This document shows positions 1-64,000 of a stretch of DNA of 64,000 bases, piece after piece. Source of the DNA: Candidatus Kapaibacterium sp. (lineage in GTDB: Bacteria; Bacteroidota; Ignavibacteria; Kapaibacteriales; UBA2268); assembly GCA_938031175.1 (NCBI GenBank), contig CALHGZ010000002.1, forward strand, positions 265,242-329,241, written 5' to 3'. How positions within the stretch are numbered: the first letter of the stretch is position 1; each line of letters starts with the position of its first letter. Both the position numbers and the translations under genes were made by a program. The notes under the pieces are model-generated. The model searched no databases and was not told the DNA's origin. It was given only the letters and a program-made list of their open reading frames with translations.

Positions 1-2
1 GC

Positions 3-776
3 AACTCTAAGTGGGAATATTTATTTATAGTTGAAAATGCTGAAAAGTCACAATTTGATGTATTTACTGAATTAATTTCAATCGTTGAATTACCAGACCG
101 CTTTTTGTGTGCAGCTGTTACAGGCAAAAAGTTTCACGGTTTCAGAGGAAGAGAATGGTATAGTTTGCCCGGAAATATTCATCTTTCGGTATATCTGAAG
201 CCTGAATGTATTGTTACAAATATAACTGCAGGTTTCCTATTGCTTTCTACTGTTTCTGTTTTACAAACAATTGACTCTATAAAATTTCTCAAAAACAGAG
301 CTAAAGTAAAATGGGTAAATGATATTATAATTGATAATGCTAAAGTTTCTGGAGTTATAACTCATACTCAAGTTCAAGCATCAATTGTTAAAGGGGCTGT
401 ACTTGGTATCGGTTTAAATGTTGAATCTGCTCCAGAATTAACAGGAGATAATTTTGTAAAAAAAGCGGGTTGCTTAAATGAATTTTTACCGCCTGAGCAA
501 AGGGTCAATTGCTCCGATATTTTTCACGTTCTAATAGATAAATTGAGTAATAATTATCTGGCTTTAAAAGAAGGCGAGTATTTTCGACTATTAGATATTT
601 ACAGAAATAAGTCAATCGTTATAAACAAAGAAATATTTGTTTATTCAGACGAGATAGATGGTACAAATGAATTGATTACTTTTGGTAAAGTTATAGGTAT
701 TTCAGACAATCTAGAGCTAATTTTAGAAAATACTCATAACAGGATAAATAAAGGCAGGATAATCATCAATGGGTAA
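3..776 (+). CDS. birA: Biotin--[acetyl-CoA-carboxylase] ligase, 5'-truncated by window edge
   Basis: Attaches biotin to the carboxyl-carrier domain of biotin-dependent carboxylases through biotinyl-AMP, in the cytoplasm. The frame is open from the first base of the window, so the N-terminus lies outside; the in-frame TTG at 105 is internal. The visible part carries the family's nucleotide/biotin motifs: a glycine-rich FRGREWYS..PGN segment (about nt 140-185), KWVNDI followed by KVSG (about 310-355), and GIGLNV (about 405-425). The common KWPNDI has valine in place of proline here. The rest is the small C-terminal domain. Whether an N-terminal DNA-binding domain exists cannot be seen. The last 8 bases overlap the next gene. 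Confidence 0.85.
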   Translation, partial: NSKWEYLFIVENAEKSQFDVFTELISIVELPDRFLCAAVTGKKFHGFRGREWYSLPGNIHLSVYLKPECIVTNITAGFLLLSTVSVLQTIDSIKFLKNRAKVKWVNDIIIDNAKVSGVITHTQVQASIVKGAVLGIGLNVESAPELTGDNFVKKAGCLNEFLPPEQRVNCSDIFHVLIDKLSNNYLALKEGEYFRLLDIYRNKSIVINKEIFVYSDEIDGTNELITFGKVIGISDNLELILENTHNRINKGRIIING

Positions 777-1200
777 AATTTTTAGCAATTCATCAGTTTT
801 ATCAATTCTATTAATTTTTATAGGGATTAATTTAACTGATTGCACAACAGTTCCAAGTAACAAAGACCAAATAAGAATCGGAGAATCAAAATATTTCAGT
901 TATAAATTTATTGAAAATCCAGATATTGTAAATAAAATTGATTTACGGGATTATTTAGATAAGTGCAGCGAATATTTTGCAAATAATAAAGATGCACACC
1001 TGTATTTAACAATGTTTGTGAATAATGTTAAAACTTTTAATCAACGTAATATTGCAGAGAATTTATACAATCAAGTGATATCTTATTTAGTCTTGCGTGG
1101 CTTTCCAAGGGGGCATATTTATGATAGATACGGCGATGCTTCGAATATTGAACCTTATCTGAAGTACGATGAAATTATAATTGAGATAACAATTAGATAA
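769..1200 (+). CDS. Putative lipoprotein with a faint OmpA-C-like tail
   Basis: A 143-residue protein with a hydrophobic N-terminus ending in a lipobox-like LTDC (Cys about residue 25), so it is probably a lipid-anchored envelope protein. The C-terminal half contains a run (ISYLVLRGFPRGHIYDRYGD) that recalls the YL..GI....I...G.G pattern of OmpA-type peptidoglycan-binding domains. The usual upstream TD..G..N..LS..RA signature is missing, so this is only a resemblance. The ATG overlaps the end of the biotin ligase by 8 bases, suggesting translational coupling. No specific function can be assigned. Confidence 0.55.
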   Translation: MGKIFSNSSVLSILLIFIGINLTDCTTVPSNKDQIRIGESKYFSYKFIENPDIVNKIDLRDYLDKCSEYFANNKDAHLYLTMFVNNVKTFNQRNIAENLYNQVISYLVLRGFPRGHIYDRYGDASNIEPYLKYDEIIIEITIR

Positions 1201-1221
1201 AAAATTTAGTTTTGCCTATTA

Positions 1222-2301
1222 TCATTCAATTATATAAATTCCATTGTACGAAAAGCTCGAAATTAGAATCAATATAGCAATCCATCCCAATTTTTTCCGG
1301 CCGGGGCTTAATTCTTCACTATCATAAATAGGTGGATGATCTAATTTGATAAAGAATTTAGTAATGATAGCCCATATAAGCCATCCTTCCCAACTTGAAT
1401 ATAACCAGGGTAAATTTTCTCTAATAAATTTCAAAGGCGGATAAATTAATAATTTCATTAATTCAAAAGCAGTATTGTTCATATCTTCTCTGAGCAAAGT
1501 TTCGAGCCCACCGAGTAATGAAAATAATCCCATCATAAACATAAGCCACCATGCAGATCGAGCGATTTTTCTGTGCTGATTGCCAAACATTGCATAAGTT
1601 ATATGCCCGCCATCTAATTGCCCTATTGGTATCAAATTAAGAGCTGTAACAAATAATCCAAACCAACCGACACATAAGAAGGGATAATGATATATTTCAT
1701 TCATCGGTGGTAAAAAGCCATTTGGATTAGCAAACAGTTCCGATAAGATGAAATAAAGTAAAGTGTCTCCGAAATGAAGTCCATTGCCAGGTATTGCACC
1801 ATTATATTGGGTTAAATATTCAGGATGAATTGAATAAATATAATCTATTGGTGGAAGATTATATAATCCATAAATTAAAATTCCTAAGCTAACGATGAAT
1901 CCGGCAATAGGACCGGCAACACCAATATCGAAAAGGGCTTTACGATTAGGTATAGGGCTTTGGGTTTTTATCACGGCGCCGAAAGTTCCAAAGTTCACAA
2001 AAAATGGCAAAAATATAGGTATATAGTATGGTAATGTCGCTTTTACGTTATGATATTTAGCAGCAAAGTAATGTCCGAATTCATGAGCTGAAAGGAAAAG
2101 TAGAAGGGGAATTGAATACGACAAACCATAAACCCAGTTTGCTGGATTAGTAAAATCTTTCATAAGCCACTGGACACCGGCTAAGGTCGTTGTAAAAAAT
2201 GTTATAACAAATAGTAAAATATGAATGGCATATTTTTTTTTAAGAACTTTAGGTTTTATAAAATCGCCGATTCTATATTCGTAATAATAATTTTTGCTCA
2301 T
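1222..2301 (-). CDS. Site-2-protease-type M50 membrane metalloprotease
   Basis: A 359-residue polytopic membrane protein of the M50 intramembrane zinc-protease family. The zinc/catalytic motif HEFGH is at residues 73-77 and the second family motif LNLIPIGQLDGGH at 221-233, whose Asp should complete the zinc site. A GPIAGF segment near 130 is also typical. It has no PDZ domain, unlike RseP, so it belongs to the PDZ-less subgroup; substrates are unknown. It lies 20 bp downstream of lysS on the same strand, so the two are probably co-transcribed. The start is the ATG at 2301. Confidence 0.87.
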   Translation of the reverse strand: MSKNYYYEYRIGDFIKPKVLKKKYAIHILLFVITFFTTTLAGVQWLMKDFTNPANWVYGLSYSIPLLLFLSAHEFGHYFAAKYHNVKATLPYYIPIFLPFFVNFGTFGAVIKTQSPIPNRKALFDIGVAGPIAGFIVSLGILIYGLYNLPPIDYIYSIHPEYLTQYNGAIPGNGLHFGDTLLYFILSELFANPNGFLPPMNEIYHYPFLCVGWFGLFVTALNLIPIGQLDGGHITYAMFGNQHRKIARSAWWLMFMMGLFSLLGGLETLLREDMNNTAFELMKLLIYPPLKFIRENLPWLYSSWEGWLIWAIITKFFIKLDHPPIYDSEELSPGRKKLGWIAILILISSFSYNGIYIIE

Positions 2302-2321
2302 ATTTATTTTTTATCTCTTGC

Positions 2322-3836
2322 TTATTTACTTTTTGATTCTGGTCGCATATGAGGGAAAAATAGGACATCTCTGATTGTTTTCGCTCCAGTCATAACCATA
2401 GTTAATCTATCAATACCGATACCTAATCCTGCTGTTGGTGGCATACCTACTTCGAGTGCATATAGAAAATCTTCATCAACAACCATTGCTTCTTCATCAC
2501 CAGCAGCTCTTTGTAGTGCTTGTTCTTCTAATCTTTTGCGTTGGTCACGTGGATCATTTAATTCGGAGAAGGCATTTGCTAACTCAAATCCGCAAACGAA
2601 CAATTCAAATCTTTCTACTAAACCAGGTTCAGTTCTATGTTTTTTTGCAAGTGGTGACATTTCGAGTGGATAGTCTATTACGAAAGTAGGTTGTATCAGG
2701 TTCGGTTGCACAATTTCACTGAAAATTTCATCTAAAATTTTCATTGCTGATGAATATGGATCAATCTCTAAATTATTTGAACGTGCGATTTGTAAAAGCT
2801 CTTTTTGTGATAAATCTTTCAAATTTCTTCCTACGTATTCCTTGCATAAGTCATAATATTTAGCTCTACGAAATGGCTTTTTAAATGAAATTTTATGTTC
2901 ATTATATTCTATTTCAGTAGTCTGATTAATCTCTAAGCAAAGTGTTTCCAATAAATCTTCTGTCATTTCCATCATCCAGATATAATCTTTGTAAGCGACG
3001 TAAATTTCCATTGAAGTAAATTCAGGATTATGCATTTTGTCCATTCCTTCATTACGAAAATTTTTGCTTATTTCATAAACCCCTTCAAAACCACCGACAA
3101 TTAATCTTTTAAGGTATAATTCATCAGCAATTCTCAAATATAAATCAATATCCAATGCGTTATGATGTGTTATGAAAGGTCGTGCATTGGCACCGCCGTA
3201 AATGGGCTGCAAAATTGGTGTTTCGACTTCGAGCCAGCCGTGTGAGTCGAAATATCGCCTCATAGAAGTAATAAGTTTGGAGCGTTTTTTGAAAATTTCG
3301 CGTGTATCTGGATTTACAATTAGATCTAAATATCGTTTACGGTATCTTAATTCGACATCAGCAAAAGCGTCATAAACAATCTTGTTCCCGGCTTCATCAA
3401 TTTCGACTTTAGGAACGGGAAGAGGCTTTAGTGATTTACAGAGCAATAAAAGCGATTGAGTATGAAGCGTTATTTCACCTGTTTTAGTCCGAAAAACATA
3501 TCCACGAACTCCAATAATGTCACCAATATCAAAAAGACGGAATTTATCATAGATTTCGCCTAAATCATCCTTTTTTAAATAAATCTGTATTCTGCCAACC
3601 TCGTCCATAATATGACAAAAGCTTGCTTTTCCCATTCTTCTTATTGCTACAATTCTTCCAGCTAAGGAGACGTTTTTGAATTTATCAGCATTATCATCGG
3701 TATATTCATTAAGAATATCCAATGTTGAATGAGTTTTATCAAATGAATATGGATATGGATTGATACTTTCTGATTCGAGAAGCTTGAGTTCTTCTTCACG
3801 TCTTAATTCCTGATCATTTTTTATTTGTTCACTCAT
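2322..3836 (-). CDS. lysS: Lysyl-tRNA synthetase, class II
   Basis: Charges tRNA-Lys with lysine. The 504-residue length is normal for bacterial class II LysRS. An N-terminal OB-fold anticodon-binding domain (about 50-170) is followed by the class II catalytic core. Motif 2 reads [14 protein letters not shown], and motif 3 (GLGIGIDRL) sits near the C-terminus followed by the typical [11 protein letters not shown] end. The ATG has an AAGGA about 3-4 bases upstream. A TAATTTTG box (bases 3865-3872 on this strand) lies upstream but has no clear -33 element. It is divergent from infC. Confidence 0.96.
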
Positions 3837-3892
3837 ATTTCCTTAAGGATAAAGTAATAAAATACAAAATTACGATTTTAAACGAAATTAAT

Positions 3893-3924
3893 TTTTCTAA
3901 TTCGAAATTATATACTTATATTTG
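3893..3924 (+). promoter_or_regulatory. Probable infC promoter (Bacteroidota-type -7)
   Basis: TATATTTG at 3917-3924 matches TAnnTTTG. The expected -33 position about 20 bases upstream holds only a T run (3893-3896) rather than TTTG. The implied leader is about 30 nt. Confidence 0.4.
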
Positions 3925-3963
3925 CAATAAACAAATTTTTTATTCATAAACTTACGAGGATAC

Positions 3964-4560
3964 TTGAAACAAAATTTTAGTTCTTCCAGTGCATTATTCA
4001 AATCAGATGATAAGAAGAAACAATCCAAACATCGCGTAAATGAAGAAATAAAAGCCCCAGTTTTAAGAGTTGTAGATTCCAACGGTAAATTGATTGGCAT
4101 TATTCCAAGAAAAGAAGCTCTGAAAATAGCAGAGGAGCAAGAATTAGATTTAGTTGAAATTGCACCGAATGCTGACCCACCTGTTGCTAAAATATTAGAT
4201 TACGGCAAATTTATATATGAACAGCAAAAAAGAGAAAAACAACAAAGAAAACAACAGCAACAGCAACAAATGAAAGAGATTAGGTTCAGGGGACGAACCG
4301 CTACACACGATTTTAATTTCAAAACAAGGCATGCACGAGATTTCATTGAGGAAGGAAACAAAGTTAAAGCTACTGTTTTGTTTAGAGGGCGGGAAATTAC
4401 GCACGTTGATGTTGGAAAAGATCTACTTGAAAAATTTGTTGAAGCTCTAAGTGATATTGCAAAAGTTGATTCACCTATAAAATTTGAAGGCAAATCGCTA
4501 TCTGTTATTTTAGTACCTGACAAATCAAAAATGACAAAAAATCTTCCTAAAAAGAATTAA
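3964..4560 (+). CDS. infC: Translation initiation factor IF-3
   Basis: Binds the 30S subunit and controls start-codon and initiator-tRNA selection. The N-domain (HRVNEEI...; LDLVEIAPNADPPVAKILDYGKF) and C-domain (IRFRGRTATHDFNFKTRHA; FRGREITH) are both complete. No ATG exists before the conserved core. The best start is the TTG at 3964, with GAGGA at 3956-3960. A rare start codon is known for infC elsewhere (AUU in E. coli, used for autocontrol), so this may be functional. The linker helix carries six consecutive glutamines encoded by CAA/CAG (4252-4269). A strong terminator follows the gene. Confidence 0.95.
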   Translation: MKQNFSSSSALFKSDDKKKQSKHRVNEEIKAPVLRVVDSNGKLIGIIPRKEALKIAEEQELDLVEIAPNADPPVAKILDYGKFIYEQQKREKQQRKQQQQQQMKEIRFRGRTATHDFNFKTRHARDFIEEGNKVKATVLFRGREITHVDVGKDLLEKFVEALSDIAKVDSPIKFEGKSLSVILVPDKSKMTKNLPKKN

Positions 4561-4583
4561 ATAGATTAGATTTTTAATTATTA

Positions 4584-4615
4584 CAATCCTTTATACTTTA
4601 AAGGATTGTTTTTTT
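4584..4615 (+). terminator. Intrinsic terminator between infC and rpmI
   Basis: A perfect 10-bp stem CAATCCTTTA / TAAAGGATTG with a 5-nt loop (4584-4608) is followed directly by seven T residues. It separates infC from rpmI-rplT, which in many bacteria form one operon. Confidence 0.82.
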
Positions 4616-4626
4616 AGGAATTAGAA

Positions 4627-4658
4627 TTTTGAAAAGTGTAAATAAATTTATAATTTTG
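4627..4658 (+). promoter_or_regulatory. Promoter of rpmI-rplT-pheS (TTTTG-N19-TAATTTTG)
   Basis: The -33 element TTTTG (4627-4631), a 19-nt spacer and the -7 element TAATTTTG (4651-4658) match the TTTG/TAnnTTTG promoter consensus of Bacteroidota. It lies just after the infC terminator, so the ribosomal protein genes appear to be transcribed independently. The expected start is near 4665. Confidence 0.7.
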
Positions 4659-4696
4659 AAATTCTTAAATTTAAAAAAATGAATTCGGGTTAAGTT

Positions 4697-4894
4697 ATGC
4701 CAAAAATGAAGACAGTAGCAGCAGCCAAAAAGCGGTTCAAACGAACAGCAAGCGGTCAATTTAAGCGCGAAAAGGCTTATAAAAGCCATATTTTGACAAA
4801 AAAGAGCAGGAAAAGGAAAAGAAATCTACGTCAAAGTACACTTGTTGATCCAACAAATGTCCGAGAAGTTAAAAGAATGCTACCCGGCTCCTAA
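4697..4894 (+). CDS. rpmI: 50S ribosomal protein L35
   Basis: A 65-residue, highly basic L35 with the characteristic start [14 protein letters not shown] and the end [11 protein letters not shown]. It is a structural protein of the large subunit. The gene has its own promoter and is followed 72 bp later by rplT. A 4-codon reading frame (ATG at 4679, stop TAA at 4691-4693) ends 3 bases before the rpmI ATG. The rpmI start has little Shine-Dalgarno sequence, so reinitiation from that mini-ORF is conceivable but unproven. Confidence 0.95.
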
Positions 4895-4966
4895 AGCATT
4901 ATTTTAATGGTGAAAGGGGAATGAGGCTCTCCCTTAACCAAAATGTCAAACTAAATAGAGGAAAAA

Positions 4967-5314
4967 ATGCCAAGATCAGTTCCAAAAGTAGCCTCGCACC
5001 GAAGAAGAAGAAAATTCATTAAACTTGCAAAAGGCTATTGGGGTGCGAGGAAAAATGTATGGACAATAGCCAAAAATCATATTGAAAAAGGGCTTTTACA
5101 TGCTTATACAGGTAGAAAGCTTAAAAAACGTCATTTTCGAAGCTTATGGATTACCCGTATAAACGCCGCAGCACGACTTTATGGAACCACTTACTCACGG
5201 CTTATGTTCGGCTTGAAAAAGAATAACATACAAATAAACCGTAAAATTCTTGCTGATTTTGCAATGAACAAGCCGGAGATATTTAAAGCAATTGTCGATA
5301 AAGCCGTTGTCTGA
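4967..5314 (+). CDS. rplT: 50S ribosomal protein L20
   Basis: A 115-residue L20, of normal length. Diagnostic segments are the start [16 protein letters not shown], then [11 protein letters not shown] and the C-terminal globular half with [17 protein letters not shown]20 is an early assembly protein of the large subunit and in other bacteria also represses its own operon through mRNA binding. The 72-nt gap after rpmI contains a GGTGAAAGGG...CCCTTAACC inverted segment (about 4908-4940) that might be structured. An AGAGGA precedes the ATG. It is followed 17 bp later by pheS. Confidence 0.96.
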
Positions 5315-5331
5315 ATTAACGCTGATTAATT

Positions 5332-6345
5332 ATGATTGAAAAGATTCAGGCATTGAAAGATGAAATTCAAGCCCAACTGAGTTCTATTGACTCATTGGAC
5401 AAATTAGAAGAATTTCGTCTTAAGCATTTGGTAAAAAAAGGTACAATTCAGGCACTTTTTGATGAACTTAAGTCTTTACCAAAAGAAATAAAACCTATAG
5501 CCGGCAAAGAATTAAATCAATTACGAGAATTTGCCCAGAATTTTTATCATGAATTATTTGGAAAATTAAAGCAAAGTAAAATCACTGAATCACAAATTGA
5601 TTTAACTTTACCCGGTCGAAAGAACTTCATAGGTCGTTTCCATCCTGTAAAACAAATTCTTGATGAAATGGTTGAAATTTTTATTTCTATGGGGTTCTCT
5701 GTAGCCGAAGGACCGGATATAGAAGATATGTACCATAATTTTGATGCCTTAAACTTTCCACCAGAGCATCCAGCACGCGATATGCAGGATACTTTTTTCA
5801 TTGCCTCTGAAGATGGCTTACTTCTCCGGACTCATACTTCCCCGGTGCAAATTAGGGTAATGGAACATCAAAAACCACCTATCCGTACAATAATGCCCGG
5901 GAGAGTATATCGTAATGAGGCAATCAGTGCACGTTCCCTAGCAGAATTTCATCAAATAGAGGGACTATACATAGATAAAGATGTATCTTTTGCTGAATTA
6001 AAAGGTACAATGATGGTATTTGCAAAAAGAATGTATGGTTTTGATTCTAAGTTCAGATTTAGGCCCTCATTTTTCCCTTTTACAGAACCTAGTGCTGAGA
6101 TGGACATAAGCTGTTTTTTATGTAAGGGGCAAGGATGCCGAGTATGTAAATATAGTGGTTGGCTCGAAATTGCCGGTTGTGGAATGGTTCATCCTAATGT
6201 TCTGAAAGCTGGTGGCATAGACCCAGATAAATACACAGGATATGCTTTTGGTTTTGGTATAGAGCGAGTGGCTATGCTCCGTACTGGGATTGATGACATT
6301 AGGCTTTTTTATGATAATGATATTAGAGTATTGAAGCAGTTTTAA
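5332..6345 (+). CDS. pheS: Phenylalanyl-tRNA synthetase alpha subunit
   Basis: The catalytic alpha chain of the (alpha-beta)2 PheRS. The 337-residue length is normal. An N-terminal coiled-coil arm (1-90) binds tRNA. The class II core shows [18 protein letters not shown] (motif 2) and [18 protein letters not shown] (motif 3). A CFLC...CRVC cysteine pair lies between them, as in many PheS proteins. It follows rplT by 17 bp, giving the order rpmI-rplT-pheS. pheT is not adjacent: the next gene is unrelated and on the opposite strand. Confidence 0.96.
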
Positions 6346-6589
6346 TTTGATAATGCTTTTAATAACAGATTTAGAAATATAAATTTAAACCGCAGATCCT
6401 GAATTTAAAAAATCTATTTACGCCTACAGCTTAAATATTAATCAATTTTCATTCTATCCTAAAATTCCCTTTGCTTCCAAAAAATAAAAATGATTTGGTA
6501 AAAGATGTTCTCCCAAGATTCATAATATTAACTTAGCGCAGAAATCAAAATTTAATTGAAGTTTAATAAATATTTTTTTTATTTTTTTG

Positions 6590-7306
6590 TCAATTATTTT
6601 CTTTTTGACCAGCTAAAAGATTGTTCCTAATTCTTCTGAGCATCATAGTCTCGAAATATCCATTAGATTGCCAAAAATGTACCTGTCCAGTGACATATCT
6701 TTCGAAGCCACTTATTTCGCCATTGAGCACTAAATGAACGGTTCCATCCTCTTTTTCAGTTATTGTGAATTTGTATCGCATTCTTCCAGTTATCCATATT
6801 CCACCGCGAATTACAGGTATTTTTACACTATACTTTTTCAAAACATTAAAAGTAGTATCCTCACCGGTTGAAAATACGCAATATTCAGAAATAATTGAAC
6901 CTCGGTACAGACCTTCGTCGTTTTGTGAGTAACTTTTTTTTGCTATTTGACAATTAGCTTCTTCGACTGATCTTTGTACAACTGCCCATACCTCCTCAAA
7001 TGTTGCATCATAAGTATCTTCATAAACTTCACGATAAAACTTCATTCTTTCAGCTTGTGTAGGCGGGACGTCTTCTAATTCCTCAAAGCCGGGTACTTTG
7101 TCTTTTCTATCCTGAACTTTTTTCTTTATTGTTTCTTCTTGGAGTTGTTCTTCTAATTGTTCCTCTGTTTTCTGCTTGTCTTTTTTCTTTGGAGGTGCTT
7201 CCTCTAATAGTTCTTCTAATTGGGAATAAGCGGTGTCAATTGTGAAATTTAAAAATACAATGGTAAAAATGAAAAATATAATTGATTTAATTATCAGTTT
7301 TTTCAT
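6590..7306 (-). CDS. Secreted hypothetical protein, charged linker plus BamC/START-like domain
   Basis: A 238-residue protein with a signal peptide (MKK..., hydrophobic to about 22, cleavage near AYSQ at 29). A lysine/glutamate-rich low-complexity stretch follows (about 35-75, LEEQLQEE repeats), and then a globular domain from about 90 beginning TFEEVWAVVQRSVEEANC. That opening and the later YKFTITEKEDGTVHL strands resemble the helix-grip folds of BamC-like or SRPBCC-like periplasmic proteins, but no motif proves it. It stands alone between convergent pheS and divergent ppk2. The function is unknown. Confidence 0.6.
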   Translation of the reverse strand: MKKLIIKSIIFFIFTIVFLNFTIDTAYSQLEELLEEAPPKKKDKQKTEEQLEEQLQEETIKKKVQDRKDKVPGFEELEDVPPTQAERMKFYREVYEDTYDATFEEVWAVVQRSVEEANCQIAKKSYSQNDEGLYRGSIISEYCVFSTGEDTTFNVLKKYSVKIPVIRGGIWITGRMRYKFTITEKEDGTVHLVLNGEISGFERYVTGQVHFWQSNGYFETMMLRRIRNNLLAGQKENN

Positions 7307-7472
7307 AATGTCACCTTTAAATTTTAGCTTTTTTTTTATTTAATATAAATTTTTTGATCTTAATAAACAAAAAATATTGAATTTCTATATAAATTCTAAT
7401 TGAATTTTTGTTAATTTTTTAAATTTAAAGTCGAATAGTATAAAAAAATTAAAAATATCATAAGGTATGATT

Positions 7473-8303
7473 ATGGGACAGAATAAAGTCAAAAATCCGG
7501 AGGAAATTGAAAAATATAATAGTAAAGGTCGCATTAGTAAGAAATTTTATGAAACTGAGTATCAAAAATTACAAGTTGAATTAGTTAAACTTGAGTACTG
7601 GGTCAAGCATAAAGGCTTACGTGTTGTTATTCTATTCGAAGGACGCGATGCTGCGGGAAAAGGAGGTATTATCAAAAGGATTATCGAACCGCTTAATCCA
7701 CGTTTTTGTAAAGTTGTTGCATTAGACAAACCGACCGAGCGGGAACGAACTCAATGGTATTTTCAAAGATATGTTGCTCATTTACCAGCTGCTGGTGAAA
7801 TTGTAATTTTCGACAGAAGTTGGTATAACCGGGCTGGAGTTGAACGTGTAATGGGGTTTTGCACAAACGAAGAATATGAAGAATTTATGCGTTCCTGTCC
7901 AGAATTCGAGAGAATGCTCGTTCGCTCCGGGATAATATTATTAAAATACTGGTTATCTGTTAGCAATGAGGAGCAAGAGAAAAGATTTCGCGAACGGGCT
8001 TTAAATCCTATAAAGAGATGGAAATTATCACCAATGGATCTAGCATCCTATGATAAATGGGTAGAGTATTCAAAAGCAAAAGATGAAATGTTTAAATTTA
8101 CAGATATAAAACAAGCACCTTGGTATGTAATTGAATCCGACGATAAACGCAAAGCGAGATTGAATTGTATAAAGCATATTTTAAATATCATTAAATACGA
8201 AGATGTGTTACCGGGACCTTTTGAATTACCACCACGAAAAATTCAGCAAAATTATGTCAGACCCCCAATAAGCGATTATAACTTCGTTCCGGAATATTAT
8301 TGA
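7473..8303 (+). CDS. ppk2: Polyphosphate kinase 2 (PPK2) family protein
   Basis: Transfers phosphate between inorganic polyphosphate and nucleotides. PPK2 hallmarks are the Walker A-like FEGRDAAGKGG (about 55-65), then KPTERERTQWYFQRY and the Walker B/lid FDRSWYNRAGVE. The size is that of single-domain PPK2 (about 276 residues). Start chosen at 7473: an ATG also exists at 7467, but the AAGG at 7462-7465 is correctly spaced only for 7473. Whether it runs toward NDP or NTP synthesis cannot be told from sequence alone. It is monocistronic. Confidence 0.92.
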   Translation: MGQNKVKNPEEIEKYNSKGRISKKFYETEYQKLQVELVKLEYWVKHKGLRVVILFEGRDAAGKGGIIKRIIEPLNPRFCKVVALDKPTERERTQWYFQRYVAHLPAAGEIVIFDRSWYNRAGVERVMGFCTNEEYEEFMRSCPEFERMLVRSGIILLKYWLSVSNEEQEKRFRERALNPIKRWKLSPMDLASYDKWVEYSKAKDEMFKFTDIKQAPWYVIESDDKRKARLNCIKHILNIIKYEDVLPGPFELPPRKIQQNYVRPPISDYNFVPEYY

Positions 8304-8445
8304 TTAATAAAAAATAATGCAACTTTTTTAAAAAAAATGTGTTTTACTTATTGAGTTGGGTATGGCCGCTACAATGTAGCTGAGATTTTATTATTTTGGC
8401 TAAAATGTTTAATTTAGTCAAAAGTTTGTTAATATAGTTAATATC

Positions 8446-8946
8446 GTGAATAATTTAGAAAGTAAGATTCAGCAGTTACTCGGCATTACAAAAAATGAAA
8501 TAACTTTCGTTTCTATTATATTAATCGGTTTATTAATTGGATTATTAATAAAATTAACTAATGCAAATTATTTGCATCGGTTTCAAAACAATCCCACAGT
8601 TTATAGTTTATTAGACAGTATAGCTGAAATTCGCAAAACTACTTTTATCGGAGTAGATGCTTCGAATCAGGTTGATGTAAAATTAGTTACTTTAGATACA
8701 TCAGTAAAAGACGAAAAAAGACCTTTTCAATCCAAAAAGAAAGAACTCCCTAAAACAAAAATAAATATCAACACAGCTTCAAAAAGTCAACTAATGACAT
8801 TGCCCGGGGTTGGTGAGAAAACAGCGGATTTAATTATTGAATTTAGAAAAAAACAAACATTTCGAACATCGAGAGATTTAATGAAAGTCAAAGGTATAGG
8901 TATAAAAAAATATGAAAAAATGGCACCTTATATTACCACTAATTAA
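8446..8946 (+). CDS. ComEA-like helix-hairpin-helix membrane protein
   Basis: A 166-residue protein with a GTG start, one transmembrane helix (about 20-38) and a C-terminal pair of helix-hairpin-helix motifs. These read INTASKSQLMTLPGVGEKTA then LMKVKGIGIKKYEKM, the ComEA signature for non-specific DNA binding. ComEA-like proteins bind incoming DNA in the periplasm of transformable bacteria. HhH-only homologues are also widespread in species not known to be competent, so a role in DNA uptake is only likely. It is followed 3 bp later by the MazG-like gene. Confidence 0.82.
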   Translation: MNNLESKIQQLLGITKNEITFVSIILIGLLIGLLIKLTNANYLHRFQNNPTVYSLLDSIAEIRKTTFIGVDASNQVDVKLVTLDTSVKDEKRPFQSKKKELPKTKININTASKSQLMTLPGVGEKTADLIIEFRKKQTFRTSRDLMKVKGIGIKKYEKMAPYITTN

Positions 8947-8949
8947 TGA

Positions 8950-9312
8950 ATGAGGTTGAATTTGGATAATATCAATATTTATGATTTTGCCGAAAGTGTT
9001 GAGCGTTATATAAATCAGATTCAAAATTATTTCGACGCATATCAGAAAAGTCATTTCCCAGAACGTTCTCCAGAATTTTTCTGTCTCGAATTAAATGGAG
9101 AAGCAGGCGAGCTTGCCAATGCTGAAAAAAAGAATTGGAAAGGTAAAATTATTGATAAATCAGTTTTCGAAGATGAATCAGCAGATGTTTTTATTGCTTT
9201 AATGAATTATGCAAATGCACGAAAAATAAAACTGGGCTCAGCAATTGCCCAGAAGTTATTAAAAATCGAAAAAATAAGAATTGAATTAGCTGAGAAAGGG
9301 GAAGATTATTAA
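8950..9312 (+). CDS. MazG-like nucleotide pyrophosphohydrolase
   Basis: A 120-residue all-alpha NTP pyrophosphatase-type protein. The metal-binding pattern is visible as ELNGEAGELANAEKK (about 48-62) and the second helix FEDESADVFIALMNYA (about 76-91), i.e. E..GE....E and E..D. These enzymes hydrolyse (d)NTPs to monophosphates and clean the nucleotide pool. Start at 8950 ATG; a TTG at 8956 behind GAGG is an alternative. The gene sits 3 bp after the ComEA-like gene, suggesting co-transcription. Confidence 0.8.
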   Translation: MRLNLDNINIYDFAESVERYINQIQNYFDAYQKSHFPERSPEFFCLELNGEAGELANAEKKNWKGKIIDKSVFEDESADVFIALMNYANARKIKLGSAIAQKLLKIEKIRIELAEKGEDY

Positions 9313-9324
9313 AATTAATAATAT

Positions 9325-9504
9325 TTACTTTATTTCTTTATGAATGGTATGACGCTTCAAAAATGGATTGTACTTTCTCAATTCCAATCGTTCCGGTGTA
9401 TTGTTCTTGTTTTTTGTGGTTGTATATCTCGAAGCTGGCTTACCTTCATTTTTTGCTTCGGTGCATTCTAACGTAACAATAATTCTTGCTTCTTTTTTAG
9501 CCAT
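9325..9504 (-). CDS. rpmG: 50S ribosomal protein L33
   Basis: A 59-residue gene. The translation starts [18 protein letters not shown] and continues with [20 protein letters not shown] and the end [15 protein letters not shown], all standard L33 segments. It has only one cysteine, so it is the zinc-free form of L33. The ribosome-binding site AAAGGAG (9513-9519, minus strand) is strong and well spaced, and a good promoter lies upstream. It is on the opposite strand to mazG-like and fmt and stands alone, rather than next to rpmB as in many genomes. Confidence 0.95.
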
Positions 9505-9529
9505 TTTTTTATCTCCTTTAGTTAGATTA

Positions 9530-9561
9530 CAAAAATATTAATTTTATATGAATTAACAAAA
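9530..9561 (-). promoter_or_regulatory. rpmG promoter (TTTTG-N19-TATTTTTG)
   Basis: Read on the minus strand, TTTTG (9561-9557), a 19-nt spacer and TATTTTTG (9537-9530) match the Bacteroidota -33/-7 consensus. The predicted start is near 9523, giving a leader of about 19 nt before the L33 ATG. Confidence 0.65.
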
Positions 9562-9598
9562 TTATAAATTGCAATAATTAAAAAACTTTAAATTACAA

Positions 9599-10534
9599 AT
9601 GATGACGCGACAAAATATCAACATTGTATTTATGGGTACACCAGAGTTTTCAGTGCCCACGCTTGAAAGATTGAATAACGAAATAGGTGTTGCAGTTGTT
9701 GTAACAGCACCGGATAAGCCCCAAGGACGTGGCCGAAAGTTACAGCCATCACCTGTAAAACTGAAAGCCCTAGAATTAAAAATTCCGGTTTTACAGCCTG
9801 AATCATTAAAGGATGAGAATTTTATTAAAGAACTTCAATTTTACGAGCCGGATATTATCGTAGTAGTTGCCTTCAGAATTTTACCTGCTATGGTTTATAA
9901 ATTAGCAAAGATAGCAAGTTTTAACATCCATGCAAGTTTGTTGCCAAAGTATAGAGGTGCAGCCCCAATTAATTGGGCAATTATAAATGGTGAAAAAGTT
10001 ACTGGACTGACTTCGTTTATTTTACAGGACAAAGTTGACACGGGCGATATTTTAATACAGCGGGAATTCATCATACCTGAGAATGCCACAGCTGGTGATT
10101 TATATCAAATGATGAAGCCATTAGCAGCAGAATTAGCAGTGGAAACTTGCTATCTATTGATTTCTGGCAATTTCTTACCAGTAAAGCAAGATGATACATT
10201 AGCTTCACCTGCACCTAAGTTATTTCCAGAACAATGCAGAATTGACTGGAATAAGGACAATCTATCTATAAGAAATTTTATACATGGTGTTTCTCCAGAA
10301 CCGGGTGCATGGACAATGTTTGATAACAAGAGATTGAAAATTTTAAGGTGCCTTCCGATAGAAAATAAAAATGGGAACAATGGTGAATTCGAGATAATTG
10401 ACAAAGAATTTTATGTTAATTGTGCTAAAGGTAGTATCTCTGTTATTGAATTGCAAATCGAGGGGAAAAAAGTTATGAATATCAGGGATTTTTTAAATGG
10501 TTACAAAGGAAAAAGTAAAGGTAAATTATCATAA
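9599..10534 (+). CDS. fmt: Methionyl-tRNA formyltransferase
   Basis: Formylates the initiator Met-tRNA using 10-formyl-tetrahydrofolate. 311 residues, normal length. The N-domain starts INIVFMGTPEFSVPTLE. The catalytic Asn/His are in FNIHASLLPKYRGAAPINWAI (about 103-123), and the catalytic Asp in DTGDIL. The C-terminal tRNA-binding domain follows. Two in-frame ATGs (9599, 9602) are equally possible and neither has a Shine-Dalgarno sequence. def (peptide deformylase), a common partner, is not adjacent. Confidence 0.95.
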   Translation: MMTRQNINIVFMGTPEFSVPTLERLNNEIGVAVVVTAPDKPQGRGRKLQPSPVKLKALELKIPVLQPESLKDENFIKELQFYEPDIIVVVAFRILPAMVYKLAKIASFNIHASLLPKYRGAAPINWAIINGEKVTGLTSFILQDKVDTGDILIQREFIIPENATAGDLYQMMKPLAAELAVETCYLLISGNFLPVKQDDTLASPAPKLFPEQCRIDWNKDNLSIRNFIHGVSPEPGAWTMFDNKRLKILRCLPIENKNGNNGEFEIIDKEFYVNCAKGSISVIELQIEGKKVMNIRDFLNGYKGKSKGKLS

Positions 10535-10684
10535 ACAAAATGATTGATCTACTTTGCTAAGCACAAGAAATATTAACTTATCTAAAAAAGCCATTATGAT
10601 TACTATCCTAAATTTAAAAAACTATTTTTAACAATTATTTTTTAATTTTACAATAATTTTATTTAGAAATTATCAAATTGATAA

Positions 10685-11647
10685 ATGATGAAGAGAATAG
10701 CGGTATTTACAAGTGGTGGCGATTCACCGGGTATGAATGCCCATATCAGAGCAGTTGTGCGTTATGCTTTGCATAAAGATATTGAAGTTTTTGGTATTAT
10801 AGGTGGATACAATGGTATGATTAAAGGTGAATTAATTCCCTTGGGTCGTAGAGAAACAGCTAATATAATATCACTCGGTGGTACAATCTTAAGAACAAGT
10901 CGCTCGATGGAATTTATGACAGAGGAGGGTAGAGCTAAAGCGGCAGAAAATCTCAAAATTAGTCAAATTGATGGTGTAGTAGCATGTGGAGGAGACGGAA
11001 CTTTTAGAGGAGCTCACCTTTTATGGCTCGAACATGAAATAAACATAGTCGGTACTCCAGGGACAATAGATAATGATTTGTTTGGCACTGATTATACAAT
11101 TGGCTATGATACTGCTATTAACACCTGTGCCGAGGCAATTGACAGAATTCGTGATACAGCAGGCTCGCATGGCAGAGTATTTATAATTGAAGTTATGGGG
11201 AGGCATGCAGGTTTTATAGCTATGGATGTTGGTATTTCCTGCGGTGCTGAATTTATTGCAGTACCAGAAACTGTAACAGACCTTGATATTTTAAATGAGC
11301 GAATATCACAGCAAGGTGAACACAAACGAACAATTGTAATTGTTGGCGAAGGCGATGAAATGGGCAATGCTTCAACTATTGCACAAATTATGAAAGAACG
11401 ATATAATATTGATGCAAAAGTTACTATTCTTGGACATATACAACGAGGTGGTTCACCCACCGTGCGGGATAGAGTATTAGCGAGCAGATTAGGTGTTGCT
11501 GCAGTCGATGCCCTTATAAATGGTGTAACTGACAAATTTGTGGGAGAAATTAACCACGAAATAGCTTATACACCTCTTGAAGATGCTTATTCTAAGAAAA
11601 AACTACTTCCTCAGTACATAATTGATTTATCTGAATTATTAGTATAA
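10685..11647 (+). CDS. pfkA: ATP-dependent 6-phosphofructokinase
   Basis: Phosphorylates fructose 6-phosphate to fructose 1,6-bisphosphate in glycolysis. 320 residues, the normal PfkA size. All key elements are present: TSGGDSPGMNA, CGGDGTF (glycine after GGD marks ATP rather than PPi use), the catalytic PGTIDND, EVMGRHAGF, VGEGDE and GHIQRGGSP. It heads a tight rightward cluster with nadK (8 bp gap), lgt and an MFS gene. A second PFK-like gene with an altered Mg site lies at 45477-46484. The start is 10685 or the following ATG at 10688. Confidence 0.95.
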   Translation: MMKRIAVFTSGGDSPGMNAHIRAVVRYALHKDIEVFGIIGGYNGMIKGELIPLGRRETANIISLGGTILRTSRSMEFMTEEGRAKAAENLKISQIDGVVACGGDGTFRGAHLLWLEHEINIVGTPGTIDNDLFGTDYTIGYDTAINTCAEAIDRIRDTAGSHGRVFIIEVMGRHAGFIAMDVGISCGAEFIAVPETVTDLDILNERISQQGEHKRTIVIVGEGDEMGNASTIAQIMKERYNIDAKVTILGHIQRGGSPTVRDRVLASRLGVAAVDALINGVTDKFVGEINHEIAYTPLEDAYSKKKLLPQYIIDLSELLV

Positions 11648-11655
11648 GGAACTTA

Positions 11656-12537
11656 ATGAAAAAAATTGCAATTTTTTTAAATCCAGATAAACCTGAAGCT
11701 GTTGTCTGGGCTGAATTTACAATAAAAAAAATCAAGGAACTAGGTTCTGAATGCTGTGCAGCTCCTGAAATTATTTCTTTATTGAAAATCAAGGATAATA
11801 TTGATAAAATCGCAACAATAGAAGAATATGACAGATATGCTGATTTAGTGATTTCCTTTGGTGGAGATGGGACTATTCTCTCTGCAGCCCGTGTACTAAT
11901 TGGTACAGATATTCCAATTATGGGAGTTAATGTTGGGAAGCTCGGTTTTTTAGCTGAATTTTCTGTTAAAAACATTGAAGAATCTCTAAAAAAAATTATG
12001 AATGGCGAATATAGGGTAGTTGATAGAACCCTATTAGAAACAAACATTAATGATGAGATTATCTATGCCCTTAATGACTTTGTAATTGAAAAGAAAGATT
12101 CTTCGAGGATGATAACAATTAAAACCTATATAAATGAACATTACATAGCAGATTATCGAGCAGATGGATTAATCCTGACAACTCCGACAGGTTCGACTGC
12201 TTATTCGCTTTCGTGTGGAGGTCCTATATTGGTTCCATCTACGCAAGTAATTTGCTTAACACCTATATCGCCACATTCTTTGACTTTAAGGCCTTTGGTT
12301 GTTCCTGATAGTGCAGAAGTTGTATTAGAAGTTTTTTCGCCAACAGGCGAAGCTAGTTTTGTTGCAGATGGTCAAATTAAATTCACTATGAAAAATGGTG
12401 ATAAAATAAATTGTAAAAAATCAGATTCAAAAATCAAATTAGTTAAGCCGCTCAATAGTTCATATTTCGATTTGATTCGTGAAAAATTACTCTGGGCTGT
12501 CAGCCCGATTAATGTAGATATTTCAGATAAAACATAA
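11656..12537 (+). CDS. nadK: NAD kinase
   Basis: Makes NADP from NAD using ATP. 293 residues. The family motifs are complete: FGGDGTILSAARV (about 70-82), then GVNVGKLGFLAEF, and ADGLILTTPTGSTAYSLSCGGP. It begins 8 bp after pfkA and precedes lgt by 23 bp, so the three are probably one transcript. Confidence 0.95.
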   Translation: MKKIAIFLNPDKPEAVVWAEFTIKKIKELGSECCAAPEIISLLKIKDNIDKIATIEEYDRYADLVISFGGDGTILSAARVLIGTDIPIMGVNVGKLGFLAEFSVKNIEESLKKIMNGEYRVVDRTLLETNINDEIIYALNDFVIEKKDSSRMITIKTYINEHYIADYRADGLILTTPTGSTAYSLSCGGPILVPSTQVICLTPISPHSLTLRPLVVPDSAEVVLEVFSPTGEASFVADGQIKFTMKNGDKINCKKSDSKIKLVKPLNSSYFDLIREKLLWAVSPINVDISDKT

Positions 12538-12560
12538 TGTAAATTATATTTTAAATATAT

Positions 12561-13358
12561 ATGGAAGTTTTTTTAGCAATTAATTGGAATGTATCGCCGG
12601 AAATCTTTTCGATTGGACCGATTCACATCAGATGGTATGGGGTTTTATTTGCTTTAAGTTTTATTATAGGATATCAAATATTATCGAATATATTTAAACG
12701 TGAAGGCAAAAGTCCAAAAGATTTAGAAGGGCTTACTATTTCTATGATTCTTGGAACAGTAATTGGAGCCAGGTTAGGTCATTGCCTGTTTTATGAACCA
12801 CAGTTTTACTTAAATAATCCAATTGAAATTCTTAAAATTTGGCACGGGGGTTTAGCAAGTCATGGTGCTGCTATTGGAAATTTGATTGCGGTTATTATTT
12901 TCGTTAATCGCCGCAAACACATATCTTTTATTTGGGTGCTTGATCGTGCTTCAATTGTTATCCCTGTTGGTGCTTTTATGATTCGTGTTGGTAATTTCTT
13001 CAATTCTGAAATAGTTGGAAAGCCAACGGATATACCTTGGGCAGTTGTTTTTATGAGGTTAGACAATATACCAAGACATCCATCTCAATTGTATGAGGCG
13101 ATTGTGTATTTAGGGATTTTTATTTTTATGCTTTTGAGTTACTACCGTACAAACACTAATACGCCACCGGGACGTTATATAGGATATTTGTTAACATTAC
13201 TTTTCACAGCAAGATTCTTTATTGAATTTACAAAAGAAAATCAAAGTGCATTTGAAGCTGATTTAATTTTAAATATGGGACAACTTTTATCTATTCCATT
13301 TATAATTTTGGGATTATATTTTATGATTAATTCATTTAGATATAAAAGAATTGAATGA
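12561..13358 (+). CDS. lgt: Phosphatidylglycerol--prolipoprotein diacylglyceryl transferase
   Basis: The first enzyme of lipoprotein maturation; adds diacylglycerol to the lipobox cysteine in the inner membrane. 265 residues with about seven membrane helices. Motifs are HGGLASHGAAIG (essential His region), RVGNFFNSEIVGKPTD (the Lgt signature) and RHPSQLYEA near the C-terminal half. Its products would include the many lipobox proteins in this window. It is 23 bp after nadK. Confidence 0.95.
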   Translation: MEVFLAINWNVSPEIFSIGPIHIRWYGVLFALSFIIGYQILSNIFKREGKSPKDLEGLTISMILGTVIGARLGHCLFYEPQFYLNNPIEILKIWHGGLASHGAAIGNLIAVIIFVNRRKHISFIWVLDRASIVIPVGAFMIRVGNFFNSEIVGKPTDIPWAVVFMRLDNIPRHPSQLYEAIVYLGIFIFMLLSYYRTNTNTPPGRYIGYLLTLLFTARFFIEFTKENQSAFEADLILNMGQLLSIPFIILGLYFMINSFRYKRIE

Positions 13359-13385
13359 TTGACTTATAATTAATGTGTTAGAATT

Positions 13386-14684
13386 TTGAATAAGAAAAAA
13401 AGCCCCTGGCTATATATTCCATCCTTATATTTTGCCGAAGGTTTACCTTATGTCATTGTAAATAATTTATCTGTTGTGTTATTAAAATCGCTGAATGCAA
13501 GCAATGACATTATTGGTTATACAAGCTTACTTTATCTACCCTGGTCAATAAAACCCTTATGGAGTCCTTTAGTTGATAGCAAATCAACGAAAAGGAACTG
13601 GATGTTAACTATGCAATTATCTTTGGGAATTTTGTTCATTTTCATGTCTTTTGCTCTAATTGCTAATGCCAATTTCTTAATAATAATCTTATTGTTTACA
13701 TTAATTGCTTTTATTTCAGCTACGCACGATATTGCGATTGATGGATATTATTTGTTAGCTCTCGATAAAAAGCATCAAGCTTTTTTCACTGGTATTAGAA
13801 GTACCTTTTATCGTTTTTCAATAATATTTGGAAGTGGTATATTAGTTGTAATAGCTGGAAGTATAAGTAATATTTTTGAATCGGTCAATGCTGGTTGGGC
13901 TTTTTCTTTTGCAATAATAACAGCAATTTTTTTGATCCTGTATTTTTATCATTTATTTATTTCACCAGATGTAGAGATAAATTCTAATAGGGGAAAAGAT
14001 AAGTTATATCTACATTTTGTGAATTCTTTCAAAGAATATTTTAAACAGCCATACATTGTATTGATTATTCTATTTATACTTTTGTATCGATTGGGCGAGG
14101 GAATACTTGTTAAAATGGCACAGCCATTCCTACTCGACAGTTCAGATGCTGGTGGATTGGCATTACAAATTTCTGATGTAGGTTTAATGTATGGAACAAT
14201 TGGCACTTCTTGCTTAGTAACAGGCGGAATTTTAGGTGGGTGGATAGTTAAGAAATTCTCATTAAAAAAAATGATATGGTTTCTTGCTATTTGTATGAAT
14301 TTACCAAATTTGCTATATGTCTATCTTTCATTATTTCGACCTCTTGATGTGGTAACAATTGATTTAAATCCTATGAATATTAACTGGATAATAAGCTTTT
14401 ATCCAATTATTCAAATTTGTATTGCAATAGAGCAGTTTGGCTATGGTCTAGGATTTACAGGCTTTATGATTTATTTGTTATATATATCAAAAGGGAAGTA
14501 TCAAACATCACATTATGCGATTTCGACGGGATTTATGGCTGTTGGCATGATGTTGCCGGGTTTTTTCAGTGGTATTTTGCAAATGTGGTTGGGTTATGTA
14601 GGATTATTTGTCTTAGCTTCAATTGCTACTTTACCGGGTATGATTTTGCTATATTTCATACCAAAGGATATTGAACACGATTAA
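13386..14684 (+). CDS. AmpG-like MFS transporter
   Basis: A 432-residue, 12-helix major facilitator protein. The N-terminal signature YFAEGLPYVIVNNLSVVLLK with YLPWSIKPLWSPLVD is typical of the AmpG/PAT subfamily (muropeptide or acetyl-CoA-type permeases). The substrate cannot be read from the sequence; anhydromuropeptide import is one possibility. Start is a TTG at 13386, 27 bp after lgt, and no ATG lies nearby in frame. It ends 15 bp from convergent smpB. Confidence 0.8.
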   Translation: MNKKKSPWLYIPSLYFAEGLPYVIVNNLSVVLLKSLNASNDIIGYTSLLYLPWSIKPLWSPLVDSKSTKRNWMLTMQLSLGILFIFMSFALIANANFLIIILLFTLIAFISATHDIAIDGYYLLALDKKHQAFFTGIRSTFYRFSIIFGSGILVVIAGSISNIFESVNAGWAFSFAIITAIFLILYFYHLFISPDVEINSNRGKDKLYLHFVNSFKEYFKQPYIVLIILFILLYRLGEGILVKMAQPFLLDSSDAGGLALQISDVGLMYGTIGTSCLVTGGILGGWIVKKFSLKKMIWFLAICMNLPNLLYVYLSLFRPLDVVTIDLNPMNINWIISFYPIIQICIAIEQFGYGLGFTGFMIYLLYISKGKYQTSHYAISTGFMAVGMMLPGFFSGILQMWLGYVGLFVLASIATLPGMILLYFIPKDIEHD

Positions 14685-14699
14685 TTATAAATGTATATC

Positions 14700-15161
14700 T
14701 TACCCAACGAATCTTTTTTTAATTTCTTTTTCAGCTTCCTTCTTTTTCGATGTTTCACGTTTATCATATTTTCTTTTTGCCTTAACTACAGCGATTTTAA
14801 CCTTTACTATATGCCCGGAAAAATAAATTGTCAGTGGAATAATAGTTAATCCTTTTTCTTGGACCATTGATTTCAATTTAATTGCTTCGCGAAGGTGGAC
14901 AAGAAGTTTTCGGGGGCGTTTTGGGTCGTGATTAGCGTAAGTGCCGTGGTGATAGGGATTGATATGTAAATTGAATAAATAAAGTTCATGGTCATTTTTT
15001 GATTTAAAACCGGCGTAAGCATCTTGTAGATTGCATTGACCATTCCTTAAAGATTTGACCTCGGTTCCTTGCAAGACAATGCCAGCTTCGATTGTTTGCA
15101 GTATTTCATAATCGTAAGTAGCTCGTCTATTGGTTGCGATGATTTTTATTTTTCTTTCCAT
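14700..15161 (-). CDS. smpB: SsrA-binding protein SmpB
   Basis: Delivers tmRNA to stalled ribosomes in trans-translation. 153 residues, normal length. Diagnostic segments are NRRATYDYEILQTIEAGIVLQGTEVKSLR near the N-terminus, ELYLFNLHINPY, and the basic C-terminal tail KAKRKYDKRE..KKR. The tmRNA gene itself is not in this window. It lies 18 bp downstream of an outer-membrane protein gene on the same strand and converges with the MFS gene. Confidence 0.95.
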   Translation of the reverse strand: MERKIKIIATNRRATYDYEILQTIEAGIVLQGTEVKSLRNGQCNLQDAYAGFKSKNDHELYLFNLHINPYHHGTYANHDPKRPRKLLVHLREAIKLKSMVQEKGLTIIPLTIYFSGHIVKVKIAVVKAKRKYDKRETSKKKEAEKEIKKRFVG

Positions 15162-15179
15162 TCATTGGAGAAGTGGGAA

Positions 15180-15953
15180 TTAATAATTGAATAAGCCAAC
15201 AAATAACCCGATTTGTAAATTCAATCCGTTTATTTTTCCAATACCTTCGGGAACATTTTCAAGTTTTGCAATACGGTTGAGCTTCCAGTCATCAGTCCAT
15301 AATGCACCTTTGAAACTCAAATTATAAGAAGCGGACAGACGGACGACAAAAAAGTCGGTCATTGCATATTCCAGATGTAAATGAGGTTGTAAAAATATAA
15401 ATCCCATATCTGCCCTATTCATAAAATTATTACTATCGGCTTTGAAAACAAAGCTATCCCATTGAGCATTATTGCCTTGGTAAGCGTCTAATTGGAGTTT
15501 GCCCCAACCGGTACTTACTCCTGGTAGGATTGCAAATGATTTAAAGGGCACTATAGCATAGTTAAATGAAAAACCTGCGAAAGAAAGATAATATTCTAAA
15601 TATTTATTGGAGCTTTCATTTTTAAGTTCTGTAGCTGAGCCATACCAGAAAAAACTTATGCGAGTATTGCTCAAAATAAATGGTACACTCATGACCTCGC
15701 CACCAATTATAAACATTGGACTTTTAAATCTACCATCAAGTTGAAATTCTTCAATATGCTTATTCAAATCATCGAAGTTGATAAATAAAAAACTACTAGT
15801 TATTCCCGCAGCAATGCCAAAATATGGTTGTTTTTCTTCTTTGATCGGCATTTCCTCAAATCCCAACCGAGACAGTTCATCATCTTGTGCTTTTAGATTA
15901 ATGCTAAATACAAGAATTATTAAAGTTAATAAACTTATTAATCTGATTTTCAT
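15180..15953 (-). CDS. Outer-membrane beta-barrel-type hypothetical protein
   Basis: 257 residues with a signal peptide (cleavage after LKAQ, about residue 23), then alternating hydrophobic/polar strands with many aromatic residues. It ends in LNLQIGLFVGLFNY, a C-terminal aromatic residue as in outer-membrane barrels. No conserved domain is recognised. A TAAATTTG box (15988-15995, minus strand) lies upstream without a clear -33 element. It is probably co-transcribed with smpB, 18 bp downstream. Confidence 0.65.
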   Translation of the reverse strand: MKIRLISLLTLIILVFSINLKAQDDELSRLGFEEMPIKEEKQPYFGIAAGITSSFLFINFDDLNKHIEEFQLDGRFKSPMFIIGGEVMSVPFILSNTRISFFWYGSATELKNESSNKYLEYYLSFAGFSFNYAIVPFKSFAILPGVSTGWGKLQLDAYQGNNAQWDSFVFKADSNNFMNRADMGFIFLQPHLHLEYAMTDFFVVRLSASYNLSFKGALWTDDWKLNRIAKLENVPEGIGKINGLNLQIGLFVGLFNY

Positions 15954-16116
15954 TTACACACCTTATTTTTGCATGATTAATAATATACAAATTTAATCAA
16001 TTAATATAGATTCTTAATCATAATCATAAAATTTTGATAGAAATAAAAAAAGATTTCACTTTATTGAAAATTTAAACGTTTTAATTATTCGTAGTAAAAC
16101 AAATTTAGACAAAGTT

Positions 16117-18042
16117 ATGATAATAACATTCCCAGACGGCAGCAAAAAAGAATATCCCGATGGTACAACAGGTATGGAAATCGCTAAATCCATCTCAGAT
16201 GGATTAGCAAAAAATGCACTTGGCATATTTGTCAACGGTAAAAAATATGATTTATCCAGGAAAATCAATGAAGATGCAGAAATACGAATAGTAACATTTG
16301 ATGATGAAGAAGGTAAGGAAATTTTCTGGCACTCATCAGCTCACCTGATGGCTGAAGCAATACAAGAACTTTATCCTGGAACAAAATTCGGTGTTGGTCC
16401 TGCAATTGAAAATGGTTTTTATTATGATGTTGATATACCTAATGGGGTAACATTATCAAATGAAGATTTACAAAAAATTGAAAATAAAATGTATGAATTA
16501 GCTCAAAGAAATGCCGAATACGAAAGAGTTGAAATTAGCTGGGATGAGGCTGTCAAATTTTGGGAAGAAGCTGGTGATGAATATAAAGTTGAGTTATTGC
16601 AAGATTTGAAAGAGGATGAAATAACTTTCTATAAGCAAGGTAATTTCATTGACTTATGTCGAGGAACTCATATACCGACAACGAAGCATATTAAAGCAAT
16701 AAAATTACTAAATGTTGCTGGTGCATATTGGCGAGGGGATGCAAATAGAAAAATGATGACACGAGTTTATGGTATTTCTTTCCCCAAAAAGAAAATGCTC
16801 GATGAATTTTTATTAATGCTCGAGGAAGCTAAGAAACGTGACCATCGCAAATTAGGAAGAGAATTAGAGTTATTTTTGATAACACCAGCAGTAGGCGGTG
16901 GATTACCATTATGGTTGCCCAAAGGTACAATTTTACGCCGCACCTTGGAAAATTTTCTGAAAAAGGAATTATTTAAAAGAGGATACCAGGAAGTTATTAC
17001 TCCACATATAGGGAATTTAAATTTATATATAACTTCTGGTCATTATCCTTATTACGCTGATTCACAATTTGCCCCTATTAAAGTGGAAGATGAAGAATAC
17101 CTCCTTAAGCCAATGAACTGTCCCCATCATCATCAAATTTATGCATCTAAACCAAGAAGTTACAAAGAATTACCTTTGAGATTAGCTGAATTCGGGACTG
17201 TCTATAGATACGAGCAATCCGGAGAATTAACTGGTTTAACTAGAGTACGAGGTTTTACACAAGATGATGCTCATATATACTGCACTCACGAGCAACTTAA
17301 AGATGAACTAATTAATGCAATAGATTTAACTCAACTTGTTTTTAAAACATTTAATATGGATGTAACAACACGTCTTTCTTTTAGGGATGAAAATTTGGAC
17401 AAATACGCTGGTGACCCTGAAATTTGGGAGAAGGCACAAAATGAGATTAAAGAAGTAGCAGATATTATGGGATTAGACTACAAGATTGCAAAAGGAGAGG
17501 CTTCATTTTATGGTCCTAAGGTTGATTTCATTGTTCGAGATGCAATCGGTAGGAAATGGCAATTAGGTACCGTCCAGGTTGATTATGTTATGCCTGAAAG
17601 ATTCCAACTTGAATATACTGGAAGCGACAATGCCAAGCACCGTCCTATAATTATTCACAGGGCTCCTTTCGGTTCAATGGAACGATTTATTTCAATTTTA
17701 ATAGAGCATTTTGCTGGCAATTTCCCGTTTTGGTTAGCACCTGTACAATTAATTGTCCTTCCAATAAGTGAAAATCAACATAGCTTTGCACTCGATCTAA
17801 AAAATAAATTGGATAAATTAGAATTTCGTACAGAAATAGATTTAAGAAGCGAAAAAATAAATAAAAAAATTGCAGAAGCAGAACACAAAAAGATACCATA
17901 TTTATTAATCATAGGGCAAAGAGAGGTTGAAAATTCCACCATATCGCTTCGTCAGCATCGCATAGGAGATTTAGGAAGCAAAACTTTTGAAGAGTTGATA
18001 AATCTTTTTAATGAAAAAAATAAACCCGGAATTAATAAATAA
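16117..18042 (+). CDS. thrS: Threonyl-tRNA synthetase
   Basis: Charges tRNA-Thr and edits mischarged Ser. 641 residues, full length. Order: an N-terminal TGS domain (1-60), the editing domain with HSSAHLMAEAI (about 70-80) and DLCRGTHIP, the class II core (LLKPMNCPHHHQIY with the zinc Cys; YRYEQSGELTGLTRVRGFTQDDAH; HRAPFGSMERFISILIEHF), and a C-terminal anticodon-binding domain. The 163-bp upstream gap shows no T-box. The gene is 11 bp ahead of the aspartase gene. Confidence 0.96.
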   Translation: MIITFPDGSKKEYPDGTTGMEIAKSISDGLAKNALGIFVNGKKYDLSRKINEDAEIRIVTFDDEEGKEIFWHSSAHLMAEAIQELYPGTKFGVGPAIENGFYYDVDIPNGVTLSNEDLQKIENKMYELAQRNAEYERVEISWDEAVKFWEEAGDEYKVELLQDLKEDEITFYKQGNFIDLCRGTHIPTTKHIKAIKLLNVAGAYWRGDANRKMMTRVYGISFPKKKMLDEFLLMLEEAKKRDHRKLGRELELFLITPAVGGGLPLWLPKGTILRRTLENFLKKELFKRGYQEVITPHIGNLNLYITSGHYPYYADSQFAPIKVEDEEYLLKPMNCPHHHQIYASKPRSYKELPLRLAEFGTVYRYEQSGELTGLTRVRGFTQDDAHIYCTHEQLKDELINAIDLTQLVFKTFNMDVTTRLSFRDENLDKYAGDPEIWEKAQNEIKEVADIMGLDYKIAKGEASFYGPKVDFIVRDAIGRKWQLGTVQVDYVMPERFQLEYTGSDNAKHRPIIIHRAPFGSMERFISILIEHFAGNFPFWLAPVQLIVLPISENQHSFALDLKNKLDKLEFRTEIDLRSEKINKKIAEAEHKKIPYLLIIGQREVENSTISLRQHRIGDLGSKTFEELINLFNEKNKPGINK

Positions 18043-18053
18043 CTGGTTAAGAA

Positions 18054-19940
18054 ATGAAAGTTGAAGAAATTGATAATTTCTTAAAGAAAATTGAGTTGTT
18101 CAAGGATTTAACAGACCAAGAGCGACTGCTGATAATTGATAATCTCATTGAATCTCATTATAGAAGTGATGAATTTTTGTTCGAACAAAATACCGAAAGA
18201 AAACACCTGTTTCTAATCTATAGTGGTAAAGTAAAATTATTTATTAGAACAGCGTTTGGCGAGGAAAAGATTCTGACATATTTTGCTAAATATGATTTTT
18301 TAGGTGAAGGAGCCTTGATGGATTCCTATCCACATTCAACATCAGCTAAAGCTGTTGAGGATTCAATCATACTCAAATTAAACAGGGATGTAATTAATCA
18401 CTTACTGAATAAATACCCTCAGACTGTAGCAAAAATACTTTCTAGTGTAGCAAGGGTGATATCAAGGAGAATGCGTCAAGCGACAAATCAGGTAGTAAAT
18501 GCTGCTGCTCAATATATTTCCGGAAGAACGAGAATCGAGAAAGATTTACTTGGTGAAAGAAAAGTTCCATACGAATTTTATTACGGAATTCATACCTTAA
18601 GGGCAGTAGAAAATTTCGATATATCGGGTATATCAATTAATCATTTTCCCAATTTAATTAAAGCATTAGCACAGGTTAAGCTTGCAGCAGCGAAAGCTAA
18701 TTACGAACTGGGTTATTTGCCCGCTGAGATTGCTCAAGCAATTTTTACAGCATGCGAAGAAATCATTAATGGCAAATGGCATACTCACTTCGTTGTCGAT
18801 ATGGTGCAAGGTGGCGCTGGTACTTCAACAAATATGAATGCCAATGAAGTGATTGCAAATAGAGCATTGGAAATAATGGGTAAAGAAAAAGGAGAATACT
18901 CATTTTGCCATCCTAATAATCACGTAAATTTATCGCAATCGACCAACGATGTTTATCCAACTGCATTGAAAATTGCTTTTATCTACAGCAATGAGTCATT
19001 GATAAATGTTTTGAAAGAAATCATTATTTCATTAAAGCGTAAGGCTAATGAATTTGCTAATGTTATAAAAATGGGGCGTACACAGTTACAAGATGCTGTA
19101 CCGATGACCTTAGGACAGGAGTTCGAGGTATTTGCAGTCACGCTCGAGGAAGAGATTGAACGATTAAATCAGAATGCACAATTATTTCTTGAAGTAAATT
19201 TAGGCGGTACAGCTATTGGCACTGGAATCAATGCAGATCCGAATTATGGCAAAATTGCAATAAAACATTTACAAAAGATTACTGGTCTTCCAGTTGTTTT
19301 AGCTTCGAATTTAGTAGAAGCCACTCAAGATACTGGTGCGTTCGTGATGTTTTCCTCAGCTATTAAAAGATTAGCTATAAAATTATCAAAAATCTGTAAT
19401 GATTTAAGACTTCTCAGTTCAGGACCAAGAGCGGGTTTAAATGAAATAAATTTACCTAAAATGCAAGCAGGTTCTTCAATAATGCCGGGGAAAGTAAATC
19501 CAGTTATTCCCGAAGTTGTGAATCAAATTGCTTTTAAAGTCATAGGTAACGATTTAGCAATAACAATGGCAGCTGAAGCCGGTCAATTACAATTGAACGT
19601 AATGGAACCAATTATTGCCCAAAGTTTATTTGAGTCAATAGAAATGCTCAAAAATGGCATCAAAACTCTTAAATATAGATGTATAGATGGAATTACTGCT
19701 AATGAGAAGAAATGCAGACAATATGTAGAACGCAGTATAGGTATAATTACAGCATTAACACCTGTTTTGGGATATGAAGTATGTTCGCAATTAGCCAAAG
19801 AAGCACTGGAGAAGGATTTAAGTATATACGAATTAATACTTGATAAGAAATTAATCAGTCAGGAAGAATTAGACAAATTATTACTTCCTGAACGAATGCT
19901 TAAACCATATCCATTGCAAATGAAAAATAAATTAGACTAA
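18054..19940 (+). CDS. aspA: Aspartate ammonia-lyase with N-terminal cyclic-nucleotide-binding-type domain
   Basis: Converts L-aspartate to fumarate and ammonia. Residues about 159-620 are a complete aspartase: IEKDLLGERKVPYEFYYGIHTLRAVENF, QGGAGTSTNMNANEV, QSTNDVYPT, MGRTQLQDAVPMTLGQEF and the loop GSSIMPGKVNP. Residues about 10-150 are a CRP/FNR-type double-stranded beta-helix (FLFEQNTERKHLFLIYSGKV, FLGEGALM, then PHSTSAKA), with no helix-turn-helix. The arginine that contacts cyclic nucleotide phosphate (PRSA in most) is histidine here. The fusion suggests allosteric control of aspartase by a small ligand, but the ligand is unknown. It overlaps the convergent regulator gene by 9 bp at the stop codons. 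Confidence 0.92.
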   Translation: MKVEEIDNFLKKIELFKDLTDQERLLIIDNLIESHYRSDEFLFEQNTERKHLFLIYSGKVKLFIRTAFGEEKILTYFAKYDFLGEGALMDSYPHSTSAKAVEDSIILKLNRDVINHLLNKYPQTVAKILSSVARVISRRMRQATNQVVNAAAQYISGRTRIEKDLLGERKVPYEFYYGIHTLRAVENFDISGISINHFPNLIKALAQVKLAAAKANYELGYLPAEIAQAIFTACEEIINGKWHTHFVVDMVQGGAGTSTNMNANEVIANRALEIMGKEKGEYSFCHPNNHVNLSQSTNDVYPTALKIAFIYSNESLINVLKEIIISLKRKANEFANVIKMGRTQLQDAVPMTLGQEFEVFAVTLEEEIERLNQNAQLFLEVNLGGTAIGTGINADPNYGKIAIKHLQKITGLPVVLASNLVEATQDTGAFVMFSSAIKRLAIKLSKICNDLRLLSSGPRAGLNEINLPKMQAGSSIMPGKVNPVIPEVVNQIAFKVIGNDLAITMAAEAGQLQLNVMEPIIAQSLFESIEMLKNGIKTLKYRCIDGITANEKKCRQYVERSIGIITALTPVLGYEVCSQLAKEALEKDLSIYELILDKKLISQEELDKLLLPERMLKPYPLQMKNKLD

Positions 19941-20609
19941 GTCAGCATCAATTAACTTTCTTTCTAATGCCACTTTTATCAAGCCAGCTGTATTCTTTAC
20001 GCCTAATTTGAGCATAATGTTTCTCCTATGAGCATCAACAGTACGCTGACTTATATTTAATTGTTTGGCAATAGCAGCTGTAGTGTATTCACGAGCAATT
20101 AGAGTGAGTATTTGCTTTTCGCGTTTTGAGATTTTAAGTATTCCGGTTGCAGGTTGACCTTTTCTTGTGTCGTTTCTCAATGAACCAGCAGCTATTTCTT
20201 GGGCTAGTTGATTCAGACTTGTCATATCAAGGAATAAATCGCCTCTGGAAACTTTTGCAACAGCCTCGGTTAATTCGTGTAATTCTGAATTCATTGTAAG
20301 AAATCCATTTATCTGAATTTGCAGACAACGTCTAATTGTCATAGCATCTAACTCATTGGAATAGATAATGAATTTGACGTTGGGAAAGGTGTTTTTCAAC
20401 TTAGCAATCTGGTCATAACCAAGGGTCCAAAGGAAATCACTATTGAGAAGAACAATTTGTACTTTATTTTGACTTAATTGATCAGTTAAATCTTCAACAC
20501 TTGTTGAAATTCCAGCCACATCAAAATTACTTTGGTTCTTGAGGTAAAATTCAAACATTTTGGCAAGAAGCTTATGCTCATCAGCAATTAAAATTTTAGG
20601 ATTTTCCAT
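19932..20609 (-). CDS. NarL/FixJ-type response regulator with degenerate receiver
   Basis: 225 residues. The N-terminal receiver-like domain (5-120) keeps the acidic pair D10/E11 and S84, but the phospho-acceptor aspartate is N56 (VLLNSDF) and the conserved lysine is M106 (GFLTMNSE). It therefore probably does not work by phosphorylation. The C-terminal LuxR-type HTH (about 155-218) is intact: SKREKQILTLIAREYTTAAIAKQLNISQRTVDAHRRN. It should be a DNA-binding transcription regulator. No histidine kinase is nearby. It is convergent with and overlaps aspA, and a role in controlling it is only a guess. Confidence 0.85.
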   Translation of the reverse strand: MENPKILIADEHKLLAKMFEFYLKNQSNFDVAGISTSVEDLTDQLSQNKVQIVLLNSDFLWTLGYDQIAKLKNTFPNVKFIIYSNELDAMTIRRCLQIQINGFLTMNSELHELTEAVAKVSRGDLFLDMTSLNQLAQEIAAGSLRNDTRKGQPATGILKISKREKQILTLIAREYTTAAIAKQLNISQRTVDAHRRNIMLKLGVKNTAGLIKVALERKLIDADLV

Positions 20610-20831
20610 ATTATCCTTTATAATTATTTATAATTTGTTATTGATTCATCAAATGATTTATGAGAAAAATGAATTTAATCTGACAGCAATATTAAATAAT
20701 AAATTTAAAAAAATCAAGCATTTTAATTTTATTATTATTTTCGTTTCATTATTTAGGTAAGCCTAATTTTGGATTGTTTATTTAATTAATTGATATATTT
20801 AGATTTAACAACAAAGAGGTATTTAGAAATA

Positions 20832-21695
20832 TTAATTAATTTTAATATTTGCTTTGTCATTCATGTTCCATAATGGTATATAACCAGCATTTTTTATAAA
20901 ATTTTGTCCTTCATTGCTAAAGCACCAGTCAATAAATTTTTTTACAGCTTTTGAAGGGGTATCTAAAATATAGAAATATAGATATCGCGTTATAGGATAT
21001 TTATCATTAATTATATTTTCCAAACTTGGTTCAATTCCTTCAATTTTGCATAAGGTCAAATTGAGGTGATTTGCAATACTTCCATAACCTATAGCTCCTT
21101 TGTATTTCATAACTTCTTCCTGAACTGAGAGTGTAGAATGCTTAATGATTATATTTTTATCAAATGGTTCTGCGAATAACACATGTTCATTAAAATATAA
21201 ATAAGTACCCGAATTAGGTGAACGGCTTATTAACATTATAGGTAAATCTTCTCCGCCGATTTCTTTCCAATTTTTAATTTTTCCTGTATAAATATCTTTT
21301 ATTTGTTTTAAAGTTAAATCCTTGATTTGATTTTCAGGATTGAGATAAATTGATATTGCATCTTTTGCAATTAAGTATGATAGACCGATACTACCGGTTT
21401 TATCAACTAAATCTTTAATTTCGTTCGATTTCAAAGTACGTGATGCACTGCATATATCTGATTTCCCTTCTATTAATGATTTTATTCCGGTTGCAGTTCC
21501 ACCGCCTTCGACGTATATTGATATTGTTTTATATTTTTGCATAAAAGTATGAGCTAAATGTTCTACAAGAGCGAGCATACTATCGGAGCCTTTTATCTTT
21601 ATAATTTCAGTTTTAGGACTGGATACAGTACAAGTATTTAAAATACCTATACCGATAATTAGAAATATTTTTAATATTTTATTAAATCTATTCAT
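20832..21695 (-). CDS. PstS-like phosphate/anion-binding lipoprotein
   Basis: 287 residues. A signal peptide ends in a lipobox (LNTC), so it is a membrane-tethered periplasmic binding protein. PstS-family features are KGSDSM near the N-terminus, VEGGGTATGIKSLIEGKSDICSASR, ISRSPNSGTYLYF and KYKGAIGYGS. No pstC, pstA or pstB is in the window, so it may act in sensing or with a remote transporter. Its ATG overlaps the stop of the upstream sugar dehydrogenase gene by 4 bp, implying translational coupling. Confidence 0.82.
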   Translation of the reverse strand: MNRFNKILKIFLIIGIGILNTCTVSSPKTEIIKIKGSDSMLALVEHLAHTFMQKYKTISIYVEGGGTATGIKSLIEGKSDICSASRTLKSNEIKDLVDKTGSIGLSYLIAKDAISIYLNPENQIKDLTLKQIKDIYTGKIKNWKEIGGEDLPIMLISRSPNSGTYLYFNEHVLFAEPFDKNIIIKHSTLSVQEEVMKYKGAIGYGSIANHLNLTLCKIEGIEPSLENIINDKYPITRYLYFYILDTPSKAVKKFIDWCFSNEGQNFIKNAGYIPLWNMNDKANIKIN

Positions 21696-23119
21696 CGAAT
21701 TAATATAAACTTTATAGAGTAATTTTTATCATTAACATTCATAATAGCAAAATATAAACCTTGAGGTACAGGAATGCCCTCATTATCTAATCCATCCCAA
21801 ATAAATTCATTGACATTAGATTCTTTAAAAGATAAGTTTCTTTTCAATGTGCCATTTACATCGACAATTTTAATCATTTGATTTAATAAATTGTTATGGA
21901 TTATAAATTGAGCATAATTTATTGCTGGATTTGATTTTATTTTAAGCATATTTCCTTGCCCATTTTTCGAATTATTTGAGCTTGTTTTAGGTTTAATTTC
22001 AATAATTCTATCATCATTTTTTTTAGGATCTCCGCGTCCATCTCGATTGCTTGTAGCGATAAAGATTCTGCCATCAGGAGATATACAAATATCACGTAAT
22101 CTGCCGAATTGTCTTTCGAAATAAATTTTTTCTTCTAAAACAGCATCACCCATTTCATTGAGTTTTGCTACAACTAATTTTGCATCTTTTAAGCAAGTAA
22201 TTAAAATTGAGTTTTCAAAATCAGGAATTAGATTATGATTATAATAATCAATACCGCATACAGCATAAGTTCTTTGAGGTGTCATTGACAATATTGGTTC
22301 AACAACATTTGAATCTTTGCAAAACTGTATTTCTTGCGGCTTATCGCAATATCCATTGACTGTAGGCCAACCGTAATTCCGGCCTTTGTATATGATGTTT
22401 AGTTCATCGTCGGTATTTGGTCCGTGTTCTGAGCTATAGAGTTTGCCACCAGCGATTACGAGTCCCTGAGGATTGCGGTGACCCCAAGAATAAACATAAC
22501 TATTTGGAAATGGATTGTCTTTGGGAACAGTTCCATCTAAATTCATTCTGAGAATTTTACCATTTAAACTATTTAAGTTTTGAGATAATGCTGTTTCAGC
22601 AGCATCACCTGTTGAAATGTACATTGTAAGGTCGGATTTATCGATTAATAGACGGGCGCCATTATGATTCCAGGCACCTTTGATATTATCCAATAGTATT
22701 TTAGGTGAATGTAGCTGATTGCCGTCGAAAATAAATCTAACGATTTTGATTTTGGTATTATTGCGGTTTCCATAGGTATAAACAGTATAAACATAAGGAG
22801 AATCAGTAAAATTAGGGTGGAGAACTAATCCCATTAAACCTCTTTCTCCGGGATCACCATTTTCATCTTTCATAAAAACATCGTTAATCGTTATAAGATG
22901 TTGTATTTCAGTGGTTTGTGGGTTTAATCTGCTAATTCTACCAAATCTTTCTGTTAACCAAATATGATTATCCTCGCCCCATAGAATTTCCCAAGGTGTA
23001 TCAAGATTAGTGATCACATCCCTAAATTCAAATTCACTTTGTGAGTAATTTTTGCAGAAACTTAATGTCATAATTATAAATATTAAGTTTATCTGTTTTA
23101 TTATTTTTTTTTGAACCAT
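21692..23119 (-). CDS. PQQ-type glucose/sorbosone dehydrogenase-like protein with T9SS-type tail
   Basis: 475 residues with a signal peptide. Residues about 30-380 form a six-bladed beta-propeller of the soluble aldose sugar dehydrogenase (YliI/GSDH) family: TPWEILWGEDNHIWLTER, GERGLMGLVLHPNF, HNGARL, GHRNPQGLV, SEHGPNTDDELN. The C-terminal 80 residues are a FlgD-like/T9SS sorting domain (WDGLDNEGIPVPQGLYF), so it is likely secreted across the outer membrane. The substrate sugar is unknown. It is coupled to the PstS-like gene by a 4-bp overlap. Confidence 0.85.
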   Translation of the reverse strand: MVQKKIIKQINLIFIIMTLSFCKNYSQSEFEFRDVITNLDTPWEILWGEDNHIWLTERFGRISRLNPQTTEIQHLITINDVFMKDENGDPGERGLMGLVLHPNFTDSPYVYTVYTYGNRNNTKIKIVRFIFDGNQLHSPKILLDNIKGAWNHNGARLLIDKSDLTMYISTGDAAETALSQNLNSLNGKILRMNLDGTVPKDNPFPNSYVYSWGHRNPQGLVIAGGKLYSSEHGPNTDDELNIIYKGRNYGWPTVNGYCDKPQEIQFCKDSNVVEPILSMTPQRTYAVCGIDYYNHNLIPDFENSILITCLKDAKLVVAKLNEMGDAVLEEKIYFERQFGRLRDICISPDGRIFIATSNRDGRGDPKKNDDRIIEIKPKTSSNNSKNGQGNMLKIKSNPAINYAQFIIHNNLLNQMIKIVDVNGTLKRNLSFKESNVNEFIWDGLDNEGIPVPQGLYFAIMNVNDKNYSIKFILIR

Positions 23120-23177
23120 AATTCATCCTTTAAACATGTATAGCAAAATTTAAACTGTTTCAATTTTTTTCATTTTG

Positions 23178-24830
23178 TTACTTGTTTTCTGCCCTTGTTC
23201 TTAATCTATATTTCAAGAATGGTGAATCTTGAAACCACTCAATTTTTGTGTTATCTGTTGCAAGATAGTATATTAATGAAAGAATAACTTTGATATGCTG
23301 AGTAACTGCATTATAATTAATTTGCTGATTTAAATCGTCTTTTGGACTATGATAAATATTTGTAACATAATTATAAAACTTCTCAAAGCCAATTTTATGG
23401 TCAATGTTTTTATAATCTGTGCTTTCAATAATTAGTATTGAAGGAATACCAGCTTTTGCGAAAGCATAATGGTCTGATTGCAAAAATGAAATTGATTGAA
23501 TATATTCACTAGGTAAATCAGTGAGATTTAAATTCAAGCTTTTCAGAATATTTTCCAGAATTTTTCCTAAGTTGGAATATTCTTTACCAATTGCAATGAA
23601 CGAATTAACCTCATCAATAAAGGAAATTCCATCTATATTAATGTTAGCAATAGTTTTGTGTAAAGGAACGATTGGATGGTCAATGTAATAGGTAGAACCG
23701 AGAAGTCCTTTTTCTTCGCCTGTAAGTAAAATAAATATAATGGTGCGTTGAATTTTGTCTTGAATTTGATTCAACAATCTAGCTATTTCAAGTAATGCAG
23801 CAACACCAATGGCATTATCCAAAGCTCCGTTATAAATCGAATCACCATTAATTGCCGGACCTATTCCAAGATGATCATAATGGGCTGAAACTATGATATA
23901 TTCATTTTTAGCAGATTTGCCTTTTCCTTCAATTATCCCAATTATATTTGAAGCTACAAATGTTCTTTCAATGAATTTACCAGAGAAAGAGAGTAATACT
24001 TTGAGATCAAAGCTGTAAATTTTATTGTTGTTGTGTAGATTTTTTATTTCATTGAATGTATATGGAGTATTTTCGAAAAGGATATCAGCGATATCAGGAT
24101 CTAAAATAATACCGAAATTGCTTGCAGGTGTGTAAGCTAATGAGATATCTTCAAAAGCATGGGTCTTGGAAATACTTTTCCAACTAAAATATAAGTCGTC
24201 GGGGAAATTTGGTATATAGATAAATCCTTTAGCTCCTCTTGATAATGCGTTCAGATATTTTTTTTCAGGAAGACTATGTATTGTAAAATTTGGACCATTA
24301 AAAAATTTTGGGTCGTTTGATTTTGGTTCACCTCCAATGCAAATTACTATTTTCCCTTCAACATCAATTTTTTGAAAATCGTTATAGTCATATTCCGGTG
24401 CAACTATGCAATAGCCGGCAAAGACAAGAGGAACTGGTTTTGGAAGAAATGTTTGTTCACCTGTTCGAAATGTGAAGTAATCCCTTTTTGCCTCTAATTC
24501 ATATTCGATGTCGTCTATATAAATTTTTAATGATGATTCTTCAGTCAGTTTAGAACTAATCATTGGGATGTACTGGAAATAAGAATTTAATGAGCCTGCT
24601 GGTTTGACATTTAATTTCCTAAATTGTTCAGCAAGGTATTTTGCTGCAAGTTCGCCGCCAATCGCACCAGTACCTCTACCTTCAAGCTGGTCGCTTGCGA
24701 GGTAGTTTATGTATTCATTGATTTTATTTGTGTCAATACTTTGTATAAGTTGCTGTAAATTCTTTGGTAATTCATTTGAATATGTAAATGAAATAATAAT
24801 TAGAAAGTATATGATCAAACATTTTCGCAT
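23178..24830 (-). CDS. M28-family zinc aminopeptidase with PA domain
   Basis: 550 residues with a signal peptide (about 1-19). The order is typical: an N-terminal part of the catalytic domain (LASDQLEGRGTGAIGGELAA), an inserted protease-associated domain (about 110-270), then the zinc core. The core shows VSAHYDHLGIG, GALDNAIGVAALLEIA, LTGEEKGLLGS, NINIDGI and SDHYAFAKAGIPS, which supply the expected His/Asp/Glu-Glu/Asp/His ligands. It has no T9SS tail, so it is probably periplasmic or outer-surface. It lies 19 bp downstream of tyrS on the same strand. Confidence 0.9.
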   Translation of the reverse strand: MRKCLIIYFLIIISFTYSNELPKNLQQLIQSIDTNKINEYINYLASDQLEGRGTGAIGGELAAKYLAEQFRKLNVKPAGSLNSYFQYIPMISSKLTEESSLKIYIDDIEYELEAKRDYFTFRTGEQTFLPKPVPLVFAGYCIVAPEYDYNDFQKIDVEGKIVICIGGEPKSNDPKFFNGPNFTIHSLPEKKYLNALSRGAKGFIYIPNFPDDLYFSWKSISKTHAFEDISLAYTPASNFGIILDPDIADILFENTPYTFNEIKNLHNNNKIYSFDLKVLLSFSGKFIERTFVASNIIGIIEGKGKSAKNEYIIVSAHYDHLGIGPAINGDSIYNGALDNAIGVAALLEIARLLNQIQDKIQRTIIFILLTGEEKGLLGSTYYIDHPIVPLHKTIANINIDGISFIDEVNSFIAIGKEYSNLGKILENILKSLNLNLTDLPSEYIQSISFLQSDHYAFAKAGIPSILIIESTDYKNIDHKIGFEKFYNYVTNIYHSPKDDLNQQINYNAVTQHIKVILSLIYYLATDNTKIEWFQDSPFLKYRLRTRAENK

Positions 24831-24849
24831 TCAGTTTTGTTTTTTTAGT

Positions 24850-26067
24850 TTATTGTGTTTTAATTTTTAAAAATTTTTTCTTACCACATTTAATTAATAT
24901 TGGCTTTTCAAGACTAATTAAAGCATTAGCATCATTGATTTTTTCACCATCAATTGAAACTGCTCCTTGCTGAATTAATCTTCTTGCCTCTTTTTTTGAT
25001 GGAGCTAAATTTGTAAGTGTGAGTAGCTTGGTTATATCCGTTAAAGGAGGTTCGATATTTAGTGAAATTTCTTGAATTTCATCAGGCAAACCTTTATCTC
25101 TGAACATTCTGTCAAATTCATTGGAGGCTTGTTCTGCGATCTCTGTAGTGTAGTAAATACTAACTATTTTTCTACCGAGCATAGCTTTTAAATCTCTTGG
25201 GTTGATTTCGTTATTTAACATTTTTTGTTCAAAGTATTTTATTTCATCATCGCTTAAATAAGCAGCATATTTTAAATATCGGATAATTAAATTGTCTGGT
25301 ATTGACATAATTTTACCGAACATATCTCTAGGTGAATCAGTTATTCCAATGTAATTATTAAGGGATTTACTCATTTTTTCTATTCCATCAATTCCTTCGA
25401 GAATTGGCATAGTTAAAATGCATTGAGGTTCTTGTCCGTATGCTTTCTGTATTTCTCTACCGACGAGCAAGTTGAATTTTTGGTCAGTGCCACCTAATTC
25501 AATATCTGATTTTATTACATAAGAATCGTAAGCTTGTGCGAGGGGATAAAGCAATTCGTGAATACTTATTGGTACGCCAGATTTATATCTTTTGTTGAAA
25601 TCGTCACGTTCTAATAATTGTGCAACTGTATATTTTGATGATAGCTCAATAACAGAACGGAAATTTAATTGATTGAGCCATTCGGAATTATATTTGATCT
25701 GTAAATTTTTCTGCGAAAGTATTTTTGTCGCTTGTTCCAAATATGTAGTACCATTAATTCTTGTTTCTTCCAAGGTTAATTGAGGTCTTGTTTTATTTTT
25801 GCCAGTTGGGTCGCCGATCATTGCCGTGAAATCACCTATAATTAACACAGCAATATGTCCAAGATCCTGAAAATCTCTAAGTTTTCTTAAAACAACTGCG
25901 TGTCCGATATGTAAATCTGGTTTGCTTGGATCACAACCTAATTTTGCGATCAGGGGTTTATTTTTTTTAATAGACCGTTCAATTTTTTCGGCTAATTCCT
26001 CTTCTGGAATTATCTCGATTGTTCCTTTCTTTATTAAATCCATTTGTTCATTAACGCTTGGGTACAT
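24850..26067 (-). CDS. tyrS: Tyrosyl-tRNA synthetase
   Basis: Charges tRNA-Tyr. 405 residues. Class I signatures are HIGHAVVLRKL and KMSKSL; the tyrosine-binding loop YDSYVIKSDIELGGTDQKFN is also visible. An S4-like RNA-binding domain closes the protein (APSKKEARRLIQQGAVSI). Length and motifs fit the TyrRS subtype with HIGH/KMSKS. A TATATTTG box lies at 26133-26140 (minus strand) without an obvious -33 element. Confidence 0.96.
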   Translation of the reverse strand: MYPSVNEQMDLIKKGTIEIIPEEELAEKIERSIKKNKPLIAKLGCDPSKPDLHIGHAVVLRKLRDFQDLGHIAVLIIGDFTAMIGDPTGKNKTRPQLTLEETRINGTTYLEQATKILSQKNLQIKYNSEWLNQLNFRSVIELSSKYTVAQLLERDDFNKRYKSGVPISIHELLYPLAQAYDSYVIKSDIELGGTDQKFNLLVGREIQKAYGQEPQCILTMPILEGIDGIEKMSKSLNNYIGITDSPRDMFGKIMSIPDNLIIRYLKYAAYLSDDEIKYFEQKMLNNEINPRDLKAMLGRKIVSIYYTTEIAEQASNEFDRMFRDKGLPDEIQEISLNIEPPLTDITKLLTLTNLAPSKKEARRLIQQGAVSIDGEKINDANALISLEKPILIKCGKKKFLKIKTQ

Positions 26068-26155
26068 ATATTACTCCTTTTAAAGGGCAACTTATTAAAT
26101 AAAATAAATATGTTAAGATAATTTATTTTATGCAAATATACACTTAAAAATAAAA

Positions 26156-26177
26156 AATCCCGGCAAAAGCCGGGATT
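26156..26177 (-). terminator. Intrinsic terminator of the Ig-domain protein gene
   Basis: A perfect 9-bp GC-rich stem (AATCCCGGC / GCCGGGATT) with a 4-nt loop. On the minus strand it is followed by TTTTATTTTTA, so it terminates transcription coming from 28989-26194 before tyrS. Confidence 0.85.
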
Positions 26178-26193
26178 TTAATGATTGTCAAAT

Positions 26194-28989
26194 CTATCTC
26201 AACAGAATAATTTTGTTCTTGAATGATCTAAGCCCCTTACTTATAGTTAGAAAATAAGTACCAGTAGTCGCAATATTGCCATTATTGTCTATCAAGTTCC
26301 ATTCAAAAGTATTTTCGCCCGATTGGATTAAGATTTTTTGTTCGAAAATGGGAATTCCAAGATTGTTGAAAATGACAAAGTCGTAAATACCTTCTTCGTT
26401 AGAGTTAAATTTGAATTGAACCTGATTATTGATAGGGTTTGGGTAAGCAAGGAATGAAGTTATAAATACGTTTTCAATAACGGATGTAGTTGCATTACCG
26501 ATTAGATCAATTGAGATGTTATCTTTATCATCTACAAGTATTGAGAAAATTGCTTTTTTTATTCCTTCGGATTTAGGATTAAACAAAATTGGTAATTCGA
26601 TTTCACTATCAGCATTAATAATTAGATCAGCTATATCCAGTATGAAAGCAAAATCTGAATTATCGGGTCCTTCAATTTGGAAATTACTCAATTTAGCTGA
26701 CACATTTCCTTGGTTAACAAAAACTGCGTTTTTGCTGAGTGAATTGTTTGGTTGAACGTTACCAAAATCAAGAATTGAAGACTTTGCTTGAACATTTACA
26801 ATACCTCCGATTCCGATTAAACTTAATTCAACTGCTGGTGAAAAATTTCCTATGAACGTCATTATAGCTTTGCGTTCACCGGCTTCTGATGGAGTAAATT
26901 TTATACCAAGTTGAGATTCACCATTTACAGGTATGTTTAAAGGAAGTGTAATTCCATAAAATTCAAAGTCATTAGCATTTTCCCCTTTTATGGTAATTTC
27001 ATCTATAACTGCTATCTCACTTCCGGTATTTTTTAAAAGTGCAGGATAAATATTTTCTTTAGTATTTTGTACTTTGACTATACCAAGATCTATTGAATTC
27101 TGTGATAGGGACAATACAGGTCCTTCACCTTTTGGTATAATGGTCAATTTTGCTTTTTCTGAAGTAGCTGTACCGCATTTATTTGTCAGCAAGCAATCAT
27201 AATCGCCGGAATCAGATTGTTTGACATTAGTTATTGTTAATGTTGGTGAATTAGCTCCTTCTATGTTAATTCCGTTTTTTCTCCATTGATAAGAGGTTAC
27301 CGAATTACTGGCTTGAATTGTAAATGTTACATTCGAGCCTTCGGTTGCTGTTTGATTATCAGGTTGTTGTACTATTAAAGGTTTCTGTTTGATGCTGACT
27401 GTAAGCTGACTACTTGTGTCTGGTGGATTGCAGGAACCTTGCACAATGACGTCATATTTACCGCTATCTTGAAGTGCTACAGATGGAATAGTAAATACAG
27501 AGTTATTAGCATTGGGTATGATATTCCCATTTTTTCTCCACTGGTACGACAAATCTGAACCAGTTGCAATAACGTTTAGTTCTAATTTTTCACCAACGCA
27601 AAGCTCAATATCTTTTGGTTCTTGTGTTATTTGTGGAGCCAATTTAATAGTAAGTGATGCGGGATTACTAATGACTGCTGGACTACATTTCCCACTAACT
27701 CTACAAGTATATAGACCTTCATCGGATTCGCTGACATTATATAATGTAAGCGAATTTGAGGTAGCATTGGGAATATCAACACCGCTTTTTCTCCATTGAT
27801 ATACAATGTCAGTTCCAATTGCCTCAATTGCAAAAGTTACTATGGAACCTTTGCACACTTGTTGTGATTCAGGTTGTGTGAGTATAGTTGGACTGATGTC
27901 AACAGTTAGTTGTGCTGTGTTGCTTGTAACGGGTGAGCCACAGAGACCGCTGACTACACAATCGTAACTACCGGTGTCTGCGGTTGTTAAATTGTTGATT
28001 GTAAATGATGACTGATTTGCATTATTGATATTTGTACCATTTTTACGCCATTGGTATGTTAAACCAGGACCTGTTGCGCTAACTGAGAAAATTACTGATT
28101 GCCCTGTACACCCATTTTGGGATTGAGGATGGGAAGTAATCGTCGGACTACCGCCGATTGTAAAATTGCCATCACTGATATCACTGTTAGAATTATTTGA
28201 AGCATCGGATACTCTAATCCTATACTGATTCCCTGGAGTTAACGTTGTTGGTATATTCCAATCGTATGTGCCGCTTTGAGCTGGTGTACTTTGTGTTAAT
28301 AAAATATCGAAAGTTTGACCAGCGTTAGATGATAATTCAATTCTTACATTTTCAATGCCTGTATAATTCCAACTAATTGTCTGAGTTGAGCCTAAACACC
28401 ATTCTTGTCCTCCATTTGGTGTAGTTAAAGTGATTCCTTTGACTGTAATCTGTTGAGTGTTCATCCAGTTCCATTCATCTCCACTGTTTTGCCCATTTGA
28501 ATTAACCGCATTTCCAATTGCTCTTAGGTAATATATTCCATGTTGTGATGGTGCAGTCCAAGAAAATGTAAAACTTGTTGTACCGTTAGTCATATTTTTT
28601 CTGGATGTATGGGTTAGTTCATTGTTTAATAATTGAAGACCAGAGCCTTGAGGAGCTGATAAAGTACCTGCTGGTGTATTACCAGTTTCCGATGTAGCAA
28701 TTGCAATATTAACACCAGCGGCACTTTTGCTGTTATTTGTAATATTTATAGTAAATGAATTTGTTGAATTTGGCTCTACAATAAAGGAACCACTACTACT
28801 TGTTGCAGTCAAACTAGTACTACTACTTGACGTACCGCCATGACAACTACATCCACCTGAGGATTGGGTTGTTCTGCCTGTTATTCCACTGTTGTTAGCC
28901 AAAGCTGAGAAAATTATTCCTAATATTGTTAGGGAAGTAGTTAATAGGATAAATCTTATTGGTACTGTAAATTTATAATTTTTATTCAT
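26194..28989 (-). CDS. Large secreted Ig-domain protein (choice-of-anchor V/D-like, T9SS tail)
   Basis: 931 residues. Approximate order: signal peptide (1-31); a Reeler-like/choice-of-anchor V domain (35-185) beginning with a GCSCHGG cysteine motif; a Kre9/KNH-type beta domain (187-280, TPNGGQEWCLGSTQTISWNY); four Ig-like domains (282-618), each with a YQWRK(N/S)G strand and a D.G.Y.C strand; two HYDIN/choice-of-anchor D-type domains (625-835); and a FlgD-like/T9SS C-terminal sorting domain ending in KNKIILLR. It is likely a cell-surface or released adhesive protein. The four Ig repeats are similar at DNA level. Confidence 0.85.
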   Translation of the reverse strand: MNKNYKFTVPIRFILLTTSLTILGIIFSALANNSGITGRTTQSSGGCSCHGGTSSSSTSLTATSSSGSFIVEPNSTNSFTINITNNSKSAAGVNIAIATSETGNTPAGTLSAPQGSGLQLLNNELTHTSRKNMTNGTTSFTFSWTAPSQHGIYYLRAIGNAVNSNGQNSGDEWNWMNTQQITVKGITLTTPNGGQEWCLGSTQTISWNYTGIENVRIELSSNAGQTFDILLTQSTPAQSGTYDWNIPTTLTPGNQYRIRVSDASNNSNSDISDGNFTIGGSPTITSHPQSQNGCTGQSVIFSVSATGPGLTYQWRKNGTNINNANQSSFTINNLTTADTGSYDCVVSGLCGSPVTSNTAQLTVDISPTILTQPESQQVCKGSIVTFAIEAIGTDIVYQWRKSGVDIPNATSNSLTLYNVSESDEGLYTCRVSGKCSPAVISNPASLTIKLAPQITQEPKDIELCVGEKLELNVIATGSDLSYQWRKNGNIIPNANNSVFTIPSVALQDSGKYDVIVQGSCNPPDTSSQLTVSIKQKPLIVQQPDNQTATEGSNVTFTIQASNSVTSYQWRKNGINIEGANSPTLTITNVKQSDSGDYDCLLTNKCGTATSEKAKLTIIPKGEGPVLSLSQNSIDLGIVKVQNTKENIYPALLKNTGSEIAVIDEITIKGENANDFEFYGITLPLNIPVNGESQLGIKFTPSEAGERKAIMTFIGNFSPAVELSLIGIGGIVNVQAKSSILDFGNVQPNNSLSKNAVFVNQGNVSAKLSNFQIEGPDNSDFAFILDIADLIINADSEIELPILFNPKSEGIKKAIFSILVDDKDNISIDLIGNATTSVIENVFITSFLAYPNPINNQVQFKFNSNEEGIYDFVIFNNLGIPIFEQKILIQSGENTFEWNLIDNNGNIATTGTYFLTISKGLRSFKNKIILLR

Positions 28990-29094
28990 AATTAATTTAA
29001 ATATTAGTGGAAAATAATTGTAAAATTAACACAAATTATTTATATAAGTTACAGATTTATTTTAACTTTATATAGATGTGAGATTGTATATTTA

Positions 29095-29526
29095 TTATCC
29101 TGAATTAAGGATCGATGGAGAGTATAACTTTGAGATGTAATTTAAATAAGCTTGTAGATTTATAGCTAGTTTATTAAGATGTGATCGACACTCTTTGCAA
29201 TCGCTTGATCCGAATCCTTTTAAATAGGATTCTTTTGAACATACTTCATAAGCTGAATGATTTATTTTGCATTCGGTAATCTTGGAATTTGTAAAAATTA
29301 AAATTTTAATAATCTTAACATTTTGATTTGTTAAAAGGTAGTCTATATGCCAGTAAATTTTTTTCTCGGCGGATAAATGCCTTTTGATTCTTTTTGCGAG
29401 GTTAATTTTTGCACTCCCAGTGTAAATATAGATCCCTTTGTCGAAATATATTAAACCTAATTTTCCAACCTCGATTTTAATTGGTTTATTAACTTTAATA
29501 ATCAATTGATAAATACCTGAATTCAT
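29095..29526 (-). CDS. GIY-YIG-like DUF123 family protein
   Basis: 143 residues. The opening SGIYQLII with YIYTGSAKINLAKRIKRHL is the GIY-YIG-type core, and the C-terminal GFGSSDCKECRSHL is the characteristic cysteine/histidine motif of the DUF123 branch. Members are small proteins of unknown role, often speculated to act on DNA. Its ATG overlaps the end of the upstream SDR gene by 4 bp, so the two are translationally coupled. Confidence 0.82.
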   Translation of the reverse strand: MNSGIYQLIIKVNKPIKIEVGKLGLIYFDKGIYIYTGSAKINLAKRIKRHLSAEKKIYWHIDYLLTNQNVKIIKILIFTNSKITECKINHSAYEVCSKESYLKGFGSSDCKECRSHLNKLAINLQAYLNYISKLYSPSILNSG

Positions 29527-30299
29527 ATTTTATTGCGATACTTTTTATTCCAATAAGCCAGAGCATTATCATAAATGAAATTGGGTAATATGGAAGCAAT
29601 ATTAACCAGCAAAGATAAAGGGAATGGAAACTTGATAACTTTTTTTTGTTTATTAATACCATTAATGATTATCTTAGCAGCTTTTTCAGCATTTAGAATA
29701 AATGGCATATAGAAATTATTTTTTGCAATCATATCGGTTTGCACAAAACCAGGTTTTACAGTAATTACCTTTATCCCATATTCAATCAACTCAATCCTTG
29801 CTGATTCAAGTAATTTGGTAACTGCAGCTTTGGATGAATTATATATACCAGAACCGGGTACGCCTCTAAAATCAGCTAATGAACTTATTCCAACAATTGT
29901 TCCTTGTTTTTGTAATTTCATTTTAGCAACGAGGCATTCAATCCCATAGGCTAAGCCAAAGACATTGGTTTGATAAATTTTGTGCAATAATTCATCTGAG
30001 AATTCAGTAAAGTATGAATAACCATTTATTCCTGCATTTAAAATAGCTATATCAATTTTCCCAAATAAATTAAAGGCAGAATCAACCGCACTTAAAACAT
30101 CTTCCTTTAAAGTAACATCACATTTTTTAAATTGAGCAATACCACCATTTTTATTTATTTGTTCACATAATGATTGCAATGAATTAGTATTTGTTGCGGT
30201 TAAAAAAAGCTTTTCACCAGATTTTGAAAATTCGAGGGCCAGAGCTTTTCCTATTCCTCTTGAGGCACCTGTAATGAAAACAACTTTTGACATAATCAC
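29523..30299 (-). CDS. Short-chain dehydrogenase/reductase
   Basis: 258 residues of the classical SDR fold. The nucleotide-binding TGASRGIGKALA is at the N-terminus, NAGINGY follows at about 90, and the catalytic Ser (VGISSLADF) and YNSSK (Tyr/Lys) are in place. The KPGFVQTDM motif is typical. The C-terminus is hydrophobic (LSLLVNIASILPNF), suggesting membrane association as in lipid-active SDRs. The substrate is unknown. It is in the same transcript as the DUF123 gene (4-bp overlap), 36 bp downstream of the DASS transporter. Confidence 0.9.
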   Translation of the reverse strand: MIMSKVVFITGASRGIGKALALEFSKSGEKLFLTATNTNSLQSLCEQINKNGGIAQFKKCDVTLKEDVLSAVDSAFNLFGKIDIAILNAGINGYSYFTEFSDELLHKIYQTNVFGLAYGIECLVAKMKLQKQGTIVGISSLADFRGVPGSGIYNSSKAAVTKLLESARIELIEYGIKVITVKPGFVQTDMIAKNNFYMPFILNAEKAAKIIINGINKQKKVIKFPFPLSLLVNIASILPNFIYDNALAYWNKKYRNKI

Positions 30300-30335
30300 T
30301 CAATAATTGTTAAAGATTAAATTTTATAATGTATT

Positions 30336-31847
30336 TCAATGTGGTAAAGTAATTAAATTTATGTTAAATATTTTATATCCTATAAAATAAAAAAACAAAG
30401 TAGTAATTATTGCGCCAACAATATTAATAATAAAGCCAGTTTTTGCCATTTCCTGAATTGTAATCTTGCCGGTTGCAAATACTATGGCATTAGGCGGAGT
30501 AGCAACCGGTAACATAAATGCAAATGAAGCCGATATTGTAGCTGGTATCATCAATATCAGTGGATGCAAATTCAGTGCTATGGATAATGATGCAATTATG
30601 GGCAAAACAGTTTGAGTAATTGCTGTATTCGAAGTCAATTCGGTAAGAGTTGTTAGAAGCAAACAAGTAAATAATATCATCAAAATTAGAGGTAAATTGG
30701 CGATCAGTTCCAATTGTTTACCAATTATTAATGATAAACCAGTTTCTTGAAAACCTTTTGCTAATGCAAATCCGCCACCAAATAATATCACTATATCCCA
30801 TGGTATTTTTTTGAAATCCTGAATTGACAGAATTTTAGATTGTTTGGATTTTGCTGGAATAATAAATAAAATTATTGCCATAAAAATTGCAATAGTTGCA
30901 TCATCAATGAATTCGGAAAAAGGTAGATTGTCGCTCCAACCCGGAATTATAAAATCGCCTAGAACTATTTTTCTCCTGAATATCCAAAGCAGGGCTGTTA
31001 TAGTTAATATTATTAACATAATTTTTTCTTCGAATGAAATTTTGCCCAAATTTTTGTGCTGTTCTGATATATTGTCTCGATTAATGATAAAGTTTTTATT
31101 TGAATTGAATATAATTTTTGTAAGGATCAACCAAACAGTAAATAACATAATTATTGCAAGGGGGAAGCCAAATATCATCCATTGACCGAATGTTATTGCT
31201 GGGGCATCTGGGAAATTAATTGAAAATATTCGTTGAAAAACCAGATTAGGTGCTGTCCCAATTAAAGTAGCAATGCCACCAATCGAACAGGAATAGGCAA
31301 TAGCAAGAAATAATGCTTTTGTGAATTCAGAAATATTGCTAAAGCTATTGTCATTTTCAAAGTTTAGGACAACCGAAAGACCAATAGGAAGCATCATTAT
31401 AGCAGTAGCAGTATTCGAGATAAACATTGAAATTAAAGCAGAGGCTATCATAAATCCTAATACAATTTTATTTGGATTTTTACCTATTAATTTAATTGTT
31501 TGCAATGCTAATCTTTTGTGAATGTTCCATTTTTCAATTGCAATAGCTATGAAGAAGCCACCTAAAAATAAAAAAATTGTGCTGTTGAAGTATTCGGATG
31601 CAACTTTTTCAGTTGGTATTAAACTTAATAATGGCATTAGTATCAGAGGTAAAAGTGCAGTAACGGCTAATGGTATTGCTTCAGTTATCCACCAGGTAGT
31701 CATTAATACAGCTATTGCAAGCATTTTAGATGCTAATTCGCTTTCTTGAAAAACAGGAAATAAAGTTAAAATAAAAAAAAGAATCAACCCTGCTATTAAT
31801 CCCCAGAAGTTAACTTTTTTGCGAACTTGTATTTTTGTGTTATTCAC
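30336..31847 (-). CDS. DASS (SLC13) family anion:sodium symporter
   Basis: 503 residues, about 11-12 membrane helices. It has two SNT hairpin motifs (FISNTATAIMMLP and ELTSNTAITQTVLP) that bind sodium and substrate, plus VATPPNAIVFATG near the end. The family takes up C4/C6 dicarboxylates or sulfate. The two-SNT pattern and TPPNAIVFA segment fit the dicarboxylate branch, but this is not decisive. If it carries C4-acids it would complement the aspartase (fumarate). Its ATG overlaps the upstream lipoprotein gene by 4 bp. Confidence 0.88.
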   Translation of the reverse strand: MNNTKIQVRKKVNFWGLIAGLILFFILTLFPVFQESELASKMLAIAVLMTTWWITEAIPLAVTALLPLILMPLLSLIPTEKVASEYFNSTIFLFLGGFFIAIAIEKWNIHKRLALQTIKLIGKNPNKIVLGFMIASALISMFISNTATAIMMLPIGLSVVLNFENDNSFSNISEFTKALFLAIAYSCSIGGIATLIGTAPNLVFQRIFSINFPDAPAITFGQWMIFGFPLAIIMLFTVWLILTKIIFNSNKNFIINRDNISEQHKNLGKISFEEKIMLIILTITALLWIFRRKIVLGDFIIPGWSDNLPFSEFIDDATIAIFMAIILFIIPAKSKQSKILSIQDFKKIPWDIVILFGGGFALAKGFQETGLSLIIGKQLELIANLPLILMILFTCLLLTTLTELTSNTAITQTVLPIIASLSIALNLHPLILMIPATISASFAFMLPVATPPNAIVFATGKITIQEMAKTGFIINIVGAIITTLFFYFIGYKIFNINLITLPH

Positions 31848-32632
31848 TGTTTGGTGTATTCTCTACGCTCAAATATTAATTCCTGGTTTTCATAATATGA
31901 GAATTCGAATGCTAATACATTAGAGCCGGGTTCGATATTGAAGCTGAATAATTTAATTTCATTATTGTCATATTTGAATATGATGATATAGTAAGTATTG
32001 AACCAATTACCATTCAAATCAATGAGCTTACCTTTATCATCAATCTTGTGATTGAATTTTGAATTCTGATTGAAAGTAAAAGTTTCAGATAATCCAATTT
32101 CGCTGGGTACAATGATTGTATCGGATTGTCCATTTATTCTGAGGATTAGTGATAATTTCCATGTTCCGATAAAATCATTATTGTTCTTGAATTGTATTTT
32201 GTCCGATGTTTGAAATGTTATTTTTTCTGTTGCAGATTGGTTTAGATAAGTTATGGGGCGTTGTAGAATCATTAAATTCTCGTGGCGTTGTATTTGCCAT
32301 TGTTCGATTAGATTATTAGCAAAATTTAATGTTAAAGTAGTATTTGAGATAGACCATTGATTTTTTGAATAGCTAAAAATTAAATTATTATTTATAATTT
32401 CCTCGAATGTGCCATTATTGCTGAACACACGCATTATGAAAGGAAGGTCAATACCAGGTTTCAATTCAATTGTAGAATCTGGTAAAATGATTATTTTATT
32501 GACTTGTTCCCAATTGCCAATCAAGTCTAAACCTTTGTCATCGGGTGTATTTACTTTTTGTTCACAAGAAGATAGCAATAGAAACGAAATAAGTATTCCA
32601 GACAAAAATTTAATTGACATTTTCTTTCCCAT
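31844..32632 (-). CDS. Lipoprotein with two lipocalin-like domains
   Basis: 262 residues with a lipobox LLLSSC (Cys about 23). Two similar halves each begin with a GNW or GTWKL strand (LIGNWEQVNKI at about 38; FIGTWKLSLIL at about 153), as in lipocalin-like repeats of Bacteroidota lipoproteins. No catalytic motif is seen. It is translationally coupled to the DASS transporter downstream (4-bp overlap) and divergent from the ECF sigma gene. ATGs at residues 1 and 5 are both possible. Confidence 0.6.
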   Translation of the reverse strand: MGKKMSIKFLSGILISFLLLSSCEQKVNTPDDKGLDLIGNWEQVNKIIILPDSTIELKPGIDLPFIMRVFSNNGTFEEIINNNLIFSYSKNQWSISNTTLTLNFANNLIEQWQIQRHENLMILQRPITYLNQSATEKITFQTSDKIQFKNNNDFIGTWKLSLILRINGQSDTIIVPSEIGLSETFTFNQNSKFNHKIDDKGKLIDLNGNWFNTYYIIIFKYDNNEIKLFSFNIEPGSNVLAFEFSYYENQELIFERREYTKQ

Positions 32633-32768
32633 ATTGTAAATAATGCAATTTTTTCTTGAAAATATATATAAATTTACAATATTTAGTCCTTATTCTAAAA
32701 TTATAAATTTTCAAATGCCACTTTTTAAATTTAAATGGGTTTAATACTATAAAGGGAAAACAAATATC

Positions 32769-33329
32769 TTGAGTCAAGATTATTCAACATATAGTGATTA
32801 TGAATTGATAGAAATTATAAGAAATAGTCCAAAAGAAGCTGGTTTAGCCTTCGCTGAAATTTATAAGAGGTATTCGACGGATGTCAATGCCTATTGCAAA
32901 TTTATGATGCGCGATAAACAGAAAGCCGAAGATATTTTTCAAGAAGTTTTTTTGAGATTTTACAGAAAAATTACTTCTGATTTCGAAAACATAAATATAA
33001 AAGCTTATTTAATCAAATCAACACGAAATTTATGCTTGAATTACTTTTACCGGCAAAAAGATTTTATACCATTGGAAAATGTCGATTTTGGTATTACTCA
33101 ACAAAATTATGAAGAAAAAGAACTATTTGATGTTGTAATTAAAACCATAAACTTATTGGATGAAAAATATAGAGAACCTTTTGTTTTGCGAGAAATTGAA
33201 GGACTTAGTTACAGCGAAATAGCGGATCTATGTAATTTAACAGTTACAAATGCTAAAACGAGAGTTAAAAGAGCAAGAGAAAAGCTCATCGAATTACTCG
33301 AACCATTTTTAAAAGATTATGCAAAGTAA
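32769..33329 (+). CDS. ECF RNA polymerase sigma factor
   Basis: 186 residues. Sigma region 2 (EIYKRYSTDVNAYCKFMMRDKQKAEDIFQEVFLRFY, about 35-70) and region 4 (LLDEKYREPFVLREIEGLSYSEIADLCNLTVTNAKTRVKRAREKL, about 120-165) are clear. It is a typical extracytoplasmic-function factor. The start is a TTG at 32769; no in-frame ATG precedes region 2. It is followed 20 bp later by a membrane anti-sigma-like gene that would control it. The target regulon is unknown, but neighbouring envelope genes suggest envelope or nutrient sensing. Confidence 0.92.
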   Translation: MSQDYSTYSDYELIEIIRNSPKEAGLAFAEIYKRYSTDVNAYCKFMMRDKQKAEDIFQEVFLRFYRKITSDFENINIKAYLIKSTRNLCLNYFYRQKDFIPLENVDFGITQQNYEEKELFDVVIKTINLLDEKYREPFVLREIEGLSYSEIADLCNLTVTNAKTRVKRAREKLIELLEPFLKDYAK

Positions 33330-33349
33330 TAATAAAAGAGACATTCACA

Positions 33350-34504
33350 ATGGATAAATATCAATTATTAAACGATTTTATTGATGGTGAACTTGAACCA
33401 TCTTTGGAGAATTATTTATTTTTAGAATTGTCTTCTAATGAAGAACTAAGGCAAAAGTTAAAGAATATCATGGCGTTAAAACTAACTCTTACCAAAAATC
33501 GTTCTGCTTTTGCTCCAAGCCTTGATCAATCATCACGGCTTTTTGACAAGTTAGGTTTTATCAATGTTTTTGAACTGGAAAACAAACAAAATTTAGCTAA
33601 AAATAAATTTATTAATTTCAGCCGTCCTTTAATATTTCTATTCCTTGGTGCAATAATTATGTTTTTCTTATATCCATATTTAATTGAGCAAGAACCTCAA
33701 ATTATTGAGAATTCCGCAAATTCCCGACATATTTATGATTTAATCAATCAGATACCTCCGATTCCGGTTATTAAGGAACAAGTTGATGGTAATGATAAAA
33801 TCAGAGGTTTTGTAAGTGATAAAAGTAGTAGATTAGATGACTCAAAATCATTTTTTGTGATACAAGAAACAGATAAAAATCTATTGGAGGATATTAAGCA
33901 ATTTAGTTTTGACAAGGACAAGGATATTTCAGAAAGTATTTATTTAATAGATAACATCAAGCTTATTACCCTCAATCCACAGCTGCAATCATTAGTTGCA
34001 GTATCGCCAATCGTTCATCGAGAAACAAAATTTTCCATTGAAGTAATCTATTCCCAGCCATTTTATACATCCGAGCCAAGTATTTCACCCAAGAAAAACG
34101 CACTATTTAACAATAATATTGCAAAACTTTTTTACAATGCATCAGATGATTTAGCTTTTGGTATTGAAGTTAGGCAGGAAAATTTCTATCAAGTTTTTGA
34201 GGGAATGGATGAGTATGGTATTATCAATACTTACAGGCAACAGCCCAATTTCACAACGTTTGGTACCTTTGCACGTTATAAATTAATGAATCTTGGGAGT
34301 ATATCGCCTTACATTGAAATTAACATTGGTGCGAATAATGCCGGTTGGGTTTACAGGGGCAATACAGGTATTATTTTTAGTCCATACACCAATTTTAATT
34401 TAATTCTGAGTTTGGAATATAGCAATTTTAGATTTGTTCATCAAGAAAATTGGTTTAATTCTGATAAATTTGGTATAAACTATGGAATTGGCATAAAATT
34501 CTAA
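33350..34504 (+). CDS. Membrane anti-sigma-like protein with C-terminal beta-barrel-like region
   Basis: 384 residues. The N-terminal cytoplasmic part (LLNDFIDGELEPSLENYLFLELSSNEELRQKL, about 6-38) resembles anti-sigma domains, but the zinc-finger HxxxCxxC is absent. A single membrane helix follows at about 92-112. The rest (about 225-384) is made of amphipathic strands with many aromatics, ending in INYGIGIKF; a terminal phenylalanine is the classical outer-membrane barrel signal. A protein combining an inner-membrane anti-sigma segment with an outer-membrane-like barrel is unusual. It is 20 bp downstream of the sigma gene. Confidence 0.75.
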   Translation: MDKYQLLNDFIDGELEPSLENYLFLELSSNEELRQKLKNIMALKLTLTKNRSAFAPSLDQSSRLFDKLGFINVFELENKQNLAKNKFINFSRPLIFLFLGAIIMFFLYPYLIEQEPQIIENSANSRHIYDLINQIPPIPVIKEQVDGNDKIRGFVSDKSSRLDDSKSFFVIQETDKNLLEDIKQFSFDKDKDISESIYLIDNIKLITLNPQLQSLVAVSPIVHRETKFSIEVIYSQPFYTSEPSISPKKNALFNNNIAKLFYNASDDLAFGIEVRQENFYQVFEGMDEYGIINTYRQQPNFTTFGTFARYKLMNLGSISPYIEINIGANNAGWVYRGNTGIIFSPYTNFNLILSLEYSNFRFVHQENWFNSDKFGINYGIGIKF

Positions 34505-34510
34505 ATTCCA

Positions 34511-35191
34511 ATGAAAAACAAGATTATTTATATAGCTTCAATATTATTTATTCTTTTAATTAAGCTATCATGTATTGAAGATTCTCTTGGCCTCGATACT
34601 TTCGAAAAGATACCACACGATGCTGTAATTTTACCCCTCGAAATTGGAAACTACTGGAAATATTCCATCATTTCCTATGATGAAGGCAATAATAAAATTG
34701 ATAATTTTGATTTGACTTTCACAATTATTGATAAAATTGAAATAGATGGTGAATTTTGGTATTTACAAGATCAAGGTTTACCCCCACCTATGGTAACAAC
34801 CTATCTTAGAAATAAGCAGGATGGGCTATGGCAAAAAAGTTCGTTTAATGCTGAAGCAATTAGAATTACAAAATATCCTATAATATTAAATGAAGCATTT
34901 AAAGTTGGTTCCATATATAAACCAAATGAAAATAAATACTATGACATTATACGAAAGTCTGTATCTACAAACAATATAATTTTTACAAAAGCAGGTAAAT
35001 TCAATACAATCTGCTATTTAGACTATATTTCCGAAGGAGAGCGGATAATTCAGGATACTTTAAATATTATATATTATGCTCCAAACAAGGGTATGGTTAT
35101 GCGTAAAAGATATAGAGTAATAAAAAATAGTGATAAATTATTTTTGGCGGAAAAGTGGGAATTAACTGATTATAAAGTTCAGATTAATTGA
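34511..35191 (+). CDS. Hypothetical lipoprotein in the sigma/anti-sigma operon
   Basis: 226 residues with a lipobox IKLSC (Cys about 22). The mature part opens with PHDAVILPLEIGNYWKYSI, a pattern common in secreted Bacteroidota/Ignavibacteria proteins of unknown function. It starts 6 bp after the anti-sigma-like gene and overlaps the rsmD region, so it belongs to that operon. No domain with known activity is recognised. Confidence 0.65.
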   Translation: MKNKIIYIASILFILLIKLSCIEDSLGLDTFEKIPHDAVILPLEIGNYWKYSIISYDEGNNKIDNFDLTFTIIDKIEIDGEFWYLQDQGLPPPMVTTYLRNKQDGLWQKSSFNAEAIRITKYPIILNEAFKVGSIYKPNENKYYDIIRKSVSTNNIIFTKAGKFNTICYLDYISEGERIIQDTLNIIYYAPNKGMVMRKRYRVIKNSDKLFLAEKWELTDYKVQIN

Positions 35192-35193
35192 GA

Positions 35194-35763
35194 ATGAGAA
35201 TAATATCCGGACAATTAAAAGGGAAAAAGATCAATTATAAATTACCTCAGGGGATAAGGCCTACATCGGATTTTGTAAGGGAAAGCATTTTTAATATCTT
35301 ATCAAATATAATAGAATTAGAAAATAAAAAAGTACTCGATTTATTCAGTGGTACTGGATTTTTGGGGTTAGAAGCATTAAGCAGGGGTGCCAATTATTGC
35401 TGTTTTATTGATTTAAATATTCACTCAGTGAATTTTATCAAAAAGATCATTAATGATTTTCAAATTGATTCTTCACAATACGACATCATTAAAGCCGATG
35501 TGAGAAAATTCATTAGAAATCCTGAGCTATATTTATTGAAAAACAATTTTGATATAATATTTTGTGATCCACCTTATGATATGAATGTTTTACCTGAAAT
35601 TTTGAATCAACTCAATTCATCAACTTTAGCTTATGATAAAACAATTCTTATTTATGAAGTCAGATCTAATTTTGTGGCAAAAGCTATTTATGGTTGGAAT
35701 TTATTAAATGAGAGAATTATGGGCGATACAAAAATTCTGATTTTTGCAAATCAAGATTGGTAA
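35194..35763 (+). CDS. rsmD: 16S rRNA (guanine(966)-N2)-methyltransferase
   Basis: Methylates G966 of 16S rRNA. 189 residues from the ATG at 35194 (MRIISGQLKGKKI); a TTG two codons earlier overlaps the stop of the preceding gene and is less likely. Family motifs are RPTSDFVRESIFNIL, VLDLFSGTGFLGLEALSRGA (SAM site) and IIFCDPPYD (catalytic). It is the last gene of the sigma-factor run, which may be coincidental. Confidence 0.92.
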   Translation: MRIISGQLKGKKINYKLPQGIRPTSDFVRESIFNILSNIIELENKKVLDLFSGTGFLGLEALSRGANYCCFIDLNIHSVNFIKKIINDFQIDSSQYDIIKADVRKFIRNPELYLLKNNFDIIFCDPPYDMNVLPEILNQLNSSTLAYDKTILIYEVRSNFVAKAIYGWNLLNERIMGDTKILIFANQDW

Positions 35764-35823
35764 ATGCTCAAAATAAAATTATTTTGATTATTTTATAATT
35801 TTTGGTTTTAGAAAAAGGATTAT

Positions 35824-36141
35824 ATGAATTATCTATTAATAATAATGATTTTTATGTTAATCGCTTGCTCAAATGAGAAGCAAGAGCGAGAAAGATTTCT
35901 CAGAACCTATAAAGAAATTCTTTTAATACGGGAAACTATTAGCGATACAGTAGAGGCAAACAGAAAAGTGCTTGAAGCATTAAGCAATAATAACTATACT
36001 GAGGAACAGTTCAGAAAGAAATACTTCGAATATGCAGAAAATCCACAGGAATTCATTTTATTACTTGATTCATTAAGAGAACGTGTTAATAAGGAATTAA
36101 CAGAAATAAAGACAAAGCACGATACAATGAAAAAGGAGTGA
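35824..36141 (+). CDS. Small lipoprotein (DUF4296-like)
   Basis: 105 residues; lipobox MLIAC (Cys about 15) and then a largely helical, charged mature part. The pattern FLRTYKEILLIR..., FRKKYFEYAENPQEF and LLDSLRERV resembles the DUF4296 family of Bacteroidota lipoproteins: helix, then a YF.Y..NP.E. motif, then helix. The stop codon is inside a terminator stem. The function is unknown. Confidence 0.6.
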   Translation: MNYLLIIMIFMLIACSNEKQERERFLRTYKEILLIRETISDTVEANRKVLEALSNNNYTEEQFRKKYFEYAENPQEFILLLDSLRERVNKELTEIKTKHDTMKKE

Positions 36142-36159
36142 ATTTGTTTCACTCCTTTT
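36131..36159 (+). terminator. Intrinsic terminator overlapping a stop codon
   Basis: A perfect 12-bp stem AAAAGGAGTGAA / TTCACTCCTTTT with a 5-nt loop (36131-36142, 36148-36159). The TGA stop of the small lipoprotein lies in its 5' arm. It is followed by ATTATTTAATG. It may also serve the convergent cyclophilin gene. Confidence 0.75.
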
Positions 36160-36181
36160 ATTATTTAATGTTGGATTTTTT

Positions 36182-36817
36182 TTATTCTTTTTTTCTTATT
36201 TTCATTTCGATTTTATCAATTGGAGCACTTCCTTCTTTTGGTTGAGCAACTATTGCATCTACAACATCCATACCAGATACAACTTTTCCATATGCAGTAT
36301 AATTTCCATCTAAATGAGGAGCATCGCCAACCATTATGAAAAATTGGGAAGTTGCGCTATTTGGGTCTGGTGTACGAGCAGCAGATAAGATTCCTCTTTT
36401 GTGCTTGATATCATTAAATTCGGCGGGTATTTTTCTTTGCGAAGGATCGCCAAATCCCCAGGTATTTTTGGGTTTGTCTTTGGAATTGGGATCACCGCCT
36501 TGTATCATAAAACCATCAATGACACGATGGAACGCAGTTCCATCATAAAAACCGATGCTAACGAGACTATCGAAATTGCGAACGTGTTGGGGAGCCTTAT
36601 CCGGAAATAGTTCTACCACAATGTCGCCAAGAGTTTGTCCACGAGTAGTAACAGTGATTACGTATTTAGGATTTGTATTATTTTCTGTTTGCATAGCGAT
36701 TGTACTTTCTTTATTTAGATTGTTTTCAGCATTTTTTTGATTAGCAGAGCATCCAATTGAAAACGTTAACATAAAAAAAATAAGCAGTAATGAAGAGTTT
36801 TTTAAAATTTTAATCAT
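36182..36817 (-). CDS. Cyclophilin-type peptidyl-prolyl isomerase, lipoprotein
   Basis: Catalyses proline isomerisation, probably in the periplasm. Start chosen at 36817: an AGGAG lies 7-8 bases upstream. An ATG nine codons earlier (36844) has no such site. From there a signal peptide ends in a lipobox (SIGCSA), followed by a complete cyclophilin domain: FHRVIDGFMIQGGDP, SQFFIMVGDAPHLDGNYTAYGKVVSGMDVVDAI. About 211 residues. Confidence 0.93.
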   Translation of the reverse strand: MIKILKNSSLLLIFFMLTFSIGCSANQKNAENNLNKESTIAMQTENNTNPKYVITVTTRGQTLGDIVVELFPDKAPQHVRNFDSLVSIGFYDGTAFHRVIDGFMIQGGDPNSKDKPKNTWGFGDPSQRKIPAEFNDIKHKRGILSAARTPDPNSATSQFFIMVGDAPHLDGNYTAYGKVVSGMDVVDAIVAQPKEGSAPIDKIEMKIRKKE

Positions 36818-36856
36818 TCTACCATCTCCTGAAGTATTGAACATTAAACAAAATAC

Positions 36857-37687
36857 TCATAAATTTGTCAATATAATAACGCCAATTATAATACGATAGA
36901 TGACAAATATCATTGTTGAACGAGTCTTTAAAAATTTTAGCAAAAAAGCGATAGACCAATATCCCGAGATAGCAGAGACAATTGTAGCGACAGCAATATT
37001 TAGACTATCATCGATATTGATAAAAGCCAAACTTTGATAGAACTGCAAAACTCCGCTTGCTAATATAGCTGGCATACTAAGTAAAAATGAAAATCTTGCA
37101 GCAGTTTCTCTTTGCAAACCTAAAAATAAACCAGCTGTTATAGTGGTTCCTGACCTTGATGCACCGGGAATTAACGCGATACATTGAGCCAATCCTATAA
37201 TCAATGAATCTGTGACAGAAATTTCCTCAATGGATTTTTTAAATTTTGCCACTCTTTCAGATACTGCTAAAAGAATTGCAAATAAGATTAAACTACTTGC
37301 TATTACAATAGGTTCTTTGGTAAATTCACCTTCGATTATTTTTTTTAAAATATAACCAAAAATGACTATTGGTATAGAACCAATTATTATTAACCAGCCT
37401 AATTTAGAATTTAAACTTTGATTTTTGTAATTAATTTTTGATTTGCCGAAATTATCGTTCAAAAAAGATTTAGACATTTGAAAGACATCGTTCGAAAAAT
37501 AGATAAAAACAGCAAATAAAGTACCTAATTGAATAACAGCAATAAAAGCTGTCCATTTTTCAGGATTATCTGGATCAATTAATCCCATCAAGTGACCAGC
37601 AAGAGTTAGATGGGCTGAGCTACTTATAGGTATAAATTCTGTTAATCCTTGAATGATTCCTAATATTAGTGCTTCGATTAAAGACAT
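36857..37687 (-). CDS. uppP: Undecaprenyl-diphosphatase
   Basis: Recycles undecaprenyl pyrophosphate to the lipid carrier of cell-wall synthesis, in the inner membrane. Start at 37687 gives the canonical MSLIEALILGIIQGLTEFIP. An ATG 20 codons upstream (37747) would add an unusual extension and is less likely. Both active-site motifs are present: GLTEFIPISSSAHL and PGASRSGTTITAGLFLGL. About 276 residues with eight helices. It lies downstream of a lipoprotein gene and upstream of the cyclophilin on the same strand. Confidence 0.95.
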   Translation of the reverse strand: MSLIEALILGIIQGLTEFIPISSSAHLTLAGHLMGLIDPDNPEKWTAFIAVIQLGTLFAVFIYFSNDVFQMSKSFLNDNFGKSKINYKNQSLNSKLGWLIIIGSIPIVIFGYILKKIIEGEFTKEPIVIASSLILFAILLAVSERVAKFKKSIEEISVTDSLIIGLAQCIALIPGASRSGTTITAGLFLGLQRETAARFSFLLSMPAILASGVLQFYQSLAFINIDDSLNIAVATIVSAISGYWSIAFLLKFLKTRSTMIFVIYRIIIGVIILTNL

Positions 37688-37750
37688 AAAGTATGAATTC
37701 TCATACTGAAATAGATCAGTATGCAGCTTTTTCCAATAATTTAACAAACA

Positions 37751-38404
37751 TTACAATTCAGCAAGCTTCCCAATATCAATCTTTTTAGCCACAGATTTGA
37801 GAAAATCAGTATCTTTTTGATTTTCTGCTCTCAAAGTCAAAAGAAATCTGTAGGAAATAGCATAGATTATTTCAGCAGTACCATTAGCTTTTTCGAATTT
37901 TTCCAAAGCCCAGACATTTTCTAAACCAGGATTGAAAGTTCTTTCAAATCTATTATCGTTTTCAATTGAATAACCAGCCGCCCAGAATATCAATCCAGCG
38001 TACAATCCATAGTTTTCATTATAGTCAATCAACTCTATTGTTAAATTTGCTGTTTGTCCGTCTGGTTGTTTTTTATCGAACTCGGCAGTTGCCCTTGACA
38101 TCGAAAAACCGCCCCAGTTCATTGATTCGCCTGAAAGTTTGGCATCTCCAAATTCTGCAATATTTTTGGGCAAAAATTCCTGTAATTTTTGGTAAGGCAT
38201 TGCTAAAGTATCCCCTCTTTGACGTCGTTCTTCTTGCTTCTTTTGAGCAATATCAGCTTGTTTTTCCATTTTCTGAGTTTTTTCGGGTATATCTTTAAGT
38301 AATTCAAGTGCTTGTTTAGCCTCCTGGGCTTCTTTGCCACAGCCCACTGCAAAAATGATTGCAGTAATTAAAAGATAGTGAACAATTTTCAAGTTAACCC
38401 CCAA
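37751..38404 (-). CDS. Hypothetical lipoprotein with coiled-coil N-terminus
   Basis: 217 residues. The lipobox VGC (Cys about 22) is followed by a charged helical stretch (about 24-70, EAQEAKQALELLKDIPEKTQ..., likely coiled coil) and then a beta-rich domain with MSRATAEF, LTIELIDYNENYGLYAGL and a C-terminal helix. I do not recognise the family. It is directly upstream of uppP in the same orientation, so the two may be co-transcribed. Confidence 0.55.
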   Translation of the reverse strand: MGVNLKIVHYLLITAIIFAVGCGKEAQEAKQALELLKDIPEKTQKMEKQADIAQKKQEERRQRGDTLAMPYQKLQEFLPKNIAEFGDAKLSGESMNWGGFSMSRATAEFDKKQPDGQTANLTIELIDYNENYGLYAGLIFWAAGYSIENDNRFERTFNPGLENVWALEKFEKANGTAEIIYAISYRFLLTLRAENQKDTDFLKSVAKKIDIGKLAEL

Positions 38405-38567
38405 ATATTATTTTAAGATAATTCACAATCTATAAATTATTTTGTTAATTCCAAAATTTGAGTGAAAAAAATAAATCACTTGTTTTATATTAAAATGATT
38501 AATATTTTAGAAATAAATTATTTAAGGCATTTAATTCCAACTTTGTAAAATATATGCGGAGAGAAAT

Positions 38568-41500
38568 ATGAGAACTATAATGCTACAAAAATCAATCCTA
38601 ATCATCATTTGTATTTTTTTGAATTTAGCTGTAAATACTAACGTTTACAGCCAAGTTCAAATAGGCACTTCTACCTATAGTACTCTTAAAGCAGCTTTTG
38701 ATGCTGTTAACTCTGGCTTGCATACAGGCAATATCACAATTTTAATTACAGGTAATACAACGGAAACCCAAACAGCAGTTCTTTCAGCTGGTAATTTTAC
38801 ATCCTTAACCATCAGGCCGAGTGGTGGTTCGAGAACAATTTCAGGAAATATAGATGGCAATCTCATTGAGATTTACAAATCGAACGTTACAATTGATGGT
38901 TCATTAACACCAGGTGGCACAAGCCGAGATTTGAGCATAGCCAATGAAAATTCGCTTGTTACATATACACCAGTGTCAGTGGTATTTGCATTTGATTCAA
39001 ATTGTACAATTAAAAACACAAATATTTATAACCGCGAAACTGGCACAGGTATTAGTGTTTGGCTTTATAATGTAACAAATTTCAAATTGGAAAATTGCGC
39101 GATTTATAAATCTGATATTGGGTTAATTGCCGAAACCAACAGTAAGAATGTAACTATAACTAAGTGTACGGTTGGTTCCACAACTTCAACAAATAAAATC
39201 CGAAGTCGTGGTATACAAATTGGTCTTCCTTCTGCAACCTGGGCAATACATGTTGATGGTTTTGAAATTTCTAATTGTACAATTACTGGAATAAATAATA
39301 CTTCATCTACAGCTTCGGCAATGGGTATCGGATTATTCACAGGTGCTGTCAACGGACGTGTTACAAGAAATTTAATTTACGATATTAAATCCAGTTATTC
39401 TACAGCAAGTGCATTTGGTATGTATGTCGGTTTTAACACTAATAATACTGTATCAAATTCCGGTAATATCACAATTGACAATAACTTTATCACTGATTAT
39501 TATTCACAGGGCGGAAATTCCCTTGGAATTGTCTTTGGTTATATAGAAAATGGCTATATCTATCACAATACAATTAGTGCTTATGGTACCAGCAATACTG
39601 CTGCAACTAGCGGATGTATTTGGATTAATCCCAATGGTTCATCTATACGAATGAAGAATAATATTTTTAGAAACACACTCGGTTCAAATGGAGGTTTCTA
39701 CACAATTTGCGTTTTAGCAAATTTATATAATAATGCTTCACCTTTTACAGAACTTGACTATAATAATTACTTTATCTCGGTTGGTAATACGAGCTACATT
39801 GGAGTTTATTATCCAACTAATTGTGCAACATTAACTGATTGGAAAAATGCAACTAATGCTGAGACAAATGGAGTAAGTAGAGATGTAAATTTTGTTAGTA
39901 ATACGGATTTACATTTGAATGGTGTTTCAGTTGGCGATGCTAATATTAAATGTCCTGCCATATCTGGTTATACACTTGATATTGACAATGAATCGCGTGT
40001 AACAGGTACAGGCAATACAACCTATATGGGAGCAGATGAAGTTAAACCAACCTTAACCTTTACACAAAATATTAACCAACTACCCGGTCCAATTTGCGAA
40101 GGTTCAGGATTTACGCTTCAGGTTAATACTGCAGTTACTTATGCAGACAATGTAAATAGAAATTATACAGTTGGTTATGAATGGTATAAACTTCCATCAA
40201 CAACACCAATAGAAGGTGCTACATCAAGAACTTATACCAAAACAAACACAACAATTGCCGATGCGGGAACATATTATGCACGTGCTAAATACGCCGGAAT
40301 AAATATCAATTCAAATCAATCTACAGTAACGATCCATAAATTGGCTGAAATTACAAAACAACCTGATCAATATACTTATGTTTGTGCTGGATTGCCCTTT
40401 GATTTTCCACCTTCAGTTGAGACTCGTGGTACTGTTGTGGCTTATCAATGGCAAAAAGAAAACCCTATAACCAAACAATACGAAAATATACCTGGTCAGA
40501 ATAAGTCATATCTTGATATTCAAACTGATGATGCAACTCAATTGACAGGAAAATACCGAGTGGTAGTTACAGGAGGTGTTTGCAATACCACCCAAATAAT
40601 ATCCACACCAACCGAAATTATAGTTTCCTTACCATTAGTTTCTGTTTCCATAATGCCCGATGAAGGTATAAATCCTGAATATCTTTGTTATGGGGATGAG
40701 ATTAGATTAATTGCGGAAGGTGTTGGAACAGTTACAGGCTATCAGTGGGAGAAAATGGAAGGAGGTATGTTCATTCCAATTAGAAATAATCCTACTGCAA
40801 ATCAACGTATGTTGATAATCCCAAATTCCACTGAAGAAGCTTCAGGGCTTTACAGGTGTAGAGTTTTTGGTAGTGCTAATTGCTATACTCCTGAACTTAT
40901 TACAGAAGCTATCGATGTGAAGGTCTGGAGTAAATTTGAATTTTATCAGCATCCGGAGCATAAAATATTGTGTCGGGGAGAAAATTTTGAATTAACTGTA
41001 GTACCTGGTGGAGAAGTAATAAGATATCAGTGGCAAAAAGATGGTGAGGATATTGACCCACTTAAAAATCCAAGTGCCTTAACCCCAACGCTTCAAATTA
41101 GTAATGCTGATTTTGATATGTCCGGGGTTTATCGTTGTATGCTAACTGTTGAAGATTGTCGGGGTATTGTTCAACAGCCCTCAAACGAAGTGCTTGTGTA
41201 TGTGCTAACAGAACCAGCGGTAACTCACCAACCAAAGGATGCAATAGTTGATGTTGGCGGTACTGCAACTTTCGAAGTCAAGGCGCATGTTTATAATTTA
41301 CCTGGTACAGATATTCCTGTTGAAAAACATTTCTATGAATGGTACAAAGGCAGTTTGAATCAGCCTTTACAGGATAACGATAGAATAGCAGGTGCCAGGT
41401 CTTCAATACTTACAATTCGAAAACTAACTCCACAGGATTATCGCGATGATTATTTTGTTGTAGTTTTAGGTAAGTGTGGTGGAGTAGTATCAGAATTTGT

Positions 41501-42362
41501 GGGAATTAAGTTACCACCTGATGTTCAAATTATTTCGCATCCTCAAAGTCAATTGATATGCGAAGGACAAATTGCTGTACTTAACGTAACTGCCGTAATG
41601 GTAGGTGGTGGTACTGAACTTAAATACCAATGGTTTAAAGATGGTTATGAAATTAATGATGGTGGCAGAATAAGCGGGGCAAAAACTGAGCAATTAGTGA
41701 TTAATAATTTCCAAGCAGGGGATGTCGGAACTTATTCTGCCATGGTGAGTGTTATGCCTGGTAGTAAGTATAGATTTTCAAATGATGCTGATTTGGGCAT
41801 TAAGTTAAAACCATTCATTGTCTTGCAACCCGAACCATCTATAGAAATCGCTCAAGGGAGGGAACTTATTATATCAGTTGAAGCTGATGGTTTTCAGCCA
41901 TTGAGCTACCAGTGGTTCAAAGATGATAACGAGTTGCCCGGGGAAACCAATTCAACTTTGACTATCCCTGCTGTGACAACAGATCATGAAGGGAGTTATT
42001 ATTGCCAAATATCTAATGAGTGCGGAATTATAAACTCGAATAAATGCGTTGTAACAGTTAGTAATTCAGGGGCTACCAATGTTACTGATAATATTGATCT
42101 GAATTATCTGAGTGACTGTTTACCAAATCCCGTATCAAGTAAGACAATGATTAAATTTTCTACTTCAGAAGCAAAATTCACTAAAATCACTCTTTCAGAT
42201 ATATTTGGCAAGCATTTGTTGATTTTGTTTGAAGGGTTTAATAGTGGATTAAAGGAAATTATAATTGATACTGAAAAAATCTCGCTTCCAACCGGGATAT
42301 ACTTTTATACTATGCAAACCGACAATTTCGTTCAAACGAAGAAAATGATTTTGATTAAATAG
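38568..42362 (+). CDS. Giant secreted protein: beta-helix, Ig-like repeats, T9SS tail
   Basis: 1264 residues. The signal peptide ends at VYSQ (about 29). Residues about 35-480 look like a right-handed parallel beta-helix: repeated short strands with N/T/S turns such as NCTIKNTNIYN, FKLENCAIYKSDIG and VTITKCTVG. About six Ig-like segments follow (about 490-1170), each with a YQW(Q/F)K core and G.Y.C strand. A T9SS type A sorting domain closes the protein (LSDCLPNPVSSKTMIKF ... KKMILIK). Beta-helices often bind or cut polysaccharides, but no catalytic residues are assignable. A GGAG precedes the ATG. It ends in a shared terminator. Confidence 0.85.
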   Translation: MRTIMLQKSILIIICIFLNLAVNTNVYSQVQIGTSTYSTLKAAFDAVNSGLHTGNITILITGNTTETQTAVLSAGNFTSLTIRPSGGSRTISGNIDGNLIEIYKSNVTIDGSLTPGGTSRDLSIANENSLVTYTPVSVVFAFDSNCTIKNTNIYNRETGTGISVWLYNVTNFKLENCAIYKSDIGLIAETNSKNVTITKCTVGSTTSTNKIRSRGIQIGLPSATWAIHVDGFEISNCTITGINNTSSTASAMGIGLFTGAVNGRVTRNLIYDIKSSYSTASAFGMYVGFNTNNTVSNSGNITIDNNFITDYYSQGGNSLGIVFGYIENGYIYHNTISAYGTSNTAATSGCIWINPNGSSIRMKNNIFRNTLGSNGGFYTICVLANLYNNASPFTELDYNNYFISVGNTSYIGVYYPTNCATLTDWKNATNAETNGVSRDVNFVSNTDLHLNGVSVGDANIKCPAISGYTLDIDNESRVTGTGNTTYMGADEVKPTLTFTQNINQLPGPICEGSGFTLQVNTAVTYADNVNRNYTVGYEWYKLPSTTPIEGATSRTYTKTNTTIADAGTYYARAKYAGININSNQSTVTIHKLAEITKQPDQYTYVCAGLPFDFPPSVETRGTVVAYQWQKENPITKQYENIPGQNKSYLDIQTDDATQLTGKYRVVVTGGVCNTTQIISTPTEIIVSLPLVSVSIMPDEGINPEYLCYGDEIRLIAEGVGTVTGYQWEKMEGGMFIPIRNNPTANQRMLIIPNSTEEASGLYRCRVFGSANCYTPELITEAIDVKVWSKFEFYQHPEHKILCRGENFELTVVPGGEVIRYQWQKDGEDIDPLKNPSALTPTLQISNADFDMSGVYRCMLTVEDCRGIVQQPSNEVLVYVLTEPAVTHQPKDAIVDVGGTATFEVKAHVYNLPGTDIPVEKHFYEWYKGSLNQPLQDNDRIAGARSSILTIRKLTPQDYRDDYFVVVLGKCGGVVSEFVGIKLPPDVQIISHPQSQLICEGQIAVLNVTAVMVGGGTELKYQWFKDGYEINDGGRISGAKTEQLVINNFQAGDVGTYSAMVSVMPGSKYRFSNDADLGIKLKPFIVLQPEPSIEIAQGRELIISVEADGFQPLSYQWFKDDNELPGETNSTLTIPAVTTDHEGSYYCQISNECGIINSNKCVVTVSNSGATNVTDNIDLNYLSDCLPNPVSSKTMIKFSTSEAKFTKITLSDIFGKHLLILFEGFNSGLKEIIIDTEKISLPTGIYFYTMQTDNFVQTKKMILIK

Positions 42363-42378
42363 TACGCAATTTAAATTC

Positions 42379-42404
42379 AAGGGGGCTTTTAAGCCCCTTT
42401 TTAT
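42379..42404. terminator. Bidirectional-type terminator between convergent giants
   Basis: The GC-rich stem AAGGGGGCTT / AAGCCCCTTT (one G-T wobble) is followed by TTATTTAATT on the plus strand. It lies between the stop codons of two convergent genes and overlaps the 3' end of the minus-strand gene. Confidence 0.65.
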
Positions 42405-45268
42405 TTAATTAGTGAATATTTGAGATTTTTAACTTTTTCACCATTTCTGAATTGAATAATATATGAACCCTGGCTGAGATAAGGGAGCTCAAAAGCTCGT
42501 TTGTGGTATCCAAATCTAAAATACTGATTATCAATTAATGTTTGAATGAGTTTACCATTTAAGTCATAAATGTGTATGCTGATAGGAGAATTGTTATTTA
42601 CAGCAAATTCTATGTTTATTGCATTATTACCCGGGTTAGGATACAGATTTATTAAAGTTGTCTCATCAGGAATTGAGCGATAGGGAATTTGAAGCAGATT
42701 TTTCATTTTAGCTATATTAAGGGCTTGTTGATAATTTTTGGTCAACTCGGTTTCATTATGTCCACAAAATATAGCAAATACAACTCTTGTTGTATCACCA
42801 GCACGTAAAGTGATAGGTCCGGCACCAATTACAACAGAGACGTCGGTAATATTAGATTCGTATCTTTTCAGATTACCGGAAAGCATTCTCCATTTTTCTT
42901 TTGGAGTAAAACCATCCCAGATACCGGGATTGTTCTCATCTTGGGCATCATTATCAATAGCAAAATAGGTGAGATCAAAATTTGAGAGCATTGCCATTCC
43001 AACAAGTGGTAAAGTATCAATAATTGTATTTTTAATATATCCAAAATTTGAATCATAGTTAAAGAGCGCCTTGTTTTTTTGACCCATTGGACCGATATCC
43101 CAGTCGAAGAATAAGCCAACGAACAATGAATCCATAAATTCTTCAGAACGATTAATAACATCATAAGAAAGAATGATAAAATCACTTTCATTGTCTCCAT
43201 CAAACTGATATACTTGCTGGTCAACGGAGACAATGGCAAAAGTGCTGTCGTCATAATCAGTGAAAGAAGTATTACCTACAAGAGCGGCGGTTTTGCGGGA
43301 AGAATCGAGTTTGAATATTTTGGTTAGATAAAATGATTCATCTTGGAAGCTTTGATTTGAACCTCGTGCAACATTGGATAATCTATTATAGCCGGCACCA
43401 ATCATAAGTGAACCTTCAAAAAGTAAATTGCTACTACCTTTAAAGCTAAATCCGATACCTTCTGAATTAGAGGGATAATCATTAAATCCTATATTGCCTC
43501 TGCTATTAATAGTTGTATGTATATTATTTGCTTTCATATTTCTATAGGAGGGATTTACAACAATGTTTATAATCTCACTTGATTTAAAACCAGAAGTGTC
43601 TTTGAAATTGATAATTATATCAATTTTTTGATCTGCGGATACTCTATCTGGGATTAAAAATTCTAAAACATTATCAATTGCTAATAGTGAATTTGTTGGT
43701 AAATCACCAACCAAATAATTTGTTTTAAGGAATTTTAGTTTGAACTTTGACTCATCGTCAACGTATATTTCCAAGTTTTTGAGAGTATCCAATACGTTTT
43801 TAATTACAAGATTGATTTTGACATTTTCTCCAATATCGAACATATTGTCAAAATTTTGGTCGATCAATTCATAGCTTTTTAAAATGATTGATTTTTTGAC
43901 GTCTCCACGAAGGGCTTTCAAAGCATTTACTCTACCTTTCCCAATTTTATTGATATAAATAGGATTTTTATTATTGATATCATCAACATTGGCTTTAACA
44001 ATTTCTTTATTAACCTCAGCAGTAGGGGAATTATACATCATATTTACAAGAGCAGCGACGCCAGCGACAACAGGTGAAGACATAGATGTACCACTCATAA
44101 ATCCGAATTGTTCTGATGGCATTGTAGAGTAAATATTAACACCTGGAGCTGACACATTGATATACGGATGAAAATTTGAAAAGTAAGCTTTGTAATCATT
44201 GTTATCAACACAAGCAACGGATAGTACATCTTGGTAAGCTGCGGGATAGAATTTAGTAAACTGATTATCGTTACCAGCAGCTGCTACAATTAATGAACCT
44301 AAACTTTGAGCTGTTCTGACTATTTCGGAATTTGCTTCTGAATCTGAAGTGCTACCCCAAGAACAATTTATAACATTAGCTCCCATTAGTGCAGCATATA
44401 ATAGTCCATCATAGGCATTTTCGACTGTGCGTGCTGTTGGATTATCTTGTCCGATTTTCACAGGAAGAATTTTACTTTGAATAGCTACTCCAGCAATACC
44501 GTAATTATTATTAGTAACAGCGGCTGCTATTCCTGCGACATGAGTACCGTGAGGATTGCCGGGCATTGGATCATTATCATAACCGGATGGATCAGAAGCA
44601 CTTACGAAATCCCATCCAATCCAATCATCAATGAATCCATTGCTATCATCGTCAATACCATTAAATCGTTTATCATTACCGAATTCATCTATACCAATTT
44701 CTCCGGGATTATTATAAATATTATCTGCTAAATCGGGGTGTAGGTAATCCACTCCTGTGTCTACTATGCCTATTATGGCTGTGGAATTGCTATCGAGTAG
44801 ATCCCAAGCATCGAATGCTTGAATATTGAAAAGATGTTGCTGGAGATCAAGGGCTGAATCATTAGGGATGAAAATTATTTTGTCAATTGGAACAATATCA
44901 GTGTATTCAAATTCGCCAAAAGTCATTATCTTGTTTGCAGCAATTTGGGGATCTATATTTGAGCTATATTCTATGAGGCAGATTCTATGTAAATTTTTTA
45001 GATTATAAGATTCAGAATTAATTAATGAAGGATTATCTATTTTATTGATGTAGTTTAAAATATTTCTTGATAGATATGTTTTGCTTCTGTGTGGGCCTAA
45101 TATATTTTTTAATTCATCGAATTCGCATTGATAATTTGAACTTTTCCATTTACTCAAAAGTGCAGAATTTTCCTTGAATTTCAGGACAATTTTGTTTTTA
45201 TAATAATCTGCATTCAGTTGCACTGTCAATATCACCAAAAGAAATAATAAAGTGTTAGATAATTTCAT
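42401..45268 (-). CDS. Subtilisin-like S8 serine protease with T9SS tail
   Basis: 955 residues. A signal peptide (1-20) and propeptide lead to an S8 domain with the full triad: D170 (GIVDTGVDYLHPDL), H240 (NPHGTHVAGIAAA) and S395 (SGTSMSSPVVAGVAAL). The oxyanion Asn is N333 (AGND). A large accessory beta region follows (about 450-860). The end is a T9SS type A sorting domain (NLYPNPGNNAINIEF ... GSYIIQFRNGEKV). It is an extracellular or surface protease. Confidence 0.93.
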   Translation of the reverse strand: MKLSNTLLFLLVILTVQLNADYYKNKIVLKFKENSALLSKWKSSNYQCEFDELKNILGPHRSKTYLSRNILNYINKIDNPSLINSESYNLKNLHRICLIEYSSNIDPQIAANKIMTFGEFEYTDIVPIDKIIFIPNDSALDLQQHLFNIQAFDAWDLLDSNSTAIIGIVDTGVDYLHPDLADNIYNNPGEIGIDEFGNDKRFNGIDDDSNGFIDDWIGWDFVSASDPSGYDNDPMPGNPHGTHVAGIAAAVTNNNYGIAGVAIQSKILPVKIGQDNPTARTVENAYDGLLYAALMGANVINCSWGSTSDSEANSEIVRTAQSLGSLIVAAAGNDNQFTKFYPAAYQDVLSVACVDNNDYKAYFSNFHPYINVSAPGVNIYSTMPSEQFGFMSGTSMSSPVVAGVAALVNMMYNSPTAEVNKEIVKANVDDINNKNPIYINKIGKGRVNALKALRGDVKKSIILKSYELIDQNFDNMFDIGENVKINLVIKNVLDTLKNLEIYVDDESKFKLKFLKTNYLVGDLPTNSLLAIDNVLEFLIPDRVSADQKIDIIINFKDTSGFKSSEIINIVVNPSYRNMKANNIHTTINSRGNIGFNDYPSNSEGIGFSFKGSSNLLFEGSLMIGAGYNRLSNVARGSNQSFQDESFYLTKIFKLDSSRKTAALVGNTSFTDYDDSTFAIVSVDQQVYQFDGDNESDFIILSYDVINRSEEFMDSLFVGLFFDWDIGPMGQKNKALFNYDSNFGYIKNTIIDTLPLVGMAMLSNFDLTYFAIDNDAQDENNPGIWDGFTPKEKWRMLSGNLKRYESNITDVSVVIGAGPITLRAGDTTRVVFAIFCGHNETELTKNYQQALNIAKMKNLLQIPYRSIPDETTLINLYPNPGNNAINIEFAVNNNSPISIHIYDLNGKLIQTLIDNQYFRFGYHKRAFELPYLSQGSYIIQFRNGEKVKNLKYSLIK

Positions 45269-45476
45269 AATATTTGCCTTTATTGATTATTAATATTTGA
45301 AACTACGAAAAAAGAACCTTATCGTTTATTTCTTGACGATTTAATATAATTTAAATTCACATTGTACACAGAAAATAAATTATTGTTTGATATCAGATAA
45401 ATATGAATAATTTAACTCTCAAAAAATTTTCAATTTTTTCGATAAATTAAGATTATAAATAACAGAAGGTAAAATA

Positions 45477-46484
45477 ATGAAATTTGCGATATTAACAGGA
45501 GGTGGAGATTGTCCTGGCATGAATGCATTTATCCGCGCTATTGTACGCAGTTCACTAAATTTGAAGCCAACAACTTCTGTTTGGGGAGTAATTGATGGCT
45601 GGCGCGGTTTAATTGAAGGAAATTTTCGGAAATTAACAAAACGTGATACTGCTGGTTTAGCTCAGATGGGTGGAACTATTCTCGGTACCTTAAGATTACC
45701 TGAACTCAAAGATGATCCAGATATGCAAGAGGCAATGGCTTTGAATTTGCACGATAATTATTTTGACTATTTATTCGTAATAGGAGGAAATGGAAGTTTA
45801 AGGGCTGCCCATAGATTAGATCAGATAATCAAGGAAAAAGGATTAAGAACAAAAATTTTAGTTGCGCCCGGATCTATTGATAATGATGTATGTAACAGAT
45901 ATGGATTTTCGATTGGTTTCTATAGTTCAATTGAAAAGAGTCGTGAGATGCTTGAATGGATTCGTGATACGGCTAGTGCTCATAGGAGAGTCTATATTAT
46001 AGAGTCTATGGGACGAGATTGTGGTTATCTTGCTTTTTTTGCCGGTATTGTTACCGGTGCCGAACATATAATTTTACCAGGGGAGGATGTGGATTATGAA
46101 AAATTAGCTTCTATCATTGATGAAAGAGATAGAGATACTAGAATAATCGTAGCTGAAGGTTATGAAAAATCCGCTCAGGAAATTCGCGAAATTTTGGAAA
46201 AGATTTTCGAGAGGCGTAATATAAAACACGAAATTCGAACCGTTGATATGGGCTATTTCCAAAGAGGTGGCACTGCTGCTGTTCGTGATATAATCGCAAG
46301 CAGTTGGATTGGTTATAAAATGGTAAAAAATGCTTTAAACCATTGCGACAGCGGTTTTTATATTACATTTTATGCTGGGCAAGAGCCAAATATACTGTCT
46401 TTGGATGAGGCAATTGATGAATCAAAAACTAATGACCTCAGTATTCCAGAGTATATGCTTGACTTTTTTGATGCCCTCAGATAA
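45477..46484 (+). CDS. Second 6-phosphofructokinase-like protein with altered Mg site
   Basis: 335 residues with the whole PfkA fold: GGGDCPGMNAFIR, GGTILGTLR (ATP-binding Arg), PGSIDND (catalytic Asp at 135), ESMGRDCGY and GYFQRGGTA. The nucleotide/Mg motif is GGNGS (103-107) instead of GGDGS: the aspartate equivalent to E. coli PfkA Asp103 is Asn105. The paralogue at 10685 keeps GGDGT. It could be an impaired or regulatory paralogue, or a kinase with a different phosphodonor or substrate. GAAGG precedes the ATG. It stands alone. Confidence 0.85.
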   Translation: MKFAILTGGGDCPGMNAFIRAIVRSSLNLKPTTSVWGVIDGWRGLIEGNFRKLTKRDTAGLAQMGGTILGTLRLPELKDDPDMQEAMALNLHDNYFDYLFVIGGNGSLRAAHRLDQIIKEKGLRTKILVAPGSIDNDVCNRYGFSIGFYSSIEKSREMLEWIRDTASAHRRVYIIESMGRDCGYLAFFAGIVTGAEHIILPGEDVDYEKLASIIDERDRDTRIIVAEGYEKSAQEIREILEKIFERRNIKHEIRTVDMGYFQRGGTAAVRDIIASSWIGYKMVKNALNHCDSGFYITFYAGQEPNILSLDEAIDESKTNDLSIPEYMLDFFDALR

Positions 46485-46487
46485 TAA

Positions 46488-46841
46488 TTAGTTATAAAGT
46501 TGAGAAATATCTGCGAAAATGTTGTATGACGAGATTAATTCTCCATTCATATATAAATAATTGCAATATTTTACAGTTAGCTCGGTGTTGTTATGCCTTT
46601 TGTATATAACCTCACCGTGAAAAATTATTCTATCACTTTGTTGGCAAAAGTCAATTATGCTGTGATGTAATGATGCTATAGAATTGAAAAAATTGTCCAC
46701 AGCCTGGAAGATTGCTTGTTTTCCAACGACAGGGTCAGCATTGCCGAAAGTAAAAGTACAATCATCTGTCAAAAAACTTAAGAAAGCTATTGTATCTTTC
46801 GCATCAATTGATTTCATTAATTCGTCTATTTTATGTCGCAT
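46488..46841 (-). CDS. SnoaL/NTF2-like small protein
   Basis: 117 residues from the ATG at 46841, chosen because AAAGGAGG ends 6 bases upstream. A longer version from 46895 would put that site inside the coding region. The sequence is typical of the NTF2-like SnoaL fold: an N-terminal helix (IDELMKSIDAKDTIAFLSFL), TFTFGNADPVVGKQAIFQAVDNFF, and paired strands with the central IIFHGEVIYKR. The ligand or reaction is unknown. It lies 25 bp downstream of acyP. Confidence 0.75.
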   Translation of the reverse strand: MRHKIDELMKSIDAKDTIAFLSFLTDDCTFTFGNADPVVGKQAIFQAVDNFFNSIASLHHSIIDFCQQSDRIIFHGEVIYKRHNNTELTVKYCNYLYMNGELISSYNIFADISQLYN

Positions 46842-46866
46842 GATGTCCTCCTTTTTTTTATATTTA

Positions 46867-47145
46867 TTAATAAATAGTGAATGAATCAAACTCATCCTTA
46901 AAATCGTAATCTTTTCGAAAGCAGTCAGTAACTCTTGCCATTGATGGTCCTTGAATTAAATAACTATGTAAAATATCAATTTTTCTTTTTGGACCTTCGG
47001 CAACAACCTCGACAGAGCCATCCCATAAATTTTTAGCATACCCGCTAAGACCTAATTCTTTGGCTGTACGATAAACAAAATATCTAAATCCAACACCTTG
47101 AACTTTACCTATAATTTTAAATTCAGCACGAATTTTCTGCTCCAT
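46867..47145 (-). CDS. acyP: Acylphosphatase
   Basis: Hydrolyses acyl phosphates. 92 residues. The active-site loop [20 protein letters not shown] contains the phosphate-binding Arg, and the catalytic Asn is in [17 protein letters not shown]. It sits 5 bp downstream of a DJ-1/PfpI gene and upstream of the SnoaL-like gene on the same strand, so the three are likely co-transcribed. Confidence 0.93.
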
Positions 47146-47150
47146 AAATA

Positions 47151-47705
47151 TTACCGGTATTTGTAAACAATATTTGAAGCAATTTTTTCAGCAATATCCT
47201 CTGATGAGAGTTTTTTAACTATTTCGAGGGCAAAATCTATTGCTGTACCTGCACCACGTGAGGTAATGAAAATATCGTCGATGCAGACTTTGTCAAATGT
47301 ATACTGATAATTATTTAGTTTCCCTTTTACGGATGGGTGGCTTGTTACTTTTTGATTGGGATTGAATATATTATGCTCGGCTAAAATTGTTGGGGCAGCG
47401 CAAATTGCACCGATTAATTTTTTATTTTCTTTATGATATTTTAAGATTTTTAACAAGTGTTTATTATTGGACAGATTTTGGGTTCCTTCGAGTCCTCCGG
47501 GCAGGATAATAGCATCAAAAATTATATTGTCATTCAAATTGCTCAATAATATGTCAGGAATAATTTTTACATTCCTTGAACATATAACAATATCGTTTTC
47601 CCCAGCAACAGTAACATTGAATGCAGCACGGCGCAGGATATCAATTATTATCACTGCTTCCATTTCTTCTGTACCTTTAGCTATAGGAACAAGAACATTG
47701 ACCAT
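47151..47705 (-). CDS. DJ-1/PfpI (YajL-like) family protein
   Basis: 184 residues of the DJ-1 superfamily: [18 protein letters not shown] at the N-terminus (the acidic E-E-M-E motif), [11 protein letters not shown], and the nucleophile elbow [12 protein letters not shown] with the active Cys. Members act as chaperones, deglycases or amidases, and the activity cannot be chosen from sequence. It is first in the transcript with acyP. It is divergent from the TPR gene. Confidence 0.9.
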
Positions 47706-47848
47706 TTTTTGCTAACAGAAATTTTATACACTCACAAAAATAATAGTTTTACTTGATTAATTATTTTAATAAATGCAATTAATATTTTAAACTAAATTAT
47801 AATTAGTGCCGAAATATAAATTGGCATTATAATTGTTTAAAAATTACT

Positions 47849-49144
47849 ATGGAAGATGTTCAAAATAACATAAACACTTCAAAAACTGAAGGAAGTGAAA
47901 GAAATCTTGATAAGGAGCTTAATCAGGCAATTGATTATTATTCAAAATTAATTGAACTAAACCCTCGGGATTCATTTGCATATTTTCAAAGAGGAAATAG
48001 TCTTTTAAAAGCAGGTTTATATGATGAAGCTATTATTGATTTCAATAATGCTATATTATTAAATGACAATTTCACATTTGCTTTTTACAAACGTGCTTTA
48101 TGCTTCATAGGTTTAAAACAATATAAATTAGCTTTAGAGGATTTATCAGAAGTTATTAATCAAAGTCCCAATTTCCCATTTGCCTATCTTAAAATTGGCG
48201 AGATACATCTTGCACTTGGTGAGATAGAAATTGCACTCGAAAATATAAATAAATCAATTGAGCTCAATCCATCTTATCCTCAATCATATTTCCAAAGAGC
48301 TTTATGTTATTTCAAGCAAGGGAAATATGAAGAAATAATATCTGACTTATCTAAAGTAATTGCAATAGATTCAAAAAATCACGAAGCTTATATAAATCGA
48401 GGAATTGCTCTCAGCAATATTGGTAAATATGCTGAAGCTATCAAGGATTTGAGTACTGCTTTGAAAATTGAACCAAAATCCGTATCAGCCCTAAGTCATA
48501 GGGGTTTGATTTATTCAAAAGTAAAGAATTTTAGTAAAGCGATAGATGATTTTTCCAATGCTGTAGCTATTGATCCGAAGAATTTGAATCTGCTAAATAA
48601 TAGAGCTTCAGCTTTTATTTCAATGGGTAAATACAGTCAAGCAATCGAGGATTATCAGAAAGCACTTGAACTTGAACCCAATAATGCAAGACTATATTTC
48701 AATATTGGTAGTGCTTATTCAAATATGGAACTTTATCCCGAGGCGATTATTCATTTTGATAAAGCTATTGAGCTTTATCCAAGATTTGCTCAAGCATATT
48801 ATGCACGTGGCCTTTGCAATGATGCTTTGAACCTTTTTAAGGAAGCAATTTTTGATTTTAGCAAGGCATTAAGTTTGGAGCCAAAATTTTTGCAGGCATA
48901 TATAGCTCGGGGTAATATTTTTATGAAACTAAAGTATTACAGCAAAGCATCGGAAGATTATACCTTAGCAATAGAGTTAAATCCCAAAAATGCAACTCCA
49001 TATTTGAATCGAGCCATGGCTTTTCGTGCTGAGAACAGAAATGATTTAGCAATTGAGGATTTTTCTGCATTTTTAAATCTCTATAATAAAAATGATAAAC
49101 TTGCACAGCAAGTTGAAGAGTGGATTATTACACTACAAAGATAA
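47849..49144 (+). CDS. TPR-repeat protein
   Basis: 431 residues consisting almost wholly of about 11 tetratricopeptide repeats of 34 residues (each with an A/S-Y-x-R-G/A...Y..A..D..KAI.L.P pattern). No signal peptide or membrane helix is visible, so it is probably a cytoplasmic scaffold. No partner can be inferred; its neighbours are unrelated. Confidence 0.9.
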   Translation: MEDVQNNINTSKTEGSERNLDKELNQAIDYYSKLIELNPRDSFAYFQRGNSLLKAGLYDEAIIDFNNAILLNDNFTFAFYKRALCFIGLKQYKLALEDLSEVINQSPNFPFAYLKIGEIHLALGEIEIALENINKSIELNPSYPQSYFQRALCYFKQGKYEEIISDLSKVIAIDSKNHEAYINRGIALSNIGKYAEAIKDLSTALKIEPKSVSALSHRGLIYSKVKNFSKAIDDFSNAVAIDPKNLNLLNNRASAFISMGKYSQAIEDYQKALELEPNNARLYFNIGSAYSNMELYPEAIIHFDKAIELYPRFAQAYYARGLCNDALNLFKEAIFDFSKALSLEPKFLQAYIARGNIFMKLKYYSKASEDYTLAIELNPKNATPYLNRAMAFRAENRNDLAIEDFSAFLNLYNKNDKLAQQVEEWIITLQR

Positions 49145-49237
49145 TCTTTAATTTCGATTTCCAAAATCCTGAATTAATTTAAAAATTTATTATATTAAAT
49201 ACAGTATTTTGTCATTTAATCAAAATTAAGGCTCAAT

Positions 49238-51292
49238 ATGTTTAAGATTAACATCGTAAATGCATTAATTTTTTTTATAATATGGATAGTTTTTATGATT
49301 TTTAATACTTCAAAATTAACTTCCGAATCAGGTAAAATATTTACACCCGAAGATATGTGGAATATAAAGAGAGTAGGATCTCCATCAGTTTCGCCTGATG
49401 GTAATTTAATAGCATTTACGCTTACTCAATGGGATATCAAAACTAATAAATCAACTACAAACATATATCTGTACAATCTTACAAATTCTGAATTGCGTCA
49501 GTTTACACAGGGTAATTCAGATAATTCCCCTATTTGGAGCCCCGATGGTAAATTTATTGCATTTACATCAAAACGAAATGGAGAAACACCTCAATTATAC
49601 ATTATTCCTGTTGATGGTGGAGAAGCTCGTCAGGTTACAAAACTTCCAGTAGGAGTTTTAACACCAAAATGGTTCCCTGATGGAAGTAAAATAGCTTTCA
49701 CTTCTAATATCCTGCCTGAATATAAAGGAGATTTCGAGAAACTTGAAAAAATGATTAAAGAGAAAAAAGAAAGTAAGTTGAGTGCAAAAGTTACAGAAAA
49801 TAGAATCTATCGATACTGGGACCGCTGGCTAACCGATGGATTTTATCCGCGATTATTTTCTGTGGATATAAAAAGCGAAAAAGTTGTTGATTTAATGCCT
49901 GATATAAATAAATTTTTCCCTTTATTTGGTGGAGCTGATTATGATATTTCCCCTGATGGGAAACAAATAGCAATAACATTAAATTCTACTGAGCCACCTT
50001 ACAATGATTTGAATTATGATATTTATCTTTTGGATGCCGATGGCTCTGGTAAAATAAGCAATATAAGCTCTGAGAATATAGGAAATGATTTTAATCCACG
50101 ATTTAGTAAAGATGGTAAAAGAATACTTTACGGGCGTCAGTTGAGGCCTGATTTTTATGCTGATAATATTAAACCTATAATTTATGATTTTGCCACAAAG
50201 AAAATAACAGAAGTTGCACCCGATATAGACTTATCTTTCGAAGAACTTCAGTGGTCATTAGATGGCAATTCAATTTATTTCCATGCAGAAGATAGAGCCG
50301 TTCGTTCATTATTCTCAATCCAAATCAATGGGAAAAATCTAAAAGAAATTATCAGAGGTGGAAATACCGGAGCTGCTAAAATTGCTTCAAATAATAGATT
50401 AGTCTTTGTTAATGATAATCTAACAAATCCACCCGAATTATATATAATTGATATAAATGGTAAAAATCTTAAACAACTGACATTTTTCAATAAGGAACTA
50501 ATTTCTGGAATAAAATTTGGCAAAGTAGAGAATGTAATTTATAAAGGAGCCAATGATGCAGATATTCAAATGTATATTGTTTATCCGCCTGATTTTGATG
50601 AGAAAAAGAAATATCCGTTAATGCTAATGATTCATGGTGGACCGCACGGAATTTTTGGGGATGCATTTCATTTTCGTTGGAATGCCCAGTTATTTGCTGC
50701 TCCTGGTTATATCGTTGCTTTTCCAAACTTTCACGGTTCTACAAGTTTTGGGCTTGACTTTGCTCTTTCGATACACGGCGAACATCCTACAAAACCATTT
50801 ATTGATGTAATGAAAGCTACGGATTATTTGATTTCACTTGGATTTGTTGATGAAAAGAGAATAGCAGCTGCAGGTGGTAGTTATGGAGGATATCTTGTTT
50901 GTTGGATTGCTGGGCACACCGATCGCTATGCTTGTTTAATCAATCACGCCGGTGTATATAATCTAATGCAACAGTTTGGCTCTGATATTACCACATACAG
51001 GGATAAAGCTTATGGTGGTACCCCATGGGACGGAATTGAAATAATGCAAAAATGGAATCCAGCAATGTTTGCTAGTAACTTTGTTACTCCAATGTTAATC
51101 ATTCACGGAGAAAAGGATTACAGAGTGCCTGTTAATCATGCTCTCGAAGTTTATGGGGTTTATAAAGGAAAAGGGATTGAAGCGCGGTTGGTTTATTATC
51201 CTGATGAAAATCACTGGATTTTAACCCCACAAAATTCAATTTATTGGTATAATGAAGTTTATGATTGGCTTGAGAGATTTCTAAAAAAATAA
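49238..51292 (+). CDS. S9-family prolyl oligopeptidase-type peptidase
   Basis: 684 residues with a signal peptide (hydrophobic 8-24). An N-terminal WD40-like (PD40) beta-propeller with repeated SPDG(K/N) turns (about 45-430) gates a C-terminal alpha/beta hydrolase. The hydrolase has the nucleophile GGSYGGYL, the acid in HGEKDYRVP and His in DENHWI. It cleaves short peptides, likely in the periplasm. Together with the S8, M28 and tricorn proteins it indicates peptide use. Confidence 0.93.
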   Translation: MFKINIVNALIFFIIWIVFMIFNTSKLTSESGKIFTPEDMWNIKRVGSPSVSPDGNLIAFTLTQWDIKTNKSTTNIYLYNLTNSELRQFTQGNSDNSPIWSPDGKFIAFTSKRNGETPQLYIIPVDGGEARQVTKLPVGVLTPKWFPDGSKIAFTSNILPEYKGDFEKLEKMIKEKKESKLSAKVTENRIYRYWDRWLTDGFYPRLFSVDIKSEKVVDLMPDINKFFPLFGGADYDISPDGKQIAITLNSTEPPYNDLNYDIYLLDADGSGKISNISSENIGNDFNPRFSKDGKRILYGRQLRPDFYADNIKPIIYDFATKKITEVAPDIDLSFEELQWSLDGNSIYFHAEDRAVRSLFSIQINGKNLKEIIRGGNTGAAKIASNNRLVFVNDNLTNPPELYIIDINGKNLKQLTFFNKELISGIKFGKVENVIYKGANDADIQMYIVYPPDFDEKKKYPLMLMIHGGPHGIFGDAFHFRWNAQLFAAPGYIVAFPNFHGSTSFGLDFALSIHGEHPTKPFIDVMKATDYLISLGFVDEKRIAAAGGSYGGYLVCWIAGHTDRYACLINHAGVYNLMQQFGSDITTYRDKAYGGTPWDGIEIMQKWNPAMFASNFVTPMLIIHGEKDYRVPVNHALEVYGVYKGKGIEARLVYYPDENHWILTPQNSIYWYNEVYDWLERFLKK

Positions 51293-51334
51293 TTTTGTGT
51301 AGATGATTTTTATTTTTGAAACGTTTAAAACTAT

Positions 51335-51862
51335 ATGTTGTACGCAAAAAAAATATTATCTTTTTTCCTCTTACTGAATCTTTTAATCAGTTCAGTAGGT
51401 ATAGACATTTATCAGCATATATGTGGTAAAACTGGTGTTCTGATCATTTCTGCATTTTATGAAACTAATTGTTCAGTCTTAGTTGATCATAATAATCATG
51501 ATTGTAATTATATTGGATTAAAGTATTTAGAGAATAATTCCTCGTGTTGTAGCGGTGAGAATAACGATTTGTCACATCCTTTCTCAACTAATGAAATTTC
51601 AGAAAAATGCTGTGTCAGTATAGTTGAATACTTAAAGTTAAACTTCGATGCAAATTCAGAAAGAAGTACTCAAATTTCATTCAAATTACCTTTTAAAATT
51701 GATTTTAATATCAAACCAATTATAAACATAATTAATCCATTTTGCAAGCTAAATGATTCATTCATTACTTTCGGAATCATAACATCCGGTGCTATAACAA
51801 CAAAATACATTCATTTCATAACATCCATTTCATCATCAGATAAAGAATTACCGCTTTCCTAA
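51335..51862 (+). CDS. Cysteine-rich secreted protein of the HYC_CC_PP type
   Basis: 175 residues with a signal peptide (1-22) and a variant of the family's three-part cysteine pattern: QHICGKTG, then NSSCCSGEN, then EKCCVS. The HYC_CC_PP family of Bacteroidota is known mainly from its position next to TonB receptors with a CC motif, usually near metal genes. Here too a TonB receptor with AACCNLSESF follows 69 bp later, supporting the call. Its role in metal binding or transport is inference. Confidence 0.6.
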   Translation: MLYAKKILSFFLLLNLLISSVGIDIYQHICGKTGVLIISAFYETNCSVLVDHNNHDCNYIGLKYLENNSSCCSGENNDLSHPFSTNEISEKCCVSIVEYLKLNFDANSERSTQISFKLPFKIDFNIKPIINIINPFCKLNDSFITFGIITSGAITTKYIHFITSISSSDKELPLS

Positions 51863-51931
51863 TAATTCATCATCTTACTTTACTCAGCAAAAGTAAAATT
51901 TTAGATTTTTTAATTATTAGGAGAGTTAAAG

Positions 51932-54151
51932 ATGAAATTAATAAATATGATTTTGTCATTTATAATATTTGTATCTACAAGTTATAGCCAGATTGGGGAA
52001 TTACATGGCCTTATCTATGGTGTAGATGCAGAAGGTAAAAAAGAAAAACTAGCTAATGCCACTGTTTTCTGGTTAGGCACACAAACTGGTACCTTCAGCG
52101 ATAAAAGTGGTCATTTCGTTTTAAAGCGAGAATCGAATAGCGATCGCTTGGTTGTTCGTTTTGTAGGATATCGTCCAGATACGATTTTAATTGCAAAAGA
52201 GCAATCATTTGTGGAAGTCACTCTTAAAGCAGAGTTTACAACAGATGAAATAAAAGTAACAGGCCGTCAGGATGCTACAATTATTTCGAGTTTAGACCCG
52301 GTAAAAACTGAGGTAATAACAACAAGGGGCTTACAAAAAGCTGCCTGTTGTAATTTATCAGAGAGCTTTCAAACCAATCCGACTGTTGATGTCTCCTACA
52401 ACGATGCTATAACAGGAGCCAAACAGATAAAATTGCTTGGGCTTGAAGGAAGCTATACACAAATGCTAATTGAAAGGATACCCAATTTAAGGGGTTTAGC
52501 TTCAACATTTGGTTTAAATTACATACCTGGAACTTGGATGGAATCAATTTCAATTTCCAAAGGTGCTGCCTCTGTGTTGGATGGATATGAATCAATTACT
52601 GGACAGATCAATGTTGAGTATAAAAAACCCGAAAATTTACTTCCGGCACTTTTTAATGGATATTATGATAATAGCAGTCGCTTTGAGTTAAATATTGATG
52701 ATGCTTATGAAATAAGCCAAAATCTCTGGACAGGTATTTTTGGGCATTTCGGTATTTTACAATCCACAATTGACCGTAATCATGATGGCTTTATGGATAA
52801 ACCTAAAACAACACAATTGAATTTAATGAACAGATGGAAATATGACAATGGTTCAAATGAATCTATAACGATGGTAAAAGCTCTATACGAAAATCGAAAA
52901 GGTGGACAAAGGAACTTTTTCGAACTCAAAGATAGTAGATTTTTCGGATTCCAGGTCGAAACTCAACGATTCGAATTTTTCACAAAAAATGGATTTTTTT
53001 TAAATCCTGAAATACAACAAACTATCGGAACGATGGTTTCAGCCACTTATCATAAGCAAAATGCATTTTTCGGACGAAATAATTATGATGGCAATCAGAA
53101 GAATGCATATATTAATTTGATTTTTCAGTCGGAATTAATGAATAATGAAACATCCGATTTTGATATATTTCTTTCATCTGGAGCAAGCTTGCTGTACGAC
53201 AATTATAACGAACGATTCAATGATACTTTACTGAGGCGCGAAGAAATTGTGCCAGGTTTATTTACTGAGCTAAATTTCAATCTATTCAAAAATTTTATTT
53301 TAATTACAGGTATTCGTGTTGATTTTCACAATTTATTCGGTGTATTTTACACACCACGTATTCATCTGAAATATTCTTTTGATGAGTTCAATGTAATTCG
53401 TGCTTCCTTTGGAAAGGGTTACCATATAACAAATATATTTGCTGAAAATGTTGGATTAATGTCGAGTTCCAGAAATTTTATAATTCAAGAGAATTTAAAA
53501 CCTGAAAGTGCCTGGAATTACGGTTTCAATTTCGGTACTAAGTTAGACTTTTTGGGGATACCTGTATTTGTAAATGGGGAGTTTTATCGAACTGACTTTG
53601 AAAATCAAGTTATTATTGATACTGATCTGAATACGCAAGAAGTTAATATTTATAATCTTTCAGGTAATTCTTATTCGAATAGCTTTCAAATTGATATAAG
53701 TTTCGAACCGATTGAATGTATTGTTATTACAACTGCATATAGAATAAATGATGTCAAATATACTTTGAAAAATAATGATTTGGTAGAAAAACCTCTGATC
53801 TCACCACATAAAGCGTTTATCAATATAGCATATTCAATTGGAAATGACGATTGGCTCTTCGATTTAACAACTGAATACAATAGCAGTGGTAGATTGCCAA
53901 ATACTTCAAATAACCCAGACAAATATAGATTAAAAGACAGATTCCCTGCGTATGTATTGATGCATTCGCAAATAACAAAGAAATTCGGCAAACTTGATGT
54001 ATACCTTGGAGGCGAAAATTTACTCGATTTCAAGCAAGCAAATCCAATTTTAGCTTATGAGGAACCATTCAGTAATTTCTTTGATGGTTCAATTATTTGG
54101 GGACCGATTATGGGGCGTTTGATATACTTGGGGTTTAGATATAATTTTTAA
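51932..54151 (+). CDS. TonB-dependent outer-membrane receptor (CC-motif, metal-associated type)
   Basis: 739 residues. Signal peptide, then a carboxypeptidase-regulatory-like N-terminal domain (about 20-105), then a plug with the AACCNLSESFQTNPTVDVSY motif and GAKQIKLLGLEGSYTQMLIE. The 22-strand barrel ends in YLGFRYNF (aromatic end). Receptors with this double-cysteine plug motif are typically found beside HYC_CC_PP proteins and metal homeostasis genes, so the cargo is likely a metal (copper or zinc are candidates). This is not proved by sequence. AGGAG precedes the ATG. Confidence 0.88.
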   Translation: MKLINMILSFIIFVSTSYSQIGELHGLIYGVDAEGKKEKLANATVFWLGTQTGTFSDKSGHFVLKRESNSDRLVVRFVGYRPDTILIAKEQSFVEVTLKAEFTTDEIKVTGRQDATIISSLDPVKTEVITTRGLQKAACCNLSESFQTNPTVDVSYNDAITGAKQIKLLGLEGSYTQMLIERIPNLRGLASTFGLNYIPGTWMESISISKGAASVLDGYESITGQINVEYKKPENLLPALFNGYYDNSSRFELNIDDAYEISQNLWTGIFGHFGILQSTIDRNHDGFMDKPKTTQLNLMNRWKYDNGSNESITMVKALYENRKGGQRNFFELKDSRFFGFQVETQRFEFFTKNGFFLNPEIQQTIGTMVSATYHKQNAFFGRNNYDGNQKNAYINLIFQSELMNNETSDFDIFLSSGASLLYDNYNERFNDTLLRREEIVPGLFTELNFNLFKNFILITGIRVDFHNLFGVFYTPRIHLKYSFDEFNVIRASFGKGYHITNIFAENVGLMSSSRNFIIQENLKPESAWNYGFNFGTKLDFLGIPVFVNGEFYRTDFENQVIIDTDLNTQEVNIYNLSGNSYSNSFQIDISFEPIECIVITTAYRINDVKYTLKNNDLVEKPLISPHKAFINIAYSIGNDDWLFDLTTEYNSSGRLPNTSNNPDKYRLKDRFPAYVLMHSQITKKFGKLDVYLGGENLLDFKQANPILAYEEPFSNFFDGSIIWGPIMGRLIYLGFRYNF

Positions 54152-54169
54152 TTTTTTTATGATATGAGA

Positions 54170-54201
54170 ACTGCCCGATCCAATTTATGGAGTTGGGCAG
54201 T
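54170..54201 (+). terminator. Terminator after the TonB receptor gene
   Basis: The 7-bp outer stem ACTGCCC/GGGCAGT (54170-54176, 54195-54201), extended by a bulged inner TCCA/TGGA helix, is followed by ATTGTTTTATTT. It ends the transcript of the HYC_CC_PP/TonB pair. Confidence 0.6.
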
Positions 54202-54429
54202 ATTGTTTTATTTGAATTTGACGAGTTAAAGTATAATAAGGATTTATTTTTTGCTTTCGAGTCTTGTACAAATTGCTTAGACATTTAAACGATCATATAG
54301 TAATTGTTTTAGCAGTCTAAATTTCTTGGCAAAAATCTAAAATTTAGATTGTAATAATAATATTAAATTCAATAAGATAGTTATGCTATCGTCAGAAAAA
54401 TATTGCCAATTGTATTACAGGAATAAATT

Positions 54430-56166
54430 ATGAAAAAGATAATATTGATGATATTAATATTTGTATTTTCACTTGAGACATTTGCCAATGTTAAAATTAG
54501 TGGACGTTTACTTGGAAGTAACGGAAAACCAATGATAGTATCTGATGTAATTGTAACGAATCTGGCAAATAGGAGAGATGTTAACATTTATCAGGTAAAG
54601 TCTGATGGCAATTTCTCATTTACATTATCTCCACAAAGTTTTTATAACATCACATTCGCAGGTGTTAATCATAATAGTTATGCTATCACACTTATGACTT
54701 TTGATGAAAACGAAGAAATTCAAATGGAAGTAAAATTATCTCCATATAAAATTGAAGAAAATCTTGATGAACTTTATGTAATTGGCTCTTTTAATGCGTT
54801 CAGCTTTGATGAAGGTTTGATTAAAATGGAAAAGCAAAGCGATGGTACTTTTATAGCTGAAGTTCCGAATGAAAGGGATACTCTTTATTACCAGATATTA
54901 GGTGCTGTTTTGGAACCAGAACTAAGATCTATAAACGGTACAATGTCAGATACATATATTTATGATGGCGGTGGAGATTACCGCTCAGTTTTATTGTCGA
55001 GTAAAAGAATTGTAAATATTGTCTTTGACCCGAAAATGATTAAGTTCCCATATACAGCACCAACTATAAAATCAATTAATCAAAATTTTAGTCAGTATTT
55101 GAATATACGTAATGAATTCAATGAAATGATAGAAAATTTTTGGAATAAAGTTGTATATGAAAATAACTATGTAGATATGTATGAATTTGATAAAGCTGCT
55201 AATACAATTTTAGCCACACTTGAAAATTACTACAATGAATACAATGATTTAAGAATAAAAGTATTTATATTAAGTGAATATATTAAATTTTCGGACTTTT
55301 TAATACCATCCAGACACAATATTAATAGGAAAATACTTCTCGAAATATTCAATGTGTTAAATCCAAAATCAGCATTTTGGTCAATGTATCCGAATTATAT
55401 CCTACAAATTCTTAAATATGATAAATCTGACAACACAAAAAAATATATTCAAAGAATAATTGATGAAAATGAAAATAAAAATACAACTCTTAGAATAAAA
55501 CATTACCTAACTGCAATAAATTTGATAAGCAATTTTGATGATAAAGAATATATTGAAAATACATTGAGAGAATTTAATGAACCTGATCAAACATTGTACA
55601 TTGCAGCGAGTATTGCTAATGATTTTGCTGACTCAATTTCATTCAGGTCACTATACAAATTCCTGATTGACAGATATCCCGATAGCTGGTCAGCCAAAAG
55701 GGCTAAATACGAATGGGATGAAAACAGAAATATACAATTAGACAAAATGATACCAGATTTTAAATTAGCCTCACTCGATGATCCTAACTATGTAATCACC
55801 CCTGAAACTTTGAAGGGTAAATATGTTTTAATAGATTTATGGGCAACATGGTGTGGTCCTTGTATTGGTGAACTTCCTCATTTAGAGAAAGCATACCAAA
55901 AATTTAAGGATAAAAATTTTGATATTTTAAGCATTTCTTTTGACAGAAATCCAGAAATAGTAAAAAAATTCAGGTCAGGTAAATGGTCTATGCCTTGGTT
56001 ACATGCTTTTGCGGAAGGGGCATTTGATGGCGAAATCGGGCAGAAATTTGAAGTTATCGGCATTCCCAAGCCAATATTAATTGACCCACAAGGGAAAATA
56101 ATAGCTCTTGAATCTGATTTACGTGGCAAAACATTAGAACTAACACTTAAAAAATTAATTAAGTAA
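54430..56166 (+). CDS. TlpA-like thioredoxin-fold protein with N-terminal beta domains
   Basis: 578 residues. Signal peptide (1-19), then an N-terminal domain like carboxypeptidase-regulatory or DUF4369 modules (about 22-105). A CBM48/AMPK-like segment follows (about 115-160, LYVIGSFNAFSFDEGLIKMEKQ), then a helical middle and a C-terminal TlpA/thioredoxin domain (about 435-578). The thioredoxin motif is intact (WATWCGPCIGELPHLE) with cis-Pro in GIPKPILIDP. It is probably a periplasmic disulfide reductase. It is 6 bp upstream of the PAP2 gene. Confidence 0.85.
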   Translation: MKKIILMILIFVFSLETFANVKISGRLLGSNGKPMIVSDVIVTNLANRRDVNIYQVKSDGNFSFTLSPQSFYNITFAGVNHNSYAITLMTFDENEEIQMEVKLSPYKIEENLDELYVIGSFNAFSFDEGLIKMEKQSDGTFIAEVPNERDTLYYQILGAVLEPELRSINGTMSDTYIYDGGGDYRSVLLSSKRIVNIVFDPKMIKFPYTAPTIKSINQNFSQYLNIRNEFNEMIENFWNKVVYENNYVDMYEFDKAANTILATLENYYNEYNDLRIKVFILSEYIKFSDFLIPSRHNINRKILLEIFNVLNPKSAFWSMYPNYILQILKYDKSDNTKKYIQRIIDENENKNTTLRIKHYLTAINLISNFDDKEYIENTLREFNEPDQTLYIAASIANDFADSISFRSLYKFLIDRYPDSWSAKRAKYEWDENRNIQLDKMIPDFKLASLDDPNYVITPETLKGKYVLIDLWATWCGPCIGELPHLEKAYQKFKDKNFDILSISFDRNPEIVKKFRSGKWSMPWLHAFAEGAFDGEIGQKFEVIGIPKPILIDPQGKIIALESDLRGKTLELTLKKLIK

Positions 56167-56172
56167 CCGGAA

Positions 56173-56736
56173 ATGGAAATTATTCAATCGATTGATTTGT
56201 GGCTTTTTCATTTTTTTAACTCAACCATAGCAAACCTGATTTTCGATAAACTAATGCCATTCATCACAGATCAAAAAAATTGGAATCTTGTTTATATTTT
56301 CCTCATAGGCTGGCTTTTATGGAAAGGTGGCACCACAGGTAGGATTTGCGCCATAGCACTATTAATAGGTGTTGGAATTTCAAACGAAATAAGCAGTCAT
56401 TTTCTCAAAAATCTATTCGAACGTCCTCGCCCTTGTCATTCGCTTGAAAATTTAAGATTATTGGTCGATTGCGGACCGGGTAAATCATTTCCTTCGTCTC
56501 ATGCTGTAAACAATTTTGTTATGGCAGGTTTATTATCTTATTTTTACAAAGAATATAAGCTTGTGCTGTTTATATTAGCAGGAATGGTGGCTTTTTCGAG
56601 GGTTTATATTGGTGTACATTATCCTTTCGATATAATTGGTGGTGCTTTGATTGGGCTTTTCTTAGCGCACATTTATATTATTATACTACACCCAATCAAA
56701 ATCAAATTTGAAATAAAAAATTCATTAAAATTTTAA
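56173..56736 (+). CDS. PAP2-family membrane phosphatase
   Basis: 187 residues with about five membrane helices. The three phosphatase motifs are visible: K(N)LFERPRP, the PSSHAVNNF loop (catalytic His), and SRVYIGVHYPFD. Members dephosphorylate phosphatidic acid, PGP or undecaprenyl-PP. It may back up the UppP at 36857-37687. It is 6 bp after the TlpA-like gene. Confidence 0.92.
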   Translation: MEIIQSIDLWLFHFFNSTIANLIFDKLMPFITDQKNWNLVYIFLIGWLLWKGGTTGRICAIALLIGVGISNEISSHFLKNLFERPRPCHSLENLRLLVDCGPGKSFPSSHAVNNFVMAGLLSYFYKEYKLVLFILAGMVAFSRVYIGVHYPFDIIGGALIGLFLAHIYIIILHPIKIKFEIKNSLKF

Positions 56737-56946
56737 ATAAATAAAAAATTAAACTTTATCCATTAGTAGATGGGAAGCAATTTTTTTGATTCCAATAATT
56801 AAATAAATATTTACTTTTGTATCTAAATACAAAATTTGAAAATAGTAAAGTTCTGGTAGGATTTTACTTTAAATATGACTAATGCACAACGTTTTTTACT
56901 TGTATTTTGGACAAATTCAAGATAAAAAAACCGAACTTAGTATTGA

Positions 56947-56974
56947 TTAAAAGCCAAGAAAGCCTGGCTTTTAA
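56947..56974 (-). terminator. Hairpin at the end of the small Cys-rich gene
   Basis: A perfect 10-bp stem TTAAAAGCCA / TGGCTTTTAA with an 8-nt loop. The minus-strand stop codon (56971-56973) lies within it. T residues are part of the stem rather than a clear following tract, so terminator function is probable but not certain. Confidence 0.45.
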
Positions 56975-57186
56975 TTTGTAGCACAGTGTCCACCTCCACA
57001 ACAAGAGGATGATTTTTTATTTTTGGCGTTTGCGAAGCTGTCGATTGTAATGAAATTTAAACTGTCATTTTGATGATGCGAGGATTTTCCGCAACCGCAA
57101 ATTAAAGAATCTGGATTATTCTCATCAAGAAGAAAATATTCTTTCTCTTTTCCACATCGCTCGCAGGTTTTGATAAATTTTAGCAT
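56971..57186 (-). CDS. Small Cys/His-rich protein, likely metal-binding
   Basis: 71 residues, no signal peptide. It contains a CERC pair, a CGCGKSSHH segment and a terminal SCCGGGHC cluster, giving eight Cys and three His. The N-terminal CERC...CGCG pairs suggest a zinc ribbon. The C-terminal CCGGGHC resembles metal-binding tails of small metal-handling proteins. It is preceded by a strong promoter and GGAGG site, and is divergent from arsR. I know no family with this exact arrangement. A role in metal buffering is inference. Confidence 0.65.
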   Translation of the reverse strand: MLKFIKTCERCGKEKEYFLLDENNPDSLICGCGKSSHHQNDSLNFITIDSFANAKNKKSSSCCGGGHCATN

Positions 57187-57217
57187 ATCGCCTCCAAAAT
57201 AAAGTAAAAAATTTAGG

Positions 57218-57249
57218 CAAATATAATAATTTTTTTATACAATACAAAA
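57218..57249 (-). promoter_or_regulatory. Promoter of the small Cys-rich gene (TTTTG-N19-TATATTTG)
   Basis: On the minus strand TTTTG (57249-57245), a 19-nt spacer and TATATTTG (57225-57218) match the -33/-7 consensus. The start is expected near 57211, with a leader of about 25 nt that contains GGAGG. The divergent arsR gene lies just upstream, so its repressor could act here. Confidence 0.65.
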
Positions 57250-57339
57250 TTTTTTTGACACGAAAATTATTGTGATTTTGTTTTTTGTTTTTAAAAAGTT
57301 AATTTTATAGATTATAATTTGTATATTACAAAGACTAGC

Positions 57340-57621
57340 ATGGAGAAGTTTACAGACGAAGATTTGAAACAATTGGCAAACAAATTCAAAATTTTGTCAG
57401 AACCTTCAAGGTTAAAGATACTCCGCTCTCTATTTGATGGTGAAAAATGTGTATCAGAGATAGTTAATGAAACAAAACTACTACAGGCAAATGTCTCGAA
57501 GCAATTAGGAATGTTGCATAACGGCGGAATACTTAAATGTAGGCAAATTGGATTGCAAAGATTTTACAGTTTAGCCGATGATACGGTTATTCAAATATGT
57601 GATATTCTCTGCAAACAATGA
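57340..57621 (+). CDS. ArsR-family transcriptional repressor
   Basis: A winged-helix repressor, typically releasing DNA when it binds metal or another inducer. 93 residues from the ATG at 57340 (MEKFTDEDLKQL); a TTG seven codons upstream is the alternative start. The HTH is clear: FKILSEPSRLKILRSLF ... VSEIVNETKLLQANVSKQLGMLHNGGIL. The metal motif ELCVCDL is not conserved (EKCVSEI keeps one Cys), and further Cys residues sit at the C-terminus (QICDILCK). It overlaps plsC by 4 bp. Its neighbour, the Cys-rich gene, suggests a shared inducer. Confidence 0.88.
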   Translation: MEKFTDEDLKQLANKFKILSEPSRLKILRSLFDGEKCVSEIVNETKLLQANVSKQLGMLHNGGILKCRQIGLQRFYSLADDTVIQICDILCKQ

Positions 57622-58370
57622 AAAAAATGAAATCGAAAATTTTCGATATCCTTTACTATCCCTTTAGAGTTTTATTTATAACACTTTCCACAGTTTTTTT
57701 TTCATTCTATTCAATATTTTTATTTTCAATTAAAGCAAGGGATGATCATTTTCATTGGATGATCCGAAAATGGGCTAAGATTATATTGTTTTTTAGTGGA
57801 GTGAAGGTAAAGATTAAAGGTAAAGAACTGTTATCAACGGATAGTTCTTATATTTTTGTATCAAACCATTCTAGTTTATATGATATCCCAATAATGATAT
57901 CAGCATTAGATTATAATTTACGTATAATATACAAGAAAGAACTTCAAAAAGTGCCAATTTTTGGCTGGGGATTATCTAAAACGCCATATATACCAATTGA
58001 GCGGGAAGACCCGCGCAAAGCAATGGGGAGCCTTGATAAAGCTCTTGAAGCAATAAAAGAAGGAGATTCAGTTATTGTATATCCCGAGGGAACTCGTTCC
58101 AAAGACGGGAAAATCCAAGCATTCAAAAGAGGTGCATTCTTACTTGCAGCAAGAGCTGGTAAGCCAATTGTACCAATTACTATAATTGGTTCATGGGCAA
58201 TTAAACCTCCAAATCGTAAAATTATTTATAGTAGTGAGGTCCAACTCATCATTCATCAGCCTATATTAAACGAAGGATTAACAAAAGAGGCAGAAAAAAA
58301 ATTGATGGATAAAATTTATGCTATTATCGCCCAACCGCTACAGGAACGAGAAAAATGTTTGACGATATAA
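57618..58370 (+). CDS. plsC: 1-acyl-sn-glycerol-3-phosphate acyltransferase
   Basis: Makes phosphatidic acid from lysophosphatidic acid at the inner membrane. 250 residues. The NH(x)4D motif is in VSNHSSLYDIPIM, the glycerol-phosphate-binding site in VIYPEGTRSKDGKIQAFKRG, and a hydrophobic N-terminal anchor is present. It overlaps the ArsR gene by 4 bp, so this lipid gene may share the repressor's transcript. The tRNA-Phe promoter lies in its last codons. Confidence 0.93.
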   Translation: MKKMKSKIFDILYYPFRVLFITLSTVFFSFYSIFLFSIKARDDHFHWMIRKWAKIILFFSGVKVKIKGKELLSTDSSYIFVSNHSSLYDIPIMISALDYNLRIIYKKELQKVPIFGWGLSKTPYIPIEREDPRKAMGSLDKALEAIKEGDSVIVYPEGTRSKDGKIQAFKRGAFLLAARAGKPIVPITIIGSWAIKPPNRKIIYSSEVQLIIHQPILNEGLTKEAEKKLMDKIYAIIAQPLQEREKCLTI

Positions 58371-58389
58371 AATAAAATTGTTAATTTTG
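58358..58389 (+). promoter_or_regulatory. tRNA-Phe promoter (TTTG-N20-TAATTTTG)
   Basis: TTTG (58358-58361), a 20-nt spacer and TAATTTTG (58382-58389) match the Bacteroidota-type consensus. The -33 element overlaps the end of plsC. The predicted start is near 58396, about 6 nt ahead of the tRNA. Confidence 0.7.
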
Positions 58390-58401
58390 CATTTGCCTTA
58401 T

Positions 58402-58474
58402 GGTCAGGTAGCTCAGTTGGTAGAGCAGTGGACTGAAAATCCACGTGTCGGCGGTTCAATTCCGTCCCTGACCA
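58402..58474 (+). tRNA. tRNA-Phe (GAA)
   Basis: A complete cloverleaf can be drawn. The acceptor stem is GGTCAGG/CCTGACC, the D-arm GCTCAGTTGGTAGAGC, and the anticodon stem GTGGA/TCCAC with loop CTGAAAA giving anticodon GAA. The T-arm GGCGG-TTCAATT-CCGTC has one G-T pair, and the discriminator is A. CCA is not encoded (ACA follows). 73 nt. Confidence 0.97.
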
Positions 58475-58786
58475 CATTTTCATATCTCAAGGATAAAGAA
58501 ATTATTCAAATTAAGCGAAAATTTATCTTAGAAAACATGATGAAATTAATGAATGAGAAGGATGAAAATAGATGAAACATAGAGTTTTCATAATTTTCAA
58601 TAAGTTAGACTGCAATAATTTTGTATAGTTCAATCATCACGATACTGTTCTTAATTTTTCTCTTAATAGTTTTAATATTTTCAAATGCTAATACATAAAT
58701 TGTAACGTTTTGGGGCAATTTATAAATTGCCCCACAATTGATTAGAGAATTAATTTACCCGATATATTTACGTAGAATGAAAATTT
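58475..58786. other. Gene-free interval with a perfect 24-nt palindrome
   Basis: This 312-base gap after tRNA-Phe holds no protein gene that I can support. It contains a TAATTTTG box at 58616-58623 with a weak TTTTC upstream, and a perfect palindrome TGGGGCAATTTA/TAAATTGCCCCA at 58711-58734. As a hairpin the palindrome gives a 10-bp stem and TATA loop. No T tract follows on either strand. It could be the terminator of a short transcript, a factor site, or the 3' end of the tricorn gene. Confidence 0.5.
58711..58734. repeat. Perfect inverted repeat (24 nt)
   Basis: Two 12-base arms, TGGGGCAATTTA and TAAATTGCCCCA, are directly abutting. It is GC-rich at the ends and conspicuous in an AT-rich gap. 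Its role is unknown. Confidence 0.7.
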
Positions 58787-61700
58787 TTATCTTCTGATTG
58801 GAAAATCAGGTATTTTCTTGGGTAGTTTTGGTCTTGTATCTGTTTTTAGCTCTTCGAGTACAACTTGAATAGCTTTATCGAGTTGTTCATCAATGCCTTC
58901 GAATTCTTTACCGGGATGATTATCCACAATAATATCTGGCTCCATGCCGACCCCTTCTAAGATCCATTCCCCTTCGACGCTGAAATGAGAAAATTCAGGT
59001 CTATTGAGATAACCGCCGTCTAAAATTGGTAATGATCCACGGATCCCAATGACACCACCCCAGCTTCTTTTACCAATTAACTTTCCTAAATTATTTTTTT
59101 TGAAATTATATGGGAATATATCTCCGTCCGAGGCAGAAAATTCGTTAAGCAAGCATACCATTGGTCCCATAAAAACTCCATCGGGATACGTACCCATCAC
59201 TTTTTGATTGCGTGCTAATGCGACCATGGTAAGTTCTCTGCGAAGTCGCTCTAAAATCATTTGAGAAACAAATCCTCCACCATTAAATCTGTCATCAACA
59301 ATTAGAGCCTCTTTTCTTGTTTGTGGATAAAAATACTTAACAAATTCATTGAGACCTTCGAACATCATATTTGGAATATGAACGTAAGCTACTTTGCCAC
59401 CGCTAACGCTATCGACATAACGACGGTTTCGCTCAACCCAGTTGTAATAGATTAAACCTTTTTCGGAAGCAATAGTTTTAACGGTTACTTCGCGTGAGCC
59501 AGTAAAATTAGGTCTGCTGTTTACGGTCAATGTTACATATTTATTTGCCTTATCAACTAATTGCATATAAGGATGAATATCTTTTGTCAAAGTTTCCCCA
59601 TCAATAGCAAGTAAATAATCGCCAACTTTAATATTAATTCCCGGTTCGGTAAGTGGTGAGCGAGTTGATTCGTCCCAATTTCTACCTTCGTATATATGGA
59701 TAATTCTGTAAAAACCTGATTTATCATCTAACTGGAATTTAGCACCTAGCAAACCTATTGGTATTTTGTTGACTACAGGTTTTTCTCCTCCACCGACATA
59801 AGCATGACCAACGTTTAGTTCGCCGATCATTTCACCGATGATATAAGTGAGATCACTTCTATGATTTACATGAGGAACGAGGGGTTCATATTTTCGTTTA
59901 ATTTCTACCCAATTTACACCGTGTAAGTTAGGTGCATAAAGGAAATCTCGCATTTGGCGCCAGCTTTCATTAAAAATTTGTTGCCATTCTTCTCTTCTGT
60001 CTAACATTATCTTCATTTCGGACAAATCAAGTTTACCTGTCCCCGGTTTTACATTCTCATCGAGTTTTTCGATGTAATAATCTTTTCCAATATTGAAAAG
60101 TATTTTTTTGCCGTCAGTGGAAATTTCATAAGCTGAAAAATCGCCAACTGTAATTTCTTTTTTCTTATCGAAATCATAAGCATATAGAGCAGGTTTTTGT
60201 CCACTGGCACTTCGGACGTAATATAATTTTGATTTATTGACCATTTTTAGGTTACTATAATTGCCAGCTTGGACAGGGAGTTCGAAAATTCTATCTTTTA
60301 ATCCATCAATTTGAATTTTGAGACCAGTGTCTTCTTGTTTATTATCTTTTTTTGATTGTTTTGTTTTATTTTGTGGTTCATCTTCTTTGATGGTAACTTC
60401 ATCGCTTTCGAATTCGAAAGGTGTTTTTATTGTATCTGTTAATGTTAAGCCGTAAATTTTTGACATTTCGTTATAAACATAACTTCTTTCAAATTGCCCT
60501 AATTGTGGTTTGAATGTTCTATTTGAAACAAAAAACAAGTATCTACTTCCAGGGTCGAAAACAGGACTAAATGAGTTGAAAAATTCATCAGTTATTTGAT
60601 ATGTATTAGAATTTTCTAATGAATACAAATAGATTACAGCAAATTCATTTTCCTTATAATCTGTATAAGCTACCCATTTGCTGTCAGGTGACCAAATAAA
60701 ATCTGTTATTTCCCACACATCGGAAGTAGTTATAACTTTTTCTTGCTTTGTTGTAATGTCAATTATAGTTAATCTCATCAATTTATCTGAGCAGAGTAAT
60801 TTTTTGCTGTCAGGTGACCATTTAAGCTGGTATCTATATGATTTTGTGCCATTTGTGATTTGAATGTGATCGCTTCCATCGCTTTTAGCTATAAATACTT
60901 CATCTTCACCTGTTCGATCGCTTATATATGCAATCCATTTCCCATCCGGTGACCAAACGGCAGACCTGTCGTGCACACCGGGTGAGCGTGTTATGTTTCG
61001 TATTTTCCCTTTCTCTGCGGGAACTGTGAAAATATCACCACGAGCTGTAAGTAATGCTCTTTTTCCATCGGGAGAAATTTCGAACTGGTTTATTGATCCT
61101 GATACATTTATTATTTGTGGTCGGGACCAAGGGAAATCACCCTGTAATCTAATGTTGACTTTGGAGATTTCCTCAGTATTCAAGTCCATTAAATAAATGT
61201 AACCACCGTTTTCAAAAGCAATATGATTAGTTCCAAGTGATGGAAATTTAATATCGAATTCAGTGAAATTTGTGATTTTCCGGGTATTTTTGGTATCAAT
61301 GTCGTAAACATAAAGATTCATTATATTATCCCTATCTGAAAGGTAATAGATTTTATTTTTATACCACATAGGTATAATATCTTGTGCATCATTATTTGTG
61401 ATATTCTCGATTTTTTTTGTTTTGAAATCATAAATCCAGATATCATCAGCCATTCCACCACGATATCTTTTCCAGGTGCGGAATTCACGAAATATTCGAT
61501 TATAAGCTAATTTATTTCCATCCGGCGAAAAAGAAGCAAAGCCACCACGAGGTAAAGGTAATTGTTCGGGCAAACCACCATCAATTGAGACAAGATACAA
61601 AGCACCGATAAAAGCGTTCCATTGGTCTTGTCTCGCTCTATATAGAATTTTTTTTCCGTCACTTGTCCACTGCATCGTAATTTTATCAGGTCCCATTCGT

Positions 61701-62038
61701 TCAGGGACATCAGGTATATCCATACTATATGTCAATCTTTTGGGGGTTCCACCAATTGATGGAATAATATAAACCTCACGATTACCATCATATTCACCAG
61801 AGAAAGCAATTGTTTTGCCATCGGGTGAAAATCTTGGGAAAAGTTCTTCGCCGTCGGAGCTTGTGATACGTTTAGCCAAGCCACCTTCAATAGGTACAGT
61901 ATAAATATCACCTGCATAACAAAAAGCTATTTCCTTTGAGGAAGTATTTGGAAATCTCAATAATCGAGCTTCATTGGCATTTGTAATTTGAATTGAAATT
62001 ATGTATGTGAAAAACAAATAAATTAATAATTTTTGCAT
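58787..62038 (-). CDS. Tricorn-like S41 protease
   Basis: A periplasmic or exported tricorn-type peptidase. Start chosen at 62038 (MQKLLIYLFFTYIISIQITNA, a proper signal peptide); an upstream ATG at 62119 would add 27 atypical residues. About 1083 residues. A long beta-propeller of PD40/WD40-type repeats (many FSPDGK and WSPDGKW turns) comes first. A PDZ-like segment (VGDYLLAIDGETLTKDIHPYMQ) follows, then the S41 catalytic domain (VDDRFNGGGFVSQMI; NEFSASDGD with the catalytic Ser near 970). A lysine/glutamate-rich spacer (KTKQSKKDNKQED) lies mid-protein. It probably trims peptides after other secreted proteases. Confidence 0.92.
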   Translation of the reverse strand: MQKLLIYLFFTYIISIQITNANEARLLRFPNTSSKEIAFCYAGDIYTVPIEGGLAKRITSSDGEELFPRFSPDGKTIAFSGEYDGNREVYIIPSIGGTPKRLTYSMDIPDVPERMGPDKITMQWTSDGKKILYRARQDQWNAFIGALYLVSIDGGLPEQLPLPRGGFASFSPDGNKLAYNRIFREFRTWKRYRGGMADDIWIYDFKTKKIENITNNDAQDIIPMWYKNKIYYLSDRDNIMNLYVYDIDTKNTRKITNFTEFDIKFPSLGTNHIAFENGGYIYLMDLNTEEISKVNIRLQGDFPWSRPQIINVSGSINQFEISPDGKRALLTARGDIFTVPAEKGKIRNITRSPGVHDRSAVWSPDGKWIAYISDRTGEDEVFIAKSDGSDHIQITNGTKSYRYQLKWSPDSKKLLCSDKLMRLTIIDITTKQEKVITTSDVWEITDFIWSPDSKWVAYTDYKENEFAVIYLYSLENSNTYQITDEFFNSFSPVFDPGSRYLFFVSNRTFKPQLGQFERSYVYNEMSKIYGLTLTDTIKTPFEFESDEVTIKEDEPQNKTKQSKKDNKQEDTGLKIQIDGLKDRIFELPVQAGNYSNLKMVNKSKLYYVRSASGQKPALYAYDFDKKKEITVGDFSAYEISTDGKKILFNIGKDYYIEKLDENVKPGTGKLDLSEMKIMLDRREEWQQIFNESWRQMRDFLYAPNLHGVNWVEIKRKYEPLVPHVNHRSDLTYIIGEMIGELNVGHAYVGGGEKPVVNKIPIGLLGAKFQLDDKSGFYRIIHIYEGRNWDESTRSPLTEPGINIKVGDYLLAIDGETLTKDIHPYMQLVDKANKYVTLTVNSRPNFTGSREVTVKTIASEKGLIYYNWVERNRRYVDSVSGGKVAYVHIPNMMFEGLNEFVKYFYPQTRKEALIVDDRFNGGGFVSQMILERLRRELTMVALARNQKVMGTYPDGVFMGPMVCLLNEFSASDGDIFPYNFKKNNLGKLIGKRSWGGVIGIRGSLPILDGGYLNRPEFSHFSVEGEWILEGVGMEPDIIVDNHPGKEFEGIDEQLDKAIQVVLEELKTDTRPKLPKKIPDFPIRR

Positions 62039-62258
62039 TTTGCAACCTACTATAAAATATTTTATAAACATAAAGCTATAATACGAAGTAATTATAATAT
62101 TGTTATTTAATTTTTCCAATAAAATTTAGGGAGTAATTATTTTTTTTGCCAAAGTATTTTAATGTATATCATAGCTCAATTAATATTAATCAAACTATCA
62201 ATGTTTGGTATTTTATATTATATTTGTTAATATCATAATTAAAAAGCAAGATATTGCA

Positions 62259-64000
62259 ATGAAATATCTCAATATTCTAGAGGAAGAGCTTAAAAATAAA
62301 GTTGCTTCTGATTATTTCTGGAGATATGATTGCACGAAAATTATAGGGAATGTTGATTTTTGCGTTTCAATTCATCAAAAGAATAAGGTAATTATCGAAC
62401 AAGAATCGCTTCTTTGGGCTGAGGCGAAATCCGGAAAATCAGATATTTACAAATCACTTGTGCAACTCATTTTAACGATCGGAAAAGCTCGAACTTTCGA
62501 CAAACATTTACCCCCATCTTTTTTAGGGGCATTCGATGCTGAAAAGATTGCGTTTATTCCATATAATGAAATACATGAAATTTTTTATATAAATGATTTC
62601 AACTGGAATGTGCCCCCATCTAAATATGATACTCGAGAATTTCGCTTAATTCAAGATAAGGTCAAAGATATTATAGAACTAAACACTTTGCTCTTCTACT
62701 TCGGTCGAGACGATAAGGATTTAGATAAATTTATTCGAAATAATTTTATCCCATATAAAATAGGAATTTCTAAAATAAAAATTGATAAAAATAATTTCGT
62801 TGTTATATATAATAAATGGCTAGCAGAAGTTAAACCATCTATTGCAGTAGATTGGGAGATTGCCAAAAAGAGTGGAATTATTGATGGAGATTTTTATCTT
62901 GCTGATTTGCTTTCCGAAAATAATATGACGCTTCAGGAAAAGCTGTTTGTTCTGTTGAAAAGTGACCATTACGAACTTGACAGAAAAATAGACGAAGCCG
63001 GCATGTTCATATTCAAGACTGTTAAATTTCGAGATGAACAAATTGCACATACACAATTTTGGAATAAATATGAACGTCCGCCCAAAGAAGAATATTGGGA
63101 TTATATGGTTGAGCGACGGGATTTGCTTGTTCCACAAGATATACGTGAGCGTAAAGGCAGCTTTTTCACGCCCCAAAAGTGGGTAGAACTTTCACAAAAA
63201 TATCTTGCTGAGGTATTAGGTGAAAATTGGCAAGATGATTATTATGTTTGGGATTGTGCTGCAGGCACGGGGAATTTGCTTGTCGGATTAACGAATAAAT
63301 ACAATATTTGGGCTTCGACGCTTGACCAGCAAGATGTAGATATTATGAAGGAACGAATACGAAATGGGGCTAATCTGCTCGAAGATCATGTTTTCCAATT
63401 TGATTTCCTGAATGATGATTTTTCCAAGCTCCCAGCTTCGCTTCGTTCTATTATTAATGACCCAAATAAAAGAAAAAAACTTATCATTTATATAAATCCA
63501 CCTTATGCGGAGGCAACAACAGCAAAAACAATTACGGGAACCGGGGAGAATAAACCCGGAGTTACTACAATTTTTAAACTGAAAGAAGAGTATCAAAAGT
63601 TAATTGGTAATGCCACTAATGAATTTTTTGCATTATTTCTTACAAGAATTTATGAAAAACTTCAAAATTGTATACTCGCTAATTTCTCGAAGTTAAAATA
63701 TGTTCAAGGTACAAATTTTGCTAAATTTAGGGAATTTTTTAAAGCTCGATTTTTAGGTGGATTCGTTGTTCCAGCTTATACTTTTGATAATGTAAAAGGT
63801 AATTTCCCAATTGGTTTTACAATATGGAATACAAGTCATAATGAGAAAATCACGCATATCGTTTGCGATGTGTACGATGAAAAAGCAAATTTTATTGGGG
63901 AAAAGTATTTTTATGGGAACTTGCCTGAAAGTATAAATAAGTGGATTGTTAAGTTTGATAGCAAAAATGGTGATGTTATAGGATTATTAGTTAGTTGCGC
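62259..64000 (+). CDS. Single-chain restriction-modification enzyme (Type IIG-like), 3' end outside window
   Basis: The frame is open from the ATG at 62259 through the window edge (580 codons) and is incomplete. The N-terminus has a PD-(D/E)xK-type nuclease pattern: D33 (GNVDF), then E55-A-K57 (WAEAKSG). A helical linker follows. The methyltransferase part has GSFFTPQKW (301-308), SAM motif I WDCAAGTGN (331-339) and the N6-adenine catalytic motif YINPPY (411-416). Nuclease plus N6-methylase in one chain is the Type IIG arrangement. A TATATTTG box at 62219-62226 lies upstream. A target-recognition domain would be beyond the edge. Confidence 0.85.
   Translation, partial: MKYLNILEEELKNKVASDYFWRYDCTKIIGNVDFCVSIHQKNKVIIEQESLLWAEAKSGKSDIYKSLVQLILTIGKARTFDKHLPPSFLGAFDAEKIAFIPYNEIHEIFYINDFNWNVPPSKYDTREFRLIQDKVKDIIELNTLLFYFGRDDKDLDKFIRNNFIPYKIGISKIKIDKNNFVVIYNKWLAEVKPSIAVDWEIAKKSGIIDGDFYLADLLSENNMTLQEKLFVLLKSDHYELDRKIDEAGMFIFKTVKFRDEQIAHTQFWNKYERPPKEEYWDYMVERRDLLVPQDIRERKGSFFTPQKWVELSQKYLAEVLGENWQDDYYVWDCAAGTGNLLVGLTNKYNIWASTLDQQDVDIMKERIRNGANLLEDHVFQFDFLNDDFSKLPASLRSIINDPNKRKKLIIYINPPYAEATTAKTITGTGENKPGVTTIFKLKEEYQKLIGNATNEFFALFLTRIYEKLQNCILANFSKLKYVQGTNFAKFREFFKARFLGGFVVPAYTFDNVKGNFPIGFTIWNTSHNEKITHIVCDVYDEKANFIGEKYFYGNLPESINKWIVKFDSKNGDVIGLLVSC

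Follow-up and report, generated by a model that had tools for sequence, protein, structure and literature searches.

Mycobacterial Pat is a cAMP-gated lysine acetyltransferase, in which a cyclic-nucleotide-binding (CNB) domain with a canonical cAMP pocket is fused to an enzyme different from the one described here. In CRP-type proteins, the C-helix transmits the signal and makes the contact between the dimer halves. Known aspartases are tetramers, and the E. coli aspartase reportedly interacts with GlnB, a separate protein (Schubert et al. 2021). Aspartase ties together amino-acid breakdown, ammonia release and fumarate supply. Non-canonical CNB pockets with other ligands have been described, among them heme in CooA and chlorophenolacetic acid in CprK (PMC2246266). 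In the trypanosomatid PKA regulatory subunit, a CNB domain without the phosphate-binding arginine gates an enzyme and has nucleosides as ligands (PMC10959531).

The window, which is the whole stretch of 64,000 nucleotides analysed, contains a gene that joins a CNB domain to an aspartase. The encoded protein belongs to both the aspartase and the CNB family, and in its manner of working it would be of a kind with other CNB-regulated enzymes. The features of the locus are as follows.

18054..19940, + strand: CNB-aspartase fusion gene, 628 aa (open reading frame with Pfam and NCBIfam matches)
18054..18416, + strand: CNB domain comprising the N-terminal helices and the beta-roll, residues 1-121 (Pfam cNMP_binding at 35-121; structure model)
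18198..18200, + strand: Arg49 in the beta2-beta3 loop, at the place of PKA Gly169 (R in 73/74 distinct N-domains)
18303..18335, + strand: phosphate-binding cassette in altered form, GEGALMDSYPH, at residues 84-94 (retains Glu85, but has Gly86 where Leu/Ile/Val is usual and His94 in place of Arg)
18417..18527, + strand: C-helix and linker, residues 122-158, with VISRRMRQ and AAQYISG, forming the CNB-to-lyase joint (model and conservation)
18528..19910, + strand: aspartate ammonia-lyase, residues 159-619 (NCBIfam aspA match and alignment to solved aspartases)
16117..18042, + strand: upstream ORF, threonyl-tRNA synthetase-like by eye, outside the CNB-aspartase system
19932-20609: convergent ORF, which the 3' end of the fusion gene overlaps by 9 bases

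A CNB domain joined to a complete aspartase

The fusion ORF begins with ATG 11 bases after the end of the upstream ORF, and the window translation gives one unbroken frame of 628 residues with zero internal stops. Pfam finds cNMP_binding (PF00027) at residues 35-121 with 63.5 bits against a gathering cut-off of 27.5, and Lyase_1 at 167-498 (329.7 bits) and FumaraseC_C at 564-616 (64.8 bits), both also above their cut-offs. Residues 160-619 match the NCBIfam family TIGR00839 (aspA) at 731.4 bits, above the equivalog cut-off of 681.2, whereas the class II fumarase model fumC_II reaches only 482 bits against a cut-off of 664.75. The protein is thus a complete aspartase joined to a CNB domain. The initial annotation had proposed this architecture from the DNA letters, and the single frame together with the Pfam and aspA matches bears it out. 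It had also described the protein as lacking a helix-turn-helix, in agreement with the Pfam search, which lists no such family in the protein at E <= 0.001; the lyase comes after the C-helix.

The catalytic part is common to the fusion protein and AspA, and the solved structures have no counterpart of the N-domain. The closest solved chain, the aspartase 6wng (646 bits), aligns only from residue 159, and 1jsw, the E. coli aspartase, only from residue 156. The motif GSSIMPGKVNP, which had been reported for this gene, is present in the translation, as is YPHSTSA. GSSxMPxKxNP is the fumarase/aspartase signature, and its residues G473, S474, M477, P478, K480, N482 and P483 are invariant in 28 of 28 aligned fusions. 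Judging from its family, the enzyme would convert L-aspartate to fumarate and ammonia. Residues 6-157 also match profile positions 69-217 of the Family 2B encapsulin shell protein NF041163, with 46.4 bits, far beneath the cut-off of 400. To our knowledge, the Family 2B encapsulin shell protein has no lyase.

Spread of the fusion

A scan of a genome collection gave 185 confirmed stretches, of which the best 80 were retained as loci. The full-length fusion is present in 27 of these best 80 (L002-L028), with 58-73% identity to the window protein, and in the remaining 53 the match begins at residue 136 or later. One of the fusion relatives sits on a complete chromosome, CP058732.1. The initial annotation had left room for an assembly that joined two separate genes. 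Since the same fusion recurs in the same frame in many other genomes, an assembly chimera or a frameshift in the window is ruled out.

N-domain matches, counted at about 190 bits or more, were collected in four phylum samples. The sample of the window's phylum has them in 21 of 395 genomes, all 21 in frame with the lyase. The corresponding figures are 28 of 132 genomes, with 27 in one frame with the lyase, for the phylum labelled GN15; 7 of 40, with 7 in frame, for that labelled Calditrichota; and 5 of 52, with 4 in one frame, for that labelled SAR324 (labels from the records of L004, L015 and L022, respectively). Two loci are exceptions. In L137 the frame reaches the end of the stored DNA. 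In L160 (G629:C50:34465-34944) an N-domain of the fusion type lies in a frame that stops after 248 residues, still within the stored DNA, and that contains no lyase; L160 is possibly a broken gene. In the window's phylum sample, fused domains score at least 191.7 bits and the next CNB proteins at most 119.9 bits. Among plasmids, 504 records have a match, and in none of them does one place cover 80% of the query.

The fused lyases form one clade with an SH-aLRT value of 98 in a quick search without bootstrap. The tree has 89 rows, namely 68 fused lyases, 20 of the 53 unfused loci and one fumarase. The 68 fused rows represent 67 genes, as the window's own gene is included twice (window and L001). 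Of the 53 unfused loci 23 were listed, and L040, L055 and L081 were dropped before any tree was made. In this tree, whose unfused aspartases are limited to 20 loci, the data are most simply explained by a single origin of the fusion with later descent and transfer. In the open-licence PMC literature we found no paper on the CNB-aspartase fusion, and the main text of the 2007 paper by Kannan et al. (PMC2246266) does not contain the word 'lyase'. Databases may already list the fusion among their domain architectures.

Several single loci stood out in the scan. One genome of the GN15-labelled sample (G444) has two copies of the fusion N-domain, at G444:C1:1370040-1370519 (L134) and G444:C1:2618061-2618540. 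In the tree, the branch of the lyase row of L134 is very long (1.08), and L134 matches the fusion profile only up to about position 425, so that its lyase is diverged or damaged. L011 carries the record label Caldisericaceae, yet its genome (G404) falls into one phylum sample with the Calditrichota-labelled L015; the label of L011 is probably wrong. Among the sampled genomes of the window's family, G160 alone lacks the fusion, and its sole aspA-like match at E <= 1e-100 scores 480.5 bits, under the aspA cut-off.

Fold, linker and selection

The AlphaFold model of residues 1-160 has a mean pLDDT of 87.1 and shows a CNB fold. It matches CRP, GlxR and PKA-type CNB folds with Z up to 19.2, and for CRP and GlxR the match has a Z of about 19 over 147-149 residues. 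The fold with its C-helix is therefore shared with CRP and GlxR, but the fusion has a lyase instead of the helix-turn-helix. The model helix spans residues 122-156, with low pLDDT from 148, and in this model the C-helix is predicted to run into the first residues of the aspartase. Conservation extends through this joint: R139, S156 and R160 are present in 74 of 74 distinct N-domains, and R138 in 73. The AlphaFold model of the whole protein has a mean pLDDT of 71.5 and is poor in the linker and active-site loops, and what we say of domain contacts was drawn without it.

For the N-domain, omega ranges from 0.075 to 0.181 in those 8 of 11 pairs of relatives where it is finite, and it exceeds omega of the lyase in all 6 pairs with both values finite; the pairs are hand-chosen near relatives, one side is incomputable in 5 of them through saturated dS, and the values are rough, with dS often > 1. 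The N-domain is therefore under purifying selection, which is looser than that on the lyase. This selection, together with the conserved C-helix and linker, makes it likely that the N-domain binds something or alters aspartase activity.

An internal start at Met140, which would give a free aspartase and has AGGAGA directly before it in the window, was considered and rejected. It is not a conserved feature and the codons of R138-R139 vary freely; AGGAGAATG was counted in 2 of the distinct N-domain sequences. The gap between AGGAGA and ATG at Met140 is too short for a start.

The rebuilt pocket

The cassette of PKA is GELALIYGTPR in Kannan et al. 2007 (PMC2246266). Counted along it, His94 of the fusion protein corresponds to Arg209, and Glu85 to the glutamate of GEL. 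The same source describes Gly169 of the PKA beta2-beta3 loop as co-conserved with Arg209, with its C-alpha packing on the guanidinium, and Gly178 as the most conserved glycine, nine residues from Gly169. Since Gly58 here lies at the same spacing from residue 49, Gly58 corresponds to Gly178 and residue 49 to Gly169. The coupling of Gly169 and Arg209 is not absolute, because two families named in the paper keep Arg209 without Gly169 (PMC2246266).

His94 and Glu85 are present throughout every set of fusions that we aligned, namely the 28 aligned fusions, the 68 rows, which again represent 67 genes because the window's gene is entered twice, and the 74 distinct N-domains. In the last set, Gly58 is also found in 74 of 74, Gly86 replaces the usual Leu, Ile or Val in 73, and Arg49 takes the place of the canonical glycine in 73, with Ser in the remaining one. 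These 74 sequences were derived from 92 rows after removal of L001, L083 and L086, which are copies of the window's gene, and they include L137 and L160, which are not demonstrably fused; they were collected with a profile of the fusions, which strongly diverged members could escape. Thus the cassette glutamate, the second residue of GELAL, is that of a canonical CNB domain, and the canonical cassette arginine (PKA Arg209) is replaced by His94 in every N-domain.

Fourteen unfused CNB domains were recovered as controls, and they are not a random sample: 11 are the best unfused matches in two phylum samples (the window's and the GN15-labelled one), and 3 are distant matches in loci of the genome-collection scan. 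The 11 keep the arginine, and at the place of residue 49 they have Gly in 10 cases and Ala in 1; the 3 distant domains have Tyr, Ile and Ile instead of the arginine. The exchange of PRSA for PHST had been read from this one gene, and it holds across the fusions, with His94 in 74 of 74 and Arg in 11 of the 14 unfused domains. Because His94 is in every fusion N-domain and Arg in 11 of the 14 unfused ones, histidine 94 most likely became fixed no later than in the last common ancestor of the fusions and was kept from then on. The change from Gly to Arg49 is a second, linked change that goes beyond the initial annotation. As judged from the alignments, both partners of a known co-varying pair are changed, and the new Arg49/His94 pair is conserved. 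Arg49 may bring a positive charge into the pocket from its opposite side, and His94 may act as a hydrogen-bonding or charged partner.

CRP and GlxR have the phosphate-binding Arg and the loop Gly where the fusion has His and Arg. With these residues, and with a lyase after the C-helix, the fusion protein lies outside the canonical cAMP-binding CNB domains and outside the CRP/FNR regulators. The trypanosomatid PKA regulatory subunit resembles the fusion in that the phosphate-binding Arg of its CNB domain is replaced, and its key glutamates E311 and E435 (TbPKAR) take the place of PKA A202 and A326 (PMC10959531). These glutamates have no counterpart in the fusions, where all 68 rows have A, S, V, T or G at position 87. 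Nucleoside binding of the trypanosomatid kind is thus not supported.

Candidate ligands and proposed control of the aspartase

The genome of the window (2.69 Mb, 97% complete) has no match to the class I and class III cyclase families, the two classes that were searched, and its sole PF00027 domain is the fused one. It contains three Lyase_1 genes. As the other two are fumarase C and purB, the fusion is the only aspartase found in this genome. Of the 8 sampled fusion-bearing genomes in the window's family, 7 have no class III cyclase match, and in 5 of the 8 the fusion holds the sole PF00027 match. Class III cyclase is present in 30 of the 49 genome handles searched, which include G160 without the fusion and count some genomes twice (G109 and G419 are one such case). 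Among the neighbours of 28 loci, several of which have short flanks, each gene family occurs at 4 loci at most, and no dedicated partner was seen, so the neighbourhood gives no clue to the ligand. Together, the missing cyclases, the lone PF00027 domain and the absence of a recurring neighbour speak against cAMP, in the window's family at least, and for a common metabolite. The only GGDEF (c-di-GMP) match of the window's genome is L149 (G000:C9:67711-68154), a weak match of 45.4 bits in a 760-aa frame.

With moderate confidence, we infer from these data a CNB-gated aspartase with a changed ligand. The data show the architecture, its spread, the conservation of the pocket, a single clade in the sampled tree and purifying selection; the aspartase activity (from the family), ligand binding, the nature of the ligand, the allostery and the direction of its effect are inferred. 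The protein would be a single-chain, allosterically controlled aspartase, whose catalytic part would turn L-aspartate into fumarate and ammonia. The N-terminal beta-roll of the CNB type would hold a small ligand in what was once the cAMP pocket. The long C-helix, which continues directly into the start of the lyase, would relay the change to the enzyme oligomer. In the rebuilt pocket, Glu85 is retained, His94 replaces the phosphate arginine and Arg49 the loop glycine that packs on it. From this pocket, the ligand is probably not 3',5'-cAMP and would be another nucleotide-like or anionic metabolite, produced without a gene dedicated to it in the neighbourhood.

Ordinary cyclic-nucleotide control, in which cAMP, cGMP or another cyclic mononucleotide is still the ligand and Arg49 reaches in from the loop to stand in for the lost arginine, seems unlikely. 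It would fit the invariant Glu85 and the position of Arg49, which is the place whose glycine packs on the missing arginine (PMC2246266). In cyclase-bearing species such a ligand is possible, because 30 of the 49 handles have a class III cyclase. However, the window's genome has no class I or III cyclase match, G109 is the single genome with a class III match among the 7 others sampled from its family that bear the fusion, and the invariance of His94 suggests a specific new role. The proposal made with the initial annotation, that the ligand is not ordinary cAMP, therefore finds support in the pocket changes and in a window genome without a class I or III cyclase match or another PF00027 domain, but it is weakened by the class III cyclases in those 30 handles.

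It is likewise improbable that the domain is ligand-free and serves as a module for assembly, stability or localisation. The faster evolution of the N-domain relative to the lyase, the lack of a class I or III cyclase match in the window's genome and the lack of a conserved neighbour gene would all agree with such a scaffold, but Glu85, His94, Gly86 and Arg49 in the pocket are among the most conserved residues of the domain and would be needless for it. A CooA-type heme or gas (redox) sensor with His94 as axial ligand is very doubtful: the heme histidine of CooA is structurally analogous to PKA Arg209 according to Kannan et al. 2007 (PMC2246266) and is matched by His94, but Glu85 is strictly retained and, His94 aside, the invariant and near-invariant N-domain columns of the 28-row alignment hold no His, Cys or Met, so that a second side-chain heme ligand of these kinds is not conserved.

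Within the favoured CNB-gated aspartase, we tentatively suggest that the paired swap (Gly to Arg49 and Arg to His94, with Glu85 kept) might define a new class of CNB ligand. The domain might then sense a metabolite new to the fold, for example a dicarboxylate, an amino acid or a non-cyclic nucleotide, and directly set aspartate breakdown without a cyclase or a transcription factor. A sensor domain borne by the enzyme would give direct control of the branch point between amino-acid breakdown, ammonia release and fumarate supply. The Arg-to-His and Gly-to-Arg pair, fixed in several phyla, is a natural experiment on the change of ligand in the CNB fold, which is very common, and the canonical relatives make this change open to tests by mutagenesis.

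The nearest unfused relatives of the N-domain are L106-L114 from the window's phylum sample, whose open frames measure 173-197 aa and whose cassettes have the canonical Arg. The CNB domains L143 and L144, which also have it, lie in longer frames (543 and 561 aa), and the remainder of these frames is PAS-histidine kinase-like by eye.
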